Assembly: GCA_017853575.1 (NCBI GenBank) | Contig: JAFMJI010000001.1 | Coordinates: 62,001-126,000, forward strand | Reading direction: 5' to 3' | Length of the DNA: 64,000 nucleotides | DNA from: Chitinophagaceae bacterium | GTDB lineage: Bacteria; Bacteroidota; Bacteroidia; Chitinophagales; Chitinophagaceae | Part shown: positions 1 to 64,000 of the stretch, piece by piece | Position numbering within the stretch: the stretch's first letter is position 1 | Layout: each line of letters starts with the position of its first letter | Position numbers and translations under genes: made by a program | Notes under the pieces: generated by a model | Told to the model about the DNA's origin: nothing | The model's input: the letters and a program-made list of their open reading frames with translations, nothing else | Databases searched by the model: none

Positions 1-386
1 TCTTTGTTTCCTACACCGCCTACAATTTTTACACTTCCATCTTCAACACAATAAACCATCTTTTTCAAACTTCTGTCATACCAGTCATTTCCCATGATTC
101 CATTGATAGCAGGAACAGATCCGGTATACACGGAGGCATGACCCGCAGCTGTAACTGTTTGAGCATAGGATATATAGGTGTTCTCACAGCTGAACCCATC
201 CCTTAAAATCCTTTTGAAACCATTTTCACCAAAACGATGTTGATACCTGTATAAATAATCCCACCTCATTTGATCCACCATCACACCTACAACCAATTTG
301 GGTGAGGAAGCTGGTTTGGATGATTTCTGGGCATGGGTAAATTGCAATGAACTGGTGAGGCAGATAAGAAGTAGAATCTTTTTCAT
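1..386 (-). CDS. Alkaline phosphatase / type I phosphodiesterase family protein (PafA-like), N-terminal part, runs off the window
   Basis: Reverse complement from ATG at 386 reads MKKILLLICLTSSLQFTHAQKSSKPASSPKLVVGVMVDQMRWDYLYRYQHRFGENGFKRILRDGFSCENTYISYAQTVTAAGHASVYTGSVPAINGIMGNDWYD...; signal peptide, VVDQMRxDYLxR and TxxGHAxxYTG motifs; open to the edge. Confidence 0.85.
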   Translation of the reverse strand, partial: MKKILLLICLTSSLQFTHAQKSSKPASSPKLVVGVMVDQMRWDYLYRYQHRFGENGFKRILRDGFSCENTYISYAQTVTAAGHASVYTGSVPAINGIMGNDWYDRSLKKMVYCVEDGSVKIVGGVGNK

Positions 387-518
387 TCAATTGATTTTGA
401 GCATTCGACAAAGTTAGGGTAATGAAACCCTTTGAAAGATTAGATTTTATGAACATTTCAGCTTACAGGTTAATTCGAAAAATTTTATCTTTGCATAATT
501 AAACCCAATCCCGTCATC

Positions 519-1775
519 ATGGCAGATATTTTCGAAAGACTCATCAAAAACTACGGCCCCATCGGCCAGCACCGTGAAAGAGCCCATGGATATTTTGCAT
601 TTCCAAAATTGGAGGGTGAAATCGGATCCAGAATGAACTTCAGAGGAAAAGAGAAGATTGTTTGGAGCTTGAATAATTACCTCGGACTTGCCAACCATCC
701 AGAAGTGAGAAAAGCGGATGCAGATGCTGGAGCTAAGTACGGTTTGGCTTTGCCCATGGGAGCAAGAATGATGAGTGGCAACTCGAATTTTCATGAGCAA
801 CTTGAAAAGGAATTGGCAGCTTTTGAAATGAAAGAAGATGCCATCCTCCTCAACTTTGGATATCAGGGGATGGTGAGCCTGATCGACGTGCTTTGCTCAA
901 GACATGATGTGATCGTTTATGATGCAGAAAGCCATGCATGTATCATTGATGGATTGAGATTGCATACCGGACATCGCTTTGTATTCAAACACAATGATAT
1001 TGCTGACTGTGAAAAACAACTGCAACGTGCACAGGCCTTGATCGACAAACAAAATGCAGGAGGAATTCTTCTCATCACCGAAGGTGTGTTTGGAATGGCT
1101 GGTGATCAAGGAAAACTCAAAGAAATAGTCGCCCTTAAATCAAAACATAATTTCAGGTTGTTGGTAGATGATGCACATGGATTTGGAACCTTGGGTAAAA
1201 CTGGTGCCGGCGCCGGAGAAGAGCAGGGTGTACAAGAAGAAATCGACTTGTACTTTTCAACATTTGCAAAATCCATGGCTTCAATTGGTGCATTCATTGC
1301 AGGACCAAAGCAAATCATTGATTATATCAGATACAACATCAGAAGTCAGATTTTTGCAAAGTCGCTCCCTATGCCGCTTGTAATTGGAAACCTGAAAAGA
1401 TTGGAGTTGTTGAAAACACAGCCCGCACTCAAAGACAAACTTTGGGAGAATGCACTCAAACTTCAAAATGGACTTAAGCAAAAAGGGTTTGATATTGGCA
1501 AAACCGACTCTGTAGTAACGCCTGTTTATATGAAAGGTGGGGTTGAAGAAGCAACTTCAATGGTTACCGACCTGAGAGAAAATTATAATATCTTCTGTTC
1601 AATTGTTGTATACCCTGTCATTCCAAAAGGTCATATCATATTCAGACTCATCCCAACTGCTGTTCATACAGACGAGGATATCCAATTAACACTAAAAGCG
1701 TTTGAGGAGACCAAGATGAAGTTGGACCAGGGTGCATACAAGAGTGAAGTAATTCCTCAAATGGCTGAAGCATAA
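519..1775 (+). CDS. Alpha-oxoamine synthase family PLP enzyme (serine palmitoyltransferase / 2-amino-3-ketobutyrate CoA ligase-like)
   Basis: 418 aa; NNYLGLANHPEV, GARMMSGN, DDAHGFGTLG and STFAKSMASIGAF (PLP lysine) motifs. Confidence 0.85.
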   Translation: MADIFERLIKNYGPIGQHRERAHGYFAFPKLEGEIGSRMNFRGKEKIVWSLNNYLGLANHPEVRKADADAGAKYGLALPMGARMMSGNSNFHEQLEKELAAFEMKEDAILLNFGYQGMVSLIDVLCSRHDVIVYDAESHACIIDGLRLHTGHRFVFKHNDIADCEKQLQRAQALIDKQNAGGILLITEGVFGMAGDQGKLKEIVALKSKHNFRLLVDDAHGFGTLGKTGAGAGEEQGVQEEIDLYFSTFAKSMASIGAFIAGPKQIIDYIRYNIRSQIFAKSLPMPLVIGNLKRLELLKTQPALKDKLWENALKLQNGLKQKGFDIGKTDSVVTPVYMKGGVEEATSMVTDLRENYNIFCSIVVYPVIPKGHIIFRLIPTAVHTDEDIQLTLKAFEETKMKLDQGAYKSEVIPQMAEA

Positions 1776-1777
1776 CA

Positions 1778-2353
1778 ATGTCTGAAAAAAAGATTGTAAT
1801 CGCCATCACTGGCGCAAGTGGCTCTATTTATGCAAATCTTCTTATTAAGAAGTTAGGCATGATTAAAGAACAATGGAATGAAGTCGCCATCGTATTTTCT
1901 GACAATGCCAAAACTGTTTGGAAAACTGAGTTGGGAAATGAAGATTACAATCAATTGCCTTATCCCATATTCGAGAAAGCAGATTTCAATGCCCCATTTG
2001 CGTCTGGCTCAGGCAGATTTGATACGATGATCATCATTCCTTGCAGTGTAGGAACACTTGGGAGAATTGCTCAGGGTATTTCAAATGATTTAATTACAAG
2101 AGCGGCCGATGTCATCTTAAAAGAAAGGAGAAAGCTCATTTGTGTTTTGAGAGAAACACCATACAACCTTATCCACATAAAGAATATGGAGACCATTACC
2201 ATGGCAGGAGGCATCATTTGCCCTGCGACTCCATCATATTATTCAAATCCAAAAACAATTGAGGAGGCTGCATCCACTGTGGTAGACAGAGTATTAGACC
2301 TTGCAGGATTGAATATCAAAACCTACCGATGGGGAAATAAACCATCATCTTAA
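1778..2353 (+). CDS. ubiX: Flavin prenyltransferase UbiX
   Basis: 191 aa; IAITGASGSIYA, IIPCSVGTLGRIAQG, LRETPYNLIHIKNM. Confidence 0.92.
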   Translation: MSEKKIVIAITGASGSIYANLLIKKLGMIKEQWNEVAIVFSDNAKTVWKTELGNEDYNQLPYPIFEKADFNAPFASGSGRFDTMIIIPCSVGTLGRIAQGISNDLITRAADVILKERRKLICVLRETPYNLIHIKNMETITMAGGIICPATPSYYSNPKTIEEAASTVVDRVLDLAGLNIKTYRWGNKPSS

Positions 2354-3019
2354 ATCAATCACTTCAACCCCTGGATACTTTTTGGGATTGAAGCTGAACG
2401 TGTCATCGGTGATATTTGCAGTGGTATTGATGCTGTTGATCGCATACAGATACCTGTTTCCATTTTTCTCAAAAACCCTTGTGGCCATAATTATATTGGT
2501 GGTTTTGTCCACATCAAGTACAACTTTAAAAAATGGTTTTGTTTTATCAATTGGAGTCAGCTCCACTACTTTATAAGTCTTACCAGCTTTTTTGATATCC
2601 TGTCCCAACACAAACAGAAAATCTTTGTCATAGAAATTGGTAAACAATTTCTGAGGGGTAATTGAGCCAGAACCATTATCAAGTGATGAAACCTGTACTT
2701 CTTTGGCAGAAACATCGTATGTCCATACTGTTGTTCCGTCACAAAAAATTTCTTGGCCGGTAATGGATACGCGATATTTCATGCCCTTCATCATTACATT
2801 GCCTGATTTCACACCTTGAACTTTACCAGCAGCATTTTCAATTTTCAATGCAAAAGAGGCTTTAATCGCTTTGAAGGTTTTGAATTTTGCACTAACGGCA
2901 TCCAATACTTTCTTTGCTTCAGGATCACTTTTGCCCATTCCTTTTGGAGCCTGTGCGTTCGATTGATATGAGGATATTAGAAGAACTACTAAAAAGAAAA
3001 GCCGTCTGGTTAAAAGCAT
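2345..3019 (-). CDS. lolA: LolA-like outer membrane lipoprotein carrier protein
   Basis: 224 aa, signal peptide; FKTFKAIKASFALKIENAAGK...GNVMMKGMKYRV...LTPIDKTKPFFKVVLDVDKTT. Confidence 0.8.
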   Translation of the reverse strand: MLLTRRLFFLVVLLISSYQSNAQAPKGMGKSDPEAKKVLDAVSAKFKTFKAIKASFALKIENAAGKVQGVKSGNVMMKGMKYRVSITGQEIFCDGTTVWTYDVSAKEVQVSSLDNGSGSITPQKLFTNFYDKDFLFVLGQDIKKAGKTYKVVELTPIDKTKPFFKVVLDVDKTTNIIMATRVFEKNGNRYLYAINSINTTANITDDTFSFNPKKYPGVEVIDLR

Positions 3020-3050
3020 GATGATAAACTTAAGTTTTGCAAAGAAAAGA

Positions 3051-5531
3051 CTATTCCATTGATTTTAAAAACTGGTCGAGTTCATATTCAGTTTTGAAGA
3101 GCACTTCACGCACTTTGCTTCCTTTGCTAGGACCAACTATTCCAGCAGCCTCAAGCTGATCCATCAATCGTCCTGCACGATTGTAACCCAACTTTAATCT
3201 CCTTTGTATCAATGATGTAGAACCCATTTGGCTCTGAACGATCAATGTTGCTGCTTCGTTAAAAAGTGGATCTTTACTTAATAAATCCAAATCACGGTCT
3301 TCGCTATCTTTTTCATCCACCACTTCAGGCAACTCAAATGCTGAAGGATATCCCTTTTGATCACCAATGAATTCAACAACTTTTTCTACTTCAGGCGTAT
3401 CCACAAATACACATTGCACCCTCGTCACTTCTCCTTGATAAGAAACCAGCATATCTCCCCTTCCTATCAACTGTTCTGCACCGCCTACATCCAGAATGGT
3501 TCTGCTATCAACTTTGGATGAAACTTTAAATGCAATACGTGCTGGAAAATTTGCCTTGATTGTTCCGGTGATAATATTTACAGATGGGCGTTGTGTGGCA
3601 ACAATGAGATGAATACCAATGGCCCTTGCCAATTGTGCCAAACGGGCTATGGGAGTTTCAATCTCCTTTCCTGCAGTCATTATAAGATCTGCAAACTCGT
3701 CGATTACCAAAACAATAAACGGCAAAAACTTATGACCTTTTTCAGGATTTAATTTTCTTCCTATGAATTTTTCATTGTATTCACGGATATTTCTGCATCC
3801 GGCGTCTTTCAACAAATCATACCGCTCATCCATTTCAATACAAAGCGCATTTAGCGTGTTTACTACTTTTCTTGTATCAGTTATGATTGCGTCTTCTTCA
3901 CCCGGAAGTTTTGCTAGAAAATGTTTTTCTATGATGCGGTATAAACTTAGTTCAACCTTCTTAGGATCAACCAAAACAAACTTCAATTGAGAAGGATGCT
4001 TTTTATACAAAAGAGATACCAGAATTGCATTTAAACCAACAGATTTTCCTTGTCCAGTTGCACCCGCCATCAGCAAGTGTGGCATGGTAGCCAAATCGAC
4101 AATAAAATTTTCATTATCGATTTTCTTTCCCAATGCAATGGGTAAGGCAAAATCATTTTTTTGAAATTTCTCCGAACCCAACAATGACCTCATTCCAACT
4201 ACACTCTTTTTTACATTGGGAACTTCTATACCAATGGTGCCTTTTCCAGGAATTGGTGCAATGATGCGAATTCCAAGGGCAGACAAACTCAATGCAATAT
4301 CATCTTCCAAGTTTTTTATTCGGGAGATTCTCACACCAGCAGCAGGAATAATTTCGTACAATGTAACCGTTGGTCCTACTGTAGCAAATATTTTTTGAAT
4401 CTCTATGTCATAATCCTGAAGGGTCTTCATGATCTGACTTTTATTGGCTTCCAGCTCCTGTTGGTCCATTACAATTTTTTCACCTGAATGCTGTGCAAGC
4501 AATTCAAGAGAGGGATATTTATACCCTTTCAAATCAGCAATAGGATCATAATTGGGAGATGCCAACACCGTTGCAGCTGTTTTTACAACTGGTTCTTCGA
4601 CAGGCGTCGCCTTAATTTCTAGAGGAAGATCATCACTGCTTGTTTCGGATGATGAATCAGCAGGCTGAATAACTTCCTCCTTTACAATTGAATCATGCAA
4701 CTCTACTATATCAGATACTGGTTCTGTGATCACATTCAACGGACCCAGCAAGGGGTCTGCAAGGGGCTTTAGCTGAAAATGATGTGAAGACTCGTCTAAT
4801 CGATTTCCCTCTGTTAAATCAAGTCGTGGCTGAACTTCCTCTGGAACCGCATTTACTTCTCCTGCTGTTCCAGACAAAGGAATGTCTTGTAAATCAGATG
4901 ATGATTTTGCTGAAAATACAGGCCATTTGAAAATTGGATTAAACCTCCAAATGACATAAGAGAATATTGACAAAGAAATCAGTGCAAATGTTCCGGCCCA
5001 TCCAATGACCGCTTTTAACCAACCTGAAACAAATTTCCCAAAGGCACCCCCCCAGTTAAATGCAGATGCAGGTGTAAAAAAAGACGCACTTACACTTAAC
5101 ACAAGCAACCCCAACATCAGGTAACGTATGTTTCTGACCAAAGAAAATACTGATTTATCGAAAAGAAGGTTTACGCCTGTCACAAAAAACAAAGAACAAA
5201 ACAAAAATGATGCAATTCCAAACCCGTATTCAAAAAATACAAACGCAACATATGCACCAAAGCTTCCGAGCAGATTATTGATCTCTAAATCGTTGGGACG
5301 AAGAATCTTCGAACCCATGTCGCGAATTTTATCCTGATCTTCCGTCCAGGTAAACAAATAAGAAGTAAAGGATACAAATAAAAAGAAACATATAAAAAGC
5401 AGTGCCGAACCGATAATTTTATGGGTTCTCTCATCTCGAACAAGTGATTTGACTTCGATCACTTCTTCCTTGTCATCAACCAAATTTTCAGCTTCTGTTT
5501 CCGCCTTGGTTGATTTTAATCGATTGGCCAT
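3051..5531 (-). CDS. ftsK: DNA translocase FtsK/SpoIIIE family
   Basis: 826 aa; N-terminal TM segments, acidic linker, HLLMAGATGQGKSVGLNAI Walker A, LVIDEFADLI, C-terminal gamma winged helix. Confidence 0.95.
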   Translation of the reverse strand: MANRLKSTKAETEAENLVDDKEEVIEVKSLVRDERTHKIIGSALLFICFFLFVSFTSYLFTWTEDQDKIRDMGSKILRPNDLEINNLLGSFGAYVAFVFFEYGFGIASFLFCSLFFVTGVNLLFDKSVFSLVRNIRYLMLGLLVLSVSASFFTPASAFNWGGAFGKFVSGWLKAVIGWAGTFALISLSIFSYVIWRFNPIFKWPVFSAKSSSDLQDIPLSGTAGEVNAVPEEVQPRLDLTEGNRLDESSHHFQLKPLADPLLGPLNVITEPVSDIVELHDSIVKEEVIQPADSSSETSSDDLPLEIKATPVEEPVVKTAATVLASPNYDPIADLKGYKYPSLELLAQHSGEKIVMDQQELEANKSQIMKTLQDYDIEIQKIFATVGPTVTLYEIIPAAGVRISRIKNLEDDIALSLSALGIRIIAPIPGKGTIGIEVPNVKKSVVGMRSLLGSEKFQKNDFALPIALGKKIDNENFIVDLATMPHLLMAGATGQGKSVGLNAILVSLLYKKHPSQLKFVLVDPKKVELSLYRIIEKHFLAKLPGEEDAIITDTRKVVNTLNALCIEMDERYDLLKDAGCRNIREYNEKFIGRKLNPEKGHKFLPFIVLVIDEFADLIMTAGKEIETPIARLAQLARAIGIHLIVATQRPSVNIITGTIKANFPARIAFKVSSKVDSRTILDVGGAEQLIGRGDMLVSYQGEVTRVQCVFVDTPEVEKVVEFIGDQKGYPSAFELPEVVDEKDSEDRDLDLLSKDPLFNEAATLIVQSQMGSTSLIQRRLKLGYNRAGRLMDQLEAAGIVGPSKGSKVREVLFKTEYELDQFLKSME

Positions 5532-5580
5532 TAATAGGTGTCGGTTTTGGATATGTAATTATGGATAAAAATACATCAAT

Positions 5581-5967
5581 TTATTTCCTCAGGAAAGTCC
5601 ATGCCAAACTAATCCATCCTAAAATCATTAACAGTCCACCCAACGGTGTGATCAGCGCAATAGCAGGAGGAAAATCAATTTTCATCAATTTCAAATAAGT
5701 CAACAGGTAGAGAGAACCTGAAAAACAAATTATTCCAGCGGAAAAGAACCTCCAGACATTTAATAACATTCCCTTCTGATGTTGTGTGTATATGAGTCCA
5801 ACGATTAAGATTGCCAATCCATGAGTCAACTGGTAATGCACAGCAGTTTGAAATGACTGTAAAGATTCTGGTGATAGCAAAGCTTTCAAAGCATGTGCGC
5901 CAAATGCACCTAGTATAACTGCAACTCCGCAATAAAAGGAGCCAATGATAAAAATTCTTTTATTCAT
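5581..5967 (-). CDS. DUF423 family membrane protein
   Basis: 128 aa; GVILGAFGAHALK, YQLTHGLAIL, GIICFSGSLYLL, TPLGGLLMILGW. Confidence 0.85.
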   Translation of the reverse strand: MNKRIFIIGSFYCGVAVILGAFGAHALKALLSPESLQSFQTAVHYQLTHGLAILIVGLIYTQHQKGMLLNVWRFFSAGIICFSGSLYLLTYLKLMKIDFPPAIALITPLGGLLMILGWISLAWTFLRK

Positions 5968-6484
5968 TTTTCAATTTTTTTTCAATCAAATCAATAAAGC
6001 ATTCACTGTTGTTAATATGCAGCGTTGCTTTACTATAAAATGATACTCTCTCTGCCAGTTTGGATGTGATGAATTTTTCCAATTCATCTTCAGACATCCC
6101 GGCAATGAGCGGCCTATGATCTTGCCCTTTTTTTAATCGATCTACCAACATTTCAATAGCAGGATTCATCCAAACTGTAAAACCGTGTTGATTCATGAAA
6201 TCCATATTGTCATGGTAACAAGGCGTTCCGCCACCGCAAGAGACTACAGCATTAACACTACTAATATCAATCGAATATTTTTTCACAAATGCCCGCAGTG
6301 CACTTGCTTCCATTTTTCTGAATTCAACCTCTCCTTCTTCTGCAAACAAGTTTGAAATTGATTTTTTCTCTGCTTTTTCTATTTCTTCATCCAGATCAAT
6401 AAATGGCACACCCAAATGAACGGCAATTTTTTTACCGCAGTACGACTTTCCAGATCCCATGAAACCCAACAGAAAAATTAGCAT
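5960..6484 (-). CDS. aroK: Shikimate kinase
   Basis: 174 aa; FLLGFMGSGKSYCGKKIA P-loop, PFIDLDEEIE, SCGGGTPCY, RPLIAG. Confidence 0.92.
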   Translation of the reverse strand: MLIFLLGFMGSGKSYCGKKIAVHLGVPFIDLDEEIEKAEKKSISNLFAEEGEVEFRKMEASALRAFVKKYSIDISSVNAVVSCGGGTPCYHDNMDFMNQHGFTVWMNPAIEMLVDRLKKGQDHRPLIAGMSEDELEKFITSKLAERVSFYSKATLHINNSECFIDLIEKKLKNE

Positions 6485-6505
6485 TGTAACAAGTATGACA
6501 CAAAT

Positions 6506-6889
6506 TTACTGAACTTCAAACCAAACTGGTTTGGAGTCATTGTATGAACCATTATAATTGATGAACAATTCTTCTCCATGTTTGATGTCCGTGACAGTTT
6601 TAATTGTCATCATTTCGTTTTCAAAATCCATTTCGTATTCACAATTTGCCAAATAGGCATGGTTATAGATAGAAATATAACCCAAGCCAACACAACACTG
6701 CAACAACTCACCGCCCCACTCAAAAATATAATCATGTAATCTGGTTTGATCTAGATGCCCTCTGTCTTTTTGTTCCATCACAATAACAGGTGAAATTTCA
6801 ATGGTAGTTCCTGCAGGTATATCTGCTGTTGCGAAAACACCCCTTCCCCTGCTATCAGTGGGCAAAATCATCAAATACGGTTGTACCAT
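6506..6889 (-). CDS. Compact stand-alone SET-domain protein (putative protein-lysine methyltransferase)
   Basis: 127 aa; SRGRGVFATADIPAGTTIE, YNHAYLANCEYE, GEELFINYN SET core motifs. Confidence 0.8.
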   Translation of the reverse strand: MVQPYLMILPTDSRGRGVFATADIPAGTTIEISPVIVMEQKDRGHLDQTRLHDYIFEWGGELLQCCVGLGYISIYNHAYLANCEYEMDFENEMMTIKTVTDIKHGEELFINYNGSYNDSKPVWFEVQ

Positions 6890-6946
6890 AACTTAATATT
6901 GTAGGCTAGAAAACTATGATTAATTTTGCAATAATCAGCCATACAG

Positions 6947-8338
6947 ATGATTCAATTCGATCAGGATATGACCCTTCAGGAACAGTTTGAATTCTTCCAA
7001 AAAGAAGAAAACAGGATTGATTTGCCTGAATTTCTCAATGAATTGAACATCAGCGATGTTGCACAGCTGATAGAAGAACATTGGGAACAGGCCACTGAAA
7101 TCATTGGTCATTTATCCATGCATAGAGCAGCAAGTACTTTCAAGATTCTTGAACTAAGCATACAGAAAGATATTATCAAGGATCTTCAACCCCTCAAAAC
7201 TGCAGCGCTTTTGAATGAATTGCCTGCAGACGACCGTACAGCCTTTTTGGAGGAACTCCCTACAAAAGTTGTTAGAGAACTGATCAAATTACTAAACCCT
7301 GAAGAGCGAAAAATTACCCTCTCATTGCTTGGTTATCCTGAAGACAGCGTTGGAAGATTGATGACGCCAGATTACATAGCCGTTCAATCTGATTGGACCA
7401 TTGCAGAGGTGTTAGATCATATCAGGGAAGTTGGAAAAGATTCAGAAACAATTGATGTTATATATGTAGTCAACGATCAAGGTGAATTGGTGGATGACGT
7501 CAGAATCAGAGAATTTTTACTCTCACCTCAAGATCGTCTTGTCAGTGAATTAACTGATGGTCGATATATAGAATTGAACGTATATGATGATCAGGAAATG
7601 GCGAACCAGGTTTTCAAAATGAATAACCGTGTGGCTTTGCCAGTAGTGGATAACAACAATATATTGGTGGGAATTGTAACCATTGACGATATCCTTTGGG
7701 TAGCCAATGAGGAATTCAGTGAAGACATGCAGAAAATGGGGGGTACTGAAGCGTTGGATGAGCCCTATCTTGAAATTTCCATCTTCAAACTTTTCAAAAA
7801 AAGGATTGGATGGCTGATTGTTTTGTTCATCGGAGAGATGCTCACCGCCACTGCCATGGCAACATATGAAATGGCTTTAGATAAGGCATTGGTTTTATCC
7901 ATCTTTATTCCGCTTATTATTTCAAGCGGAGGAAATACAGGCTCTCAAGCTTCTTCCTTGATCATTCAAGCATTGACTGTAGGCGAAGTAACCATCAAAG
8001 ATTGGTGGAACGTGATGCGCAGAGAAATTATTTCCGGAATTCTTTTGGGAGCTGTACTTGGTTTGATCGGATTTTTCAGGGTCATTCTATGGTCACAAAT
8101 TTTTCCAGCAGTTTATGGTCCTCACTATATACTTGTTGCGGTAGTAGTGGGCATATCCCTTATTGGAGTTGTTCTGTTTGGAACCATCACGGGTTCTATG
8201 CTACCCATTGCATTAAAGAAATTAGGAGCTGACCCTGCCGTATCTTCTGCCCCATTCGTTGCAACACTCGTAGACGTAACAGGAGTTGTGATTTATTTCA
8301 ACTGTGCATATTTCTTCTTGAAGGGGACAATGCTTTAA
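6947..8338 (+). CDS. mgtE: Magnesium transporter MgtE
   Basis: 463 aa; MgtE N domain, CBS pair, GGNTGSQASSLIIQALTVGEV. Confidence 0.95.
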   Translation: MIQFDQDMTLQEQFEFFQKEENRIDLPEFLNELNISDVAQLIEEHWEQATEIIGHLSMHRAASTFKILELSIQKDIIKDLQPLKTAALLNELPADDRTAFLEELPTKVVRELIKLLNPEERKITLSLLGYPEDSVGRLMTPDYIAVQSDWTIAEVLDHIREVGKDSETIDVIYVVNDQGELVDDVRIREFLLSPQDRLVSELTDGRYIELNVYDDQEMANQVFKMNNRVALPVVDNNNILVGIVTIDDILWVANEEFSEDMQKMGGTEALDEPYLEISIFKLFKKRIGWLIVLFIGEMLTATAMATYEMALDKALVLSIFIPLIISSGGNTGSQASSLIIQALTVGEVTIKDWWNVMRREIISGILLGAVLGLIGFFRVILWSQIFPAVYGPHYILVAVVVGISLIGVVLFGTITGSMLPIALKKLGADPAVSSAPFVATLVDVTGVVIYFNCAYFFLKGTML

Positions 8339-8357
8339 TCAAAAAACAACTATTTCA

Positions 8358-8834
8358 ATGAAAAGGCCCTGGAATAGGACTGATTTACCTGTATACAGCA
8401 TCAGTTCTAAAAATAAGAGTGAATTCAATTTGAATATCTGCACGTATGTATCTGGCGCAAGTATGTCGCCAAAAAGAATGACAGTTGCGATTTACAAAGG
8501 CACCAAGACGTTGGAACTTGCACAAAAAGAAAAATCGATTGTACTACAATTGCTTTCAAACAAACAAATCAACCTCGTCAAAACCCTTGGATTCAAGACA
8601 GGCTATGAATATGATAAAATTGCATACCTCGAGAAGAAAGGAATGATTAAAGAGTGGATGAATTTTAAAATTCTGAAAGATGCACTCGCCTACATTCATC
8701 TCCATCAAATAGAAGAATTGGATGCTGGAGACCACATATTGTTTCTTTGTGATGTAGTCGGATTCTATAATAACCTTGATGCGAAAGAATTAACTTTGAA
8801 TCAACTCAGGATGAAAAAAATCATTCGAGGTTAA
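8358..8834 (+). CDS. Flavin reductase-like domain protein
   Basis: 158 aa; YVSGASMSPKRMTVAIYKGTKTLELA...LVKTLGFKTGYEYDK. Confidence 0.65.
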   Translation: MKRPWNRTDLPVYSISSKNKSEFNLNICTYVSGASMSPKRMTVAIYKGTKTLELAQKEKSIVLQLLSNKQINLVKTLGFKTGYEYDKIAYLEKKGMIKEWMNFKILKDALAYIHLHQIEELDAGDHILFLCDVVGFYNNLDAKELTLNQLRMKKIIRG

Positions 8835-8840
8835 CAGACC

Positions 8841-9938
8841 ATGAAAATTTCTTCCATATTCATTGCAAGACTCACCATTCCAATGGAACCTTTTGTGATT
8901 GCAACTGAGACCTGTTACGAGGCGCAAAATATTTATATTAAAATTCAGACTGACAAAGGAATATATGGAGTGGGAGAATGTAGCGCATTCCCCATGCTGG
9001 TTGGGGAAACCCAGGACTCATGTTTTTATGTTGGGCAAGATCTGGCAAAAATCATCAAAGGTAAAAATCCACTTGAGATAGAAAATAGACTCAAAGAGTT
9101 TGATGAATACATTGCATTTAATTCAACTATAAAAAGTGCATTTGACATGGCACTTTATGATATCGCCGCAAAAGAAAAAAATCTTCCTCTATACAAATAT
9201 CTCGGTGGTGATAAAAAAGTTATTCAAACAGATTTGACAATTGGCATTGATACACCTCAACAAATGGCTGAAAAAGCAAAACGCTTTATTGCCGATAGTG
9301 TAACCATTATAAAGATAAAACTGGGTAAGAATGGAGAAGAAGATGTCGAACGAGTAAGATTAATCAGAGAAGCGGTTGGATCTAACATCAGATTAAGAGT
9401 AGATGCAAATCAGGGATGGGACTTTCCGACAGCCGTAAAAACCCTTAAAGCAATAGAACAGTATGACATTGATTTCTGTGAGCAACCAATGCACCATCGG
9501 TTGGATGAATTGCTTCCTACACTTAGGAAAGAAGTAAAAATTCCCATCATGGCAGATGAGAGTGTTTTTGATCACTACGATGCTGAGCGACTCATCAAAT
9601 CTAACAGTTGTGACTATATCAACATTAAACTAGCAAAATCTGGTGGCATTACAGAAGCAATCAGAATTGCAGATACTGCCAAAAAGTATAATATGCCATG
9701 CATGCTGGGAGGGATGGTAGAAAGCAGGTTGGCATTGACAGCCAAGGTACATCTTGCCATGGCACATGAGAATATTAAATTTTATGATCTAGATACATGT
9801 TTGTTGGGACATTTAGAAGATCCTGTTACAAGCGGCGCCAGATATAACAATTATTTCCTGGAACTTCCGGATGTACCAGGAATTGGAGCAGATATTTCAG
9901 AAAATTTTCTTCAACGTATGGAATCAATAACCCTTTAA
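8841..9938 (+). CDS. Enolase-superfamily dipeptide epimerase / mandelate racemase-muconate lactonizing family
   Basis: 365 aa; IIKIKLG, RVDANQGWD, FCEQP, IMADES, NIKLAKSGG, MLGGMVESRL. Confidence 0.88.
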   Translation: MKISSIFIARLTIPMEPFVIATETCYEAQNIYIKIQTDKGIYGVGECSAFPMLVGETQDSCFYVGQDLAKIIKGKNPLEIENRLKEFDEYIAFNSTIKSAFDMALYDIAAKEKNLPLYKYLGGDKKVIQTDLTIGIDTPQQMAEKAKRFIADSVTIIKIKLGKNGEEDVERVRLIREAVGSNIRLRVDANQGWDFPTAVKTLKAIEQYDIDFCEQPMHHRLDELLPTLRKEVKIPIMADESVFDHYDAERLIKSNSCDYINIKLAKSGGITEAIRIADTAKKYNMPCMLGGMVESRLALTAKVHLAMAHENIKFYDLDTCLLGHLEDPVTSGARYNNYFLELPDVPGIGADISENFLQRMESITL

Positions 9939-9947
9939 CTTTGCAAC

Positions 9948-10466
9948 ATGCAACATAAAAAAGCTTCAGAGTCAAAGGTTGAAATGACAGAACTGGTATT
10001 GCCTAATGATACAAATTATTATGGCAACCTCATGGGTGGAAGATTGATGTATTGGATGGATGTGGCTGCAGCCATGGCTGCCTGGAAACACTGCAATGCA
10101 CCTTGTGTAACAGCATCGGTAGACAATATTTCTTTTGTCTCCCCTATCAAATTAGGTAACGTAGTGCACATCGAAGCGAAGGTTTCTAGAGCATTTAACA
10201 CTTCTATGGAAATTCACATCAAAGTATGGGGTGAGGATTATACCCAACAATATAAATACCAGAGCAATGAAGCCTATTTCACATTTGTTGCCTTGGACCC
10301 CAATGGAAAACCTAGAAAAGTTCCTGAACTCATTCCTGAATCAGAAGATGAAAAGAAAATTTTTGATGGAGCATTGAGAAGAAGACAACTCAGGTTGATA
10401 CTTGCTAAAAAAATGAAACCTGCAGAAGCCACAGAGCTGAAAGCCTTGTTTGAAAACCAATCATGA
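9948..10466 (+). CDS. Acyl-CoA thioesterase (hotdog, YciA/BFIT-like)
   Basis: 172 aa; LVLPNDTNYYGNLMGGRLMYWMDVAAAMAAWKHC...VTASVDNISF. Confidence 0.88.
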   Translation: MQHKKASESKVEMTELVLPNDTNYYGNLMGGRLMYWMDVAAAMAAWKHCNAPCVTASVDNISFVSPIKLGNVVHIEAKVSRAFNTSMEIHIKVWGEDYTQQYKYQSNEAYFTFVALDPNGKPRKVPELIPESEDEKKIFDGALRRRQLRLILAKKMKPAEATELKALFENQS

Positions 10467-11213
10467 TGGCACAAGATGGTGATGGCGTCCTCTCATTTTA
10501 AATGAAGTACTTTGCTCGATCGCATCCATCACTAGATCTAGAATTTCATCTACACTTTTAGAATAATCAATCTCCAAAGCTGGTTTGAACTGCACTGAAA
10601 GATTTGTTCCTTTTTTCTTAAAGATGAGTCCCTTTCTATTAAATGCTCGCCAAAATCCATTGATAACAACAGGAATAACGATGGGCTTCATCTCTTTGAT
10701 GATAAATGCCGTTCCTTTTCTTCCTGGTGCAAAGGGTTTGGTAGTTCCCTGAGGGAAAGTCAAAACCCATCTTTTTTTTAATGCATCATAAATGCTTTCA
10801 AAATCTTTTGGGTCAACATCTCTTTTAATATCCACACCCTTGCTTCTCCATGTCCGTTTAATGGTAATAGCGCCAGCAAGTGTAAAAATCCTTGTGAGCA
10901 AATTATCCTTCATGGTTTCTTCAGCCGCAACAAAATTTAGCCCCACAAAAGGATTTAGTAAATAATATGGTAAGCCCAATCGATTTTTTTTACCCCACTT
11001 GACAGCACACAAAATATGTGAGATTGCTATCACATCTGCAAAATAAGTTTGATGATTGCTTACAAACAATACATTGCTCTTAGGAAGTCCTTTCAAATGC
11101 TCTGTTCCACGGATCGATAATTTGTTGATGATTGCAATACCAGGATAAGTAAATATTCCCACAACAGCAAACACCAATTTTCGAATCAGCTTGAATCGCT
11201 TGAGTTTCTTCAT
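10461..11213 (-). CDS. plsC: 1-acyl-sn-glycerol-3-phosphate acyltransferase
   Basis: 250 aa; SNHQTYFADV (NHxxxxD) and FPQGTT. Confidence 0.85.
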   Translation of the reverse strand: MKKLKRFKLIRKLVFAVVGIFTYPGIAIINKLSIRGTEHLKGLPKSNVLFVSNHQTYFADVIAISHILCAVKWGKKNRLGLPYYLLNPFVGLNFVAAEETMKDNLLTRIFTLAGAITIKRTWRSKGVDIKRDVDPKDFESIYDALKKRWVLTFPQGTTKPFAPGRKGTAFIIKEMKPIVIPVVINGFWRAFNRKGLIFKKKGTNLSVQFKPALEIDYSKSVDEILDLVMDAIEQSTSFKMRGRHHHLVPS

Positions 11214-11275
11214 ATGACGAGATCAAGATAATGAATTTAAATTAAATGACATTCCATTAGCTTTGCGGTTCAAGT

Positions 11276-11938
11276 ATGATTTTAAACACGGTTATTTTTG
11301 ATATGGATGGACTGCTGATTGATTCAGAACCATTGTGGTATGAAGCAGCACAAGAATCACTAAAACAGTTTAACGTTCATATAGAAGAAGAGGCATATAA
11401 TACAACAACCGGTCTCAGAACACCAGAATTTTTACAGCATTGGTTCAACGTTTTTGATATAGATATAATGCATTTATCAGCCACCGAAGTAGATATTTTG
11501 AACAGAGTAACTCAAAAAATCACTTCGAAAGGCAGCATGATGGATGGGGTTGAAAATGCCATCAAAATATTTGCTGATGCAGGTTTTAAAATCGGACTGG
11601 CAAGCTCTTCTCCATACAGTGTGATCGATGCGGTGTTGGAAAAAATACAATTGAAAAATAGTTTTACAGTAGTTTCATCTGCAGAACATCTGGCATATGG
11701 GAAACCGCATCCACAGGTATTTCTTGATTGTGCAGCAGCATTAAATAGTGAGCCTACAAGTTGTATTTGTGTTGAAGATTCATTCAATGGATTAATTGCA
11801 GCAAAGGCAGCAAAAATGAAATGTATAATTGTCCCTCACCCCTCACAATATGAAATGGACAGGTGGAATATTGCGGATTTAAAATTGAAGTCACTTAGAG
11901 ATTTAGAGCATGGTTTTCTCAATAAAATACTAAAATAA
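11276..11938 (+). CDS. HAD-superfamily sugar-phosphatase (beta-PGM/HxpB-like)
   Basis: 220 aa; VIFDMDGLLIDSEPLW, GLASSSPYSVID, GKPHPQVFLDCA, CVEDSFNG. Confidence 0.88.
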   Translation: MILNTVIFDMDGLLIDSEPLWYEAAQESLKQFNVHIEEEAYNTTTGLRTPEFLQHWFNVFDIDIMHLSATEVDILNRVTQKITSKGSMMDGVENAIKIFADAGFKIGLASSSPYSVIDAVLEKIQLKNSFTVVSSAEHLAYGKPHPQVFLDCAAALNSEPTSCICVEDSFNGLIAAKAAKMKCIIVPHPSQYEMDRWNIADLKLKSLRDLEHGFLNKILK

Positions 11939-11967
11939 AAAAGGCCTCGTGTAAACACGAGGCCTTT
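11934..11967 (-). terminator. Intrinsic terminator, mainly for rpsA
   Basis: 12-bp stem AAAGGCCTCGTG-taaa-CACGAGGCCTTT; the U-rich run follows the stem on the minus strand. Confidence 0.85.
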
Positions 11968-11986
11968 GGATTATATCAAGAGCAAT

Positions 11987-13807
11987 TTATTTTGCTTCAT
12001 CTCCACCTTCCATCTTCTTCTTGAGTTCAGCCAATACACCCAAATCACCCAGTGTTGATTTCTCAACCTTGCTTTGAATGTCTTTTACAGCTTTTTTAGT
12101 TTTAGCTGCATCAGCTTTTTTCTCTTTAACAACTGCTTCTTTTTCATCAGCTGCTACCTGCTCCCAAATACGTGCGTGACTCAACACAATTCTCTTTTCA
12201 TTGCGATCGAATTCGATTACCATGAATTGAGCTGTTTCGTCTGCACCGATTACCTTGCCATCTTGTTTTGCAAGGTGACGAGATGGAGCAAATCCTTCCA
12301 ATCCATAAGGAAGTTGAACCAAGGCGCCTTTATCGTCTTTCTTGGTAACAGTTCCATCATGGAGTGAACCGATAGCAAATGTTTCTTGCAATGCATTCCA
12401 AGGATCTTCTTCCAACTGCTTGTGGCCAAGCTGTAGTTTTCTATTTTCCTTGTCAATGTTCAAGATGATGGTATCAATAGAATTTCCAGATTTGGTGAAC
12501 TCTGAAGGATGATTGAAACGCTTCAACCAGCTGAGATCGCTGATATGAATCATTCCACCAATGCCTGGTTGCAATTCAACAAATACTCCATACGGAGTAA
12601 TGTTTTTAACCAATCCGCTGTGCTTGCTTCCTACTGGGAATTTCTCTTCGATTTCATTCCAAGGATCAGAGCTGAGTTGCTTGATAGACAAGCTCATCTT
12701 TCTACTGTCTTTATCGAGTGTTACAACCTTTGCTTCATACTCATCACCCAATTTGAAGAATTCTTTGGCATTTACCGGTGTATTTGCCCAAGTGATTTCA
12801 CTTACGTGAACCAATCCCTCTACACCTGGAGTGATTTCCAAGAAAGCACCGTAGTCCTCAATATTTACAACTTTACCTTTTACAGTTGCTCCTTCAACGA
12901 TGTCGGTTGACAAAGTATCCCATGGATGAGGAGTCAATTGTTTCAAGCCGAGGCTGATACGCTTTTTCTCATCATCAAAATCCAATACAACTACGTTTAC
13001 TTTCTGGTCGAGTTTCAACACCTCTGAAGGGTGGTTGATTCTTCCCCAGCTGATATCAGTGATGTACAGTAATCCATCAACTCCACCGAGATCAAGGAAT
13101 GCTCCGAAATCAGTGATGTTTTTAATGGTTCCTTCCAATACCTGACCTTTTTCCAATTTACCCATGATCTCAGCACGTTGTGCTTCGATATCACTTTCAA
13201 TGAGAGCTTTATGAGATACAACCGCATTCTTGATGGCTTCATTGATTTTCACCACCTTGAATTCCATGGTCTTACCTACGAACTGATCGTAATCTGTAAC
13301 TGGCTTCACATCAATTTGAGATCCTGGCAAGAATGTTTCCATTCCAAGGATGTCAACAATGAGTCCACCTTTTGTTTTACTGGTAACAAAGCCTGTAACA
13401 ACTTCGCCAGTTTTGTGCATTTCAACAATGCGTTCCCAAGCACGGCTGATGCGCGCTTGTTTGCGACTGAGGTGAAGATGTCCTTCCCTGTCTTCTTTTT
13501 CAACTACCATTACCTCTACCACATCGCCAGTTTTCAAACCATGCATGTCCCTGAATTCATTCAATGAAACAAGTCCATCACTTTTGAAACCAATGTTGAT
13601 CACCACATCGGTCTTGGTCATACCTACTACGGTACCTTGAACCATTTCACCATCGGTGATCGTCTTAAATGTGCCCTCGTAAACGGCATCATACTTTTGT
13701 TGCTCGTCGTTGTTGTAACGGGCAACATTGCGCTTGTCAATGCTCCAGTCAAAATCATCGTGTGCTGTAGCTACTGACGGATTTGTTAGTGTGTTGTTTT
13801 CTTCCAC
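11987..13807 (-). CDS. rpsA: 30S ribosomal protein S1, GTG start
   Basis: 606 aa, six S1 repeats (e.g. GTIKNITDFGAFLDLGGVDGLLYITDISW); GTG start with AAGGAGG 9 nt upstream. Confidence 0.95.
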   Translation of the reverse strand: MEENNTLTNPSVATAHDDFDWSIDKRNVARYNNDEQQKYDAVYEGTFKTITDGEMVQGTVVGMTKTDVVINIGFKSDGLVSLNEFRDMHGLKTGDVVEVMVVEKEDREGHLHLSRKQARISRAWERIVEMHKTGEVVTGFVTSKTKGGLIVDILGMETFLPGSQIDVKPVTDYDQFVGKTMEFKVVKINEAIKNAVVSHKALIESDIEAQRAEIMGKLEKGQVLEGTIKNITDFGAFLDLGGVDGLLYITDISWGRINHPSEVLKLDQKVNVVVLDFDDEKKRISLGLKQLTPHPWDTLSTDIVEGATVKGKVVNIEDYGAFLEITPGVEGLVHVSEITWANTPVNAKEFFKLGDEYEAKVVTLDKDSRKMSLSIKQLSSDPWNEIEEKFPVGSKHSGLVKNITPYGVFVELQPGIGGMIHISDLSWLKRFNHPSEFTKSGNSIDTIILNIDKENRKLQLGHKQLEEDPWNALQETFAIGSLHDGTVTKKDDKGALVQLPYGLEGFAPSRHLAKQDGKVIGADETAQFMVIEFDRNEKRIVLSHARIWEQVAADEKEAVVKEKKADAAKTKKAVKDIQSKVEKSTLGDLGVLAELKKKMEGGDEAK

Positions 13808-13816
13808 TATTAATGT

Positions 13817-13823
13817 CCTCCTT
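13817..13823 (-). promoter_or_regulatory. Shine-Dalgarno AAGGAGG of rpsA
   Basis: Minus strand AAAAGGAGGACATTAATA|GTG. Confidence 0.8.
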
Positions 13824-13867
13824 TTGTTTAAATTTCAAGCTGTTTTGTCAGCCTGATTTGGGGACGG

Positions 13868-13901
13868 CAAAGTTAGTCCAAATGCCCAAAAGAGCAGCAA
13901 A
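13868..13901 (-). promoter_or_regulatory. Putative Bacteroidota-type promoter of rpsA
   Basis: -7 TAACTTTG (13868-13875) and TTTG (13898-13901) on the minus strand, 22-nt spacing (slightly long). Confidence 0.5.
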
Positions 13902-13964
13902 AAACAGTGTGAATTTGGTTGAAAAATGAAGGATTTTAGAGGGAAAAAGGGGATTTTAGGCCAT

Positions 13965-15257
13965 TTATCCTGCAATTTTCTTCATAGCCCCTACCAGTTT
14001 GTCAAGTTCCTTGATGGAGGTGTACACGTTGGGGGTAACCCGGACGCCATGAATATTCTCCCAATTGATAGCAACTGCATGAATTTTATACTTGGAAAAA
14101 AGCTCTGATGAAACCTCTTCCGGTTTTTTGCCTGCTACTGCAACACTGGCAATTGCACAAGAGAGATGTTTTGAATGAGGCTGATTGAATGAAATCTTCG
14201 GATGATTTTTCAACTGATCAACCCAGTAGTTTTTCAAATAACGCAACCTTTCTTCTTTGCGTTGACTTCCCATTACATCATGAAAATCAATCGCTGCACC
14301 AATAGCCATTTCAGAAGCGAATGACCTTGTTCCCAATGATTCAAATTTTCTAATATCGGTTCCATCTGGCTCATTGTTGGAAAGCAATGCCCAAACATTT
14401 TTTATTTTATCCTTCTTGATATATAATACTCCACTTCCAAATGGAGCACTCATCCATTTATGAAGAGATGATGCAAAATAATCACAACCAAGTTCCGGTA
14501 CTTTAAATGAAAAGTGACCCAACGTATGTGCACCATCAGCTATTACTTCGATACCGCGCTGATGTGCTGCGTCTGCAATTTTTCTAACAGGCATGATCTG
14601 TCCACACCAATTGATGAGGTGTGTAACCATCACAACTTTTGTTTTTGAGGTGAAAGCTTTTATATAGTATGAAGCAATCTCATCTTCATTTTCCAAGGGC
14701 AATGGAATATCGATCCATACCAGTTTGATACCATCTCGTTTTTCACGTTGTTTCCAAGCATTGATCATGTTTGGGTAATCCTGCTTCGTCAGCACCACTT
14801 CATCACCGGCTTTTAAATTCAATCCAAAAATTACTGTATTCAATCCTTCGGTAGCATTTCGGTTGATCGCAATTTCCTCTGTATCACATCCGCATAGATT
14901 TGCCAATCGTTCTCTCAATGGCTCTCTACCTTGGTCGAGAATTTGCCACATATAATAAGAAGGGGCTTCATTGCAATATTGATAATACCTAATATGTGCA
15001 TCCTGTACTACTTTGGGTTGTGGTGCAACGCCACCATTATTAAGGTTGATGATATTAGGGCTTACCGTATATGCTTCTCTTACCCAAGACCACAATTCTT
15101 CCTCTGATGTAAAATTTCCAGGAAGTGAATTTTCAAAAAGCGATTTAACATGGGTTGCCTCAGACGCAAATGCCGGATTTACTGCTCCTAAAAAAGGCAA
15201 TGCAGTGGTGGCAGTTGCAAGCTGGTTGATGAATTTACGGCGGGTATTTAGCTTCAT
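13965..15257 (-). CDS. Class V aminotransferase / isopenicillin N epimerase-like PLP protein with Tat-like signal
   Basis: 430 aa; N-term MKLNTRRKFINQLATATTALPFLGAVNPAFA; NNGGVAPQP, NRNATEGLN, DGAHTLGHF, SSLHKW. Confidence 0.85.
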   Translation of the reverse strand: MKLNTRRKFINQLATATTALPFLGAVNPAFASEATHVKSLFENSLPGNFTSEEELWSWVREAYTVSPNIINLNNGGVAPQPKVVQDAHIRYYQYCNEAPSYYMWQILDQGREPLRERLANLCGCDTEEIAINRNATEGLNTVIFGLNLKAGDEVVLTKQDYPNMINAWKQREKRDGIKLVWIDIPLPLENEDEIASYYIKAFTSKTKVVMVTHLINWCGQIMPVRKIADAAHQRGIEVIADGAHTLGHFSFKVPELGCDYFASSLHKWMSAPFGSGVLYIKKDKIKNVWALLSNNEPDGTDIRKFESLGTRSFASEMAIGAAIDFHDVMGSQRKEERLRYLKNYWVDQLKNHPKISFNQPHSKHLSCAIASVAVAGKKPEEVSSELFSKYKIHAVAINWENIHGVRVTPNVYTSIKELDKLVGAMKKIAG

Positions 15258-15426
15258 GTTAGAAAGTTGTAGTGGTTGTAATAGTTATGATTGTTGTTTT
15301 TGTTGTCACATAATCAAGATAAAATGAAAACAACGTACGTTAAATTATGGAAAAAATGTAGAATCAACAACAAGAAATGATCAACTTAAAACTTACAACC
15401 TATAACCATTACAATTATGTCAACGA

Positions 15427-16668
15427 TTACAACAGTTGTTGCCTTCCAATCGCTCTTGCCGCAATCATCCCACTGCTCCATGCATGTTGAAAATTATATC
15501 CACCAGTGATCCCATCAATATTGATCAGCTCACCTGCAAAAAATAAATTTTTATGCTGTTTGCTTTGCATTGACAAAGGATCGATTTCTGATATATCTAC
15601 ACCACCCGCTGTTACAAACTCTTCTTTAAAAGTTGTTTTACCTTTTACATGATATGCATCTCCACATAGTACTTTCGACAATTGGACCAATTTCTTCTGA
15701 GGAATATCATTCCAATATGAGTGAAATTGAATATCAGATTTGTTCAATAAATATTCCCAAAGTCTGTTGCTTAATCCAAATTGGTTTTTGACTTGAATAA
15801 ATCCTCTTTGTATAACTTTTTCATTTTTCAATTTTTCTAACATACTGCTTTCATTGTAATCTGGACACCAGTTTACAAGAACTTCAACATCGTAATTTAA
15901 TTGATGAAGTTCGATGGCTGCATAAGAAGAAAGTTTCAAAACCGCCGGTCCACTTAACCCCCAATGCGTAATGAGCAAGGGACCTTCCTGTTCCATTTTT
16001 AATCGTGGGATCTTCACACTAGCCAACTCAACAGATACCCCCATTAGTTGATGGAGCATTTTGTCATCAATATTGAATGTAAACAATGAAGGCACGGGTG
16101 GAACAATATTCATTCCAAGGTTAGATATAAATTCAAAGGATTCAATTTTAGAAAATCCACCTGCAGCCAAACACAGGTAATCTGCATGTATTAACGTGGG
16201 TTTATTTTTTTGCAACATTACCTCAAATCCGTTCTCCAATTTAGAAATAGTTGTTACCGTTGTTTGCAACTGTATATCAACATTGTACTTAGCTGCTTCT
16301 TTTAAAAAACAATCTATAATGGTTTGAGAGTTGTTTGTAGTTGGGAAGAGTCGGCCGTCTGATTCAGTTTTAAGCACAACTCCTCTCTGTGCAAACCAAT
16401 CAATTGTATCTTTTGGTGAAAACTGATGCAAGGTTTTGCGCATGAAATTTTTTCCCCGTGGATATGCGCCCAGCAAATCACCCACTTCATTCGAAGCATG
16501 GGTAACATTGCATCTCCCACCACCACTTACTTTCACCTTTGAAAGCAGCTTATTTGTTTTTTCAACAATTATTACTTTCAGAGAAGGCGACATCCTCGCT
16601 GCATTTATTGCACAAAAAAATCCAGCTGCACCTCCACCAACAACCAGCAATGTTTTCTGATTTATCAT
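15427..16668 (-). CDS. HI0933/BaiN-family NAD(P)/FAD-dependent oxidoreductase
   Basis: 413 aa; VVGGGAAGFFCAI, KVSGGGRCNVTH, ITHWGLSGPAVLKLS, FFAGELINIDGITGGYNFQHAWSSG. Confidence 0.92.
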   Translation of the reverse strand: MINQKTLLVVGGGAAGFFCAINAARMSPSLKVIIVEKTNKLLSKVKVSGGGRCNVTHASNEVGDLLGAYPRGKNFMRKTLHQFSPKDTIDWFAQRGVVLKTESDGRLFPTTNNSQTIIDCFLKEAAKYNVDIQLQTTVTTISKLENGFEVMLQKNKPTLIHADYLCLAAGGFSKIESFEFISNLGMNIVPPVPSLFTFNIDDKMLHQLMGVSVELASVKIPRLKMEQEGPLLITHWGLSGPAVLKLSSYAAIELHQLNYDVEVLVNWCPDYNESSMLEKLKNEKVIQRGFIQVKNQFGLSNRLWEYLLNKSDIQFHSYWNDIPQKKLVQLSKVLCGDAYHVKGKTTFKEEFVTAGGVDISEIDPLSMQSKQHKNLFFAGELINIDGITGGYNFQHAWSSGMIAARAIGRQQLL

Positions 16669-18191
16669 TTTCCGATCGTCATGATGGATGTAAAAATTTC
16701 AAGTGCATCCCAAAGATTTCCAATTCGAATGTTCTCGTTTTCAGCATGCTGATTATTGTCATGATTGGCGATCGGTATAGTTATGGGTTGTGCATGAAGC
16801 TTCTCTTCAAAAATAAACAATGGTAGGCTTCCTCCCAAGGTTGGCAACTGAACAGCTTCATAGCCAATTGCAAGATTAACAGCATTCACTACCCTTTTTG
16901 CAAATGCATGTTCCATTGGAGTTTTCTGAGCATTGTAACCGCTTGATAAATGCACCATACAAATTTTATCGTGTTGCATTCTCTCTTCATCCGTAGGCTC
17001 ACTGTATACAACGTGATATCCTTTTGACTGAATATGCGCAACTACTTTTTGCTGTTGTTTTTTCCAATCATTTCCTACCACAAGCCGCAAATCAATAGAT
17101 GCAACAGCCTTGGTGGGTATGACGTTTGCTGAAAGACTCCCCACAGCAGCACTCTGAATTCCATTGATATTGAGTGAAGGCAAGTTCAACGATTCATTTA
17201 AGGTTGAATTTCTTTCAGGCTTCTTTACTCCCAACTCTTTTTTCATTTGTTCTTCTACTGGCGGAACTTTTGCGAGTGCATTTTTTTCAGCAGCAGTCAA
17301 AGGCACTACATCATCATAAAAACCCTTTACAAGCACATTCCCCTCATCATCTTTCATGCTTGCGAGTAATTTCGCTAAATCCATTGCGGGATTGGGAATC
17401 CAATTGCCATAATGCCCTGAATGCAACGGACGTTTTGGGCCATACACTGTTAGTTCCATATGAGTATCTCCTCTCACACCAAAGACTACTTGCTTTCTTC
17501 CTGATTGATGAACAGGCCCATCACAAATCACCCACATATCACCTTTTAAAAGTTGCTGATACTTTTCAAATATCTCATGCAAATGTGGAGAACCCGCCTC
17601 TTCTTCACCCTCAAAGAAAAACTTAATATTAACTGTAGGCTTAACACCCAACTGCTTTAAAATTCCATATGCATTGATGATGGAAAAAACACCTGCTTTA
17701 TCATCTGAAGCCCCTCGACCATAAATTCTCCAATTGGGATCAATGGTTTCACCTAAATTTTTCCAATCAACAATCGTTGCTTGATTGATCAATGAACCAT
17801 TGGCCAGTTGTGGCTTAAATGGATGAAGCCCTTTCATCCATTTGGAAGAATCAACAGGCTGACCATCATAGTGAGCGTAGAGTATGATGGTTTCATTTGC
17901 ACCAGGTGTCATCACCTCTCCATACACTGCAGGAGGCATTCCATTTATGATTGGATTTAACAGCTGAACATTGCTGATACCCTTTTCCTTCATCAACGCA
18001 GCAATCCAATCAGCATTTTTCTTGATGCCAGTTTGATCACTTGCTATATTCGGAATTTCCAAAAAAGATTTATATGTGAGGAGAAGATCTCTCTCATGAC
18101 CAACTCTGTAAGCCCTTACCCGAGTTGTAAGCTGGGCATGTGTTGCCAATAATAAAATGGAGAGCAAAAGGAATGAAATAAACTTCTTCAT
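16665..18191 (-). CDS. M20-family dipeptidase/peptidase, secreted
   Basis: 508 aa, signal peptide; ILYAHYDGQPVD, GRGASDDKAGV, FFFEGEEEAGSP. Confidence 0.9.
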   Translation of the reverse strand: MKKFISFLLLSILLLATHAQLTTRVRAYRVGHERDLLLTYKSFLEIPNIASDQTGIKKNADWIAALMKEKGISNVQLLNPIINGMPPAVYGEVMTPGANETIILYAHYDGQPVDSSKWMKGLHPFKPQLANGSLINQATIVDWKNLGETIDPNWRIYGRGASDDKAGVFSIINAYGILKQLGVKPTVNIKFFFEGEEEAGSPHLHEIFEKYQQLLKGDMWVICDGPVHQSGRKQVVFGVRGDTHMELTVYGPKRPLHSGHYGNWIPNPAMDLAKLLASMKDDEGNVLVKGFYDDVVPLTAAEKNALAKVPPVEEQMKKELGVKKPERNSTLNESLNLPSLNINGIQSAAVGSLSANVIPTKAVASIDLRLVVGNDWKKQQQKVVAHIQSKGYHVVYSEPTDEERMQHDKICMVHLSSGYNAQKTPMEHAFAKRVVNAVNLAIGYEAVQLPTLGGSLPLFIFEEKLHAQPITIPIANHDNNQHAENENIRIGNLWDALEIFTSIMTIGK

Positions 18192-18228
18192 AATTAAACC
18201 TTGAATTGAATGAAGAAGGTACGAAAGA

Positions 18229-19029
18229 TCAATACTCGCTGAACAAAGCAGCGTTGTTTTTTTCTTGGGAGATAATATCTGTAAAGCTGGATAGAATATC
18301 AGCCTTGTTCTTTTTTACACAAATAGTATGCTCATAGTGAGCAGAAAATTTTCCGTCTCTTGTTCTTACTGTCCATCCATCATCATCATACACCACATCC
18401 TTGGTTCCAACATTGATCATGGGTTCAATGGCAATAACCATATTTTCTCTAAGCTTTGGACCAGATCCTTTTTTCCCATAGTTCGGAACCTGGGGGTCTT
18501 CATGCAAATGTTTTCCAAGACCATGACCCACCAATTCTCTAACAACTCCAAAGTGGTATTTCTTTTCAGTGTGCTCCTGTATGGCCTGAGATATATCCCC
18601 TACACGATTCCCATTGACTGCTTTCTCAATACCAAGCAGCAACGATTCACGTGTAACCTTCATGAGCAATTGATGTTCTTCCAAAACAGGTGACAATCCA
18701 AATGTATAAGCGCTGTCACCATGAAATCCATTTTTATAAACACCTACATCGATTGAAACAAGGTCACCTTCTTTAAGTTCTTTGTTATTAGGAAAACCAT
18801 GCACTACGGCATCATTCACAGAGATACAGGTTGCAAATGGATACCCTCTATAATTTTTAAAGGATGGAATAGCCTGATGAGAATGAATAAACTCTTCTGC
18901 ACGTTTATCCAACTGAGCAGTGGTGATTCCGGGCTTTAATATGGATGCGAGTTCTGCTAGGGTGCGACTAACGAGGAGTGCACTTTCGCGGATCAACTCA
19001 ACTTCTTCGTTGGTCTTGATCCGGATCAT
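18229..19029 (-). CDS. map: Type I methionine aminopeptidase
   Basis: 266 aa; SVNDAVVHGFP, DVGVYKNGFHGDSAYTF, ELVGHGLGKHLHEDPQVPNYG. Confidence 0.95.
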   Translation of the reverse strand: MIRIKTNEEVELIRESALLVSRTLAELASILKPGITTAQLDKRAEEFIHSHQAIPSFKNYRGYPFATCISVNDAVVHGFPNNKELKEGDLVSIDVGVYKNGFHGDSAYTFGLSPVLEEHQLLMKVTRESLLLGIEKAVNGNRVGDISQAIQEHTEKKYHFGVVRELVGHGLGKHLHEDPQVPNYGKKGSGPKLRENMVIAIEPMINVGTKDVVYDDDGWTVRTRDGKFSAHYEHTICVKKNKADILSSFTDIISQEKNNAALFSEY

Positions 19030-19030
19030 T

Positions 19031-20365
19031 TTAGATAGAGCTTGTTGTTACAGGCTGTCTCCCTTGAATTCTTCCACCAGCAACCAATCCATCATATTGC
19101 CTCATCAACAAATGTGTTTCAATCTGTTGTAGTGTATCGAGGATTACACCAACCATGATCAACAAAGATGTTCCTCCAAAAAAAGAAGAGAAAGATTGTG
19201 TTACACCAAGTTGTTGTGCAATACCAGGAAGGATACCAATGGCAGCAAGAAAGATTGCACCTGGTAATGTAATTCTATCCATCACCTGACCAATATAGTC
19301 AGCAGTAGGTTGTCCAGGCTTAACACCCGGTATAAAACCATTGCTCTGCTTCAAACTATCAGCCATTTGTTTAGGATTGAATATAAGTGCGGTATATAAG
19401 AATGTGAACGCAATTACCATGATTACATAAATGGTCATGTACCAGATATTGCTTGGGTCATTAAAAATTCTTGCAACACCTTTTCCTGATTCGAGGTTGG
19501 TGAATGAAAACAATGTTGGAAGGAACATGATTGCCTGCGCGAAGATGATGGGCATTACGCCTGATGCATTTACTTTCAATGGAAGAAACTGTCTTGCACC
19601 AGCAAGAGACTTGTTTCCGACCAATTGCTTAGCATAGCTCACTGGAACTTTACGTACTCCTTGCACCAACAATATCAATCCCAATACAATTACAATCAAA
19701 AATGCAATTTCAATCAAGAACAACAACAAACCACCGCCACCGCGGGTTTGCTTTGCACCCAATTCACCAATGAATGATTGCGGGAGTCGTGCAAGGATAC
19801 CAACCATGATAATGATAGATGTTCCATTGCCCAATCCTTTGTCTTGAATTTTTTCACCCAACCACATCACAAATAGTGTTCCAGCGGTTAGTACAATGAC
19901 AGTTGAAATCCAGAAATAGGGTTGATATGCTTCAATCAAAGCATCTCTGCTCACATTTTTCAAGTATGCAACATATGCTGCTGCCTGAAACATGGTAACC
20001 AATGCAGTTATGTAACGGGTCCATTGATTGATTTTCTTTCTTCCGCTGTCGCCTTCTTTCTGGATCTTCTGCATTTGTGGCACGAAGATGGTCAACAGCT
20101 GCATGAAGATTGAAGCAGAAATGTATGGCATGATACCCAATGCAAAAATGGATGCATTCGTAAATGATCCTCCTGCAAACGTATCAAAAATACCGAGCAG
20201 GCCTTTCTTTGCACTTGTAAGATCAAGTTTATTTGGATCGATACCTGGAAGGGAGACATGTGCTCCGAAACGATATACCAAGATGAGCAAGAGTGTGATG
20301 GTGATCTTTGACCTCAACTCATCGATGCTCCAAATATTCTTGAGTGTTTGGATGAATTTTTTCAC
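19031..20365 (-). CDS. secY: Preprotein translocase subunit SecY, GTG start
   Basis: 444 aa; FRFGAHVSLPGID-like N-term, GSFTNASIFALGIMPYISASIFMQL; spc-operon position. Confidence 0.95.
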   Translation of the reverse strand: MKKFIQTLKNIWSIDELRSKITITLLLILVYRFGAHVSLPGIDPNKLDLTSAKKGLLGIFDTFAGGSFTNASIFALGIMPYISASIFMQLLTIFVPQMQKIQKEGDSGRKKINQWTRYITALVTMFQAAAYVAYLKNVSRDALIEAYQPYFWISTVIVLTAGTLFVMWLGEKIQDKGLGNGTSIIIMVGILARLPQSFIGELGAKQTRGGGGLLLFLIEIAFLIVIVLGLILLVQGVRKVPVSYAKQLVGNKSLAGARQFLPLKVNASGVMPIIFAQAIMFLPTLFSFTNLESGKGVARIFNDPSNIWYMTIYVIMVIAFTFLYTALIFNPKQMADSLKQSNGFIPGVKPGQPTADYIGQVMDRITLPGAIFLAAIGILPGIAQQLGVTQSFSSFFGGTSLLIMVGVILDTLQQIETHLLMRQYDGLVAGGRIQGRQPVTTSSI

Positions 20366-20373
20366 TGAGAAGA

Positions 20374-20823
20374 TTATTTAATGATTTCAACAGATCCACC
20401 AGCAGCTTCAATTATAGCTTTGGCTTTTTCACTAACAGCATTTACTTTAAAATCAACTTTCTTGCTGATCGCTCCGTTGCCAAGAATTTTAACCTTGTCC
20501 GTACGATTGATAAGTCCATTGATATAAAGATGCTCCATGCTGAATGCAGCAAGTTCATACTTTTCCACCAGTGATTCAACTTGACCGAGATTGAATACTT
20601 TATATTCTACTCTGCTGATATTTTTAAATCCAACTTTTGGAATACGGCGCTGAATTGGCATCTGGCCACCTTCGTGACCTTTCTTAGATTTGTAACCTGC
20701 GCGGCTTTGTCCGCCTTTGTTACCTTTTGTTGAAGTTCCACCGTGTCCGGAAGCTTCACCGCGACCTAATCTTTTTTCTCTTTTCGTAGCGCCTTCAGCA
20801 GGCTTTAAAGTGTGTAGTTTCAT
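20374..20823 (-). CDS. rplO: 50S ribosomal protein L15
   Basis: MKLHTLKPAEGATKREKRLGRGEASGHGGTSTKGNKGGQSR; start moved from 20841 to the MKLHTL Met. Confidence 0.95.
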   Translation of the reverse strand: MKLHTLKPAEGATKREKRLGRGEASGHGGTSTKGNKGGQSRAGYKSKKGHEGGQMPIQRRIPKVGFKNISRVEYKVFNLGQVESLVEKYELAAFSMEHLYINGLINRTDKVKILGNGAISKKVDFKVNAVSEKAKAIIEAAGGSVEIIK

Positions 20824-20895
20824 TTTTATTGTTTTACTCAACGCAGTCCCCTGAGACCACTCGTATTTCTAAATCAAAGACAAACAGGGATTGTC

Positions 20896-21075
20896 TTAAA
20901 GTTCTTCTACTTTAACAAGGTGTGTCACCTTCTTCACCATTCCTAAAATTTGTGGAGTGGCTTCCAATTCAACAGAAGCATGCAACTTGCGAAGTCCAAG
21001 TGCTTCCATGGTGCGCTTTTGACGTTCTGGACGATCAATCACACTTTTTACTTTGGTTATCTTAAGCTTTTTCAT
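20896..21075 (-). CDS. rpmD: 50S ribosomal protein L30 (absent from the ORF track)
   Basis: Read directly: [59 protein letters not shown]. Confidence 0.93.
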
Positions 21076-21115
21076 ATTGAAACCCGAGGGCTGTTTTTAC
21101 TGGTGATTTATTCAA

Positions 21116-21634
21116 TTAACCATTGAAGACTTTCTTCAATCCGATGGTTCTGGTTTTTGAAACATGAATAGGTTCACGAAGCAATGCCAATGCTTTGAAA
21201 GTTGCTTTCACCACATTGTGTGGATTTGCTGAACCAAGTGATTTTGCCAATACGTCGGTAACACCTACGCTTTCCAATACTGCACGCATACTTCCTCCTG
21301 CGATCACACCTGTACCATGTGCAGCTGGCTTGATCAATACTTTTGCAGCACCTTCTTTAGCAAGTTGATCGTGTGGAATGGTACCCTTCATTACAGGAAC
21401 TTTGATCAAATTTTTCTTTGCATCTTCAATTCCTTTGGTGATGGCTTCCTGAACTTCTTTGGCTTTGCCAAGTCCATGTCCAACTACACCTTGCTCATTT
21501 CCAACAACTACGAGTGCAGAGAAACTGAATGCACGACCGCCTTTGGTTGTTTTCACAACACGATTGATCGCAACTACTTTTTCCTTCAACTCTAGGTCGC
21601 CGGCTTTAACTCTGCTGAAATTTACTTTTGACAT
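21116..21634 (-). CDS. rpsE: 30S ribosomal protein S5
   Basis: 172 aa; [21 protein letters not shown]...[15 protein letters not shown]. Confidence 0.95.
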
Positions 21635-21655
21635 CTAAATATTGATTTGAATGAA

Positions 21656-22009
21656 TTAAAATTTAAGTCCGCCCTCACGTGCACCTTCTGCAACAGCTTT
21701 TACTCTTCCATGGTAAAGGAAGCCTCCGCGATCAAACACACAAGATGATAGTCCAAGTGCAGTTGCTTTCTTGGCAATTGCCTGTCCAACCAACTTGCTT
21801 TTCTCAGTCTTGGTTCCTTTCTGTGCAACGATCTCCTTGTCTTTAGAAGACGCAGCTGCCAAAGTTGCTCCATTGATATCATCAATCAACTGTGCATATA
21901 TATCAGTATTGCTTCTGAAAACAGCAAGCCTTGGTGATTGAGCAGAACCTGATACCTTCTTGCGAATGGTATATTTGATTCTTTGTTTCCTTAATGATTT
22001 TACGTTCAT
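21656..22009 (-). CDS. rplR: 50S ribosomal protein L18
   Basis: 117 aa; [20 protein letters not shown]...[26 protein letters not shown]. Confidence 0.95.
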
Positions 22010-22050
22010 CTTTTTATAGTTTTTCCTGATGCTGCCAGGATGTTTAATGA

Positions 22051-22605
22051 TTATTTACCAGCTGCTTTACCTGCCTTACGACGGATGTATTCATCCTTGT
22101 ACTTCACACCTTTTCCTTTGTATGGTTCAGGTTTTCTCAAGCCCCTGATTTTAGCTGCTACTTGTCCGAGCAATTGCTTATCAATTCCCTCGAGGAAAAT
22201 TCTTGGATTGTCTCCCTTTTCCTGGGTTGTTGAAACTTTCAATTCTTTTGGTACTTCAAAGATGATGTTGTGAGAATAACCCAAAGACAGATCAAGAATA
22301 TTTCCCTGGTTGGCTGCTTTGAAACCCACACCCACCAATTCCAATTCTTTCTTGAAACCGTTGGTTACACCACTCACGAGGTTGTTCACCAATGCTCTGT
22401 ACAATCCATGCAACGCACGGTGCCTGATTTGATCAGTTGGTCTTTTAAAATCAACAACATTATCATTGATCGTAACTGTGATATCACGATCAATCTGTTG
22501 TTTCAATTCTCCTTTGGGACCTTTTACGGTTACAACATTATCACTCCCCACTGTAAGGGTTACACCTTTTGGAAGTTCAATGATTTTTTTACCTATACGA
22601 GACAT
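22051..22605 (-). CDS. rplF: 50S ribosomal protein L6
   Basis: [19 protein letters not shown]; start moved from 22632 to avoid an artefactual overlap with rpsH. Confidence 0.95.
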
Positions 22606-22616
22606 AGTAGTTTTTT

Positions 22617-23015
22617 TTAATAAACGTGACAAAGTACTTCTCCACCAACATTTTGAGCTTTTGCATCCTTATCAGTCATCACACCTTTTGATGTTGAAAG
22701 GATTGCAATACCCAAGCCATTTTTAACCCTCTTGAATTCAAGTGGTTTAGCATATTGTCTCAAACCCGGACGAGATACTCTTTCCATGGTTTTGATCGCA
22801 GGCTCTTTGGTATTTGGATCATACTTCAAAGCTATTTTGATAACACCTTGTTTGCTGTCGTCTTCAAACTTGTATTTCAAGATGTATCCCTGGTTGTACA
22901 GAATTTCAGTGATGCGCTTCTTCAAATTAGAAGCTGGAATCTCGACGATTCTGTGTCCCGCCATTTGTGCATTTCTAATCCTCGTTAGAAAATCTGCAAT
23001 TGGATCTGTTGTCAT
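22617..23015 (-). CDS. rpsH: 30S ribosomal protein S8
   Basis: 132 aa; [21 protein letters not shown]...[17 protein letters not shown]. Confidence 0.96.
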
Positions 23016-23023
23016 ATTTTGTC

Positions 23024-23030
23024 CCTCCTT
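23024..23030 (-). promoter_or_regulatory. Shine-Dalgarno AAGGAGG of rpsH
   Basis: Minus strand AAGGAGG-GACAAAAT-ATG, 8-nt spacer. Confidence 0.8.
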
Positions 23031-23084
23031 AGTCCCTGTTGATCGGGAGTATTTCGGTTTAAGTTTTAAGTTTAATTCTGTTGA

Positions 23085-23354
23085 TTACCAGCTTGCTTTT
23101 TTAACACCTGGAATCTTTCCTGCCAGCGCCATGTCGCGGAAAGTTACCCTAGAGAGTCCGAAGAATCTCATATAACCTTTAGGACGACCAGTCAATTGAC
23201 ATCTGTTTTTCAACCTAACTTTTGATGAGTTTTTAGGAAGCTGGTCCAATGCCGACCAATCACCTGCTGCTTTCAATGCTGCACGCTTTTCAGCAAACTT
23301 GGCAACCATTTGTTCCCTTTTTCTCTGTCTGGCTTTTACTGATTCTTTTGCCAT
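23085..23354 (-). CDS. rpsN: 30S ribosomal protein S14 (zinc-free form)
   Basis: 89 aa; [27 protein letters not shown]; no CxxC pair. Confidence 0.95.
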
Positions 23355-23363
23355 ATGTTACGT

Positions 23364-23933
23364 TTAGTCTTTTTTACTGTTTTTGAATGGCATACCCAAC
23401 TCTTTCAAAAGCTCGTATGCTTCTTCGTTTGTTTGTGCGGTTGTTACGAAAGTGATATCCATTCCGGTAATTTTCGTAATCTTATCGATGTCCATTTCTG
23501 GAAAGATAATTTGTTCTGTTACACCCAATGTATAGTTTCCTCTTCCATCAAATGCCTTCTCACTTACTCCTTTGAAATCACGTACACGTGGAAGTGATGC
23601 AGAAATCAAACGATCAAGGAATTCAAACATCTTCACACCACGGAGCGTTACACGAGCGCCGATGGGCATGTTTTTTCTCAACTTAAAGTTGGAGATATCT
23701 TTCTTTGATCTTGTTGAAACTGCTTTCTGTCCAGAAATCATTGTCAATTCGTCCAATGCGATGTCGATGAGCTTTTTATCAGCCACAGCGCCATTCACGC
23801 CTCTGTTCAAACAGATCTTATTCAATTTTGGAACTTGCATTACAGTGCTGTAACCAAATTTCTTCATCAAAGCGGGTACCACATCTTTTTGGTACTTGGC
23901 TTGCAGTCTGGGTGTATATGTTGCAGTACTCAT
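23364..23933 (-). CDS. rplE: 50S ribosomal protein L5
   Basis: 189 aa; [14 protein letters not shown]...[21 protein letters not shown]. Confidence 0.95.
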
Positions 23934-24271
23934 TATTTAATTACCTCCCCTGATTTTTTAGATACTCTTACCAATTTTCCGTTCTCTCTGGTTCTCTTCA
24001 CTTTTGTACCAGCTTCTTTCTTAGCATCCCACAACATTACGTTGCTGATATGAATGGAAGCTTCTTTTTTGATCAAACCACCTTGTGTGTTTTGTGCAGA
24101 AGGCTTGGTATGACGTGTTACAATGTTGGCGCCTTCAATCAATACACGAGATTTTTCTGGATACACCTCAAGCACCTTGCGTGGCTTCTTGAGATCCTTG
24201 TCATCTCCTGAGATGATCACTACGGTGTCACCTTTTTTAATGTTGAATTTTGGCTTAAATCTGTTGCTCAT
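23933..24271 (-). CDS. rplX: 50S ribosomal protein L24
   Basis: 112 aa; [16 protein letters not shown]...[25 protein letters not shown] overlap with rplE start. Confidence 0.95.
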
Positions 24272-24307
24272 TGTCTTTATTTTATGCGTGTTACGCAGTT
24301 TTTTTAA

Positions 24308-24676
24308 TTAGAGTACTTCCGGTGCGAGTGAAATAATCTTCATGTAACCCTTGTCTCTCAACTCACGGGCAACTGGACCGAAAATACGGGTGCCTCTTGG
24401 TTCATCAGCTTGGTTGAGCAATACAACAGCATTGTCATCAAAACGGATATATGAACCATCTTTTCTACGGAGCTTGTTTTTCGTTCTCACGATAACTGCT
24501 TTTGCAACTGTTCCTTTTTTAATACCACCGGCAGGGATGGCATCTTTCACAGTTACTACAATCTTATCGCCAATCTTAGCGTAATCTTGACCGCTGTTAC
24601 CCAACACGCGGATACACAATACTTCTTTGGCACCGCTGTTGTCTGCTACATTCAATCTGGATTCTTGCTGAATCAT
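24308..24676 (-). CDS. rplN: 50S ribosomal protein L14
   Basis: 122 aa; [26 protein letters not shown]. Confidence 0.97.
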
Positions 24677-24728
24677 TTTGTTTTATTTTAAACGGCTTTC
24701 ACCGTTGAGTTGAACGATTTATAGTTTA

Positions 24729-24986
24729 TTACTTTGCTTTTTCAATGATCTCGACAAGTCTCCAACGCTTTGTTTTGCTCAGAGGTCTTGTTTCTTCAAT
24801 TTTTACCACGTCGCCAGGTTTTGCCTCATTCTTTTCATCATGTGCATGGAACTTGGTAGTCTTCTTTACGAATTTTCCATAAATAGGGTGCTTCACTTTT
24901 CTTTCCACTGCAACTGTGATGGTTTTGTTCATCTTGTCGCTGCTTACAGTCCCTGTTTTGGTTTTGCGTAGTTTTCTTTCAACCAT
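24729..24986 (-). CDS. rpsQ: 30S ribosomal protein S17
   Basis: 85 aa; [27 protein letters not shown]. Confidence 0.95.
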
Positions 24987-25043
24987 TTCTTTTCTTTTTA
25001 TCTTTCGGTGTTACCGAAATTCGTTTTTAATGTATCTCTTGAT

Positions 25044-25250
25044 TTAAGCGAGTGTTCTTTTTTTCAATTCTGATTTAAGTCTCGCGATATCCTTTCTCAA
25101 TGAACGAATGCTCATAGGATTCTCAAGAGGAGTGATCGCATGTGCGAACTTCAATTTCTTCAAACGAGATTCATCTTCTGAAATCTTTGATTTGATATCT
25201 GATTCACTGAGTGATGCGATGCTTTTTAAAAAATCAATCTTTTTTGACAT
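25044..25250 (-). CDS. rpmC: 50S ribosomal protein L29
   Basis: 68 aa; LKKLKFAHAITPLENPMSIRSLRKDIARLKSEL. Confidence 0.93.
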   Translation of the reverse strand: MSKKIDFLKSIASLSESDIKSKISEDESRLKKLKFAHAITPLENPMSIRSLRKDIARLKSELKKRTLA

Positions 25251-25274
25251 GACCTGATAATTTACTTGTTATGC

Positions 25275-25694
25275 TTACGCTGCGAAATCTCTGCGCACAA
25301 TAAATTTAGTTTTAATAGGAAGCTTTGCAGCAGCGAGGTCCAACGCCTCTTGAGCAACTTGCAAGCTCACACCTTCCAATTCGAAGATGATTCTTCCTGG
25401 TTCTACTACGGCTGCCCAGAATTCAGGGTTACCTTTACCCTTACCCATCCTCACTTCCTGTGGCTTGCGGGTAATAGGCTTATCTGGGAAAACACGAATC
25501 CAAACGTTACCTTCTCTTTTCATCGCTCTTGTAAGTGCCTGACGAGCAGCTTCAATTTGTCTATTTGTCATCCACACAGGCTCAAGTGCCTTGAGTCCAA
25601 ATGAACCAAAAGCCAATGTTGTTCCACGCTTGGCCACCTCACGGATTCTGCCTTTCTGCGCCTTTCTGTGTTTCGTTCTTTTTGGTTGTAACAT
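25275..25694 (-). CDS. rplP: 50S ribosomal protein L16
   Basis: 139 aa; [17 protein letters not shown]...[24 protein letters not shown]. Confidence 0.97.
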
Positions 25695-25730
25695 GCTAGA
25701 GTATTTTTAATGAATACTTTTAAAATTTGA

Positions 25731-26501
25731 TTATCCTCTGCGGTCTCTTCCACCACCTCTTCTGTCATCTCTGCCTCCACCTCTTCTATCATCCCTTCCA
25801 CCGCCACGCGCATCTCTTCTTTCAGCTGCTTCTGATTTTCCGCCAACAAAATTTGGATTCAAATCACGCTTTGCCAACACCTCACCTTTACAAATCCATA
25901 CTTTGATACCAATCTTACCATATACAGTTTGTGCAAATACTGAAGCATAATCAATGTCCATTCTGAAAGTGTGCAATGGAACCCTTCCTTGTTTGATCTC
26001 TTCAGAACGTGCAATTTCAGCACCACCAATACGGCCACCAACTTTGATTTTGATTCCTTCAGCGCCTAATCTCATGGTAGATGCGATTGCCATTTTGATC
26101 GCACGCTTATAGCTAATACGGTTTTCAATTTGTTTTGCGATGGTCTCACCAACAATATTCGCATCCAATTCTGGTCTGCGGATTTCAAGAATGTTGATTT
26201 GAACATCTTCTTTACCAGTGAGCTTCTTCAACTCTTCCTTCACCCTGTCAACTTCTCCACCACCTTTACCGATGATGATACCAGGTTTTGAAGTGTGGAT
26301 GGTAACAATCAGTTTATTAAGTGTGCGCTCAATCACAATCTTGGCAATGCCACCTTTGTTGATACGGGCGTTTAAGTAGTTGCGAATCTTATTGTCTTCA
26401 ATAAGTTTGTTCGCATAATCTTTTTTATTGCCATACCAGTTGCTTTCCCATCCGCGGATGATGCCTAACCTGTTGCCAATTGGATTCGTTTTTTGACCCA
26501 T
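25731..26501 (-). CDS. rpsC: 30S ribosomal protein S3 with C-terminal Gly/Arg/Asp repeat tail
   Basis: 256 aa; [24 protein letters not shown] domain [15 protein letters not shown]; tail [25 protein letters not shown]. Confidence 0.96.
25734..25808 (-). repeat. In-frame ~27-bp tandem repeat encoding GGGRDDRRG units at the 3' end of rpsC
   Basis: Three consecutive GGGRD(D)RRG units. Confidence 0.8.
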
Positions 26502-26522
26502 TATAATTCAGTTTGTTTGTTC

Positions 26523-26861
26523 TTAATTTTTTGCATCAACAATTACAGTTACATGATTGCTGCGTTTGCGCATGCGGTAAGCACGACCTTGTGGCGCAGG
26601 CAACATTCTTTTGATTGAACGTGCACCGTCTACAAAAATGGTTTTCACCACCAATGCTTCAACGTTGCCACCTTCGTTCTTTTGCTTCCAGTTGCTCACT
26701 GCAGACATCACCAACTTGCGGAGGGGAGTTGCACTGTGCTGAGGATGATGCTCAAGAATCGCTACTGCTTCCTCAACTTTCATTCCACGGATATGATCCG
26801 CCAACAGGCGCATCTTGCGTGGTGAAGTGGGATAGTTTCTCAATTTAGCTACTGCTTCCAT
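26523..26861 (-). CDS. rplV: 50S ribosomal protein L22
   Basis: MEAVAKLRNYPTSPRKMRLLADHIRGMKVEEA; ORF track start 26876 gives MKNKI extension; start choice uncertain. Confidence 0.93.
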   Translation of the reverse strand: MEAVAKLRNYPTSPRKMRLLADHIRGMKVEEAVAILEHHPQHSATPLRKLVMSAVSNWKQKNEGGNVEALVVKTIFVDGARSIKRMLPAPQGRAYRMRKRSNHVTVIVDAKN

Positions 26862-26901
26862 AATTTTATTTTTCATGTGTCGGATACAAATCCAACAACT
26901 A

Positions 26902-27174
26902 TTAAACTACTTTTTTACTTGAGTGTCCTTTGAAATTGCGTGTTGGCGCAAACTCACCTAATTTATGTCCAACCATAAACTCGGTTACATACACCGGAAT
27001 AAATTTGTTTCCATTGTGCACAGCAAATGTGTGTCCTACGAAATCAGGTGAGATGGTGCTTCTGCGGCTCCATGTTTTCACCACTGCTTTCTTTGATTTG
27101 CCATCATTCATGGCAACCACTTTCTTCTCCAACTTTGCCGCGATATACGGACCTTTTCTTATTGAACGAGCCAT
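26902..27174 (-). CDS. rpsS: 30S ribosomal protein S19
   Basis: 90 aa; [15 protein letters not shown]...[21 protein letters not shown]. Confidence 0.96.
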
Positions 27175-27199
27175 AATTATTTCTTGTTATGTGTTCTGA

Positions 27200-28039
27200 T
27201 TATTTAGTGAGTTTACTTCCGTTCTTTCTTTGGATGATCAACTTGTCACTTCCTTTTCCAAGTGTTCTTGTCTTTTCACCCTTTGCATATTTACCGGTGC
27301 GGCTGCGTGGATGTCCACCTGATGCCTTTCCTTCACCACCACCCATTGGGTGATCTACTGGGTTCATGGCAACACCACGGTTACGTGGACGAATACCTTT
27401 CCAGCGGTTTCTACCAGCTTTACCCATGCTCTCCAAGCTATGATCTGAGTTTGAAAGCACACCAACTGTCGCAAAACAGTTGATCAATACTTTTCTCAAT
27501 TCACCTGAAGGCATTTTCAATACTGCATATTTTTCTTCCTTGTTGGTCAATTGGGCAGATGCGCCGGCAGAGCGGGCAATCTTTCCACCTTGTCCAGGTT
27601 GCATTTCAATGTTGTGCACATTTGTACCCAGTGGCATGTTCTTCATCATCAATGCATTTCCTATTTCAGGAGCCACTGATGGTCCACTGACAACAGTCAT
27701 TCCAACTTCCAAACCCTGTGGAGCAAGAATGTATCTTTTTTCTCCATCAGCATAGTTCAACAATGCGATGAATGCCGTACGGTTTGGATCGTATTCAATA
27801 GAGGCAACGGTTGCAGGGATATCAAACTTGTTACGCTTGAAATCGATTACACGGTACATTTTCTTGTTACCGCCACCGATATAGCGCATCGCACGACGAC
27901 CCTGTGCGTTTCTACCACCGGTTGATTTTACTTTCTCAAGAAGTGATTTCTCAGGAGTGGAAGTGGTGATTTCTGCATACGCATTACCAATTCTCCATCT
28001 TGTTCCTGCCGTTACTGGTTTGTACTTCTTTAATGCCAT
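27200..28039 (-). CDS. rplB: 50S ribosomal protein L2
   Basis: 279 aa; [12 protein letters not shown]...[34 protein letters not shown]. Confidence 0.97.
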
Positions 28040-28067
28040 TTCTTTATTTTTTTACCCGAAGGAATTT

Positions 28068-28367
28068 TTAAATAGTTGAATACAAATCGATGGAATCTCC
28101 CTCACCTACCGTTACAAAAGCTTTCTTATAAGAAGGCTTTCTTCCGCTGATCACACCAGCCTTTGTCATACGGCTTTTAGATTTTGCAGGAGCGACAGCT
28201 GTGCGAACATCTTCTACGGTAACACCATAAAAATCTTCTACAGCTTTTTTAATTTCCAATTTGTTCGCAAAACGTGCAACTTTAAAAGAGTACACGCGGC
28301 TTTTTTCTGAAAGCTGATTGGCCTTCTCTGAAAGAATCGGCTTCACTAGTACATCAGCAATTTTCAT
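28068..28367 (-). CDS. rplW: 50S ribosomal protein L23
   Basis: 99 aa; LVKPILSEKANQLSEK...KLEIKKAVEDFYGVTVEDVRT. Confidence 0.95.
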   Translation of the reverse strand: MKIADVLVKPILSEKANQLSEKSRVYSFKVARFANKLEIKKAVEDFYGVTVEDVRTAVAPAKSKSRMTKAGVISGRKPSYKKAFVTVGEGDSIDLYSTI

Positions 28368-28396
28368 ATCAATTTTTTAATTCGTTTTTTAATCAA

Positions 28397-29035
28397 TTAA
28401 GCTTCAACACCTTCTTCTAAATCTGCAAACAACTTGGCAGCAGATTCAGTCAACACCAATACGTCTGCATTCATTACATCATATGTATTTACATCAGACA
28501 ATACAGTGGCAAGTACTGAAGGAATATTCCTTGCACTCACAAATACATTCTCTTCAATAGAAGACATGAGATACAATGCTTTCTTATCGTTTACTTTTAA
28601 ATCCTTCAGCATGGTTGCAAAAACACTTGTCTTTGGTGCTTCCAATTTGAGGTCTTCAACCACCAATACAGCGTTTTCTTTTCCTTTATGGCTGAGTGCA
28701 CTGATCTTAGCGAGGTCTTTGACACGACGGTTCAATTTGATGTCGTAGCTGTGAGGCTTTGGACCGAAAATAGTACCACCACCTTTGTACAATGGGTTAC
28801 GGATGTTTCCCTTACGAGATCCACCAGTACCTTTTTGACGATGCAGCTTTCTGCTCGCACCTTTTACTTCAGCACGTGTTTTTACTTTATGTGTACCCTG
28901 ACGTTGGGCAGCAAGAAACTGCTTAACAGCGAGGTAGATTACGTGATTGTTAGGTTCTGCACCAAAAATCTCTTCAGGCAAATCTACTTTTCTGCCTGTC
29001 TTGCTTCCTTTTATTGATAATACTTCTAGTTGCAT
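28397..29035 (-). CDS. rplD: 50S ribosomal protein L4
   Basis: 212 aa; TRAEVKGASRKLHRQKGTGGSRKGNIRNPLYKGGGTIFGPKPHSY. Confidence 0.96.
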   Translation of the reverse strand: MQLEVLSIKGSKTGRKVDLPEEIFGAEPNNHVIYLAVKQFLAAQRQGTHKVKTRAEVKGASRKLHRQKGTGGSRKGNIRNPLYKGGGTIFGPKPHSYDIKLNRRVKDLAKISALSHKGKENAVLVVEDLKLEAPKTSVFATMLKDLKVNDKKALYLMSSIEENVFVSARNIPSVLATVLSDVNTYDVMNADVLVLTESAAKLFADLEEGVEA

Positions 29036-29049
29036 GTTGATGCGTTGAA

Positions 29050-29667
29050 TTATTTCTGAATATATACGATCGAACCGTTGTGTCCTGGTACAGATCCGCT
29101 TACAAGAATGAAATTTTTCTCAGGGAAAATTTTCACCACTTTGAGTCCCTTTAATTTAACACGGTCATTGCCCATGCGACCCGCCATGCGCATTCCTTTG
29201 AATACCCTTGACGCATCAGATGAGTTACCGATAGAACCGGGAGCACGCTGACGATCGTGTTGTCCGTGTGATTGCTCACCAACACCACTAAAACCATGGC
29301 GCTTTACAACACCCTGAAAACCTTTACCCTTGGTGGTTCCAACTACATCAACTTTCTCGCCTTCAGCGAAAATGTCGCATGTGATTGCTTCACCAAGATT
29401 TTTTTCAAGACTAAAATCTCTGAATTCTTTTACAAAACTTTTTGGAGTAGTTGAGGACTTAGCAAAATGTCCTTTTTCTGATGCGTTGGCTCTCTTTTCA
29501 ACTTTTTCACCAAACGCCAATTGAAGGGCTGTGTAACCATCGCTGTCCTTTGTTTTCACTTGCGTTACAACACATGGACCTGCTTCGATGACGGTGCATG
29601 GAGTCTGCTTTCCGTCGGGACCGAAGATACTGGTCATCCCAATTTTCTTACCGATAATTCCTTTCAT
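29050..29667 (-). CDS. rplC: 50S ribosomal protein L3
   Basis: 205 aa; [10 protein letters not shown]...[34 protein letters not shown]. Confidence 0.96.
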
Positions 29668-29699
29668 TGTTTTTAATTTTTGCCCCTTTTCGGTTAAAT

Positions 29700-29925
29700 G
29701 GACAGTGAGGTATGACCTCGCTTCAATCCCAGTTTGCTATCGACCTTTTCCCGCTTACCTTCTACTGGTGGGAAGTACCGACAGTAAACAAACCTCGAAG
29801 GGCTTGTTTATATTTCAACTCTCTTTAGAGAGATAAAATTTTTTCAGCGCTCCTTTTTCTCATGCCAACGGCAATTAATTGGGAGATGAATGTAAAGAAC
29901 TATGTTCCGAACGAATCCGGAACCG
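29700..29925 (-). ncRNA. Candidate structured cis-regulatory RNA between rpsJ and rplC
   Basis: Minus-strand stems: GUUCCG/CGGAAC (29904-29923), CUCUC/GAGAG (29819-29832), UAAACAAGCC-CUUCGA-GGUUUGUUUA (29785-29810), CUGUCGGU/GUCGAUAG + UUCCC/GGGAA (29737-29784), GAGGU/ACCUC (29707-29719). Confidence 0.5.
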
Positions 29926-29932
29926 ACCCTCA

Positions 29933-30238
29933 TCAGGCCTTGATTTCAACATCGACACCACTTGGAAGATCCAACTTGCTCAGTGCATCAACTGTACGTG
30001 ATGAAGAAGTATAAATATCAAGCAAACGCTTGTGCGTACTCAATTGGAACTGCTCACGCGCTTTCTTGTTCACATGCGGAGACTTCAACACAGTGAAGAT
30101 TCTCTTTTGCGTAGGCAAAGGAATTGGACCAGTAATAACGGCACCCGTGCTGCGCACAGTTTTAACAATCTTCTCCGCCGATTTGTCAACCAAATTATGG
30201 TCGTATGACTGCAATTTTATCCTTATACGCTGTGACAT
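29933..30238 (-). CDS. rpsJ: 30S ribosomal protein S10
   Basis: 101 aa; [40 protein letters not shown]. Confidence 0.97.
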
Positions 30239-30268
30239 ATGATTTTAGCCCATTTTTTAATGGGGATG

Positions 30269-30300
30269 CAAAGGTAAGAATTCAAACCATTCCACACAAA
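30269..30300 (-). promoter_or_regulatory. Putative promoter of rpsJ (S10 operon)
   Basis: Minus strand TTTG (30297-30300) - 20 nt - TACCTTTG (30269-30276), Bacteroidota -33/-7 grammar. Confidence 0.7.
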
Positions 30301-30343
30301 AGATTTGCAATAAATTTTAAATGGAATTTTGAGAAAGGAGGAT

Positions 30344-30372
30344 AAAAAAAGTCCCGGTGGTTACCGGGACTT
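30344..30372 (-). terminator. Intrinsic terminator after fusA
   Basis: 10-bp stem AAGTCCCGGT-aacc-ACCGGGACTT then TTTTT on the minus strand. Confidence 0.9.
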
Positions 30373-30407
30373 AACTATTTGACATTCAATTGAATGGATG
30401 ATGCTAA

Positions 30408-32543
30408 CTATTTCCCTTTCACCCTCGCAATTACTTCCTCAGCAATATTGTTTGGTGCTGGGTTGTAATGTGAGAACTCCATGGTTGAAGATGCACGTCC
30501 AGATGACAATGAACGAAGTTGTGTTACATATCCGAACATTTCACTCAATGGAACTTTGGCTTTGATTACCTGAGCACCAGCTCTGCTGTCCATTCCCTCC
30601 AACATACCTCTTCTTCTGTTCAAGTCGCCAGTAACATCACCCATGTATTGCTCTGGAGTGATTACTTCCACTTTCATGATTGGCTCCAACAACACTGGCT
30701 TTGCTTTACGAGCTGCCTCACGGAAACCAGATTTCGCACACAATTCAAATGACATTGAATCAGAGTCAACCTGGTGGAAGCTTCCATCAAATATTCTGAT
30801 TTTCATGTGCTCAACTGGATAGTTTGCCAACACACCGGTTGACATAGATTGTTCGAAACCTTTCTGGATGGCTGGAATGAATTCACGTGGAATAGATCCT
30901 CCAAAAATATCATTCACAAATTGCATTTGCTTGCCAGGATTTTCTTTCAACCACTCTGCATCTGCTGGTCCCATTTCAAATACAATATCCGCAAACTTAC
31001 CACGACCACCTGATTGCTTTTTCAAGGTCTCACGATGTTCAATGGTTGCCTGGAATGCTTCTTTGTATGCAACCTGTGGTGCACCTTGGTTTACTTCAAC
31101 CTTAAACTCTCTGCGCATACGATCAACAATGATCTCGAGGTGCAATTCACCCATTCCACTTAAAATGGTTTGTCCTGTTTCTTCATCAGTCTTTACACGC
31201 AAGGTTGGATCTTCTTCCACCAACTTAGAAATAGCCAATCCCATTTTATCAACGTCTGCCTGTGCTTTTGGCTCAACAGCAATTGAAATCACCGGTTCTG
31301 GAATAAACATATTTTCCAACACGATTGGATGATTCTCATCGCAAAGGGTATCTCCTGTTTTGATTTCTTTGAAACCAACAGCTGCTCCAATATCACCTGC
31401 TTCAATGAAGTCAATTGGATTTTGTTTGTTGGCAAACATTTTCATGATACGGCTGATACGCTCCTTCTTTCCGCTTCTTACGTTCAATACATAAGAACCT
31501 GCATCCAAATGACCAGAATATACGCGGAAGAAAGCCAAACGACCCACGAATGGATCTGTCATTATCTTGAAAGCAAGTGCTGCAAATGGTTCTGAAGCTT
31601 CAGGCTTACGGATGATGGTTTCACCATTGTCAGGGTTTGTTCCTTCTACTGCATCAATATCTACTGGTGAAGGAAGGTATCTGCACACTGCATCCAACGC
31701 TGTTTGTACACCTTTGTTCTTGAATGAAGAACCACACATCATTGGAACGATGCTCAAATCGATGGTTGCTTTGCGAATTGCTTCATGTACTTCTTCTTCT
31801 GTGATAGAATTTGGATCTTCAAAGAATTTCTCCAACAATTTATCATCGTATTCAGCAACTGCTTCAATAAGATTTTGTCTCCAGTGATTTACATCTTCTA
31901 CCATGTCAGCAGGAACAGGAATTTCATCGAATGTCATTCCTTCAGTTTCCATGTGCCAAATGATTCCTTTCATTTTAATGAGGTCAACAACTCCTTTGAA
32001 GTTGTCTTCTGCGCCGATCGGCAATTGAAGCGGAACTGCTTTTGCACCCAACATTTCTTTTACCTGGTTTACCACCATCAAGAAATCTGCACCACTGCGG
32101 TCCATCTTGTTTACAAATCCAATACGTGGAACTTTATAACGGTTTGCCTGACGCCATACTGTTTCAGATTGAGGTTCTACACCATCAACTGCTGAGAACA
32201 ACGCGATCAAACCATCCAAAACACGCATAGAACGTTCTACCTCTACAGTAAAATCCACGTGACCTGGAGTATCAATGATATTGAAATAATATTTTTTTGT
32301 GTCAGGAGTCGCCTTACCCAATACAGTAGGGAAATTCCACTGGCAGCTTACTGCAGCAGATGTAATGGTGATACCACGCTCTTTCTCCTGCTCCATCCAG
32401 TCAGTCGTAGCTGCACCATCGTGCACCTCACCGATCTTGTGAATCATTCCAGTATAACGCAAGATGCGCTCTGTTGTGGTGGTTTTACCAGCATCGATGT
32501 GTGCGGCAATTCCGAAGTTGCGTTGAAATTTTAAGTCTGCCAT
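30408..32543 (-). CDS. fusA: Elongation factor G
   Basis: 711 aa; [43 protein letters not shown]. Confidence 0.97.
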
Positions 32544-32606
32544 GACTAATTGTATTGTTTAATTTATTTTTCGTTCGAGCCTTTCTCAAGGCTGTTTTTG
32601 CGGGTG

Positions 32607-32614
32607 CAAAGTTA
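32607..32614 (-). promoter_or_regulatory. Putative -7 box of a fusA promoter
   Basis: TAACTTTG on the minus strand between the rpsG terminator and fusA; TTTC about 20 nt upstream. Confidence 0.5.
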
Positions 32615-32637
32615 GTACAAGCCGGGGAGATATGGAA

Positions 32638-32667
32638 ATAAAAAAGGACCGTTTCGTCGGTCCTTTT
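32638..32667 (-). terminator. Intrinsic terminator after rpsG
   Basis: 10-bp stem AAAAGGACCG-acgaaa-CGGTCCTTTT followed by T-run on the minus strand. Confidence 0.85.
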
Positions 32668-32690
32668 GTTAAGATTTTATTCAGTTGTAA

Positions 32691-33158
32691 TTACACCCTG
32701 AAGTGTGCGAATGCCTTATTGGCTTCAGCCATACGATGTGTATCTTCTTTCTTTTTGAATGCACCACCTTCCCCTTTGCTTGCTGCTACGATTTCGTTGG
32801 CGAGCTTATCAGCCATGCTGCGACCGTTGCGCTCTCTTGCATAACGCACCAACCACTTGATGCTCAAAGAAATTTTTCTATCTGGACGAACTTCAGATGG
32901 AATCTGGAAAGTTGCACCACCGATACGACGGCTTCTCACTTCAACAGCTGGAGTAACATTTGACAATGCTTTCTTCCAAATTTCATATCCATCTTCACCA
33001 GTCATTTTTGCTACTTTCTCCAAAGAATCGTAGAAAATGGTGAGTGATGCGCCTTTCTTTCCCTGCCACATTACGTTGTTCACGAAACGAGTTACCAATG
33101 TGTCATTGAACTTTGGATCTGGCGCGAGTGGTAATTTTTTTGCTCTGGTCTTCCTCAT
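32691..33158 (-). CDS. rpsG: 30S ribosomal protein S7
   Basis: 155 aa; [22 protein letters not shown]...[19 protein letters not shown]. Confidence 0.97.
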
Positions 33159-33185
33159 CTATATTAAGGTTTCGATGTTATTTGT

Positions 33186-33566
33186 TTATTTTTTAGCTTT
33201 TTCACGCTTAGTACCATACTTAGAACGGCTCTTCTTTCTATCCTTCACACCAGCAGTATCCAAACTACCTCTTACAATATGGTAACGTACACCTGGTAAA
33301 TCCTTCACACGACCACCTCTGATCAATACAATCGAGTGCTCCTGAAGATTATGACCTTCACCTGGGATGTAGGCAATTACTTCCACTTTATTTGTCAAAC
33401 GCACCTTCGCTACTTTTCTCAAAGCTGAATTCGGCTTTTTAGGTGTAGTTGTATAAACCCTGGTGCAAACACCACGACGCTGTGGACACGCATCAAGGGC
33501 CCTTGATTTACTTTTGGCCTTGATGATCTCTCTTCCTTTTCTAACTAATTGTTGAATTGTAGGCAT
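33186..33566 (-). CDS. rpsL: 30S ribosomal protein S12
   Basis: 126 aa; [13 protein letters not shown]...[17 protein letters not shown]...[27 protein letters not shown]. Confidence 0.97.
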
Positions 33567-33591
33567 GCTACCCCTTTTTTTAACGGGAGGG

Positions 33592-33622
33592 CAAAGGTAG
33601 GAGCTTTTTTCTAAAAAGCAAA
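33592..33622 (-). promoter_or_regulatory. Putative promoter of the rpsL-rpsG unit
   Basis: Minus strand TTTG (33619-33622) - 19 nt - TACCTTTG (33592-33599). Confidence 0.75.
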
Positions 33623-33651
33623 GCCGTGATTTAAAATTTTATAGAGGAAAA

Positions 33652-34719
33652 TCAGGCGTTTGCCTTTACCATCCAACCAAAGGAATCAGGGGCAGATCCA
33701 TCCCTCAAGGCTGCCATAGATTGCTTGATTTCATCTGCTATTGGCATTTTGGATGCATCCAGGCTGATATGGGTGTCTTTATATTGAAGTCCAGAGATTT
33801 TGGAAACAGTAACGGCAGTTCCGGCGCCAAAGGCTTCAGTGAGTGTACCGTTTTTATACCCAGCAACAAGTTCATCAATGGAAATCTCTCTTTCCTCAAC
33901 CACTTTCCCCAATGAACGCGCCAGATCAACAATGCTCTTGCGGGTGATTCCATCGAGTATGGTGCCAGCTTCAAGAGATGGCGTAATGACTTTTCCATCC
34001 AATACAAAAAACACATTCATCGCACCACACTCTTGAACATACTTGTGCTCAAATGCATCCATCCATAAAATCTGATCAAAGCCTTTTTCTTTGGCAAGTT
34101 TTGCGGGATAAAGAGATGCTGCATAATTGCCAGCTGTTTTTGCATATCCCACACCGCCTGGTGCTGCACGTACATACTGCTCTTCAACGTATATGTTAAG
34201 TGGCTTGGAAAAATATGGACCAACCGGACTCAAAATGATCATGAAATAGTATTTGGAAGATGGGGCAACACCTATCACTTCATCCGTTGCAAACATAAAC
34301 GGACGAATATACATTGCATGATCTTCTGCAGTAGGAATCCATTTATCTTCCAATTTCAACAATTGCTTCATGCCTTCTATGAAATGAAATTCAGGAACAT
34401 CGGGCATTGCCATACGATGAGCAGATTTATTGAAACGTTTTAAGTTTTCGTATGGCCTGAAAATTGCTGCACTGCCATCTTTCATCCTAAAAGCCTTGAT
34501 GCCTTCAAAGATCGACTGACCATAATGCAAGGTTGCCAAGGAAGGATCAAAACTGAGGGGTGCATACGGAACAATTTCTGGATCACACCATGCTCCATCT
34601 TTGTATTCTGCCAACAACATGTGATCTGTAAACAATCTACCAAAAGGAAGATTATTGAAATCTGTAGTTGACAATTTAGATGTTGCCGCTTTTGTTATCT
34701 TTATTGTTCCCTGATGCAT
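33652..34719 (-). CDS. ilvE: Branched-chain amino acid aminotransferase
   Basis: 355 aa; YGQSIFEGIKAFR, RAAPGGVGYAKTAGNYAASL, FGAGTAVTVSKI. Confidence 0.93.
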   Translation of the reverse strand: MHQGTIKITKAATSKLSTTDFNNLPFGRLFTDHMLLAEYKDGAWCDPEIVPYAPLSFDPSLATLHYGQSIFEGIKAFRMKDGSAAIFRPYENLKRFNKSAHRMAMPDVPEFHFIEGMKQLLKLEDKWIPTAEDHAMYIRPFMFATDEVIGVAPSSKYYFMIILSPVGPYFSKPLNIYVEEQYVRAAPGGVGYAKTAGNYAASLYPAKLAKEKGFDQILWMDAFEHKYVQECGAMNVFFVLDGKVITPSLEAGTILDGITRKSIVDLARSLGKVVEEREISIDELVAGYKNGTLTEAFGAGTAVTVSKISGLQYKDTHISLDASKMPIADEIKQSMAALRDGSAPDSFGWMVKANA

Positions 34720-34777
34720 AAAAAATATTTTTGCAAAGAAACAAAATCAACGGCCAACTGCAAAGTAAACTCAGCAC

Positions 34778-35239
34778 ATGAATCAGATAGAAAAAGTTAA
34801 AATACCGCTAACTATACTGTCAGATCTTTACAAAGATGTGTTGATTAGTGAACCAGGTCAAATTGAACCAACCAATAAAAAAAAGCTAAATGCTGTAGTG
34901 CTGGTTTTCACAGATAATTACACTTCCGCTGAAAGAGACGAACTGCTCTCAGGGATTTTAACTGCATGTAAACTAAATGAGTCTAATTCAATTGTACTAA
35001 AATCAACAAACCCTAAGAACGAAAATCTTCTTTCAATCAAAGAAAACTACGATACCAAAAATATTATACTCTTTGGCATTGATCCGGTCGAATTCGGACT
35101 ACCCATTGCCTTCCCTCATTTTCAAATACAAACATCAGATGGAATCAAATATGTTTCATCTCCAGGACTAGAGGAAATGCTGAAAGACAAATCATTAAAA
35201 GTGAAATTGTGGAACAGCCTCAAGCAAATTTTTCTTTGA
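34778..35239 (+). CDS. Conserved hypothetical protein, possibly HolD/psi-like
   Basis: 153 aa ORF with coding character, TGATG junction with rdgB; family call is inference only. Confidence 0.6.
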   Translation: MNQIEKVKIPLTILSDLYKDVLISEPGQIEPTNKKKLNAVVLVFTDNYTSAERDELLSGILTACKLNESNSIVLKSTNPKNENLLSIKENYDTKNIILFGIDPVEFGLPIAFPHFQIQTSDGIKYVSSPGLEEMLKDKSLKVKLWNSLKQIFL

Positions 35240-35820
35240 TGAAACAATTAATATTTGCATCCAACAACATTCATAAAGCAGATGAAATTCGTGCACTGCT
35301 AAACAATGGTTTTGAAATCATCACTTTAAAAGAAGCAGGAATTGATATAGACATTCCAGAGCCACATGAAACACTTGAAAAAAATGCAAGTGAGAAATCA
35401 ACTACTATTTTCAAAATCACACAAAAAGATTGTTTTTCAGAAGATAGTGGACTGGAAGTAGCAGCGCTTCATGGTGCACCGGGTGTCAGGTCTGCAAGAT
35501 ATGCGGGCGATACATCCAACGCAACTGATAATAATATGCTGCTCTTAAAAAATATGCGTGACATTTCAAATAGAGAAGCCCAATTTAAAACAGTGATTTC
35601 ATTGATACTGAATGGAGAAGAAATATTTTTTGAAGGTACCTGTAAAGGATCGATTGCGTATGAACCCAGTGGCGTAGATGGATTTGGATACGATCCGATT
35701 TTTATCCCCGAAGGACACAACCAAACATTCGCAGAACTTGGCTTATCCGTAAAATCAAAGATCAGTCATCGTAAAAATGCCATTGCAAAAATGAATGACT
35801 TTCTACAATCTATCAAGTAA
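35239..35820 (+). CDS. rdgB: XTP/dITP diphosphatase (RdgB/HAM1 family)
   Basis: MKQLIFASNNIHKADEI, SEDSGLEVAALHGAPGVRSARYAG, GFGYDPIFIPEG, ISHRKNA; start moved from 35209. Confidence 0.93.
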   Translation: MKQLIFASNNIHKADEIRALLNNGFEIITLKEAGIDIDIPEPHETLEKNASEKSTTIFKITQKDCFSEDSGLEVAALHGAPGVRSARYAGDTSNATDNNMLLLKNMRDISNREAQFKTVISLILNGEEIFFEGTCKGSIAYEPSGVDGFGYDPIFIPEGHNQTFAELGLSVKSKISHRKNAIAKMNDFLQSIK

Positions 35821-35828
35821 TAAACCAA

Positions 35829-36302
35829 ATGAGAAAAAACAACATTGAAATACCCACTGCTCCTTGCTTTACTACCAAAATTGATATACAAATATCAGAC
35901 ATCAATTATGGTGGGCATGTTGGAAATGAACGTTACCTGCTGTTTGCACAAGAAACAAGATTAAGATTTTTATCAGAACTTGGTTTTTCTGAAATAAAAT
36001 TTGGTGAACACGGACTGGTACTGGCCGAGGCAACTGTAGAATATTTTCATGAGCTTTTTTACGGAGACCAAATTACTGTCGAGCTCTCCATTGGAGAAAT
36101 TGGAAGAGCAAGTTTTGAATGTTTTTATGCAATTGAAGTCATCAGAGCTGAAAAGAAAATGATGGCTGCAAAAGTTGAAACCAAGATGGCTTGCTTCGAT
36201 TACAGCGAAAGAAAAATAAAATCAATTCCAGACCATTTGAAAAAGATATTGGAGCACTGTGCGCTCGGGAATCCTCTATCAGGAATTCCAAATCTCCCAT
36301 GA
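35829..36302 (+). CDS. Hotdog-fold thioesterase (4HBT-like)
   Basis: 157 aa; ISDINYGGHVGNERYLLFAQETRLRFL...EATVEYFHELFYGDQ. Confidence 0.8.
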   Translation: MRKNNIEIPTAPCFTTKIDIQISDINYGGHVGNERYLLFAQETRLRFLSELGFSEIKFGEHGLVLAEATVEYFHELFYGDQITVELSIGEIGRASFECFYAIEVIRAEKKMMAAKVETKMACFDYSERKIKSIPDHLKKILEHCALGNPLSGIPNLP

Positions 36303-37016
36303 CGCATCCGCCTGAATTCGCAGCATGTCTTTCCCATTCTCTATTATTGCCCCCATTGCTTCACCATTTTGTAAAAAGATTGTTTTATCTGGATTGTATA
36401 CCAGATCAAACAAATAGTGTGAAGGCGTTAAGTGTTGGTATGGAATCGAAGGAGCCGATTCTGTATTTGGGTACATCCCAAGTGGGGTAGTATTGATGAT
36501 GAGTGTATGTGAATCAAGCAATGACTTATCAATATTTTCATATGAAATTACATTTGTAGAACTTGGACTTCTGCTCACCTTTAAAAATGAAATATTTCTT
36601 TGCTTGAGTGCATAGTAAACTGCTTTTGCTGCGCCGCCTGTGCCCAATACCAAAGCACGTTGATGTGAAGCGTTCAGTTTTACATCAAGTGATTTCCCAA
36701 ATCCAATAACATCTGTGTTGAATCCAATTTTTTTTCCTTGATGGATTTTAATGCAATTGCACGCTCCTGTTTCTTTCACAATTTCATTTGCTTCATCTAA
36801 ATATGGAATTACTTTCTCTTTGTATGGGATGGTTACATTCAATCCGGCAAGTGTTGGATGTAGCTGAAAAACATCTTTGATCCCTTCAATATTTTCGATA
36901 GGAAAATTTTCATAGATGCAATCGGTCAGACCTTCATCCATGAACTTATTAGTAAAATATTTTTTTGAGAAAGAATGCGTGAGTGGATATCCGATTAAAC
37001 CAAAGGTTTTCATCAA
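36279..37016 (-). CDS. aroE: Shikimate dehydrogenase
   Basis: 245 aa; GLIGYPLTHSFSKKYF, GLNVTIPYKEKV, VLGTGGAAKAVYYAL. Confidence 0.93.
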   Translation of the reverse strand: MMKTFGLIGYPLTHSFSKKYFTNKFMDEGLTDCIYENFPIENIEGIKDVFQLHPTLAGLNVTIPYKEKVIPYLDEANEIVKETGACNCIKIHQGKKIGFNTDVIGFGKSLDVKLNASHQRALVLGTGGAAKAVYYALKQRNISFLKVSRSPSSTNVISYENIDKSLLDSHTLIINTTPLGMYPNTESAPSIPYQHLTPSHYLFDLVYNPDKTIFLQNGEAMGAIIENGKDMLRIQADASWEIWNS

Positions 37017-37022
37017 TCCTTA

Positions 37023-37784
37023 TTACTTGTTCAAGAATAAACTGAAAGTATCACCGCGCAATCCTATACGCATTGCTTCCAATGCAATTATTTCTGAAGG
37101 AGCAATATTACCAAGGTTTACATTGGCACCTAGCAACTCAATGAAATACAGTTGTTGTGCTTTTTGGGGTGCTTCCCAAAGGATTCTTTCACCAGGAATC
37201 TTTGTTAAAATTTCCTGTACCAATCCTTCACGCACTTCACCACTGCCCCTATATATACCAACATTTCCAGCTTCGCGTGCTTCGGCGATTACATATGTTG
37301 CTCCTGCACTCAATTCTGCACTCATCAACTCAATCCATTTATATGGAGGAATGATATGTGCGGCATCCTTGCTTCCAACTTCACTCAACACTGTACCGAT
37401 GGCACTAAGCTTTTCAATGTATCCGCATTTTTCTGTGTGTGGGATGGTAATAGAGCCATCGCTTACTTCCATGTATTGAATACCAAATTCTTTACAAAGA
37501 GATATATAATCATTGAATTGATTACGAATTAGAAATGCCTCCATCAAGGTTCCACCAAAATAAACAGGGATTCCATTGGACTGATATAGATCAATTTTTT
37601 CACGCAGCTTGGGAGTTACATAAGCCGTTCCAAAACCAAGTTTGATCACATCAACATGTGGAACTGCATTCTCTACAAATTGTTTCGCTTCTTCTAACGA
37701 CAATCCTTTGTCCATTACCATGGTGATGCCTTCCTTCCTAGGCTTGGCATACCGCTCCGGCATTTGAGATAAACTAAAGTTCAT
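37023..37784 (-). CDS. Phosphosulfolactate synthase (ComA-like)
   Basis: MNFSLSQMPERYAKPRKEGITMVMDKGLSL...VDVIKLGFGTAYVTPKL...YFGGTLMEAF...EVSDGSITIP; start moved from 37805 because a TAACTTTG box overlaps it. Confidence 0.82.
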   Translation of the reverse strand: MNFSLSQMPERYAKPRKEGITMVMDKGLSLEEAKQFVENAVPHVDVIKLGFGTAYVTPKLREKIDLYQSNGIPVYFGGTLMEAFLIRNQFNDYISLCKEFGIQYMEVSDGSITIPHTEKCGYIEKLSAIGTVLSEVGSKDAAHIIPPYKWIELMSAELSAGATYVIAEAREAGNVGIYRGSGEVREGLVQEILTKIPGERILWEAPQKAQQLYFIELLGANVNLGNIAPSEIIALEAMRIGLRGDTFSLFLNK

Positions 37785-37850
37785 GGGCTTTAAACTATGC
37801 CGCAAAGTTACAAAACTGCAGATGAATTGCCATATCGAATTAAGAGGGCC

Positions 37851-39281
37851 CTAGATTCTTTTTCTACGCTTGTATTTAAGTAAGAGATCAACCACTTGCG
37901 GGAACTTAACTGCAGAAGGAAACAATTTTAAAAATTGTTTTAACTGCTTGGGATGGGTTTCTATAGAATCCTCCAGGACTGTTATTCCTTCTTTTATATG
38001 CCCTTGTGAGAGAAGGACAGCGCTTTCGTAAAAATTAAAAATTGATTTATCGCCTGCTTTGGCTCTTGCAAATTCAATTTGCTTTTCAGCTTCAGCAAAT
38101 TGTTGGTTATCAAACAATGTTCTGATGAGGGCTTCCCATCCTTTGATATTTTTTGGCTTTGCCTGAACCACAGCCAGAAAATAATGCACTGCATCCTTAA
38201 AATTTTCTTGCTTCAAATAACACTCCCCCATTAAAAAATTGAAATCCGGATCGAGGCGCTTGATCTTCAAGGCCATCTCTAAGTATTTAATTGCCTGTTG
38301 ATACTTAGATTCCTTGATGTAGGTATTGGCAATCTTTTCATATAATTTGGGTTCATCCGGATTCAGATGTGATGCCTTTCTGAAATAAAACCTGGCCTGT
38401 GCATAATTCTTGACTTTCTCATAGCAGTATCCGATGGCCTGGTAAATGAGATCCTCTGGACGAGAGAGTTCAATCACTTTTTCAAGACTTTCAATCGCTT
38501 CTTTGTAGCGATGCAATCGCATCAACGCATCAGCCATGTTTCGGTATGCATAATCAAATTTTTCGTTGATGGCAATTGCATATTGATATGCGTCTATGGC
38601 TTTTTCAAACAAACGTAAACCCTGGTAAGCTGCTGCCAAATTGAACCATGCCAAATCATTATAAGGATGTTCTTCAATGATTTTCATATGCAGCTTGATG
38701 CTCTCCTCATTTCTACCTGTAAAGTCTGTCCAGAAACAAATCTTATACAATGCCTCCTCATTGTTTGGCTCGTACTCCAATATCAGCTTCAAGCAATCGA
38801 AGATTTTTTCAAATACTTCATAATCGTCATATACATCTGCCAATTCAAACAACAAATCAATTCTGTCTTCTCCTTCAAATCTTTGAATGGCAGCCTCTAG
38901 CAATTCAACAGCTTTTTCCTGGTGATCCAATGCCAGATAAGCATCTGTTCTTAATATATAAATGTCGATGTCGTTGCTGTCCAAAATCTCTGCTTTGTCC
39001 AAAAGTGCTAAAGCCTTTTTATAGTGCCTGGACGCTATGAGCAAATCAGCTTTTTTGATCAAAAGAGATGATGAGTATGGAAATTGGGAAATTCCATGGT
39101 CAGCTGCTTCCATGGCTTTTTGAAGTGCATCCTGGTCGTCAAAATGATCGATGATCCTCTCAAAAGATTCTTCACTCAAAAATCCACCCCCCTTGCCCGT
39201 CTTAAGCTTTTCGTAGAGGTTGAGCAATTCACGGATGTCTTCCTGCTCAGGTAAATGGGATCCGCCGGTCATGTTTGACAT
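37851..39281 (-). CDS. Tetratricopeptide repeat protein
   Basis: 476 aa; multiple ~34-aa TPR units (e.g. NDLAWFNLAAAYQGLRLFEKAIDAYQYAIAINEKFDYAY). Confidence 0.88.
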   Translation of the reverse strand: MSNMTGGSHLPEQEDIRELLNLYEKLKTGKGGGFLSEESFERIIDHFDDQDALQKAMEAADHGISQFPYSSSLLIKKADLLIASRHYKKALALLDKAEILDSNDIDIYILRTDAYLALDHQEKAVELLEAAIQRFEGEDRIDLLFELADVYDDYEVFEKIFDCLKLILEYEPNNEEALYKICFWTDFTGRNEESIKLHMKIIEEHPYNDLAWFNLAAAYQGLRLFEKAIDAYQYAIAINEKFDYAYRNMADALMRLHRYKEAIESLEKVIELSRPEDLIYQAIGYCYEKVKNYAQARFYFRKASHLNPDEPKLYEKIANTYIKESKYQQAIKYLEMALKIKRLDPDFNFLMGECYLKQENFKDAVHYFLAVVQAKPKNIKGWEALIRTLFDNQQFAEAEKQIEFARAKAGDKSIFNFYESAVLLSQGHIKEGITVLEDSIETHPKQLKQFLKLFPSAVKFPQVVDLLLKYKRRKRI

Positions 39282-39411
39282 TTACCTAATTTACTGAAAA
39301 TGATCGGATTCTGCCCTCTGGAGGCTAATAACTTTTTATCAACATTGCTTTTTCGCAATTCATATTTCTTGTCTGAACCAAAATCAATAAAAAATGTTAA
39401 TTTTGTGTTAC

Positions 39412-39753
39412 ATGACAAGGTTTAATTCCATATCAATTGGTAAAATATTCAAAACAATTGCCGTGATGAGCATAGGCCTCACACTGTCTGTTTGCGTATT
39501 TGCCATTGATGGAATTGTGATGAAATCCAAATCTGGGAAATCCTCCTTCTCAAATATGAAGAAGAATCTATCCCTTTCACTTAGAGAAGGATTCTCTTAC
39601 AAAGACAACAAATCATTTGGATTCAAAAGAAATGGTCATACCGTGATGTTCAACAACGTTATCACCTATCAAAAGGGAAACATCACGTACATTCTTCCTT
39701 ACAGAAACAAAGTTGTTTTGAATAAATTCAAGACACCGCAAAAGCCTCAATAG
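39412..39753 (+). CDS. Small secreted/membrane-anchored hypothetical protein
   Basis: Starts MTRFNSISIGKIFKTIAVMSIGLTLSVCVFA (signal-like); TAATTTTG box at 39398-39405 overlaps the track start 39394. Confidence 0.55.
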   Translation: MTRFNSISIGKIFKTIAVMSIGLTLSVCVFAIDGIVMKSKSGKSSFSNMKKNLSLSLREGFSYKDNKSFGFKRNGHTVMFNNVITYQKGNITYILPYRNKVVLNKFKTPQKPQ

Positions 39754-39756
39754 GTT

Positions 39757-40389
39757 TTATCTTTTCTTCTGACTTTCGTCGTAGTTCAACAACCTGTAAC
39801 CCGAAGTGGGTAAATCAAAATTTTGTATAGGCACTGGTTCAAAGTTGATAGATGTTGCTGTATAAGTTACAGTGCGTTCTCCCAACTTGGAAGTAAACTC
39901 CAAAGCAAGTCCTGGCAATTTCCCAAATTGAAAACCTATATCAGTATTATCTGTCAACAGTTCCTTCGAAAAGAATACTTCCAATTGCGTTCCGTCTGCA
40001 AGTGTTGCAATTGCCTTGGTGCAATTATACTGCAGGATGTTTTTTGTTTCGGCCAGGTATTCAAAAACAACATGATCAAACTTAGAATTGCGTGACTGAA
40101 TGTTCTCTTTGGTAACTGGGACCATTATTTTTTGTGCTCCATATTCTTGCAATATGGCGCCTTCACCTTCTCTCGAATTGAAAATAGTGGTTGTTTTACC
40201 TACACTGCTGACCAGATCAACTTTGGTATGAGAACCTTTGATTTGCTGAAACGATTTTACATCACTTTGCAGAGGTTGCCCATGAACAGAAGTTGAAACC
40301 TGATACACAATGGTTCCTTCAGAAAAAATTTTTTGTCCGTAGCCAAATACTGAAATCAACAATCCAAATGGCAACAGAAAACTTTTCAT
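39757..40389 (-). CDS. GLPGLI-family-like secreted protein
   Basis: 210 aa, signal peptide, FGKLPGLALEF motif. Confidence 0.65.
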   Translation of the reverse strand: MKSFLLPFGLLISVFGYGQKIFSEGTIVYQVSTSVHGQPLQSDVKSFQQIKGSHTKVDLVSSVGKTTTIFNSREGEGAILQEYGAQKIMVPVTKENIQSRNSKFDHVVFEYLAETKNILQYNCTKAIATLADGTQLEVFFSKELLTDNTDIGFQFGKLPGLALEFTSKLGERTVTYTATSINFEPVPIQNFDLPTSGYRLLNYDESQKKR

Positions 40390-40393
40390 CGTT

Positions 40394-42235
40394 TTATTTT
40401 TTTGAAGACTTTTCCTTCATGGCATTCACTTTCTTTTGTGTTTCTTGCATTTGCTCAAAGCGTTCTTGCCATTTTGATTTTTCTTTTGGCTTCTTTTTAT
40501 TGGTTTCTATTTCAGCCAAAATTTTATTATGATCGATGATATAACGTTGTATAACAAACTGCATTACGAGGGTTATCACGTTTGAAACAGTATAATACCA
40601 GGTAAGCGCAGAAGGCAATCCATTGAATATACCCAACAACATGATTGGGAAGATATATGGCATGTATTTCAATGCAGGATTTCCTGAATCAGGAGTAGAA
40701 TTCATGCTATATAATGCGATCAGCAAATTCGTTACGACAGCCAGGATGGTAAAGAGAGACAAATGACTTCCCAATCCAGGTATATTAAAACCCCATTTGA
40801 AGATTGCATCAAATGATGAAAGATCTTTTGACCACCAGAATGAAACGCCTCTTAAGTCAATATTGGCATTGAAATATGCATACAATGCAAAGAAGATGGG
40901 GATCTGTAAAAGGCCCGGAATGCAACCTCCAAGCGGGTTAACACCTGCAGAACGATACAATTTCATTTGTTCCATACTGAACGCTTGTTGATCACCCTCA
41001 AATTTTGCTTTGATGGCATCAAGCTCAGGACGTAAAGCTTTCATTTTGGCGCCACTTACATAAGAAGAATAAATCAAAGGTGATGTTAGCAGGCGAATAA
41101 ATATGGTTAACAATGCAATGGCTAGTCCATAATTCAATGCATACTTTTGAATGAAATCAAAAACAGGCATCACAATCCATCGGTTGATGTATTTCACAAA
41201 TGCATAAACACCTTGTCCGAGGTTTACGATGTTCTCCAGTTCAATTTTTTGCGACTTCAATATCTGATAATCATTCGGACCAACAAAGAAGGAGAATTTT
41301 AGATTGGCAGCAGATGTAGCTGGCAGGTTAACTTGCATATTTGCAACCGACTGTGAAACTATTTTCAATGAATCCGCTGGCATTTTGCAATTGATATCGA
41401 CATGACTAAACCCTTGATCGGCAATCAATGTTGTATTGAAGAATTTTTGTTTGACAGATAACCATTTCAAACCTGATTCCCAACTTTTATTCAAACCATC
41501 GCGCATGGTGAAATAGTCGTATCCATTTCCATCCAATAACCCGAGCTGCGTCTCTCTTTTTTCAGTTTGGATATCAAGTTCCTGTTGATCAGCCTGTACT
41601 TGCCAAACCAGGTTGATGTGATTCTGTGTAAAGAGTTTATCTGCTCCTTTCGTCTGAAGTTCCCAATCCACCAAGTAAGCATCAGGCTTTAAAGAAAATT
41701 GGTGAACAATTGATTTTCCAGATGAGTCGCGCAAAGTGAATGCGAGGGAGCTCGATCCATCTGCTTCTTTTTTTACATCCCCTGCTTCAAAATACAGCTC
41801 ATCGGTTGATGCAGTTTCATTGTTTCCAATATTGATCAAGTAAGCAATCTTGTTAAAATTGGATGCCATTAGTTTTACATCTGAACTATCGGCAGATTTA
41901 TATTGCTTCAATTCAACAGAAGCAGGTCTTGCGCCTTTGTTGGTAAAGTTTATTTTAACCAAATCATTTTCCAGTGTACGAATGGTCTCTGTGGAAGATC
42001 CATTTTGAATCATGGAACCAACAACTGCAACATTTGATTTGGCTGTATCTATGAATGTAGGTGTAGTTGAATCAATATTACTCTTTAAGACAGGCTGCAA
42101 CGCAGCGAGTGAATCTGCTATATGTTTTTGTTTGGCTTCTAATTCAAGTTGACCCTGACGTGTAAAATAGAAATAACCGATAAAAAGAAAGGCCAGCAAC
42201 GTAATGCCAATCACCGAATTCTTATCAAATTTCAT
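40394..42235 (-). CDS. yidC: Membrane protein insertase YidC
   Basis: 613 aa; large periplasmic domain; NYGLAIALLTIFIRLLTSPL, GVNPLGGCIPGLLQIPIFFALYAYF. Confidence 0.95.
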   Translation of the reverse strand: MKFDKNSVIGITLLAFLFIGYFYFTRQGQLELEAKQKHIADSLAALQPVLKSNIDSTTPTFIDTAKSNVAVVGSMIQNGSSTETIRTLENDLVKINFTNKGARPASVELKQYKSADSSDVKLMASNFNKIAYLINIGNNETASTDELYFEAGDVKKEADGSSSLAFTLRDSSGKSIVHQFSLKPDAYLVDWELQTKGADKLFTQNHINLVWQVQADQQELDIQTEKRETQLGLLDGNGYDYFTMRDGLNKSWESGLKWLSVKQKFFNTTLIADQGFSHVDINCKMPADSLKIVSQSVANMQVNLPATSAANLKFSFFVGPNDYQILKSQKIELENIVNLGQGVYAFVKYINRWIVMPVFDFIQKYALNYGLAIALLTIFIRLLTSPLIYSSYVSGAKMKALRPELDAIKAKFEGDQQAFSMEQMKLYRSAGVNPLGGCIPGLLQIPIFFALYAYFNANIDLRGVSFWWSKDLSSFDAIFKWGFNIPGLGSHLSLFTILAVVTNLLIALYSMNSTPDSGNPALKYMPYIFPIMLLGIFNGLPSALTWYYTVSNVITLVMQFVIQRYIIDHNKILAEIETNKKKPKEKSKWQERFEQMQETQKKVNAMKEKSSKK

Positions 42236-42293
42236 GTGCTGTAAAATTGAAGGGCAAAGCTAAGCTTTTATGTTGGTTGTAGGGATGATCAGA

Positions 42294-43928
42294 TCAGTTG
42301 ACCTCCAGCATTCCATTTTTGTCTTTCTTCTGTGCAAACTCTTTTGCGGCCTTGATGAAATGGACAAAAATTGGATGCGGGTTCTCTACGGTACTCTTCA
42401 GCTCAGGGTGGTATTGCACACCAATAAAAAATGGATGAGAAGGAATTTCCACAATTTCAACAAGATTATTTGCAGGGTTGATGCCACTGGCTTTCAATCC
42501 GGCTGCTTGCAATTGATCAAAATATTTATTGTTGAATTCCCAACGATGACGATGACGTTCTGAAATCATTTCTGATCCATAGATCCTAAATGCCAATGTT
42601 CCTTTTTCTATTTTACATGGATAAGAACCTAAACGCATGGTACCTCCCTTGTTGGTAATGGATTTCTGCTCTTCCATTAAATCTATTACTGGATTGGATG
42701 TATTTGGATCCATTTCAGTTGAATGCGCGTTGTTGATGCCTGCCACATTTCTTGCAAACTCAATCACCGACATCTGCATACCCAAACAAATACCAAAGAA
42801 TGGTAAATTGTTTTCACGTGCATATTGAACAGCAAGAATTTTTCCATCAATGCCTCGATGTCCAAATCCGGGTGCAACAAGCAATCCATCCAAACCCTGC
42901 AACTTAGATGCAACATTTTCTTTATTGATGTGCTCACTGTGGATGTCTTGAACCACTACTTTCACTTCATTGATAGCACCTGCATGTATGAATGCCTCCA
43001 GGATGGATTTGTATGCATCCTGCAATTCAATGTATTTTCCTATGAGCCCAATGTTTACAGTTGCTTTCGGGTTTCTAAGTTTTGTAATAAATCCTTTCCA
43101 TGCAGTGAGATCAGGCTCAGGGAACCAGGTGATATTGAGTTTCTTCAAACAAATCTCATCCAAATGTTGCTCCTGCATGAGCAATGGAACTTCATAGATA
43201 CTGCTTGCATCAGCGGCTTCAATAACTGAATCGGCTTTAACATTGCAGAAGAGTGCAATTTTGGATTTCAATTCTTTTGAAAGGGGTTGTTCAGTTCTGC
43301 ACACTATGATATCTGGATGAACACCATTCTCGCTCATCATTTTTACACTGTGCTGAGTAGGTTTTGTCTTTAACTCTTTTGCTGCTTTCAAATATGGGAC
43401 CAATGTTAGATGAACAACCAAGCAATCCCCTTCAGGCAATTCCCATTGCAACTGACGAACCGCTTCAATAAAAGGAAGACTCTCGATATCACCCACCGTA
43501 CCTCCAATTTCAGTAATGATGATATCATAACCAGATTCAGCCAGGAGCTGCATTCTGCGTTTGATTTCATCTGTTATGTGAGGAATAACTTGAACTGTTT
43601 TTCCAAGATAAGCCCCTTCGCGTTCTTTGTTGATGACAGATTGATAAATCCTTCCAGTTGTGACATTGTTCGCCTGGGTAGTAAAAATATTTAGAAACCT
43701 TTCGTAGTGTCCTAAATCGAGGTCTGTTTCAGCCCCATCTTCTGTTACATAACATTCGCCATGTTCGTATGGGTTCAATGTGCCTGGATCTACGTTGATA
43801 TATGGATCAAATTTTTGAATCGTTACCTTAAATCCTCTTGCCTGCAAAAGCTTTGCCAATGATGCAGCAATAATACCTTTTCCTAAAGATGATGTAACGC
43901 CTCCGGTAACAAATATGTATTTGGTCAT
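42294..43928 (-). CDS. pyrG: CTP synthase
   Basis: 544 aa; TKYIFVTGGVTSSLGKGIIAASLA, FGICLGMQ, YHPE. Confidence 0.97.
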   Translation of the reverse strand: MTKYIFVTGGVTSSLGKGIIAASLAKLLQARGFKVTIQKFDPYINVDPGTLNPYEHGECYVTEDGAETDLDLGHYERFLNIFTTQANNVTTGRIYQSVINKEREGAYLGKTVQVIPHITDEIKRRMQLLAESGYDIIITEIGGTVGDIESLPFIEAVRQLQWELPEGDCLVVHLTLVPYLKAAKELKTKPTQHSVKMMSENGVHPDIIVCRTEQPLSKELKSKIALFCNVKADSVIEAADASSIYEVPLLMQEQHLDEICLKKLNITWFPEPDLTAWKGFITKLRNPKATVNIGLIGKYIELQDAYKSILEAFIHAGAINEVKVVVQDIHSEHINKENVASKLQGLDGLLVAPGFGHRGIDGKILAVQYARENNLPFFGICLGMQMSVIEFARNVAGINNAHSTEMDPNTSNPVIDLMEEQKSITNKGGTMRLGSYPCKIEKGTLAFRIYGSEMISERHRHRWEFNNKYFDQLQAAGLKASGINPANNLVEIVEIPSHPFFIGVQYHPELKSTVENPHPIFVHFIKAAKEFAQKKDKNGMLEVN

Positions 43929-43950
43929 AAAAATTGACCGTCAGAAAGGG

Positions 43951-43991
43951 ATAGTGGGGAACTTTCGGAGGTCATACGAAGTTATCACTAT
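43951..43991 (-). promoter_or_regulatory. Candidate pyrG leader hairpin
   Basis: AUAGUG/CACUAU outer stem and AACUUCG/CGAAAGUU inner stem (one bulge), 22 nt upstream of the pyrG ATG. Confidence 0.45.
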
Positions 43992-44047
43992 TTTAAGGCT
44001 TTAAAAAAATTAGATATATGATGTGGATAAGTCGAAAAACCCTGTGT

Positions 44048-46255
44048 TTAATTCATCAAAGATGATATTTTCTCATCGTAGGTTTTTCTCCATCCAGACA
44101 GAAAGCCCCAGTTTTCACCGCTGATGCTTACTTCTTTTCCGACAACTTTTCCAAGATGTTGAACGGGTACTTTAGTAGCCTTCATCACTGATTCAAATTT
44201 TTCTTGTTGATCTGCAGCCGCCGTTACCACTACCCTGCTTTGAGATTCACCAAACCAGAAAGCATCCTTTCTGATTTCATTATTAGACTGATGTACATCA
44301 AAACCAAGGTCATTGACAAATCCAGATTCCAACAATGTGATGAACAATCCGCCTTCGCTAACATCATGTGCGGATTGGATCAATTTTGATTTAATCAACT
44401 TTAGCAAAGTCTGCTGCATTTGGAATTCTTCTTCCAACTCAAAATATGGTGCAGGAGAATATTCAATGTTCAGGATTTTATGAAGATATTCTGAGGAATT
44501 TATATCATTGGTTGGTTTTCCAATCAAAAAAATCAAGTCACCTTCTTTTTTAAAGCCCAACGTCATCTTCTCATCAAGACTGTCCAACAATCCAACCATT
44601 CCAATGGTTGGTGTTGGATAAACGGCTCCATCAGGATTCTGATTATAAAAGCTTACGTTGCCTCCTGTAACTGGTGTATCAAATTTTTTACATGCATCTC
44701 CCATTCCTTTGATGGCATGTACAAACTGATAGTATACTTGAGGATCGTATGGATTACCAAAGTTTAGACAATTGGTTACACCTAGTGGGGTCCCACCGCT
44801 GCAAACAATGTTTCTGGCAGCTTCACTGACTGCAATCATAGCACCTTTGTATGGATCAGCATGCACATATCTGCTGTTGCAATCTGTAGTAACTGCGAGT
44901 GCTTTACCTGTTTCCTTCACCAACACAACAGATGCATCACTTGGCTCATTGGTTGAAGTATTACCGGTTCCCACCATGCTATCATATTGATTGTAGATCC
45001 ATTTTTTATTAACGATGTTTGGAATTTCAATCAGTTGTTCTGCAATCTTTTTAAGATCCGCTGGTACAGCAATTGTTGATGGATTAAATGCATTGATTTT
45101 TTCAAAATAATTTGGAACGGAAAATGTTCTCTCATACACAGGAGCACCTCCGCCAAGCACCAAACTTTCTGCAGGAAGTTCTGCCTCCAATGTTCCATTC
45201 ATATAAAACTTGAGGAAACCATCTTTTGTTACATGTCCTATTTCAGAACATGGCAGATCCCATTTTTCAAATACTTCCAACACTTCTTTTTCTCTTCCCT
45301 TCTTCACGATCATCAACATTCGCTCCTGGCTTTCACTCAAAAGCAGCTCCCATGCTTTCATATTTTGTTGGCGCATTGGAACTTTATCTAAATGAATAAT
45401 CATGCCCACCCCACCTTTGGCGCTTGTTTCAGCTGTTGAACAAATGATACCTGCAGCACCCATGTCTTGCATACCAACCAACGCACCTGTTGGAATCAAT
45501 TCCAAACAAGCTTCCAACAACTTCTTTTCCTGAAATGGATCACCTACTTGAACAGCAGGAAGATCTTGTGCACTGTCTGCTGTAATGTCTGCAGATGCAA
45601 ATGATGCTCCACCAATTCCATCTTTACCTGTTGCTGAACCACAAATAAAAACAGGATTACCTTCTCCTTCAGCAGTTGCACTTACGGTTTGTCCTACTTT
45701 CACAATACCAACACTCATTGCATTTACGAGCGGATTGGTATGATAGCAATTCTCAAAATATATTTCACCACCAACGGTTGGAACTCCAAAGCAATTTCCA
45801 TAATGACCAATTCCTTCCACAACACCTTTCAGTAAATGACTTGTTTTAGGATCATTGATATTTCCAAAACGAAGTGAATTCAATGCAGCAATTGGTCGCG
45901 CACCCATGGTAAAGATATCGCGGTGAATCCCACCAACACCAGTAGCTGCACCCTGGAAAGGCTCGATGGCTGAAGGATGATTATGTGATTCAATTTTAAA
46001 AACAACGCCATAACCATCGCCAATATCTGCAAGTCCAGCATTTTCTTCACCTGCTTTCACCAACAGCTTGCTTCCTTCTCTTGGAAGCGTCTTCAACCAT
46101 TTGATTGAATTTTTATAACTGCAGTGCTCACTCCACATCACAGAATAAGCTGCCAATTCATTGAAATTGGGTGTACGATTTAAAATTTTCTTGATGCTTT
46201 CAAATTCCTCTGGAAGTAGCCCCAGTTGCTTGGCAGTTTCTACAGTTGTTTCCAT
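44048..46255 (-). CDS. purL: Phosphoribosylformylglycinamidine synthase II
   Basis: 735 aa; YSVMWSEHCSYKNS, FKIESHNHPSAIEPFQGAATGVGGI. Confidence 0.96.
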   Translation of the reverse strand: METTVETAKQLGLLPEEFESIKKILNRTPNFNELAAYSVMWSEHCSYKNSIKWLKTLPREGSKLLVKAGEENAGLADIGDGYGVVFKIESHNHPSAIEPFQGAATGVGGIHRDIFTMGARPIAALNSLRFGNINDPKTSHLLKGVVEGIGHYGNCFGVPTVGGEIYFENCYHTNPLVNAMSVGIVKVGQTVSATAEGEGNPVFICGSATGKDGIGGASFASADITADSAQDLPAVQVGDPFQEKKLLEACLELIPTGALVGMQDMGAAGIICSTAETSAKGGVGMIIHLDKVPMRQQNMKAWELLLSESQERMLMIVKKGREKEVLEVFEKWDLPCSEIGHVTKDGFLKFYMNGTLEAELPAESLVLGGGAPVYERTFSVPNYFEKINAFNPSTIAVPADLKKIAEQLIEIPNIVNKKWIYNQYDSMVGTGNTSTNEPSDASVVLVKETGKALAVTTDCNSRYVHADPYKGAMIAVSEAARNIVCSGGTPLGVTNCLNFGNPYDPQVYYQFVHAIKGMGDACKKFDTPVTGGNVSFYNQNPDGAVYPTPTIGMVGLLDSLDEKMTLGFKKEGDLIFLIGKPTNDINSSEYLHKILNIEYSPAPYFELEEEFQMQQTLLKLIKSKLIQSAHDVSEGGLFITLLESGFVNDLGFDVHQSNNEIRKDAFWFGESQSRVVVTAAADQQEKFESVMKATKVPVQHLGKVVGKEVSISGENWGFLSGWRKTYDEKISSLMN

Positions 46256-46339
46256 GATGTTGTAAGAGACGCAAATTTACCTAATGCACCCGAAGATATA
46301 ATCTACAAAGCATACACATTAAAATATTTTATATATATT

Positions 46340-46355
46340 ATATTGTTCGCAATAT
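46340..46355. promoter_or_regulatory. Perfect dyad ATATTG-TTCG-CAATAT in the purL/glnN divergent region
   Basis: Uninterrupted 6-bp arms. Confidence 0.4.
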
Positions 46356-46489
46356 CAGCGATTTATATGCTTGATCTTTGTTATCCAAGTAACTTTATTC
46401 ACAATTTTTAGTTGTTTTTTGGGGATTTTGATATTTTTTTTGCGAGTGAGGGTGATTTTGGCGAATTTCGTGCCTTCAAATTATTCAAT

Positions 46490-48682
46490 ATGCAATCACT
46501 ACGTTTTAAAGCAATTGACAACCTTACTTTCTTAAATGATGAGGTTGTGGTACAGAGTCCATCAAAAGTCACTCCAATCTTTGGGGAGAACGTATTTACC
46601 TTGAAAGTTGCCAGGGAATATGTAAATGATGAGGCATACAAAAGTTTAGTAAGCTCTATTAAATCTGGACAAAAAATCGACAGGACAGTTGCAAATCAGA
46701 TTGCAGCGGGAATGAGACAGTGGGCACAAAGCAAAGGTGTAACTCACTACACACACTGGTTTCAACCACTTACCGGAACATCTGCTGAAAAACATGATTC
46801 ATTCTTTACTTTAAAATCTGATGGATCTGCTATTGAAGAATTTGATGGAAACGCATTAACGCAACAAGAGCCTGATGCATCTTCATTTCCAAGCGGTGGA
46901 TTGCGTGCAACTTTCGAAGCACGTGGATATACTGCATGGGACCCAACCTCTCCTGCATTTATTATGAATATAGGACAAGGTCTTACACTTTGCATACCTA
47001 CCATTTTTGTTTCTTACACAGGTGAATGCCTTGACTACAAAGCACCGTTGTTAAAATCAATTGAAGCATTGAACAATGCTGCAGTAGATGTATGTCATTA
47101 TTTTGATAAATCAGTTGGAAAGGTTACAGCAACTTTGGGATGGGAACAAGAATATTTCTTGGTGGATGAAGGATTGGCGAATGCACGTCCGGATTTGATC
47201 ATGACTGGTCGTACTGTATTTGGACACACGCCAGCAAAAGGACAACAATTGGAAGATCATTACTTCGGAGCAATTCCAGAAAGAGTATATGCATTCATGA
47301 GAGATTTCGAAAATGAATCATATCGCTTGGGAATTCCGTTGCGTACTCGTCACAATGAAGTAGCCCCTTCACAATTTGAGTGTGCTCCGATATTTGAAGA
47401 ATTGAACTTGGCTGTTGATCATAATACATTGTTGATGGATGTAATGGTAAAAGTTGCCAAGAGACATAAGCTTCGTGTATTGTTGCATGAAAAACCATTT
47501 GCAGGAATTAATGGAAGTGGTAAACACAACAACTGGAGCATGGCTACAGATACTGGAATCAACTTGTTGGCACCTGGTAAAACTCCAAAGACCAACTTGA
47601 TGTTCCTTGCGTTCTTTGTGAACACCATCAAAGCCGTTCACGATCATGCAGATCTTCTTCGCGCTGCCATTGCATCCGCAGGCAACGATCACCGCTTGGG
47701 TGCGAATGAAGCTCCACCAGCTATCATCTCTGCCTACATTGGTCAATTCCTTACCAAGGTTTTGAACGAAGTTGAAACCAGAGTGGGTGATAAATTTGAT
47801 GAGCAAGATGAAGTGATGTTGAAACTCGATATTCATAAGAATATTCCAGAATTGTTGCTTGACAACACAGACAGAAACAGAACCTCACCATTTGCTTTCA
47901 CTGGAAACAAATTTGAATTCCGTGCTGTTGGTTCATCTGCGAACTGTGGTTACAACATGACGGTATTGAACACCATCATGGCTGAAACACTTTCTTCGTT
48001 TAAGAAGGAAGTTGATGCAATGATTGAAAAAGGTGATAAGAAGGAAGTTGCAATCATGCATGTAATCAAGAATTACATCAAAGCTTCAAAGAAAGTATTG
48101 TTTGAAGGCGACGGTTACAGTGAAGAGTGGCAGAAAGAAGCAGCAAAGCGTGGATTGCCCAATTTGAAAACTACTCCACTTGCATTGGATTCATTGACAA
48201 CCAAAAAAGCAAAAGAACTTTTCGAAAAGCATAAGGTATTGTCGCATGTTGAGTTGGAAGCCCGTCATGAAATCGAATTGGAGAAATACATTAAATATGT
48301 ACAGATTGAAGGTCGTGTGATTGGCGACTTAACAGGAAATCATATCCTTCCAGCTGCCATCCGTTATCAAAACGTTTTGATCGAAAACATCAAAGGTTTG
48401 AAAGAAGTCGGATTGAAGCCAGAAGCATACAAAGCACAATTGAATGTACTGAATGAAATTTCAGAGCATATCAACAAAGCCCAATTGCTAACTGAAGAAA
48501 TGACTGAAGCTAGAAAAGCAGCAAATGCGTTGTCAAGCTCTAGAGAAAAGGCAATTGCTTACTGCGACAAAGTAAAACCATACTTTGATGATATTCGTTA
48601 TCATGTAGACAAATTGGAATTATTGGTTGACGACTCTGAGTGGGAACTTCCAAAATACAGAGAGTTGTTGTTCTTGAGATAA
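46490..48682 (+). CDS. glnN: Type III glutamine synthetase
   Basis: Start moved from 46412 to MQSLRFKAIDNLTF; FPSGGLRATFEARGYTAWDPTSPAF, GWEQEYFLVD, GKHNNWSM, NRTSPFAFTGNKFEFRAVGSS. Confidence 0.95.
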   Translation: MQSLRFKAIDNLTFLNDEVVVQSPSKVTPIFGENVFTLKVAREYVNDEAYKSLVSSIKSGQKIDRTVANQIAAGMRQWAQSKGVTHYTHWFQPLTGTSAEKHDSFFTLKSDGSAIEEFDGNALTQQEPDASSFPSGGLRATFEARGYTAWDPTSPAFIMNIGQGLTLCIPTIFVSYTGECLDYKAPLLKSIEALNNAAVDVCHYFDKSVGKVTATLGWEQEYFLVDEGLANARPDLIMTGRTVFGHTPAKGQQLEDHYFGAIPERVYAFMRDFENESYRLGIPLRTRHNEVAPSQFECAPIFEELNLAVDHNTLLMDVMVKVAKRHKLRVLLHEKPFAGINGSGKHNNWSMATDTGINLLAPGKTPKTNLMFLAFFVNTIKAVHDHADLLRAAIASAGNDHRLGANEAPPAIISAYIGQFLTKVLNEVETRVGDKFDEQDEVMLKLDIHKNIPELLLDNTDRNRTSPFAFTGNKFEFRAVGSSANCGYNMTVLNTIMAETLSSFKKEVDAMIEKGDKKEVAIMHVIKNYIKASKKVLFEGDGYSEEWQKEAAKRGLPNLKTTPLALDSLTTKKAKELFEKHKVLSHVELEARHEIELEKYIKYVQIEGRVIGDLTGNHILPAAIRYQNVLIENIKGLKEVGLKPEAYKAQLNVLNEISEHINKAQLLTEEMTEARKAANALSSSREKAIAYCDKVKPYFDDIRYHVDKLELLVDDSEWELPKYRELLFLR

Positions 48683-48712
48683 ACTACCACCAGTTTCGAT
48701 ACGCAATCATGA

Positions 48713-48743
48713 AAAAGCCTCCCAATGGGAGGCTTTTATTTTT
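48713..48743 (+). terminator. Intrinsic (bidirectional) terminator between glnN and accC
   Basis: 11-bp stem AAAAGCCTCCC-aat-GGGAGGCTTTT then ATTTTT. Confidence 0.9.
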
Positions 48744-48766
48744 AGAAGTTAGTTTTGGAATGGGAT

Positions 48767-50125
48767 TTATTTCATCTTGAATGTTTCCAAAAACTTGGTA
48801 GTAAAGTTCCCTTTGATGAAATCTTCGTTGCGCATCAACTGCTGATGAAAAGGAATGGTTGTCTTCACTCCTTCAATCACATATTCACTCAATGCCCTGC
48901 TCATGGTATCAATTGCTTCTTTTCGTGTTCTTGCGACTGCAATGATCTTTGCAATCATAGAATCGTAAAATGGAGGAATAACGTAGCCAGCATATACGTG
49001 AGAGTCGATACGAATTCCATGACCGCCCGGCTGGTGCAATACGGTAATTTTACCTGGACTTGGTCTGAAATCGTTGTAAGGATCTTCAGCATTGATCCTG
49101 CATTCTATGGCATGCATATCAGGATAATAATTTTTACCTGAAATAGGTTCGCCGGCTGCAATTTTGATTTGCTCTTTGATCAAATCAAAGTTGGTTACTT
49201 CTTCTGTTACACAATGTTCCACCTGAATACGTGTATTCATCTCCATGAAATAAAAATTTCTGTGTTTATCAACCAGAAACTCTATCGTACCAACACTTTC
49301 GTATCCGATGGCTTGTGCGGCTTTTACAGCTGCTTCACCCATCTTCTGACGGAGATCATCCGTCATGAATGGAGATGGAGATTCTTCAACCAATTTTTGG
49401 TGACGGCGTTGAATAGAACAATCTCTTTCACTCATATGGCAGACCTTACCATAACGATCGCCTGCTACCTGTATTTCGATGTGGCGAGGCTCTTCAACGA
49501 ATTTTTCCATGTAGACACCATCGTTTTTGAATGATGCCAATGCTTCAGCTTTTGCAGTATTATATGCCTTTTCAATTTCAGCATCTTCCCAAACAACACG
49601 CATTCCTTTTCCACCCCCACCTGCAGTTGCTTTCAATATGACTGGATATCCGATTTCTTTTGCAATTCCTTTTGCCTCTTCTACACTTTCCAACAATCCT
49701 CCACTTCCAGGCACTACCGGAACACCCGCTTTTATCATGGTTTCTTTTGCCGTTATTTTATCCCCCATGCACCTGATTTGATCGGGTGTTGGACCGATAA
49801 ACTTTACACCATGTTCACCACAAATCTCTGCGAATTTTGCATTCTCTGCCAAGAATCCATAACCAGGATGGACAGCATCAGCATTGGTAATTTCCATCGC
49901 TGCCATGAGATGAGGGATGTTCAAATATGATTCTGAACTGGATGGTCTTCCAATACAAACTGCTTCATCAGCGAACTTGACATGCAAACTGTCTTTATCT
50001 GCAGTTGAATAAACTGCAACTGTTTTGATACCCATCTCACGACAAGTTCTAATGACCCTGAGTGCTATCTCTCCACGGTTTGCAATCAATATTTTTTTGA
50101 ACGACTTCTTTGAATCTTTGGTCAT
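48767..50125 (-). CDS. accC: Acetyl-CoA carboxylase biotin carboxylase subunit
   Basis: 452 aa; [53 protein letters not shown]. Confidence 0.95.
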
Positions 50126-50171
50126 GCCACAGATTTAAATGAATAATTAAAGCATGTAAACATGCAATTGA

Positions 50172-50645
50172 CTAGATGGGTTCTACCAAGAAAAGCGGTT
50201 GATCGTATTCAACAGGTGTTGAATCTTCAACAAGAATCTTTACAATCCTTCCACTCACTTCGCTTTCGATTTCGTTGAAAAGCTTCATGGCTTCAATGAT
50301 GCAGACTACTTTACCATTTTTAACCTCATCACCTTCTTCAACAAAATTCGACTTGTCGGGTGATGGTCTTCTGTAGAAGGTACCAATCATCGGACTCTTT
50401 ATGGTCAAAAGGTTATCGGCAGTGGCAGGGGCGGCAGCCTTCGGAGCAGCGGGTGCTGAAGGTGCAGGAGCAGCAGCCACTGGAGCAGCCTGAACAGCTT
50501 GTACCTGTTGAACAGGAACACCAGTTACATATTTGTCCTCTTTCTGTTTGATGGTAATCTTAATATCCTTTTCCTCAATGGAAAGCTCACTGATATTAGA
50601 TTTGTTGACCATTTTAACGAGATCCTGAATCTGTTTTAAGTCCAT
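50172..50645 (-). CDS. accB: Acetyl-CoA carboxylase biotin carboxyl carrier protein
   Basis: 157 aa; Ala/Pro linker, [15 protein letters not shown] biotinylation motif. Confidence 0.95.
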
Positions 50646-50731
50646 TTGTAAGATTTTTAGGTCACTAACGGGCGGTAAAGGTGGGGCAAAATTAAAAACC
50701 AGCCAAATTAAATTATACCCGTTTTTTAATA

Positions 50732-50764
50732 AAAAAGCCCTTTTTTGTTTAAAAAAGGGGCGAA
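50732..50764 (-). terminator. Weak A/U-rich terminator-like hairpin after efp
   Basis: Minus strand CCCCTTTTTTAAACAAAAAAGGG then TTTTTT. Confidence 0.5.
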
Positions 50765-50796
50765 AATGCCTAAAAATGATGAAAAAACAGTAAAAA

Positions 50797-51363
50797 CTAC
50801 TCTTTTACTCTTTCTATATATTCACCGGTTTTTGTATTAATTCTAATTACATCGCCTTCATTTACAAACAATGGAACCATGACAGTGGCACCAGTTGCAA
50901 CAGTTGCAGGCTTCAAGGTACGGGTTGCAGTATCACCTCTGAGTCCGGGCTCTGAGTAGGTAACCTTAGATACTACTTTATCAGGCAGTTCAACGCTCAT
51001 TGGTAGCTCAGTTTCAGTATTGATCAACACAGAAACTTCCTGTCCTTCCGTTAAAAACTGAGGTGCATCCACCAGATTTTCAGCAACGGCAATCTGTTCG
51101 AAAGTTTCGTTGTCCATGAAATTGAAACCGGTATCATCCTTATAAAGGAACTGGTAACTTTTTCTTTCAACCCTTACCGGATAGATGGTATCCCCACTGT
51201 TCCAGGTTTTTTCAATTGATCGGTTGTTGTCAACGCCTTTCAATTTTGCCCAAACTTTGGCTGCAGCCCTTGCAGTTTTATTTTCCCCGAATTCAACGAC
51301 CGTATAGAGGCTTCCTTCGAGCTTTAAAATCATGCCTCTTGAGATATCAGAAGTATTTGCCAT
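50797..51363 (-). CDS. efp: Elongation factor P
   Basis: 188 aa; [38 protein letters not shown]. Confidence 0.94.
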
Positions 51364-51381
51364 AATTGCATTTTAAGGCGG

Positions 51382-51420
51382 CAAAGGTAATCCAATTTGT
51401 GAAATAACATCCTACCTTTG
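51382..51420. promoter_or_regulatory. Divergent -7 boxes for efp (-) and mdh (+)
   Basis: TACCTTTG on minus (51382-51389) and TACCTTTG on plus (51413-51420); no clear -33 boxes at standard spacing. Confidence 0.5.
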
Positions 51421-51458
51421 CGGCGCAAATCATCACTCACTATAATAAATCATTCATC

Positions 51459-52382
51459 ATGAAAGTTACAGTAATTGGAGCCGGAGCCGTTGGAGCTACT
51501 TGCGCAGACAATATTGCCAGAGCGGGCGTATGTTCAGACCTGGTTTTGTTGGACATCAAAGAAGGTTTGGCTGAAGGTAAAGCACAGGATATGCAGCAAA
51601 CTGCAGCATTGTTGGGATTTGACACCATCATAACTGGTTCTACCAACGACTATTCAAAAACTGCCAACAGTGATGTGGTTGTGATCACTTCTGGAATTCC
51701 AAGAAAACCTGGGATGACAAGAGAGGAACTGATTGGAACCAATGCAGGCATTGTTAAAACTGTTTGTGAGAATGTTTTGAAATATTCACCCAATACCATC
51801 ATCATTGTAATTAGCAATCCGATGGATACCATGACTTACCTGGCATTGAAATCAACAGGTTTGCCAAAGCACAGAATCATTGGAATGGGTGGAACATTGG
51901 ACAGCAGCAGATTCAAATACCAGTTGAGTCAGCATTTGGGATGCAGTGCGAGTGATTTGAATGCGATCGTAATAGGGGGACATGGAGATACCACCATGAT
52001 TCCTTTGATCAGCAAAGCAACATGGAACAGCATTCCTGTTACAAACTTCCTGAATGAAGAACAACAGCAGAAAATTGTTGCTGACACCATGGTTGGTGGT
52101 GCAACCCTCACCAAGTTGATTGGAACTTCTGCATGGTATGCACCTGGTGCAGCTGGAGCTGCTTTGGTGAAAAGCATCTTGAGAGATGAGAAAAAATTAT
52201 TTACCTGCTGCGTTTCGCTGGATGGCGAATACGGACAAAAAGATATTTGCCTTGGATTACCTGTAACCATTGGAAAAAATGGTTGGGAGAAAATTCTTCC
52301 ACTTGAATTAACTGCTGCAGAAAAAGATGCATTTGAAAAAAGTGCAGCTGCTGTTAGGTCGATGAATGAAGTGTTAGGATAA
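51459..52382 (+). CDS. mdh: Malate dehydrogenase (LDH-like MDH)
   Basis: 307 aa; MKVTVIGAGAVGATCADNIA, VVITSGIPRKPGMTREELIGTNAGIVK, GGHGDTTMIPL. Confidence 0.9.
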   Translation: MKVTVIGAGAVGATCADNIARAGVCSDLVLLDIKEGLAEGKAQDMQQTAALLGFDTIITGSTNDYSKTANSDVVVITSGIPRKPGMTREELIGTNAGIVKTVCENVLKYSPNTIIIVISNPMDTMTYLALKSTGLPKHRIIGMGGTLDSSRFKYQLSQHLGCSASDLNAIVIGGHGDTTMIPLISKATWNSIPVTNFLNEEQQQKIVADTMVGGATLTKLIGTSAWYAPGAAGAALVKSILRDEKKLFTCCVSLDGEYGQKDICLGLPVTIGKNGWEKILPLELTAAEKDAFEKSAAAVRSMNEVLG

Positions 52383-52385
52383 ACA

Positions 52386-52428
52386 GCAAGGGACGAGGGA
52401 CAAGGGACAAGGGAGGAGAGGGAAGGGT
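52386..52428 (+). repeat. GGGACRA heptamer-like degenerate repeat, left copy
   Basis: aagggacgagggacaagggacaagggaggagagggaaggg. Confidence 0.75.
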
Positions 52429-52453
52429 GAAGTAAATGCAGAATTTGAAATAA

Positions 52454-52490
52454 AAAAGCCAGTTGATACAACATTGTCAACTGGCTTTTC
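52454..52490. terminator. Bidirectional intrinsic terminator between mdh and the MFS gene
   Basis: Stem AAAAGCCAGTTGA/TCAACTGGCTTTT. Confidence 0.88.
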
Positions 52491-52523
52491 AATTTATAAT
52501 AAATAACTAATTAGCTTGCCGTC

Positions 52524-52559
52524 AACCCTTGTCCCTCGTCCCTCGTCCCTTCTCCCTCT
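52524..52559 (-). repeat. GGGACRA heptamer-like repeat, right copy in inverted orientation
   Basis: Reverse complement agagggagaagggacgagggacgagggacaaggg. Confidence 0.75.
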
Positions 52560-52564
52560 GTATT

Positions 52565-53803
52565 TCACTCCTCCACAAAATTCAAATCCTTGTGAAATGT
52601 CTCTTCAGTAAAGATCAATGCAACCACTGCTATTGACATCACGATAAATCCTGTGATAATTCCGCTTTGCAAAAGTGGATAGTGCAATGTTCCTTGAAAA
52701 TAATCTTTGAATAATAAATTCATTAGTGGCAATGCCCCGCGAACCATATTGGGAATGGTTGTTGCTGCAGTTGCGCGCAAGTTCGTGCCAAAATGCTCTG
52801 CGCCCATTGTTACAAATATTGCCCAGAAACCTGTAGAAAAACCAAGATAGAAAGACACAGCATACATGCTGGTATCGCTGTTGTTCAGCGGACTGTAAAA
52901 ATATAAGCCCCCGAGAAAGGTCATGAAATAAAAAATCGTCAATGCTTTTTTTCTGCTTTTAAAATATTGACTTACCAATCCAACGACGATATCACCGAGT
53001 GCGATGCCAATATACCCAAACATAATACAGGCTCCAGAATCAATTTTATTCTCCCCATATAATTCTTTGGCAAACCTATTCCCAAGGTTCAGCAAAATCC
53101 CGATAACATACCATGTTGGGAGTCCAATTAAAATGGCAAGTAAATATTTCTTGAACCGTTTGCCATTGTTAAAAAACATAAATATGTTGCCCTTGGCAAC
53201 TTCGGTTTTAGACATCCCCTGAAAAATAGAACTTTCAGATACTTTGATGCGGAGAAACAAAAGCACGATGCCCAGTACTCCGCCAATCTTGTAACACAAT
53301 CTCCAATCTCCAGTAGTTTTATAAATAATGTATGCAAACACTGCCCCGAACAAACCTATTCCAGCAACGAAGGAAGTCATCACGCCTCTGTTTTTCTGTG
53401 GCATCAATTCACTGACGAGTGTTATTCCAGCACCCAATTCACCTGCGAGTCCAATTCCTGCTATGAATCTCAACCATGCATATTGTTCTACCGTTTGAAC
53501 ATACCCGGTTATAAAATTGGCAATAGAATACAGCAATATAGAACCAAACAACACACTCAATCTTCCTTTTTTATCACCCATAACACCCCAGACAATTCCG
53601 CCAATCAGCAATCCCATCATTTGCCAATTAATGATCTTGGTGCTTACTGTAAGCATATCGGTATCTGCAACATGAATTCCCAACAAACTTGGTTCTCTTA
53701 CAATAGTAAACAGCAAGAGATCATATATATCTACAAAATATCCAAGTGCAGCTACAATGACCGCCAAACTAAAAAATTGATTTTTGAGAGATTGTTCCTG
53801 CAT
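52565..53803 (-). CDS. MFS transporter (metabolite:H+ symporter-like)
   Basis: 412 aa; GGIVWGVMGDKKGRLSVLFGSILLYSIANF, IAGIGLAGELGAGITLVSELMPQKNRG. Confidence 0.88.
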   Translation of the reverse strand: MQEQSLKNQFFSLAVIVAALGYFVDIYDLLLFTIVREPSLLGIHVADTDMLTVSTKIINWQMMGLLIGGIVWGVMGDKKGRLSVLFGSILLYSIANFITGYVQTVEQYAWLRFIAGIGLAGELGAGITLVSELMPQKNRGVMTSFVAGIGLFGAVFAYIIYKTTGDWRLCYKIGGVLGIVLLFLRIKVSESSIFQGMSKTEVAKGNIFMFFNNGKRFKKYLLAILIGLPTWYVIGILLNLGNRFAKELYGENKIDSGACIMFGYIGIALGDIVVGLVSQYFKSRKKALTIFYFMTFLGGLYFYSPLNNSDTSMYAVSFYLGFSTGFWAIFVTMGAEHFGTNLRATAATTIPNMVRGALPLMNLLFKDYFQGTLHYPLLQSGIITGFIVMSIAVVALIFTEETFHKDLNFVEE

Positions 53804-53816
53804 GATTAAAGTTGGT

Positions 53817-54482
53817 TTATTTTTTTTCTTTTCTAATCAATCGAAGTATCACAGGTACCGTTGTAACGAAGATGATCCCGAAAACAATCAATTCCAACTT
53901 AGATTTTAAATCGAATCCAAATTGATTCAAAAAGAATTGATACAGGTAATGTCCGGCAAACAACATGGTGATTGCCCATGCGATGCATCCAATTACATTA
54001 TACAAAGCAAATTTTCCTCTCTCCATTTTTACTATCCCGGCAACAATAGGTGCAAAGGTTCTGATGATGGGAAGAAACCTTGCGAATACGATTGCACCAC
54101 CTCCATGCTTATCATAAAATTCTCTTGCTGCATTCAGGTGTTTTAGTTTGAAGAAAAAAGAATCTTTTCTATTGAATAAATAGGGTCCACTAGCAGCACC
54201 GAACCAATATCCAACAATATTTCCAAGTACGCCTGCACAAACAACTAAACTTGCAATGAGAAGAAGATTGAAAAAATCATAATGAAGATCAAAGAATTCA
54301 GCAGCAAGTTCATTGCAATAAATCCCTGCAACAAATAGCAAAGAATCACCAGGCAAAAAGAATCCGGCGAATAAACCAGTTTCGGCAAACACAATAAACA
54401 AGAAAAGCCAAAGTCCCCCGTGCTGGATATAGAACTCAGGATTTACGAGATCTTTCAATTGTATCGCCAATTCAATCATCAT
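53817..54482 (-). CDS. DedA family membrane protein
   Basis: 221 aa; ETGLFAGFFLPGDSLLF, FARFLPIIRTFAPIVAG. Confidence 0.92.
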   Translation of the reverse strand: MMIELAIQLKDLVNPEFYIQHGGLWLFLFIVFAETGLFAGFFLPGDSLLFVAGIYCNELAAEFFDLHYDFFNLLLIASLVVCAGVLGNIVGYWFGAASGPYLFNRKDSFFFKLKHLNAAREFYDKHGGGAIVFARFLPIIRTFAPIVAGIVKMERGKFALYNVIGCIAWAITMLFAGHYLYQFFLNQFGFDLKSKLELIVFGIIFVTTVPVILRLIRKEKK

Positions 54483-54490
54483 GAATTCAT

Positions 54491-55750
54491 TTACATGTTT
54501 TCAGAAGAGGTAGCAGGATTCAATTCACCTTCCCATTTGCTTACAGCTGTTGTAGCCAATGCATTTCCCACAACATTGGTCATGGTTCTGAACATATCAC
54601 AAAAATGGTCAATAGGCAAGATCAGTGCAATTCCTTCGGGAGGAATATTAAACATGGCGCAGGTTGCAGTAACCACAACAAGGGATGCTCTGGGCACACC
54701 TGCAATTCCTTTGCTGGTTAACATCAATACCAACAACATTGTAAGCTGTGTACCAACATCCAAATGTATGCCATATGCTTGCGCAATGGCCAAGCTTGCG
54801 AAGGTCATGTACATCATGCTCCCATCCAGGTTAAAACTATAACCCAATGGAAGGATGAAAGAAACAATTTTGTCTTTGCATCCAAATCTTTCCAATTCAC
54901 TTGTGAGTTTTGGAAAAACTGCTTCACTGCTGGTGGTACTAAATGCAACCAGCAATGGTTGTGATATGAACCTGAACAATTCAAAGAGTCTTTTTCCAAG
55001 AATAAAATAACCTACAGTCAGCAATACAACCCAGAGGGATGCAATGCCCATTAAAAAATAAAGCAAGTATTTCCCGTAAAAAATAAATACATCCAATCCT
55101 TTCACAGCAATGACTGCAGCAATTGCACCGAAAACTCCAAGCGGTGCAAAGTTCATGACATAACCCACCATCTTCAATATAATATGTGCAGCTGCATCCA
55201 AAGCCTTTACAATTGATTTTCCTTTTTCACCCAGTGCGGTAGTGCCCACCCCAAAGAAAATACTGAATACCACCAATTGAAGGATTTCATTATTGGCCAT
55301 AGATTCAATGAAACTCTTTGGAAAAACATGCTCGATAAATTTCTGAATAGAAAACTCTTGGGTTTTCCCAATCAAGTCTTTTGCACCTTCTACATCTGCA
55401 GTATCTAAATTGATGGCAGCACCTGGCTGGAAAAAATTTACCAACACCATCCCAAGCAAGAGACTCACCAAAGATGCTGAAACAAACCAGAGCAATGCCT
55501 TACCTCCAACTCTTCCTACCGACGATAAATCCCCCAATTTGGCGATGCCCACCACAAGTGTTGTAAAAACCAATGGTGCAATAACCATCTGTACCAATCG
55601 CAAAAAAATAGTAGTAAGCAATTTGATGTTGGAAGAGAAGGTCTTGATGGTTTCTGGGGAAGACTGAACATGCACCAGATAGCCTGTTAAAATTCCCAAC
55701 GCCATTGCAATCAAGATATAGGTCGTAAGCTTGGAAGAAACTCCTTTCAT
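54491..55750 (-). CDS. Dicarboxylate/amino acid:cation symporter (DAACS)
   Basis: 419 aa; FLRLVQMVIAPLVFTTLVVGIAKLGD, AFSTTSSEAVFPKL, GYSFNLDGSMMYMTFASL. Confidence 0.93.
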   Translation of the reverse strand: MKGVSSKLTTYILIAMALGILTGYLVHVQSSPETIKTFSSNIKLLTTIFLRLVQMVIAPLVFTTLVVGIAKLGDLSSVGRVGGKALLWFVSASLVSLLLGMVLVNFFQPGAAINLDTADVEGAKDLIGKTQEFSIQKFIEHVFPKSFIESMANNEILQLVVFSIFFGVGTTALGEKGKSIVKALDAAAHIILKMVGYVMNFAPLGVFGAIAAVIAVKGLDVFIFYGKYLLYFLMGIASLWVVLLTVGYFILGKRLFELFRFISQPLLVAFSTTSSEAVFPKLTSELERFGCKDKIVSFILPLGYSFNLDGSMMYMTFASLAIAQAYGIHLDVGTQLTMLLVLMLTSKGIAGVPRASLVVVTATCAMFNIPPEGIALILPIDHFCDMFRTMTNVVGNALATTAVSKWEGELNPATSSENM

Positions 55751-55895
55751 GGCCTGGCTTTCGTTTAAAAATTAGTTCGTAAAATAAAGGATTTCAATGG
55801 ATTTTAGAATTTTATTTGAATGCCAAAAAAATCATTCGAATGGAATAATTAGCTATTTTTAGAAGTCTACAACAACTGTTAACTAAACTATTTCT

Positions 55896-57386
55896 ATGAG
55901 TTTATTTAGAAAAAAATCACTTTCTGCACTTCTCTCTCAAGCAGATGATTCAGAAAAGGGCTTGAAAAGAACATTGGGAGCAGGAAATTTGATTGCATTG
56001 GGAATTGGCGCGATTATTGGCGCAGGTCTTTTTGTTAGAACAGCAGCGGCGGCTGGACAAGCAGCTGGGCCCGGCGTTACACTTTCATTTATTGTAGCTG
56101 CAGTAGGTTGTGCGTTCGCAGGACTCTGCTATGCTGAATTTGCATCAATGATTCCGGTTGCGGGAAGTGCCTATGCATATTCTTATGTTACCATGGGAGA
56201 ACTGATAGCCTGGATTATTGGATGGGCTTTGATCATGGAGTACGCACTTGGTGCTGCTACGGTTTCAATCGCATGGAGTGAATATTTAAACAAATTGCTC
56301 GGAGGTGCAATCCCATATGAGTGGTCGCATTCTCCTTTTGAAAGTTTTACAGATTCAATGGGTGTGCTGCACCAGGGTATGATCAATGCACCTGCATTGG
56401 TTATTCTATTGATGCTTACCCTTTTATTGATCAAAGGAACACAGGAATCTGCTTTTGTAAATGCCATCATTGTATTTATCAAAGTTGCAATCGTATTGAT
56501 CTTCATCGTAATTGGATGGAAATTTATTCGTCCTGAAAATCATACCCCATATTTAATCCCTGCAGATACAGCGCCCGTTACTGATCAGGCTGGAAAAGTG
56601 ATCGCAGATTACAGCGGATGGAACAAGCATGGCTGGGGCGGTGTGTTAGGTGGGGCTGCTATTGTATTTTTTGCTTTCATTGGATTCGATGCAGTATCAA
56701 CAGCAGCGCAGGAAGCAAAAAATCCGAAGCGCGACATGCCGATCGGAATTCTTGGGTCACTTGTAATATGTACCATTCTTTATATTTTGTTTGGCCATGT
56801 ATTAACGGGAGTTGCCAACTGGAAAGATTTCGTTGATCCTGAAAAAGGAAGAGAAGCATCCGTTGCATATGCAATTTCAACGTACATGTCTGGATATGGG
56901 TGGCTTGCATCTGCTGTTACAGTCGCTATTTTGGCAGGTTTTTCATCTGTAATACTTGTGATGTTGATGGGACAGAGCCGTGTATTTTATACCATGAGCA
57001 ATGACGGTTTGATTCCAAAAACTTTTGGAGAATTACATCCGAAATTCAAAACACCTTATAAATCAAACTGGATACTTTTTGTTTTTGTTGGTGCTTTTGC
57101 AGCTTTTGTGCCAGGACACGTAGCGGGCGACCTTACCAGTTTTGGGACTTTGTTCGCATTTGTTTTAGTGAGCTTGGGTGTTTGGATTTTGAGGGTGAAA
57201 GAACCTTCCATTGAAAGACCTTTCAAAACACCAATGGCTCCGGTGGTTGCTGTGCTTGGTGCAGTTATTTGTACTGCGATGATCGTTGGATTGGATAAAC
57301 AGACTTTGACAGTTGCCTTTGCATGGATGGCATTGGGATTGGTTGTCTATTTCCTTTATAGCAGAAAACACAGCAAATTGCAATAA
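55896..57386 (+). CDS. APC-family amino acid permease (CAT-like)
   Basis: 496 aa; LGAGNLIALGIGAIIGAGLFVRTAAAAGQAAGPGVTLSF, FFAFIGFDAVSTAAQEAKNPKRDMPIG. Confidence 0.93.
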   Translation: MSLFRKKSLSALLSQADDSEKGLKRTLGAGNLIALGIGAIIGAGLFVRTAAAAGQAAGPGVTLSFIVAAVGCAFAGLCYAEFASMIPVAGSAYAYSYVTMGELIAWIIGWALIMEYALGAATVSIAWSEYLNKLLGGAIPYEWSHSPFESFTDSMGVLHQGMINAPALVILLMLTLLLIKGTQESAFVNAIIVFIKVAIVLIFIVIGWKFIRPENHTPYLIPADTAPVTDQAGKVIADYSGWNKHGWGGVLGGAAIVFFAFIGFDAVSTAAQEAKNPKRDMPIGILGSLVICTILYILFGHVLTGVANWKDFVDPEKGREASVAYAISTYMSGYGWLASAVTVAILAGFSSVILVMLMGQSRVFYTMSNDGLIPKTFGELHPKFKTPYKSNWILFVFVGAFAAFVPGHVAGDLTSFGTLFAFVLVSLGVWILRVKEPSIERPFKTPMAPVVAVLGAVICTAMIVGLDKQTLTVAFAWMALGLVVYFLYSRKHSKLQ

Positions 57387-57407
57387 ACAATTAGTCAATA
57401 GATTTTC

Positions 57408-57441
57408 ATCCCGGCCATGTTCCATGGCCGGGATTTTTTTT
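57408..57441 (+). terminator. Intrinsic terminator after the APC permease
   Basis: 12-bp stem ATCCCGGCCATG-ttc-CATGGCCGGGAT then TTTTTT. Confidence 0.92.
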
Positions 57442-57494
57442 ACATATCACAGAACCCTTAATTTTGCTGACTTTCAACAAAAGTCAGTTACACT

Positions 57495-58217
57495 ATGGGA
57501 AGGATATTTGAAGTAAGGAAATCAACCATGTTTGCCAGATGGGACAGAATGGCAAAACAATTCACCAGAATAGGAAAAGAAATTGCCATTGCAGTTAAGG
57601 CAGGTGGACCAGATCCAAATACCAACCCAGCATTGCGCAGGTGTTTCCAAAATGCGAAGAGTGTGAACATGCCCAAAGACAGGGTTGAAGCAGCGATCAA
57701 AAGATCTATGGGTAAGGAGATGGACAACTTCGAAGAAATTCTTTACGAAGGATATGGCCCACATGGTATTGCTATTCTGGTTGAAACCGCAACAGACAAT
57801 CATGTAAGAACAGTGGCAAACATCAAATCGCATTTCAATAAAGGAAATGGCGCCATGGGTACGAGTGGCAGTGTGAGTTTTCAATTCAAAAAAATGGGCG
57901 TTTTCAAATTAAAAAATGAAGGAGTGAATGCCGAAGACCTTGAATTGGAATTGATTGATCATGGACTCGAAGAACTGGGTGAAAGCACCAATGATGCAGG
58001 TGAAGAAATTCTTGTGATTAGATGTGCCTTCAGTGATTTCGGTAATATGCAAAAAGCATTAGAAGAAAAAAATATTGCGACGACCAGTGCAGAAGTTGAA
58101 TGGATTCCGAGCAATGTAATTGAGTTGGGAGAAGAGCAGGCCCAAGAAGTATTGAAACTCGTAGATAAATTAGAGCAAGATGATGATGTGCAAAAGGTAT
58201 TTCACAATTTGAAATAA
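57495..58217 (+). CDS. YebC/PmpR-family transcriptional/translational regulator
   Basis: 240 aa; [55 protein letters not shown]. Confidence 0.93.
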
Positions 58218-58224
58218 TCTTTCA

Positions 58225-60606
58225 CTATTCACTCATCATTTCGAGTACTGTTTGCACAATCTGATCAAAGTTGGGTTTTGAAAAATAATCACCATCACTT
58301 CCATAAGCTGGACGGTGAGATTGAGCACAAAGAATTTTGGGAGATACATCCAACCATTTATATCCTCCTTGTTTATCAATCACCTCAGCAAACATAAAGG
58401 AAGAAGCACCACCTGGAACATCTTCATCCACAAATAAAATTCGATTGGTTTTTTTCAGTGATTCTACAATATGATGATGAGTATCGAATGGCAACAATGT
58501 TTGTACATCTATTACTTCAACATGTATATTTTGCTTTTGTAAAAATTCTGCAGCTTCTTCCACAATACGTAATGTGGATCCATAGGACACAACTGTAATG
58601 TCGCTTCCCTCTCGAACTACTTCAGGTATACCCAATGGCAAATGATATTCTAAAAGACTTGAAGGCAATTTTTCCTTCAGTCTATATCCATTCAGACATT
58701 CAACAATGATTCCAGGATTTTTACCATTTAATAATGTGTTATAAAAACCAACTGCCTGCACCATATTTCTTGGCACACAAATATGGAAACCCTTCAATGT
58801 TGTAATCATCATCCCCATTTGTGAGCCGCTATGCCAGATGCCCTCTAAACGATGACCACGGGTTCTGACAATCAACGGGGCAATTTGTTTACCCGCAGAA
58901 CGATAATGCAAGGTGGCTGCATCATCACTCAATACTTGCAAACCAAATAAGAGATAATCCAGATATTGTATCTCAGCAATAGGTTTCAGTCCGCGCATCG
59001 CCATTCCTATTCCCTGTCCCATGATGGTGAGCTCTCTGATACCCGTATCAAATATCCTATCAGCACCATGTTTTTGTTGAAGACCAGCAAAACCCTGATT
59101 TACATCACCAATCATACCAAGGTCTTCTCCAAACGCGAATACTCTTTTATTAGATGAAAACAATTCATCAAAATATCGGTTGAGAATTTCATACCCATTC
59201 AAAATAGGTGCCTCGTCCTGATACTGTATGGTAGGAAGTTGTTGTGAAGTTGAACTTCCTTTTTCACAATACAGATCAGTATTATAGAAATGCTTGTTTT
59301 CAATTTTTAATTGTTGTAAATACGCTTCAATATCCTGAACAAAAGACTTGTTTTGGGCAAAAATGATTGTTTTGTTCAAAGCACTGATGATATCTCTCCT
59401 GAAGGGGGCAGGATTATTATTTAACTCATCTAGTATTTCAGCGACCTGATCATTATGTTCAAAGGAAATAAATAAAGTCAACAAGTCAACCGCAGTTTGT
59501 TTTTGTATTTGAATGGGAGCATCATACAGTTTCCATGTATTGATCCTGCATTCATTTACAAATTGTATGGCCTTTTCTTCCATTGCTTCAATGGTTGATA
59601 AGTTTGCCAAACCATTATCAACAATCCATGAACGCATTTGAGTGAGACAGTCCCATCTTCTCTCCCATTGCAATCGTTCAGAGGATTTATATCGTTCATG
59701 ACTGCCTGAAGTGGAGTGTCCTTGAGGCTGAGTTAATTCTTCTACATGAAATAATACTGGAACGTGTTGGTTTCTTGCTAATGCTATTCCTTCTTCAAAT
59801 AATTCACACATTTGGGCATAATCCCATCCTTTCACTTTATAAATTAGCATCCCATTGCTATCTTTTGTTTTTTCAAAACCAGACAATGCATCTGAGATGG
59901 AAGATTTTACAGTTTGGATTTGTTTAGGAACAGAAATTCCATAGCCATCATCCCAAACAAAAACAACCAATGGAATTTGTGCAACTGCAGCTGCATTCAT
60001 GGTTTCCCAAAAATGGCCTTCACTGGTTGATGCGTCTCCAATGGTACATACAACTATTTCATTTCCATTGTTGGAGATTTGTTGATCCTCTTTCAAACGA
60101 TCAACCTTTCTAAACAATTTTGATGCATATGCGAGTCCAAATGCTTTAGGCAGATGGCCTGCAGTTGGAGCCATTCCTGCTGCCAAGTTTTTCCTGTTTG
60201 CCAAATCAAGAAAATTACCTTCATCATCCACCCATGCAGTAGAAAAATGAGAATTCATGTTTCGCCCTGCACTGTGAGGATCGTTCTTTACATCTGGATC
60301 AGCATAAAGCTGTGAAAAAAATTCATTGATTGTGGCAGTACCAGTTGCGAATGCAAATGTTTGGTCTCTGTAATAACCAGCATAAAAATCCCCAGGCTTG
60401 AAAAATTTTGCCATGGCCACCTGCGGCACTTCTTTTCCATCCCCAAAAATGCCAAACTTGGCTTTTCCTGTCAACACCTCCTTTCTACCCAAAAGGCTTG
60501 CCTGGCGGCTTTCATAGGCAATGCGGTAATCTTCTAACACCGCAGCCTTGAATGCATCGAATGACAATTCACTCACTTGACGCTCAGCCATTAGATTGGG
60601 GTCCAT
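58225..60606 (-). CDS. Fused alpha-beta 2-oxoacid dehydrogenase E1 component
   Basis: 793 aa; N-terminal E1-alpha TPP region (CTIGDASTSEGHFWETMNAAAV) and C-terminal E1-beta (FAFGEDLGMIGDVNQGFAGLQ...GIGMAMRGLKPIAEIQYLDY). Confidence 0.9.
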   Translation of the reverse strand: MDPNLMAERQVSELSFDAFKAAVLEDYRIAYESRQASLLGRKEVLTGKAKFGIFGDGKEVPQVAMAKFFKPGDFYAGYYRDQTFAFATGTATINEFFSQLYADPDVKNDPHSAGRNMNSHFSTAWVDDEGNFLDLANRKNLAAGMAPTAGHLPKAFGLAYASKLFRKVDRLKEDQQISNNGNEIVVCTIGDASTSEGHFWETMNAAAVAQIPLVVFVWDDGYGISVPKQIQTVKSSISDALSGFEKTKDSNGMLIYKVKGWDYAQMCELFEEGIALARNQHVPVLFHVEELTQPQGHSTSGSHERYKSSERLQWERRWDCLTQMRSWIVDNGLANLSTIEAMEEKAIQFVNECRINTWKLYDAPIQIQKQTAVDLLTLFISFEHNDQVAEILDELNNNPAPFRRDIISALNKTIIFAQNKSFVQDIEAYLQQLKIENKHFYNTDLYCEKGSSTSQQLPTIQYQDEAPILNGYEILNRYFDELFSSNKRVFAFGEDLGMIGDVNQGFAGLQQKHGADRIFDTGIRELTIMGQGIGMAMRGLKPIAEIQYLDYLLFGLQVLSDDAATLHYRSAGKQIAPLIVRTRGHRLEGIWHSGSQMGMMITTLKGFHICVPRNMVQAVGFYNTLLNGKNPGIIVECLNGYRLKEKLPSSLLEYHLPLGIPEVVREGSDITVVSYGSTLRIVEEAAEFLQKQNIHVEVIDVQTLLPFDTHHHIVESLKKTNRILFVDEDVPGGASSFMFAEVIDKQGGYKWLDVSPKILCAQSHRPAYGSDGDYFSKPNFDQIVQTVLEMMSE

Positions 60607-60676
60607 GCGACAAAACTACCCCCTTTTTTCAATAAAAAAACAGAGATAAAAAACAGTGAATAAGTTCTAGAAAAAC

Positions 60677-61090
60677 CTAGTTTTTCACCTGTTTTGCGTA
60701 CTCTTCAGCAGAAAGTACTTCACCGGAAATTTTCAATTCCAATGGAGCATCCACACCCTTTACTTTTACGAAAACTGTCTTCTCAAAAGGACCAGGAGCT
60801 GCAGCATTGAAGCCAGCTTTCACCTTATCTGTTTGAGATTTCATGATAGGTTGCTGTGGCCAAGTTGGAGTTGTACATCCACAAGAAGCCGTTGCATTTT
60901 CAATCACCAAGGGTTGAGTAGAAATATTGGTGAATGAAAAATCATATGTAACAGGAACGCCCTGTTTGATTTTTCCGAAGTTGTGTTTGGTCTCAGCAAA
61001 CTTGATCACTTTCTCAGCTGTTTGAGAAAATCCAACTGAAACAATAGTCATCACCAACAAGCTTAACAATATCTTTTTCATAATCTTCAT
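60677..61090 (-). CDS. DUF1573 secreted protein
   Basis: 137 aa, signal peptide; HNFGKIKQGVPVTYDFSFTNISTQPLVIENATASCGCTTPTWPQQPI. Confidence 0.88.
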   Translation of the reverse strand: MKIMKKILLSLLVMTIVSVGFSQTAEKVIKFAETKHNFGKIKQGVPVTYDFSFTNISTQPLVIENATASCGCTTPTWPQQPIMKSQTDKVKAGFNAAAPGPFEKTVFVKVKGVDAPLELKISGEVLSAEEYAKQVKN

Positions 61091-61172
61091 GTTTTAAATT
61101 CAGTTATCAAATGTAATCTTTTTCAAATGTACAAATCCTTTTACATGTATGCTTTTTAACTAATTTTACGTT

Positions 61173-62369
61173 ATGTTAAAACCATCCCAGCGCGGGGAAA
61201 AAATGCCCGCCTCTCCCATCAGGAAACTGGTTCCATTTGCAGAAGCAGCAGAAAAAAAAGGAATTAAGGTATTGTACCTCAACATAGGACAGCCAGATAT
61301 TGAGACTCCCCCATCCATCATGGAGGCAGTCAAAAATGCTCAAATTCCTATTCTGGCTTATAGTCATAGTGCAGGAAATATATCATATCGCAAAAAACTT
61401 TCAGGTTATTATAAAAAACTGGGAATTGAGCTTACAAGCGATCAGATGATTGTAACATCTGGAGGAAGCGAGGCTATTGTATTTGCAATGATGTCTTGTA
61501 TGGATTTGGGTGATGAAATCATCATACCAGAACCATTCTATGCAAACTACAATGGATTCGCAGTGATGGCAGGCGTAAAAATTGTAACAGTAACCTCTGC
61601 AATTGAAGATGGATTTGCACTTCCTCCGATTGAAGCTATTGAAAAAGCAATCACTCCAAAAACAAAAGCGATTCTTATTTGCAATCCAAATAATCCAACT
61701 GGATATTTATACAGCAAAGAAGAAATGCAACAGTTGGAAGAAATTTGTTTCAAACATCAACTGTTTTTGATTTCAGATGAAGCATATCGTGAATTCACCT
61801 ACAATGGAAGCGCAACCAGTGCGTTGAAATTGAATAAAATTTCTGAGCAGGTAATTGTTGTAGACACCATTTCAAAAAGATACTCAGCATGCGGTGCAAG
61901 AATTGGAGCATTCATTACAAAAAATAAAGAAGTATATGCAGCTGCAATGAAATTCGCACAGGCAAGATTGAGTCCGCCCGGACTCGCGCAGATCTTGGCA
62001 GAAGCTGCAGTTGATTTACCTGATAATTACTTTGATGCACCAAAAGCTGCATATCAATCCAGAAGAGATTTGTTGGTAAAAAGATTGAACGCAATGCCAG
62101 GAGTTTTTTGTCCAAACCCCGGTGGAGCATTCTACGTTGTTGCTAGACTCCCAATTGATGATGGTGATAAATTTTGTCAATGGATGTTGGAATCATTTTC
62201 TTTCAATGGAAAAACAGTGATGATGGCACCTGCAAGCGGGTTTTACAATACCCCTGGATTAGGGAAAAACGAAGTGAGGATGGCCTATGTTATCAACAAT
62301 GAAAATATTGATGCAGCCATGGATTGCCTGGAAGAAGCGTTAAAAGTTTATCCAGGAAGAGTTGTTTAG
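61173..62369 (+). CDS. Class I/II pyridoxal phosphate aminotransferase
   Basis: 398 aa; LNIGQPDIETPPS, CNPNNPTGYLYS, SDEAYREF, SKRYSACGARIG. Confidence 0.92.
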   Translation: MLKPSQRGEKMPASPIRKLVPFAEAAEKKGIKVLYLNIGQPDIETPPSIMEAVKNAQIPILAYSHSAGNISYRKKLSGYYKKLGIELTSDQMIVTSGGSEAIVFAMMSCMDLGDEIIIPEPFYANYNGFAVMAGVKIVTVTSAIEDGFALPPIEAIEKAITPKTKAILICNPNNPTGYLYSKEEMQQLEEICFKHQLFLISDEAYREFTYNGSATSALKLNKISEQVIVVDTISKRYSACGARIGAFITKNKEVYAAAMKFAQARLSPPGLAQILAEAAVDLPDNYFDAPKAAYQSRRDLLVKRLNAMPGVFCPNPGGAFYVVARLPIDDGDKFCQWMLESFSFNGKTVMMAPASGFYNTPGLGKNEVRMAYVINNENIDAAMDCLEEALKVYPGRVV

Positions 62370-63220
62370 AATCGATTGATGATAAATACTCCACCAATAA
62401 CGAGTACGGATCCTATCAAAGCATAGGTTTCGATACGCTCCCCCAAAATCAATACAGAAAGCATCATGGCAAAAATTGGGATGAGGTTATTGAACACGGA
62501 AGTTTTAACTGCACCAATTTTACTAATCCCTTCATAATACCATACGAATCCCAATACCGTTCCACATATCCCAAGATATGCGATCGCAACCCAAACCATG
62601 GGATTGACTTGTGTTGGAAAATTTTCAAATGGAGCACAAATTGCCAACAGACAAAAGCCCAAGAGTGTTGCCCATGTAGAAGCTTGTAATGGTGTTGTAG
62701 TTTTCAATGCATCTCCTGCATAAAATGTGTACATCGCCCAACAGATTGGACATCCCAACATAAAAGCATCACCCCATGTAAATCCGGAAAGTAAATCATT
62801 CAAGTTACCTCTGGATATTACAATCATCAATCCAAAAATGGATAAAATCATTCCAATGATTTTAATGGTATCAATTTTCTTTTTGTCTTTGATAGAGGTC
62901 ATGATCATCACAAGCACTGGATTTAAAGAAACAATCAAAGCGCCGTGACTTGCTTCCACCAGTCTCAATCCATTGAAGAAAAAATAACTATAACCAAAAA
63001 TACCAGTGAGTCCAAGTATGAGCAATTGAAAAAACTGTTTGCGATTAATCTTAAATGGATTTTTTTCTTTCAATAAAACCATCGGTATCAAAAAAACCAA
63101 TGCAAATACATATCGAAAGGTAGCACCTGTGAATGATCCAAAAACCTGGGCAGCCATACGGGTTGCGATGAATGTTCCTCCCCACATCAATGCAACCAAA
63201 ATAAGTTTAATGTAAATCAC
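62366..63220 (-). CDS. EamA/DMT-superfamily transporter
   Basis: 284 aa; MWGGTFIATRMAAQ, 10 TM, SVLILGERIETYALIGSVLVIGGVFI. Confidence 0.9.
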   Translation of the reverse strand: MIYIKLILVALMWGGTFIATRMAAQVFGSFTGATFRYVFALVFLIPMVLLKEKNPFKINRKQFFQLLILGLTGIFGYSYFFFNGLRLVEASHGALIVSLNPVLVMIMTSIKDKKKIDTIKIIGMILSIFGLMIVISRGNLNDLLSGFTWGDAFMLGCPICWAMYTFYAGDALKTTTPLQASTWATLLGFCLLAICAPFENFPTQVNPMVWVAIAYLGICGTVLGFVWYYEGISKIGAVKTSVFNNLIPIFAMMLSVLILGERIETYALIGSVLVIGGVFIINRF

Positions 63221-63250
63221 GCCGCGAAGTTAACATATCTGTTCTTGAAC

Positions 63251-64000
63251 TCAGCAAGAGATCATTGCCTTGATCAAGCTGTCTTTCTCAGCATATAATG
63301 TTGGAAATTTTTCCACCAATTGGTCAAATTCGAACCTATGCGTGATCATTTCTTCGGGGTTGATTTTATTACCGAGCATTGATTCTTTTACAAATTCGAA
63401 GTCCGCATGCGTCGCATTCCTGCTGCTCATGAGCATTGCTTCTCGTTTGTGAAATTCAGGGTGGTTGACCTGGATATTACCTTGCTGCAATCCAACCAAC
63501 ACATACCTGCCGGCATGTGAAAGATAAGAAAGCGATTGATGAATGGATGTCAGATTTCCTGTTGCATCAAAAACAACTGAGGGCATATTCCCATTGGTTA
63601 GATCCTTTAATGCTGTGGGTGTATCATCAACCGCAGGATTAATACATTGTACAGCAGGAAAAGTTGAGCGACAAAATTTTAGTCGAAACAAATTTGTTTC
63701 TGCTACTATCACCTTGCATTCTATTAAAGAAAGGAAATACAAAAGTCCTATTCCAATCGGGCCAGCACCAATCACCAATACAAATTCATGAGGATTAATT
63801 TTTGCACGAGTAACAGCATGTGCACCAATAGCCAAAGGCTCAATGAGCGCAGTTTGATCCAATGACAATCCTTTTGCATGAACCAGCAATTCATCAGGCA
63901 CTGAAATAAATTCACTCATTCCTCCATCTTCATGAACACCTAATACACTCAGAGTTGAGCAACAATTTCTTTTACCTTGTTTACATGCAAAACATGTACC
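63251..64000 (-). CDS. Zinc-binding alcohol dehydrogenase, C-terminal part, runs off the window
   Basis: Frame stays open to 64000: GTCFACKQGKRNCCSTLSVLGVHEDGGMSEFISVP...EPLAIGAHAV...VLVIGAGPIGIG; the ORF-track Met at 63919 is internal. Confidence 0.9.
   Translation of the reverse strand, partial: GTCFACKQGKRNCCSTLSVLGVHEDGGMSEFISVPDELLVHAKGLSLDQTALIEPLAIGAHAVTRAKINPHEFVLVIGAGPIGIGLLYFLSLIECKVIVAETNLFRLKFCRSTFPAVQCINPAVDDTPTALKDLTNGNMPSVVFDATGNLTSIHQSLSYLSHAGRYVLVGLQQGNIQVNHPEFHKREAMLMSSRNATHADFEFVKESMLGNKINPEEMITHRFEFDQLVEKFPTLYAEKDSLIKAMISC

Follow-up and report, generated by a model that had tools for sequence, protein, structure and literature searches.

A covarying RNA between rpsJ and rplC of Chitinophagaceae, a probable cis-acting leader of the rplC operon

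In Escherichia coli, the S10 operon is regulated by ribosomal protein L4 through a leader situated upstream of rpsJ, with a NusA-dependent intrinsic terminator. boxA sites, in turn, are recognized by the complex of NusB and S10, the latter being also NusE. Control of mRNAs by boxA has been reported as well, putative sites have been described ahead of rpsJ in three genera, and an autoregulation of NusE was proposed by Baniulyte et al. 2017 (PMC5725501). Within the Bacteroidota, Eckert and Weinberg 2020 described leaders for the ribosomal proteins L13, S4, S15 and S16; the main table of that report holds no Bacteroidota leader for rplC or the S10 operon, and its only rplC-linked motif occurs in Archaeoglobi (PMC7247131). 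In this work, we analyzed the gap between rpsJ and rplC in a 64,000-nucleotide stretch of DNA from a bacterium of the family Chitinophagaceae (the window), together with the corresponding loci of its relatives.

Like the L4-dependent leader of E. coli, the element that we describe is structured mRNA and would act on the S10 operon, but it is located between rpsJ and rplC, lacks a terminator and matches no Rfam family. As in the NusB-S10 regulation of rrn operons and suhB, it contains a boxA-like site, close to the rrn boxA of the family; whereas in the published cases boxA precedes rpsJ or suhB (PMC5725501), here it follows rpsJ and precedes rplC, accompanied by a conserved hairpin and a second domain. 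It also resembles the leaders of Eckert and Weinberg (PMC7247131), being a lineage-specific RNA, presumably cis-acting, before a ribosomal protein gene of the same phylum. Finally, the succession of boxA and a conserved hairpin on the nascent RNA recalls the lambda nut sites and the EAR and put antitermination RNAs, although no phage N-like protein is involved, the hairpin occurs also beside the rplC start without boxA, and antitermination is in this case hypothetical.

On the minus strand of the window, the genes run in the order rpsL, rpsG, fusA, rpsJ and then rplC onward, with rplD as the second gene past the gap, followed by rplW, rplB and others. The features framing the gap are as follows.

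30349-30372, minus strand: intrinsic terminator after fusA, closing the upstream unit
30269-30300, minus strand: Bacteroidota-type promoter TTTG-N20-TACCTTTG, read directly from the sequence
29933-30238, minus strand: rpsJ, encoding ribosomal protein S10 (NusE), located by tblastn against relatives
29050-29667, minus strand: rplC, encoding ribosomal protein L3, first gene 3' of the gap

These coordinates bear out the gap of exactly 265 non-coding nucleotides (29668-29932) given in the preliminary description. A protein encoded in the gap was considered and rejected, since the indels do not come in multiples of three and no conserved reading frame could be discerned. Of 76 Chitinophagales loci, 72 show this promoter pattern some 60 nt before rpsJ, so that rpsJ is probably the first gene of the transcript, behind a leader of about 25 nt. 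Two consequences follow: boxA comes directly after the gene of NusE (S10), and a leader of the E. coli type could not fit before rpsJ. The preliminary description had rightly pointed out that an element before rplC instead of rpsJ would be a different placement, and the transcript start just before rpsJ provides the reason for it. Apart from one match at chance level, no promoter-like sequence was found in the gaps.

In most Chitinophagaceae the gap measures about 200-500 nt and contains strongly conserved blocks in a constant order, with frequent indels that are mostly restricted to hairpin tips and spacers. Genomes with the element have it at a single locus, in every case checked the rpsJ-rplC interval, and no second copy was found elsewhere. 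None of the 4227 Rfam families reached its gathering score in the window (best permissive match, E = 9.6) or in the rpsJ-rplC gaps of ten related loci; the single Rfam match in these loci, DUF805b in L037, is about 650 nt upstream of rpsJ and thus outside the gap. Given this absence of known leader families and the conserved, covarying structure that the relatives' gaps contain, the idea of a new structured RNA, with which this analysis started, gains clear support. The gap almost certainly holds a functional RNA under selection, and we consider it very likely that this RNA acts in cis as the leader of the rplC operon. Its 5' part comprises the following elements, among which boxA (29891-29901) and the most widely conserved hairpin (29843-29890) had not been listed previously.

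29904-29923, minus strand: hairpin GUUCCG/CGGAAC just 5' of boxA, variable in sequence
29891-29901, minus strand: boxA-like site AGUUCUUUACA, candidate NusB-S10 site, resembling the family's rrn boxA
29843-29890, minus strand: core hairpin with an asymmetric loop, U29886 opposite C29849-G29848-C29847 (covariance model, 51.9 bits, E 6e-8)
29819-29832, minus strand: variable spacer hairpin CUCUC/GAGAG

Dinucleotide shuffles would lead one to expect the core hairpin motif in 7.65 of the 135 Chitinophagales gaps, and it was detected in 122; the covariance model of the hairpin returned the rpsJ-rplC locus as the only confident match in the window's genome and its relatives. Nine of its 13 pairs covary, and 88.9% of the cells are paired (72.0% after shuffling). 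When compared with a tree-aware null, in which substitutions were re-placed at random along a FastTree phylogeny, six column pairs of this hairpin were significant. The conserved loop of the relatives places a single U (or A) across from CGC or CUC, and the hairpin is preceded by a conserved AGUUCUUAUAAA-like block. The spacer hairpin CUCUC/GAGAG, in turn, was correctly recognized in the preliminary description as present in the window, but its sequence is not conserved in relatives.

The position of the core hairpin relative to rplC varies between lineages. In Chitinophagales with a short gap, a 3' module described below is missing and the core hairpin is kept, ending mostly 12-17 nt before the rplC ATG; this near-constant spacing is the one that a translational operator would have. 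In the lineage of the window, the core hairpin stands about 180 nt from the start codon and the 3' module is the one that reaches the ATG, so direct occlusion of the start cannot explain everything there. As the hairpin is maintained without the 3' module, and sometimes without boxA, it can be regarded as the core of the element, boxA and the 3' module being additions.

Regarding boxA, the sequence AGTTCTT is present in 99 of 135 Chitinophagales gaps (3.75 expected), and a slightly looser pattern follows the rpsJ stop codon at a median distance of 35 nt. Within the 64-kb window, the motif is intergenic at one place only, the rpsJ-rplC gap. It agrees with the consensus of the rrn boxA of three members of the family, which upstream of their 23S genes reads AAGTTCTTTGACATATTGG or a close variant (that of the window genome was not recovered). 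boxA is absent, with the core hairpin kept, from L021, L031 and the Chitinophaga-type gaps L035, L037, L040 and L048, which indicates that it is dispensable for the role of the hairpin. In 73 of 92 gaps, the stretch preceding boxA folds as well as the best 10% of its shuffles, and in seven gaps (L088, L097, L104, L111, L128, L136 and L167) it is replaced by an intrinsic terminator after the rpsJ stop codon and ahead of boxA, where a share of the rpsJ transcripts may end before the operon continues. No hairpin followed by a U run was found downstream of boxA in the leader, which points to translational or Rho-linked control and not to intrinsic attenuation.

These observations bear on whether the whole element could be a nut-like device for processive antitermination, in which the 3' module and the hairpins on either side of boxA would load Nus factors onto the polymerase, S10/NusE would be the sensor and no ribosomal protein of the operon would act as repressor. 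The location of boxA right after the nusE gene in most Chitinophagales gaps, the hairpin preceding it in most of them, as in rrn leaders, the conserved hairpin also following it and the transcript start at rpsJ would all be expected from such a device. We nevertheless judge it unlikely, as the hairpin outlives the loss of boxA and then keeps a fixed distance to the rplC start, which translational control accounts for better, and as no terminator to be overcome was found past boxA.

The second conserved domain, or 3' module (29668-29814), adjoins rplC and is built of three conserved helices, P1 to P3, and a terminal segment.

29786-29809, minus strand: P1, AAACAAGCC-NUUCNN-GGUUUGUUU, with 99.8% of cells paired, an invariant G-U and an A-U to U-A change
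29737-29784, minus strand: P2, whose internal loop (GUAC / AAAAGGU) is invariant and whose apical insert varies
29699-29731, minus strand: P3, GGAUUGAA / UGUCC with a covarying inner helix
29668-29695, minus strand: conserved AACC..GGGGCA..AAA segment up to the rplC start codon, from the alignment of the 3' module

A covariance model of the module matched one locus per genome in 61 of the 299 genomes of the order that were searched, with E values down to 1e-39, and all matches were confined to the window's GTDB family. In an alignment of 52 sequences, 16 of 30 pairs show changes on both sides, and 96.2% of cells pair, compared with 87.0% when partners were shuffled and at most 55% when the partner was slid. 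P2 consists of CUGCCG/CGGYGG, the invariant GUAC/AAAAGGU loop and then UUCC/GGAA; six of the seven pairs of its lower helix have changed on both sides, and P2 holds a pair that is significant in the tree-aware test. For the module as a whole, this test gave three significant column pairs, all within the proposed helices; of those obtained with a second segment alignment (94 sequences), two belong to the helices and the third lies within the P1 loop. Both modules therefore covary, and the tree-aware tests pick almost only helix pairs. As for the P1 loop itself (NUUCNN, 29795-29800 in the window), its two ends change together across genomes and form no standard pairs, which may reflect an unusual fold of the loop or contact with a protein. 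The terminal segment carries an extra GCGG/CCGC hairpin in many relatives that is absent from the window.

All the helices originally proposed are present: GUUCCG/CGGAAC, CUCUC/GAGAG, the 10-bp helix (P1), the two-tier helix (P2) and GAGGU/ACCUC, which is the inner helix of P3. The 17 nt taken for an unpaired loop, on the contrary, are an insert that varies and, in many relatives, folds into a hairpin. The strand was established from the alignment. The minus-strand RNA of the gap folds better than its shuffles (z -2.48; three of 200 shuffles as good), and the plus strand is nearly equal (z -2.23), so that folding energy alone does not give the strand. In P1, however, one pair is G-U in all 52 sequences and another is either A-U or G-U, and such pairs would be C-A or A-C mismatches on the opposite strand. 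They support the earlier argument that the G-U asymmetry is a sign of selection on the transcribed strand.

The invariant internal-loop nucleotides of P2 (GUAC/AAAAGGU) and P3 (GGAUUGAA/UGU) resemble those of an aptamer, and a riboswitch sensing a metabolite or ion on behalf of the ribosomal protein genes could be envisaged. This appears very improbable for an element tied solely to rplC at one locus per genome, when ligand classes usually control several unrelated genes, and one having neither a terminator nor a clear expression platform. Even harder to sustain is a stand-alone small RNA, or a processed 3'UTR RNA, acting in trans: it could draw on the long conserved structure and on the intrinsic terminator 5' of boxA in seven genomes, but the 3' module extends to the rplC start codon, the gaps are devoid of promoter-like sequence save the one chance-level match, and no terminator lies past the element.

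Other arrangements were observed outside the main pattern. Chitinophaga and relatives (L035, L037, L040, L048) have neither boxA nor 3' module, and their core hairpin is preceded by a second conserved one, GGUCGCGCCUUCUGGGCGGCC. In Sphingobacteriaceae, rpsJ is not beside rplC, and rplC (L051-L054, L057, L061, L066, L068, L071, L073, L074, L077, L078, L080) has its own Bacteroidota-type promoter and a different leader hairpin, UUGAACGAAGC..GCUUCGAUGG, with a covarying outer helix, probably representing another class of rplC leader. In Flavobacteriaceae and relatives (L056, L067, L072, L075, L079), the gap contains a conserved AUGUCC..GGAAAAACGG and then an intrinsic terminator with a U run, an arrangement reminiscent of an attenuator between the two genes. 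An apparent occurrence of the element in another family of a distant class (L218, G633:C164) was discarded, since it is a 642-bp contig with a Chitinophagaceae-like rpsJ and probably an assembly contamination.

With respect to the protein that might bind the leader, L3 contacts domain VI of the 23S rRNA, including the H96 region. Read in permuted order, the loop of the core hairpin (CUA-U-C / G-CGC-UGG) is similar to the 3x1 internal loop of H96 (C-CGC-UGG / CUA-U-G), with the flanking pair usually flipped. In short-gap loci such as L018, the leader form CUA-A-GU / AC-CGC-UGG coincides over 14 nt with the 23S form found in G122, another genome of the family. We estimate roughly at 1% the chance of a comparable match somewhere in the 23S rRNA, for a likeness that was noticed after the fact; as a comparison of sequences, it is suggestive only. 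Across genomes, the letters of the leader loop showed no clear tracking of the rRNA letters. For the 3' module, mimicry of rRNA was discarded: a covariance search against 23S loci gave a best E of 1.1 and local alignment against shuffles gave nothing. Likewise, the candidate 23S helix 'GUCCGG-U-CCUUAGG...CUAAGG-CGC-UCGGGU' was attributed to chance, base pairing being its sole support; we know of no 23S helix that corresponds to it. Separately, the 23S rRNA of the window genome (G000:C31, L176) was matched by the Rfam model only as several fragments on a single small contig, possibly because of assembly problems or insertions.

The literature on H96 is mixed: bL19 and uL14 have been located at it (PMC11354259), yeast L3 has been called the major binder of domain VI (PMC4671574), and the density of domain VI was found to be uL3-dependent 'except H96' (PMC9687910). 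In view of this and of the lack of letter tracking, our preference for L3 over L4 is a slight one, and L3 is a plausible but tentative candidate for the ligand of the leader. The alternative that L4 binds it as in E. coli, the leader having been relocated from before rpsJ to before rplC, seems to us rather improbable. L4 does regulate the E. coli S10 operon and rplD is here the second gene downstream, but the intrinsic terminator, a hallmark of the E. coli leader, is absent and the 3' module has no demonstrable similarity to rRNA.

Taken together, the features that the element has in common with autogenous ribosomal protein leaders, namely a conserved, covarying structure upstream of a ribosomal protein gene and a spacing that would permit an effect on it (12-17 nt from hairpin to ATG, or a 3' module reaching the ATG), together with the enriched boxA and the promoter before rpsJ, lead us to favor autogenous control of the rplC operon by a ribosomal protein, combined with a working boxA, to which we assign a probability of roughly 55%. 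According to this model, transcription would start just before rpsJ and S10 (NusE) would be made first. boxA would be transcribed next and could be loaded with the NusB-S10 complex, which would keep the polymerase processive or modulate Rho-dependent termination along this long operon. The likely site for a ribosomal protein encoded in the operon, with L3 slightly ahead of L4, would be the conserved hairpin that follows boxA, and surplus protein bound there would repress the initiation of rplC translation; in the lineage of the window, the second conserved domain, between hairpin and start codon, may relay the bound state to the initiation region. A more specific version, in which S10 with NusB at boxA gates the entry of the polymerase into the S10-spc block and the hairpin with its permuted H96 loop lets L3, or a neighboring large-subunit protein, repress rplC, is doubtful at present; if true, a single leader would read the assembly state of both ribosomal subunits.

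The control of the S10 operon of E. coli is a textbook case, and the leader described here would constitute, if confirmed, a new RNA family. Its design is unusual, with boxA straight after the gene of one of its own binding factors, a covarying hairpin of the operator type and a second conserved domain, and it makes the autoregulation by S10/NusE and by L3 or L4 directly testable with simple reporters. In the Chitinophagaceae, a large family found in soil and water, the leader probably adjusts the output of a large block of ribosomal proteins.
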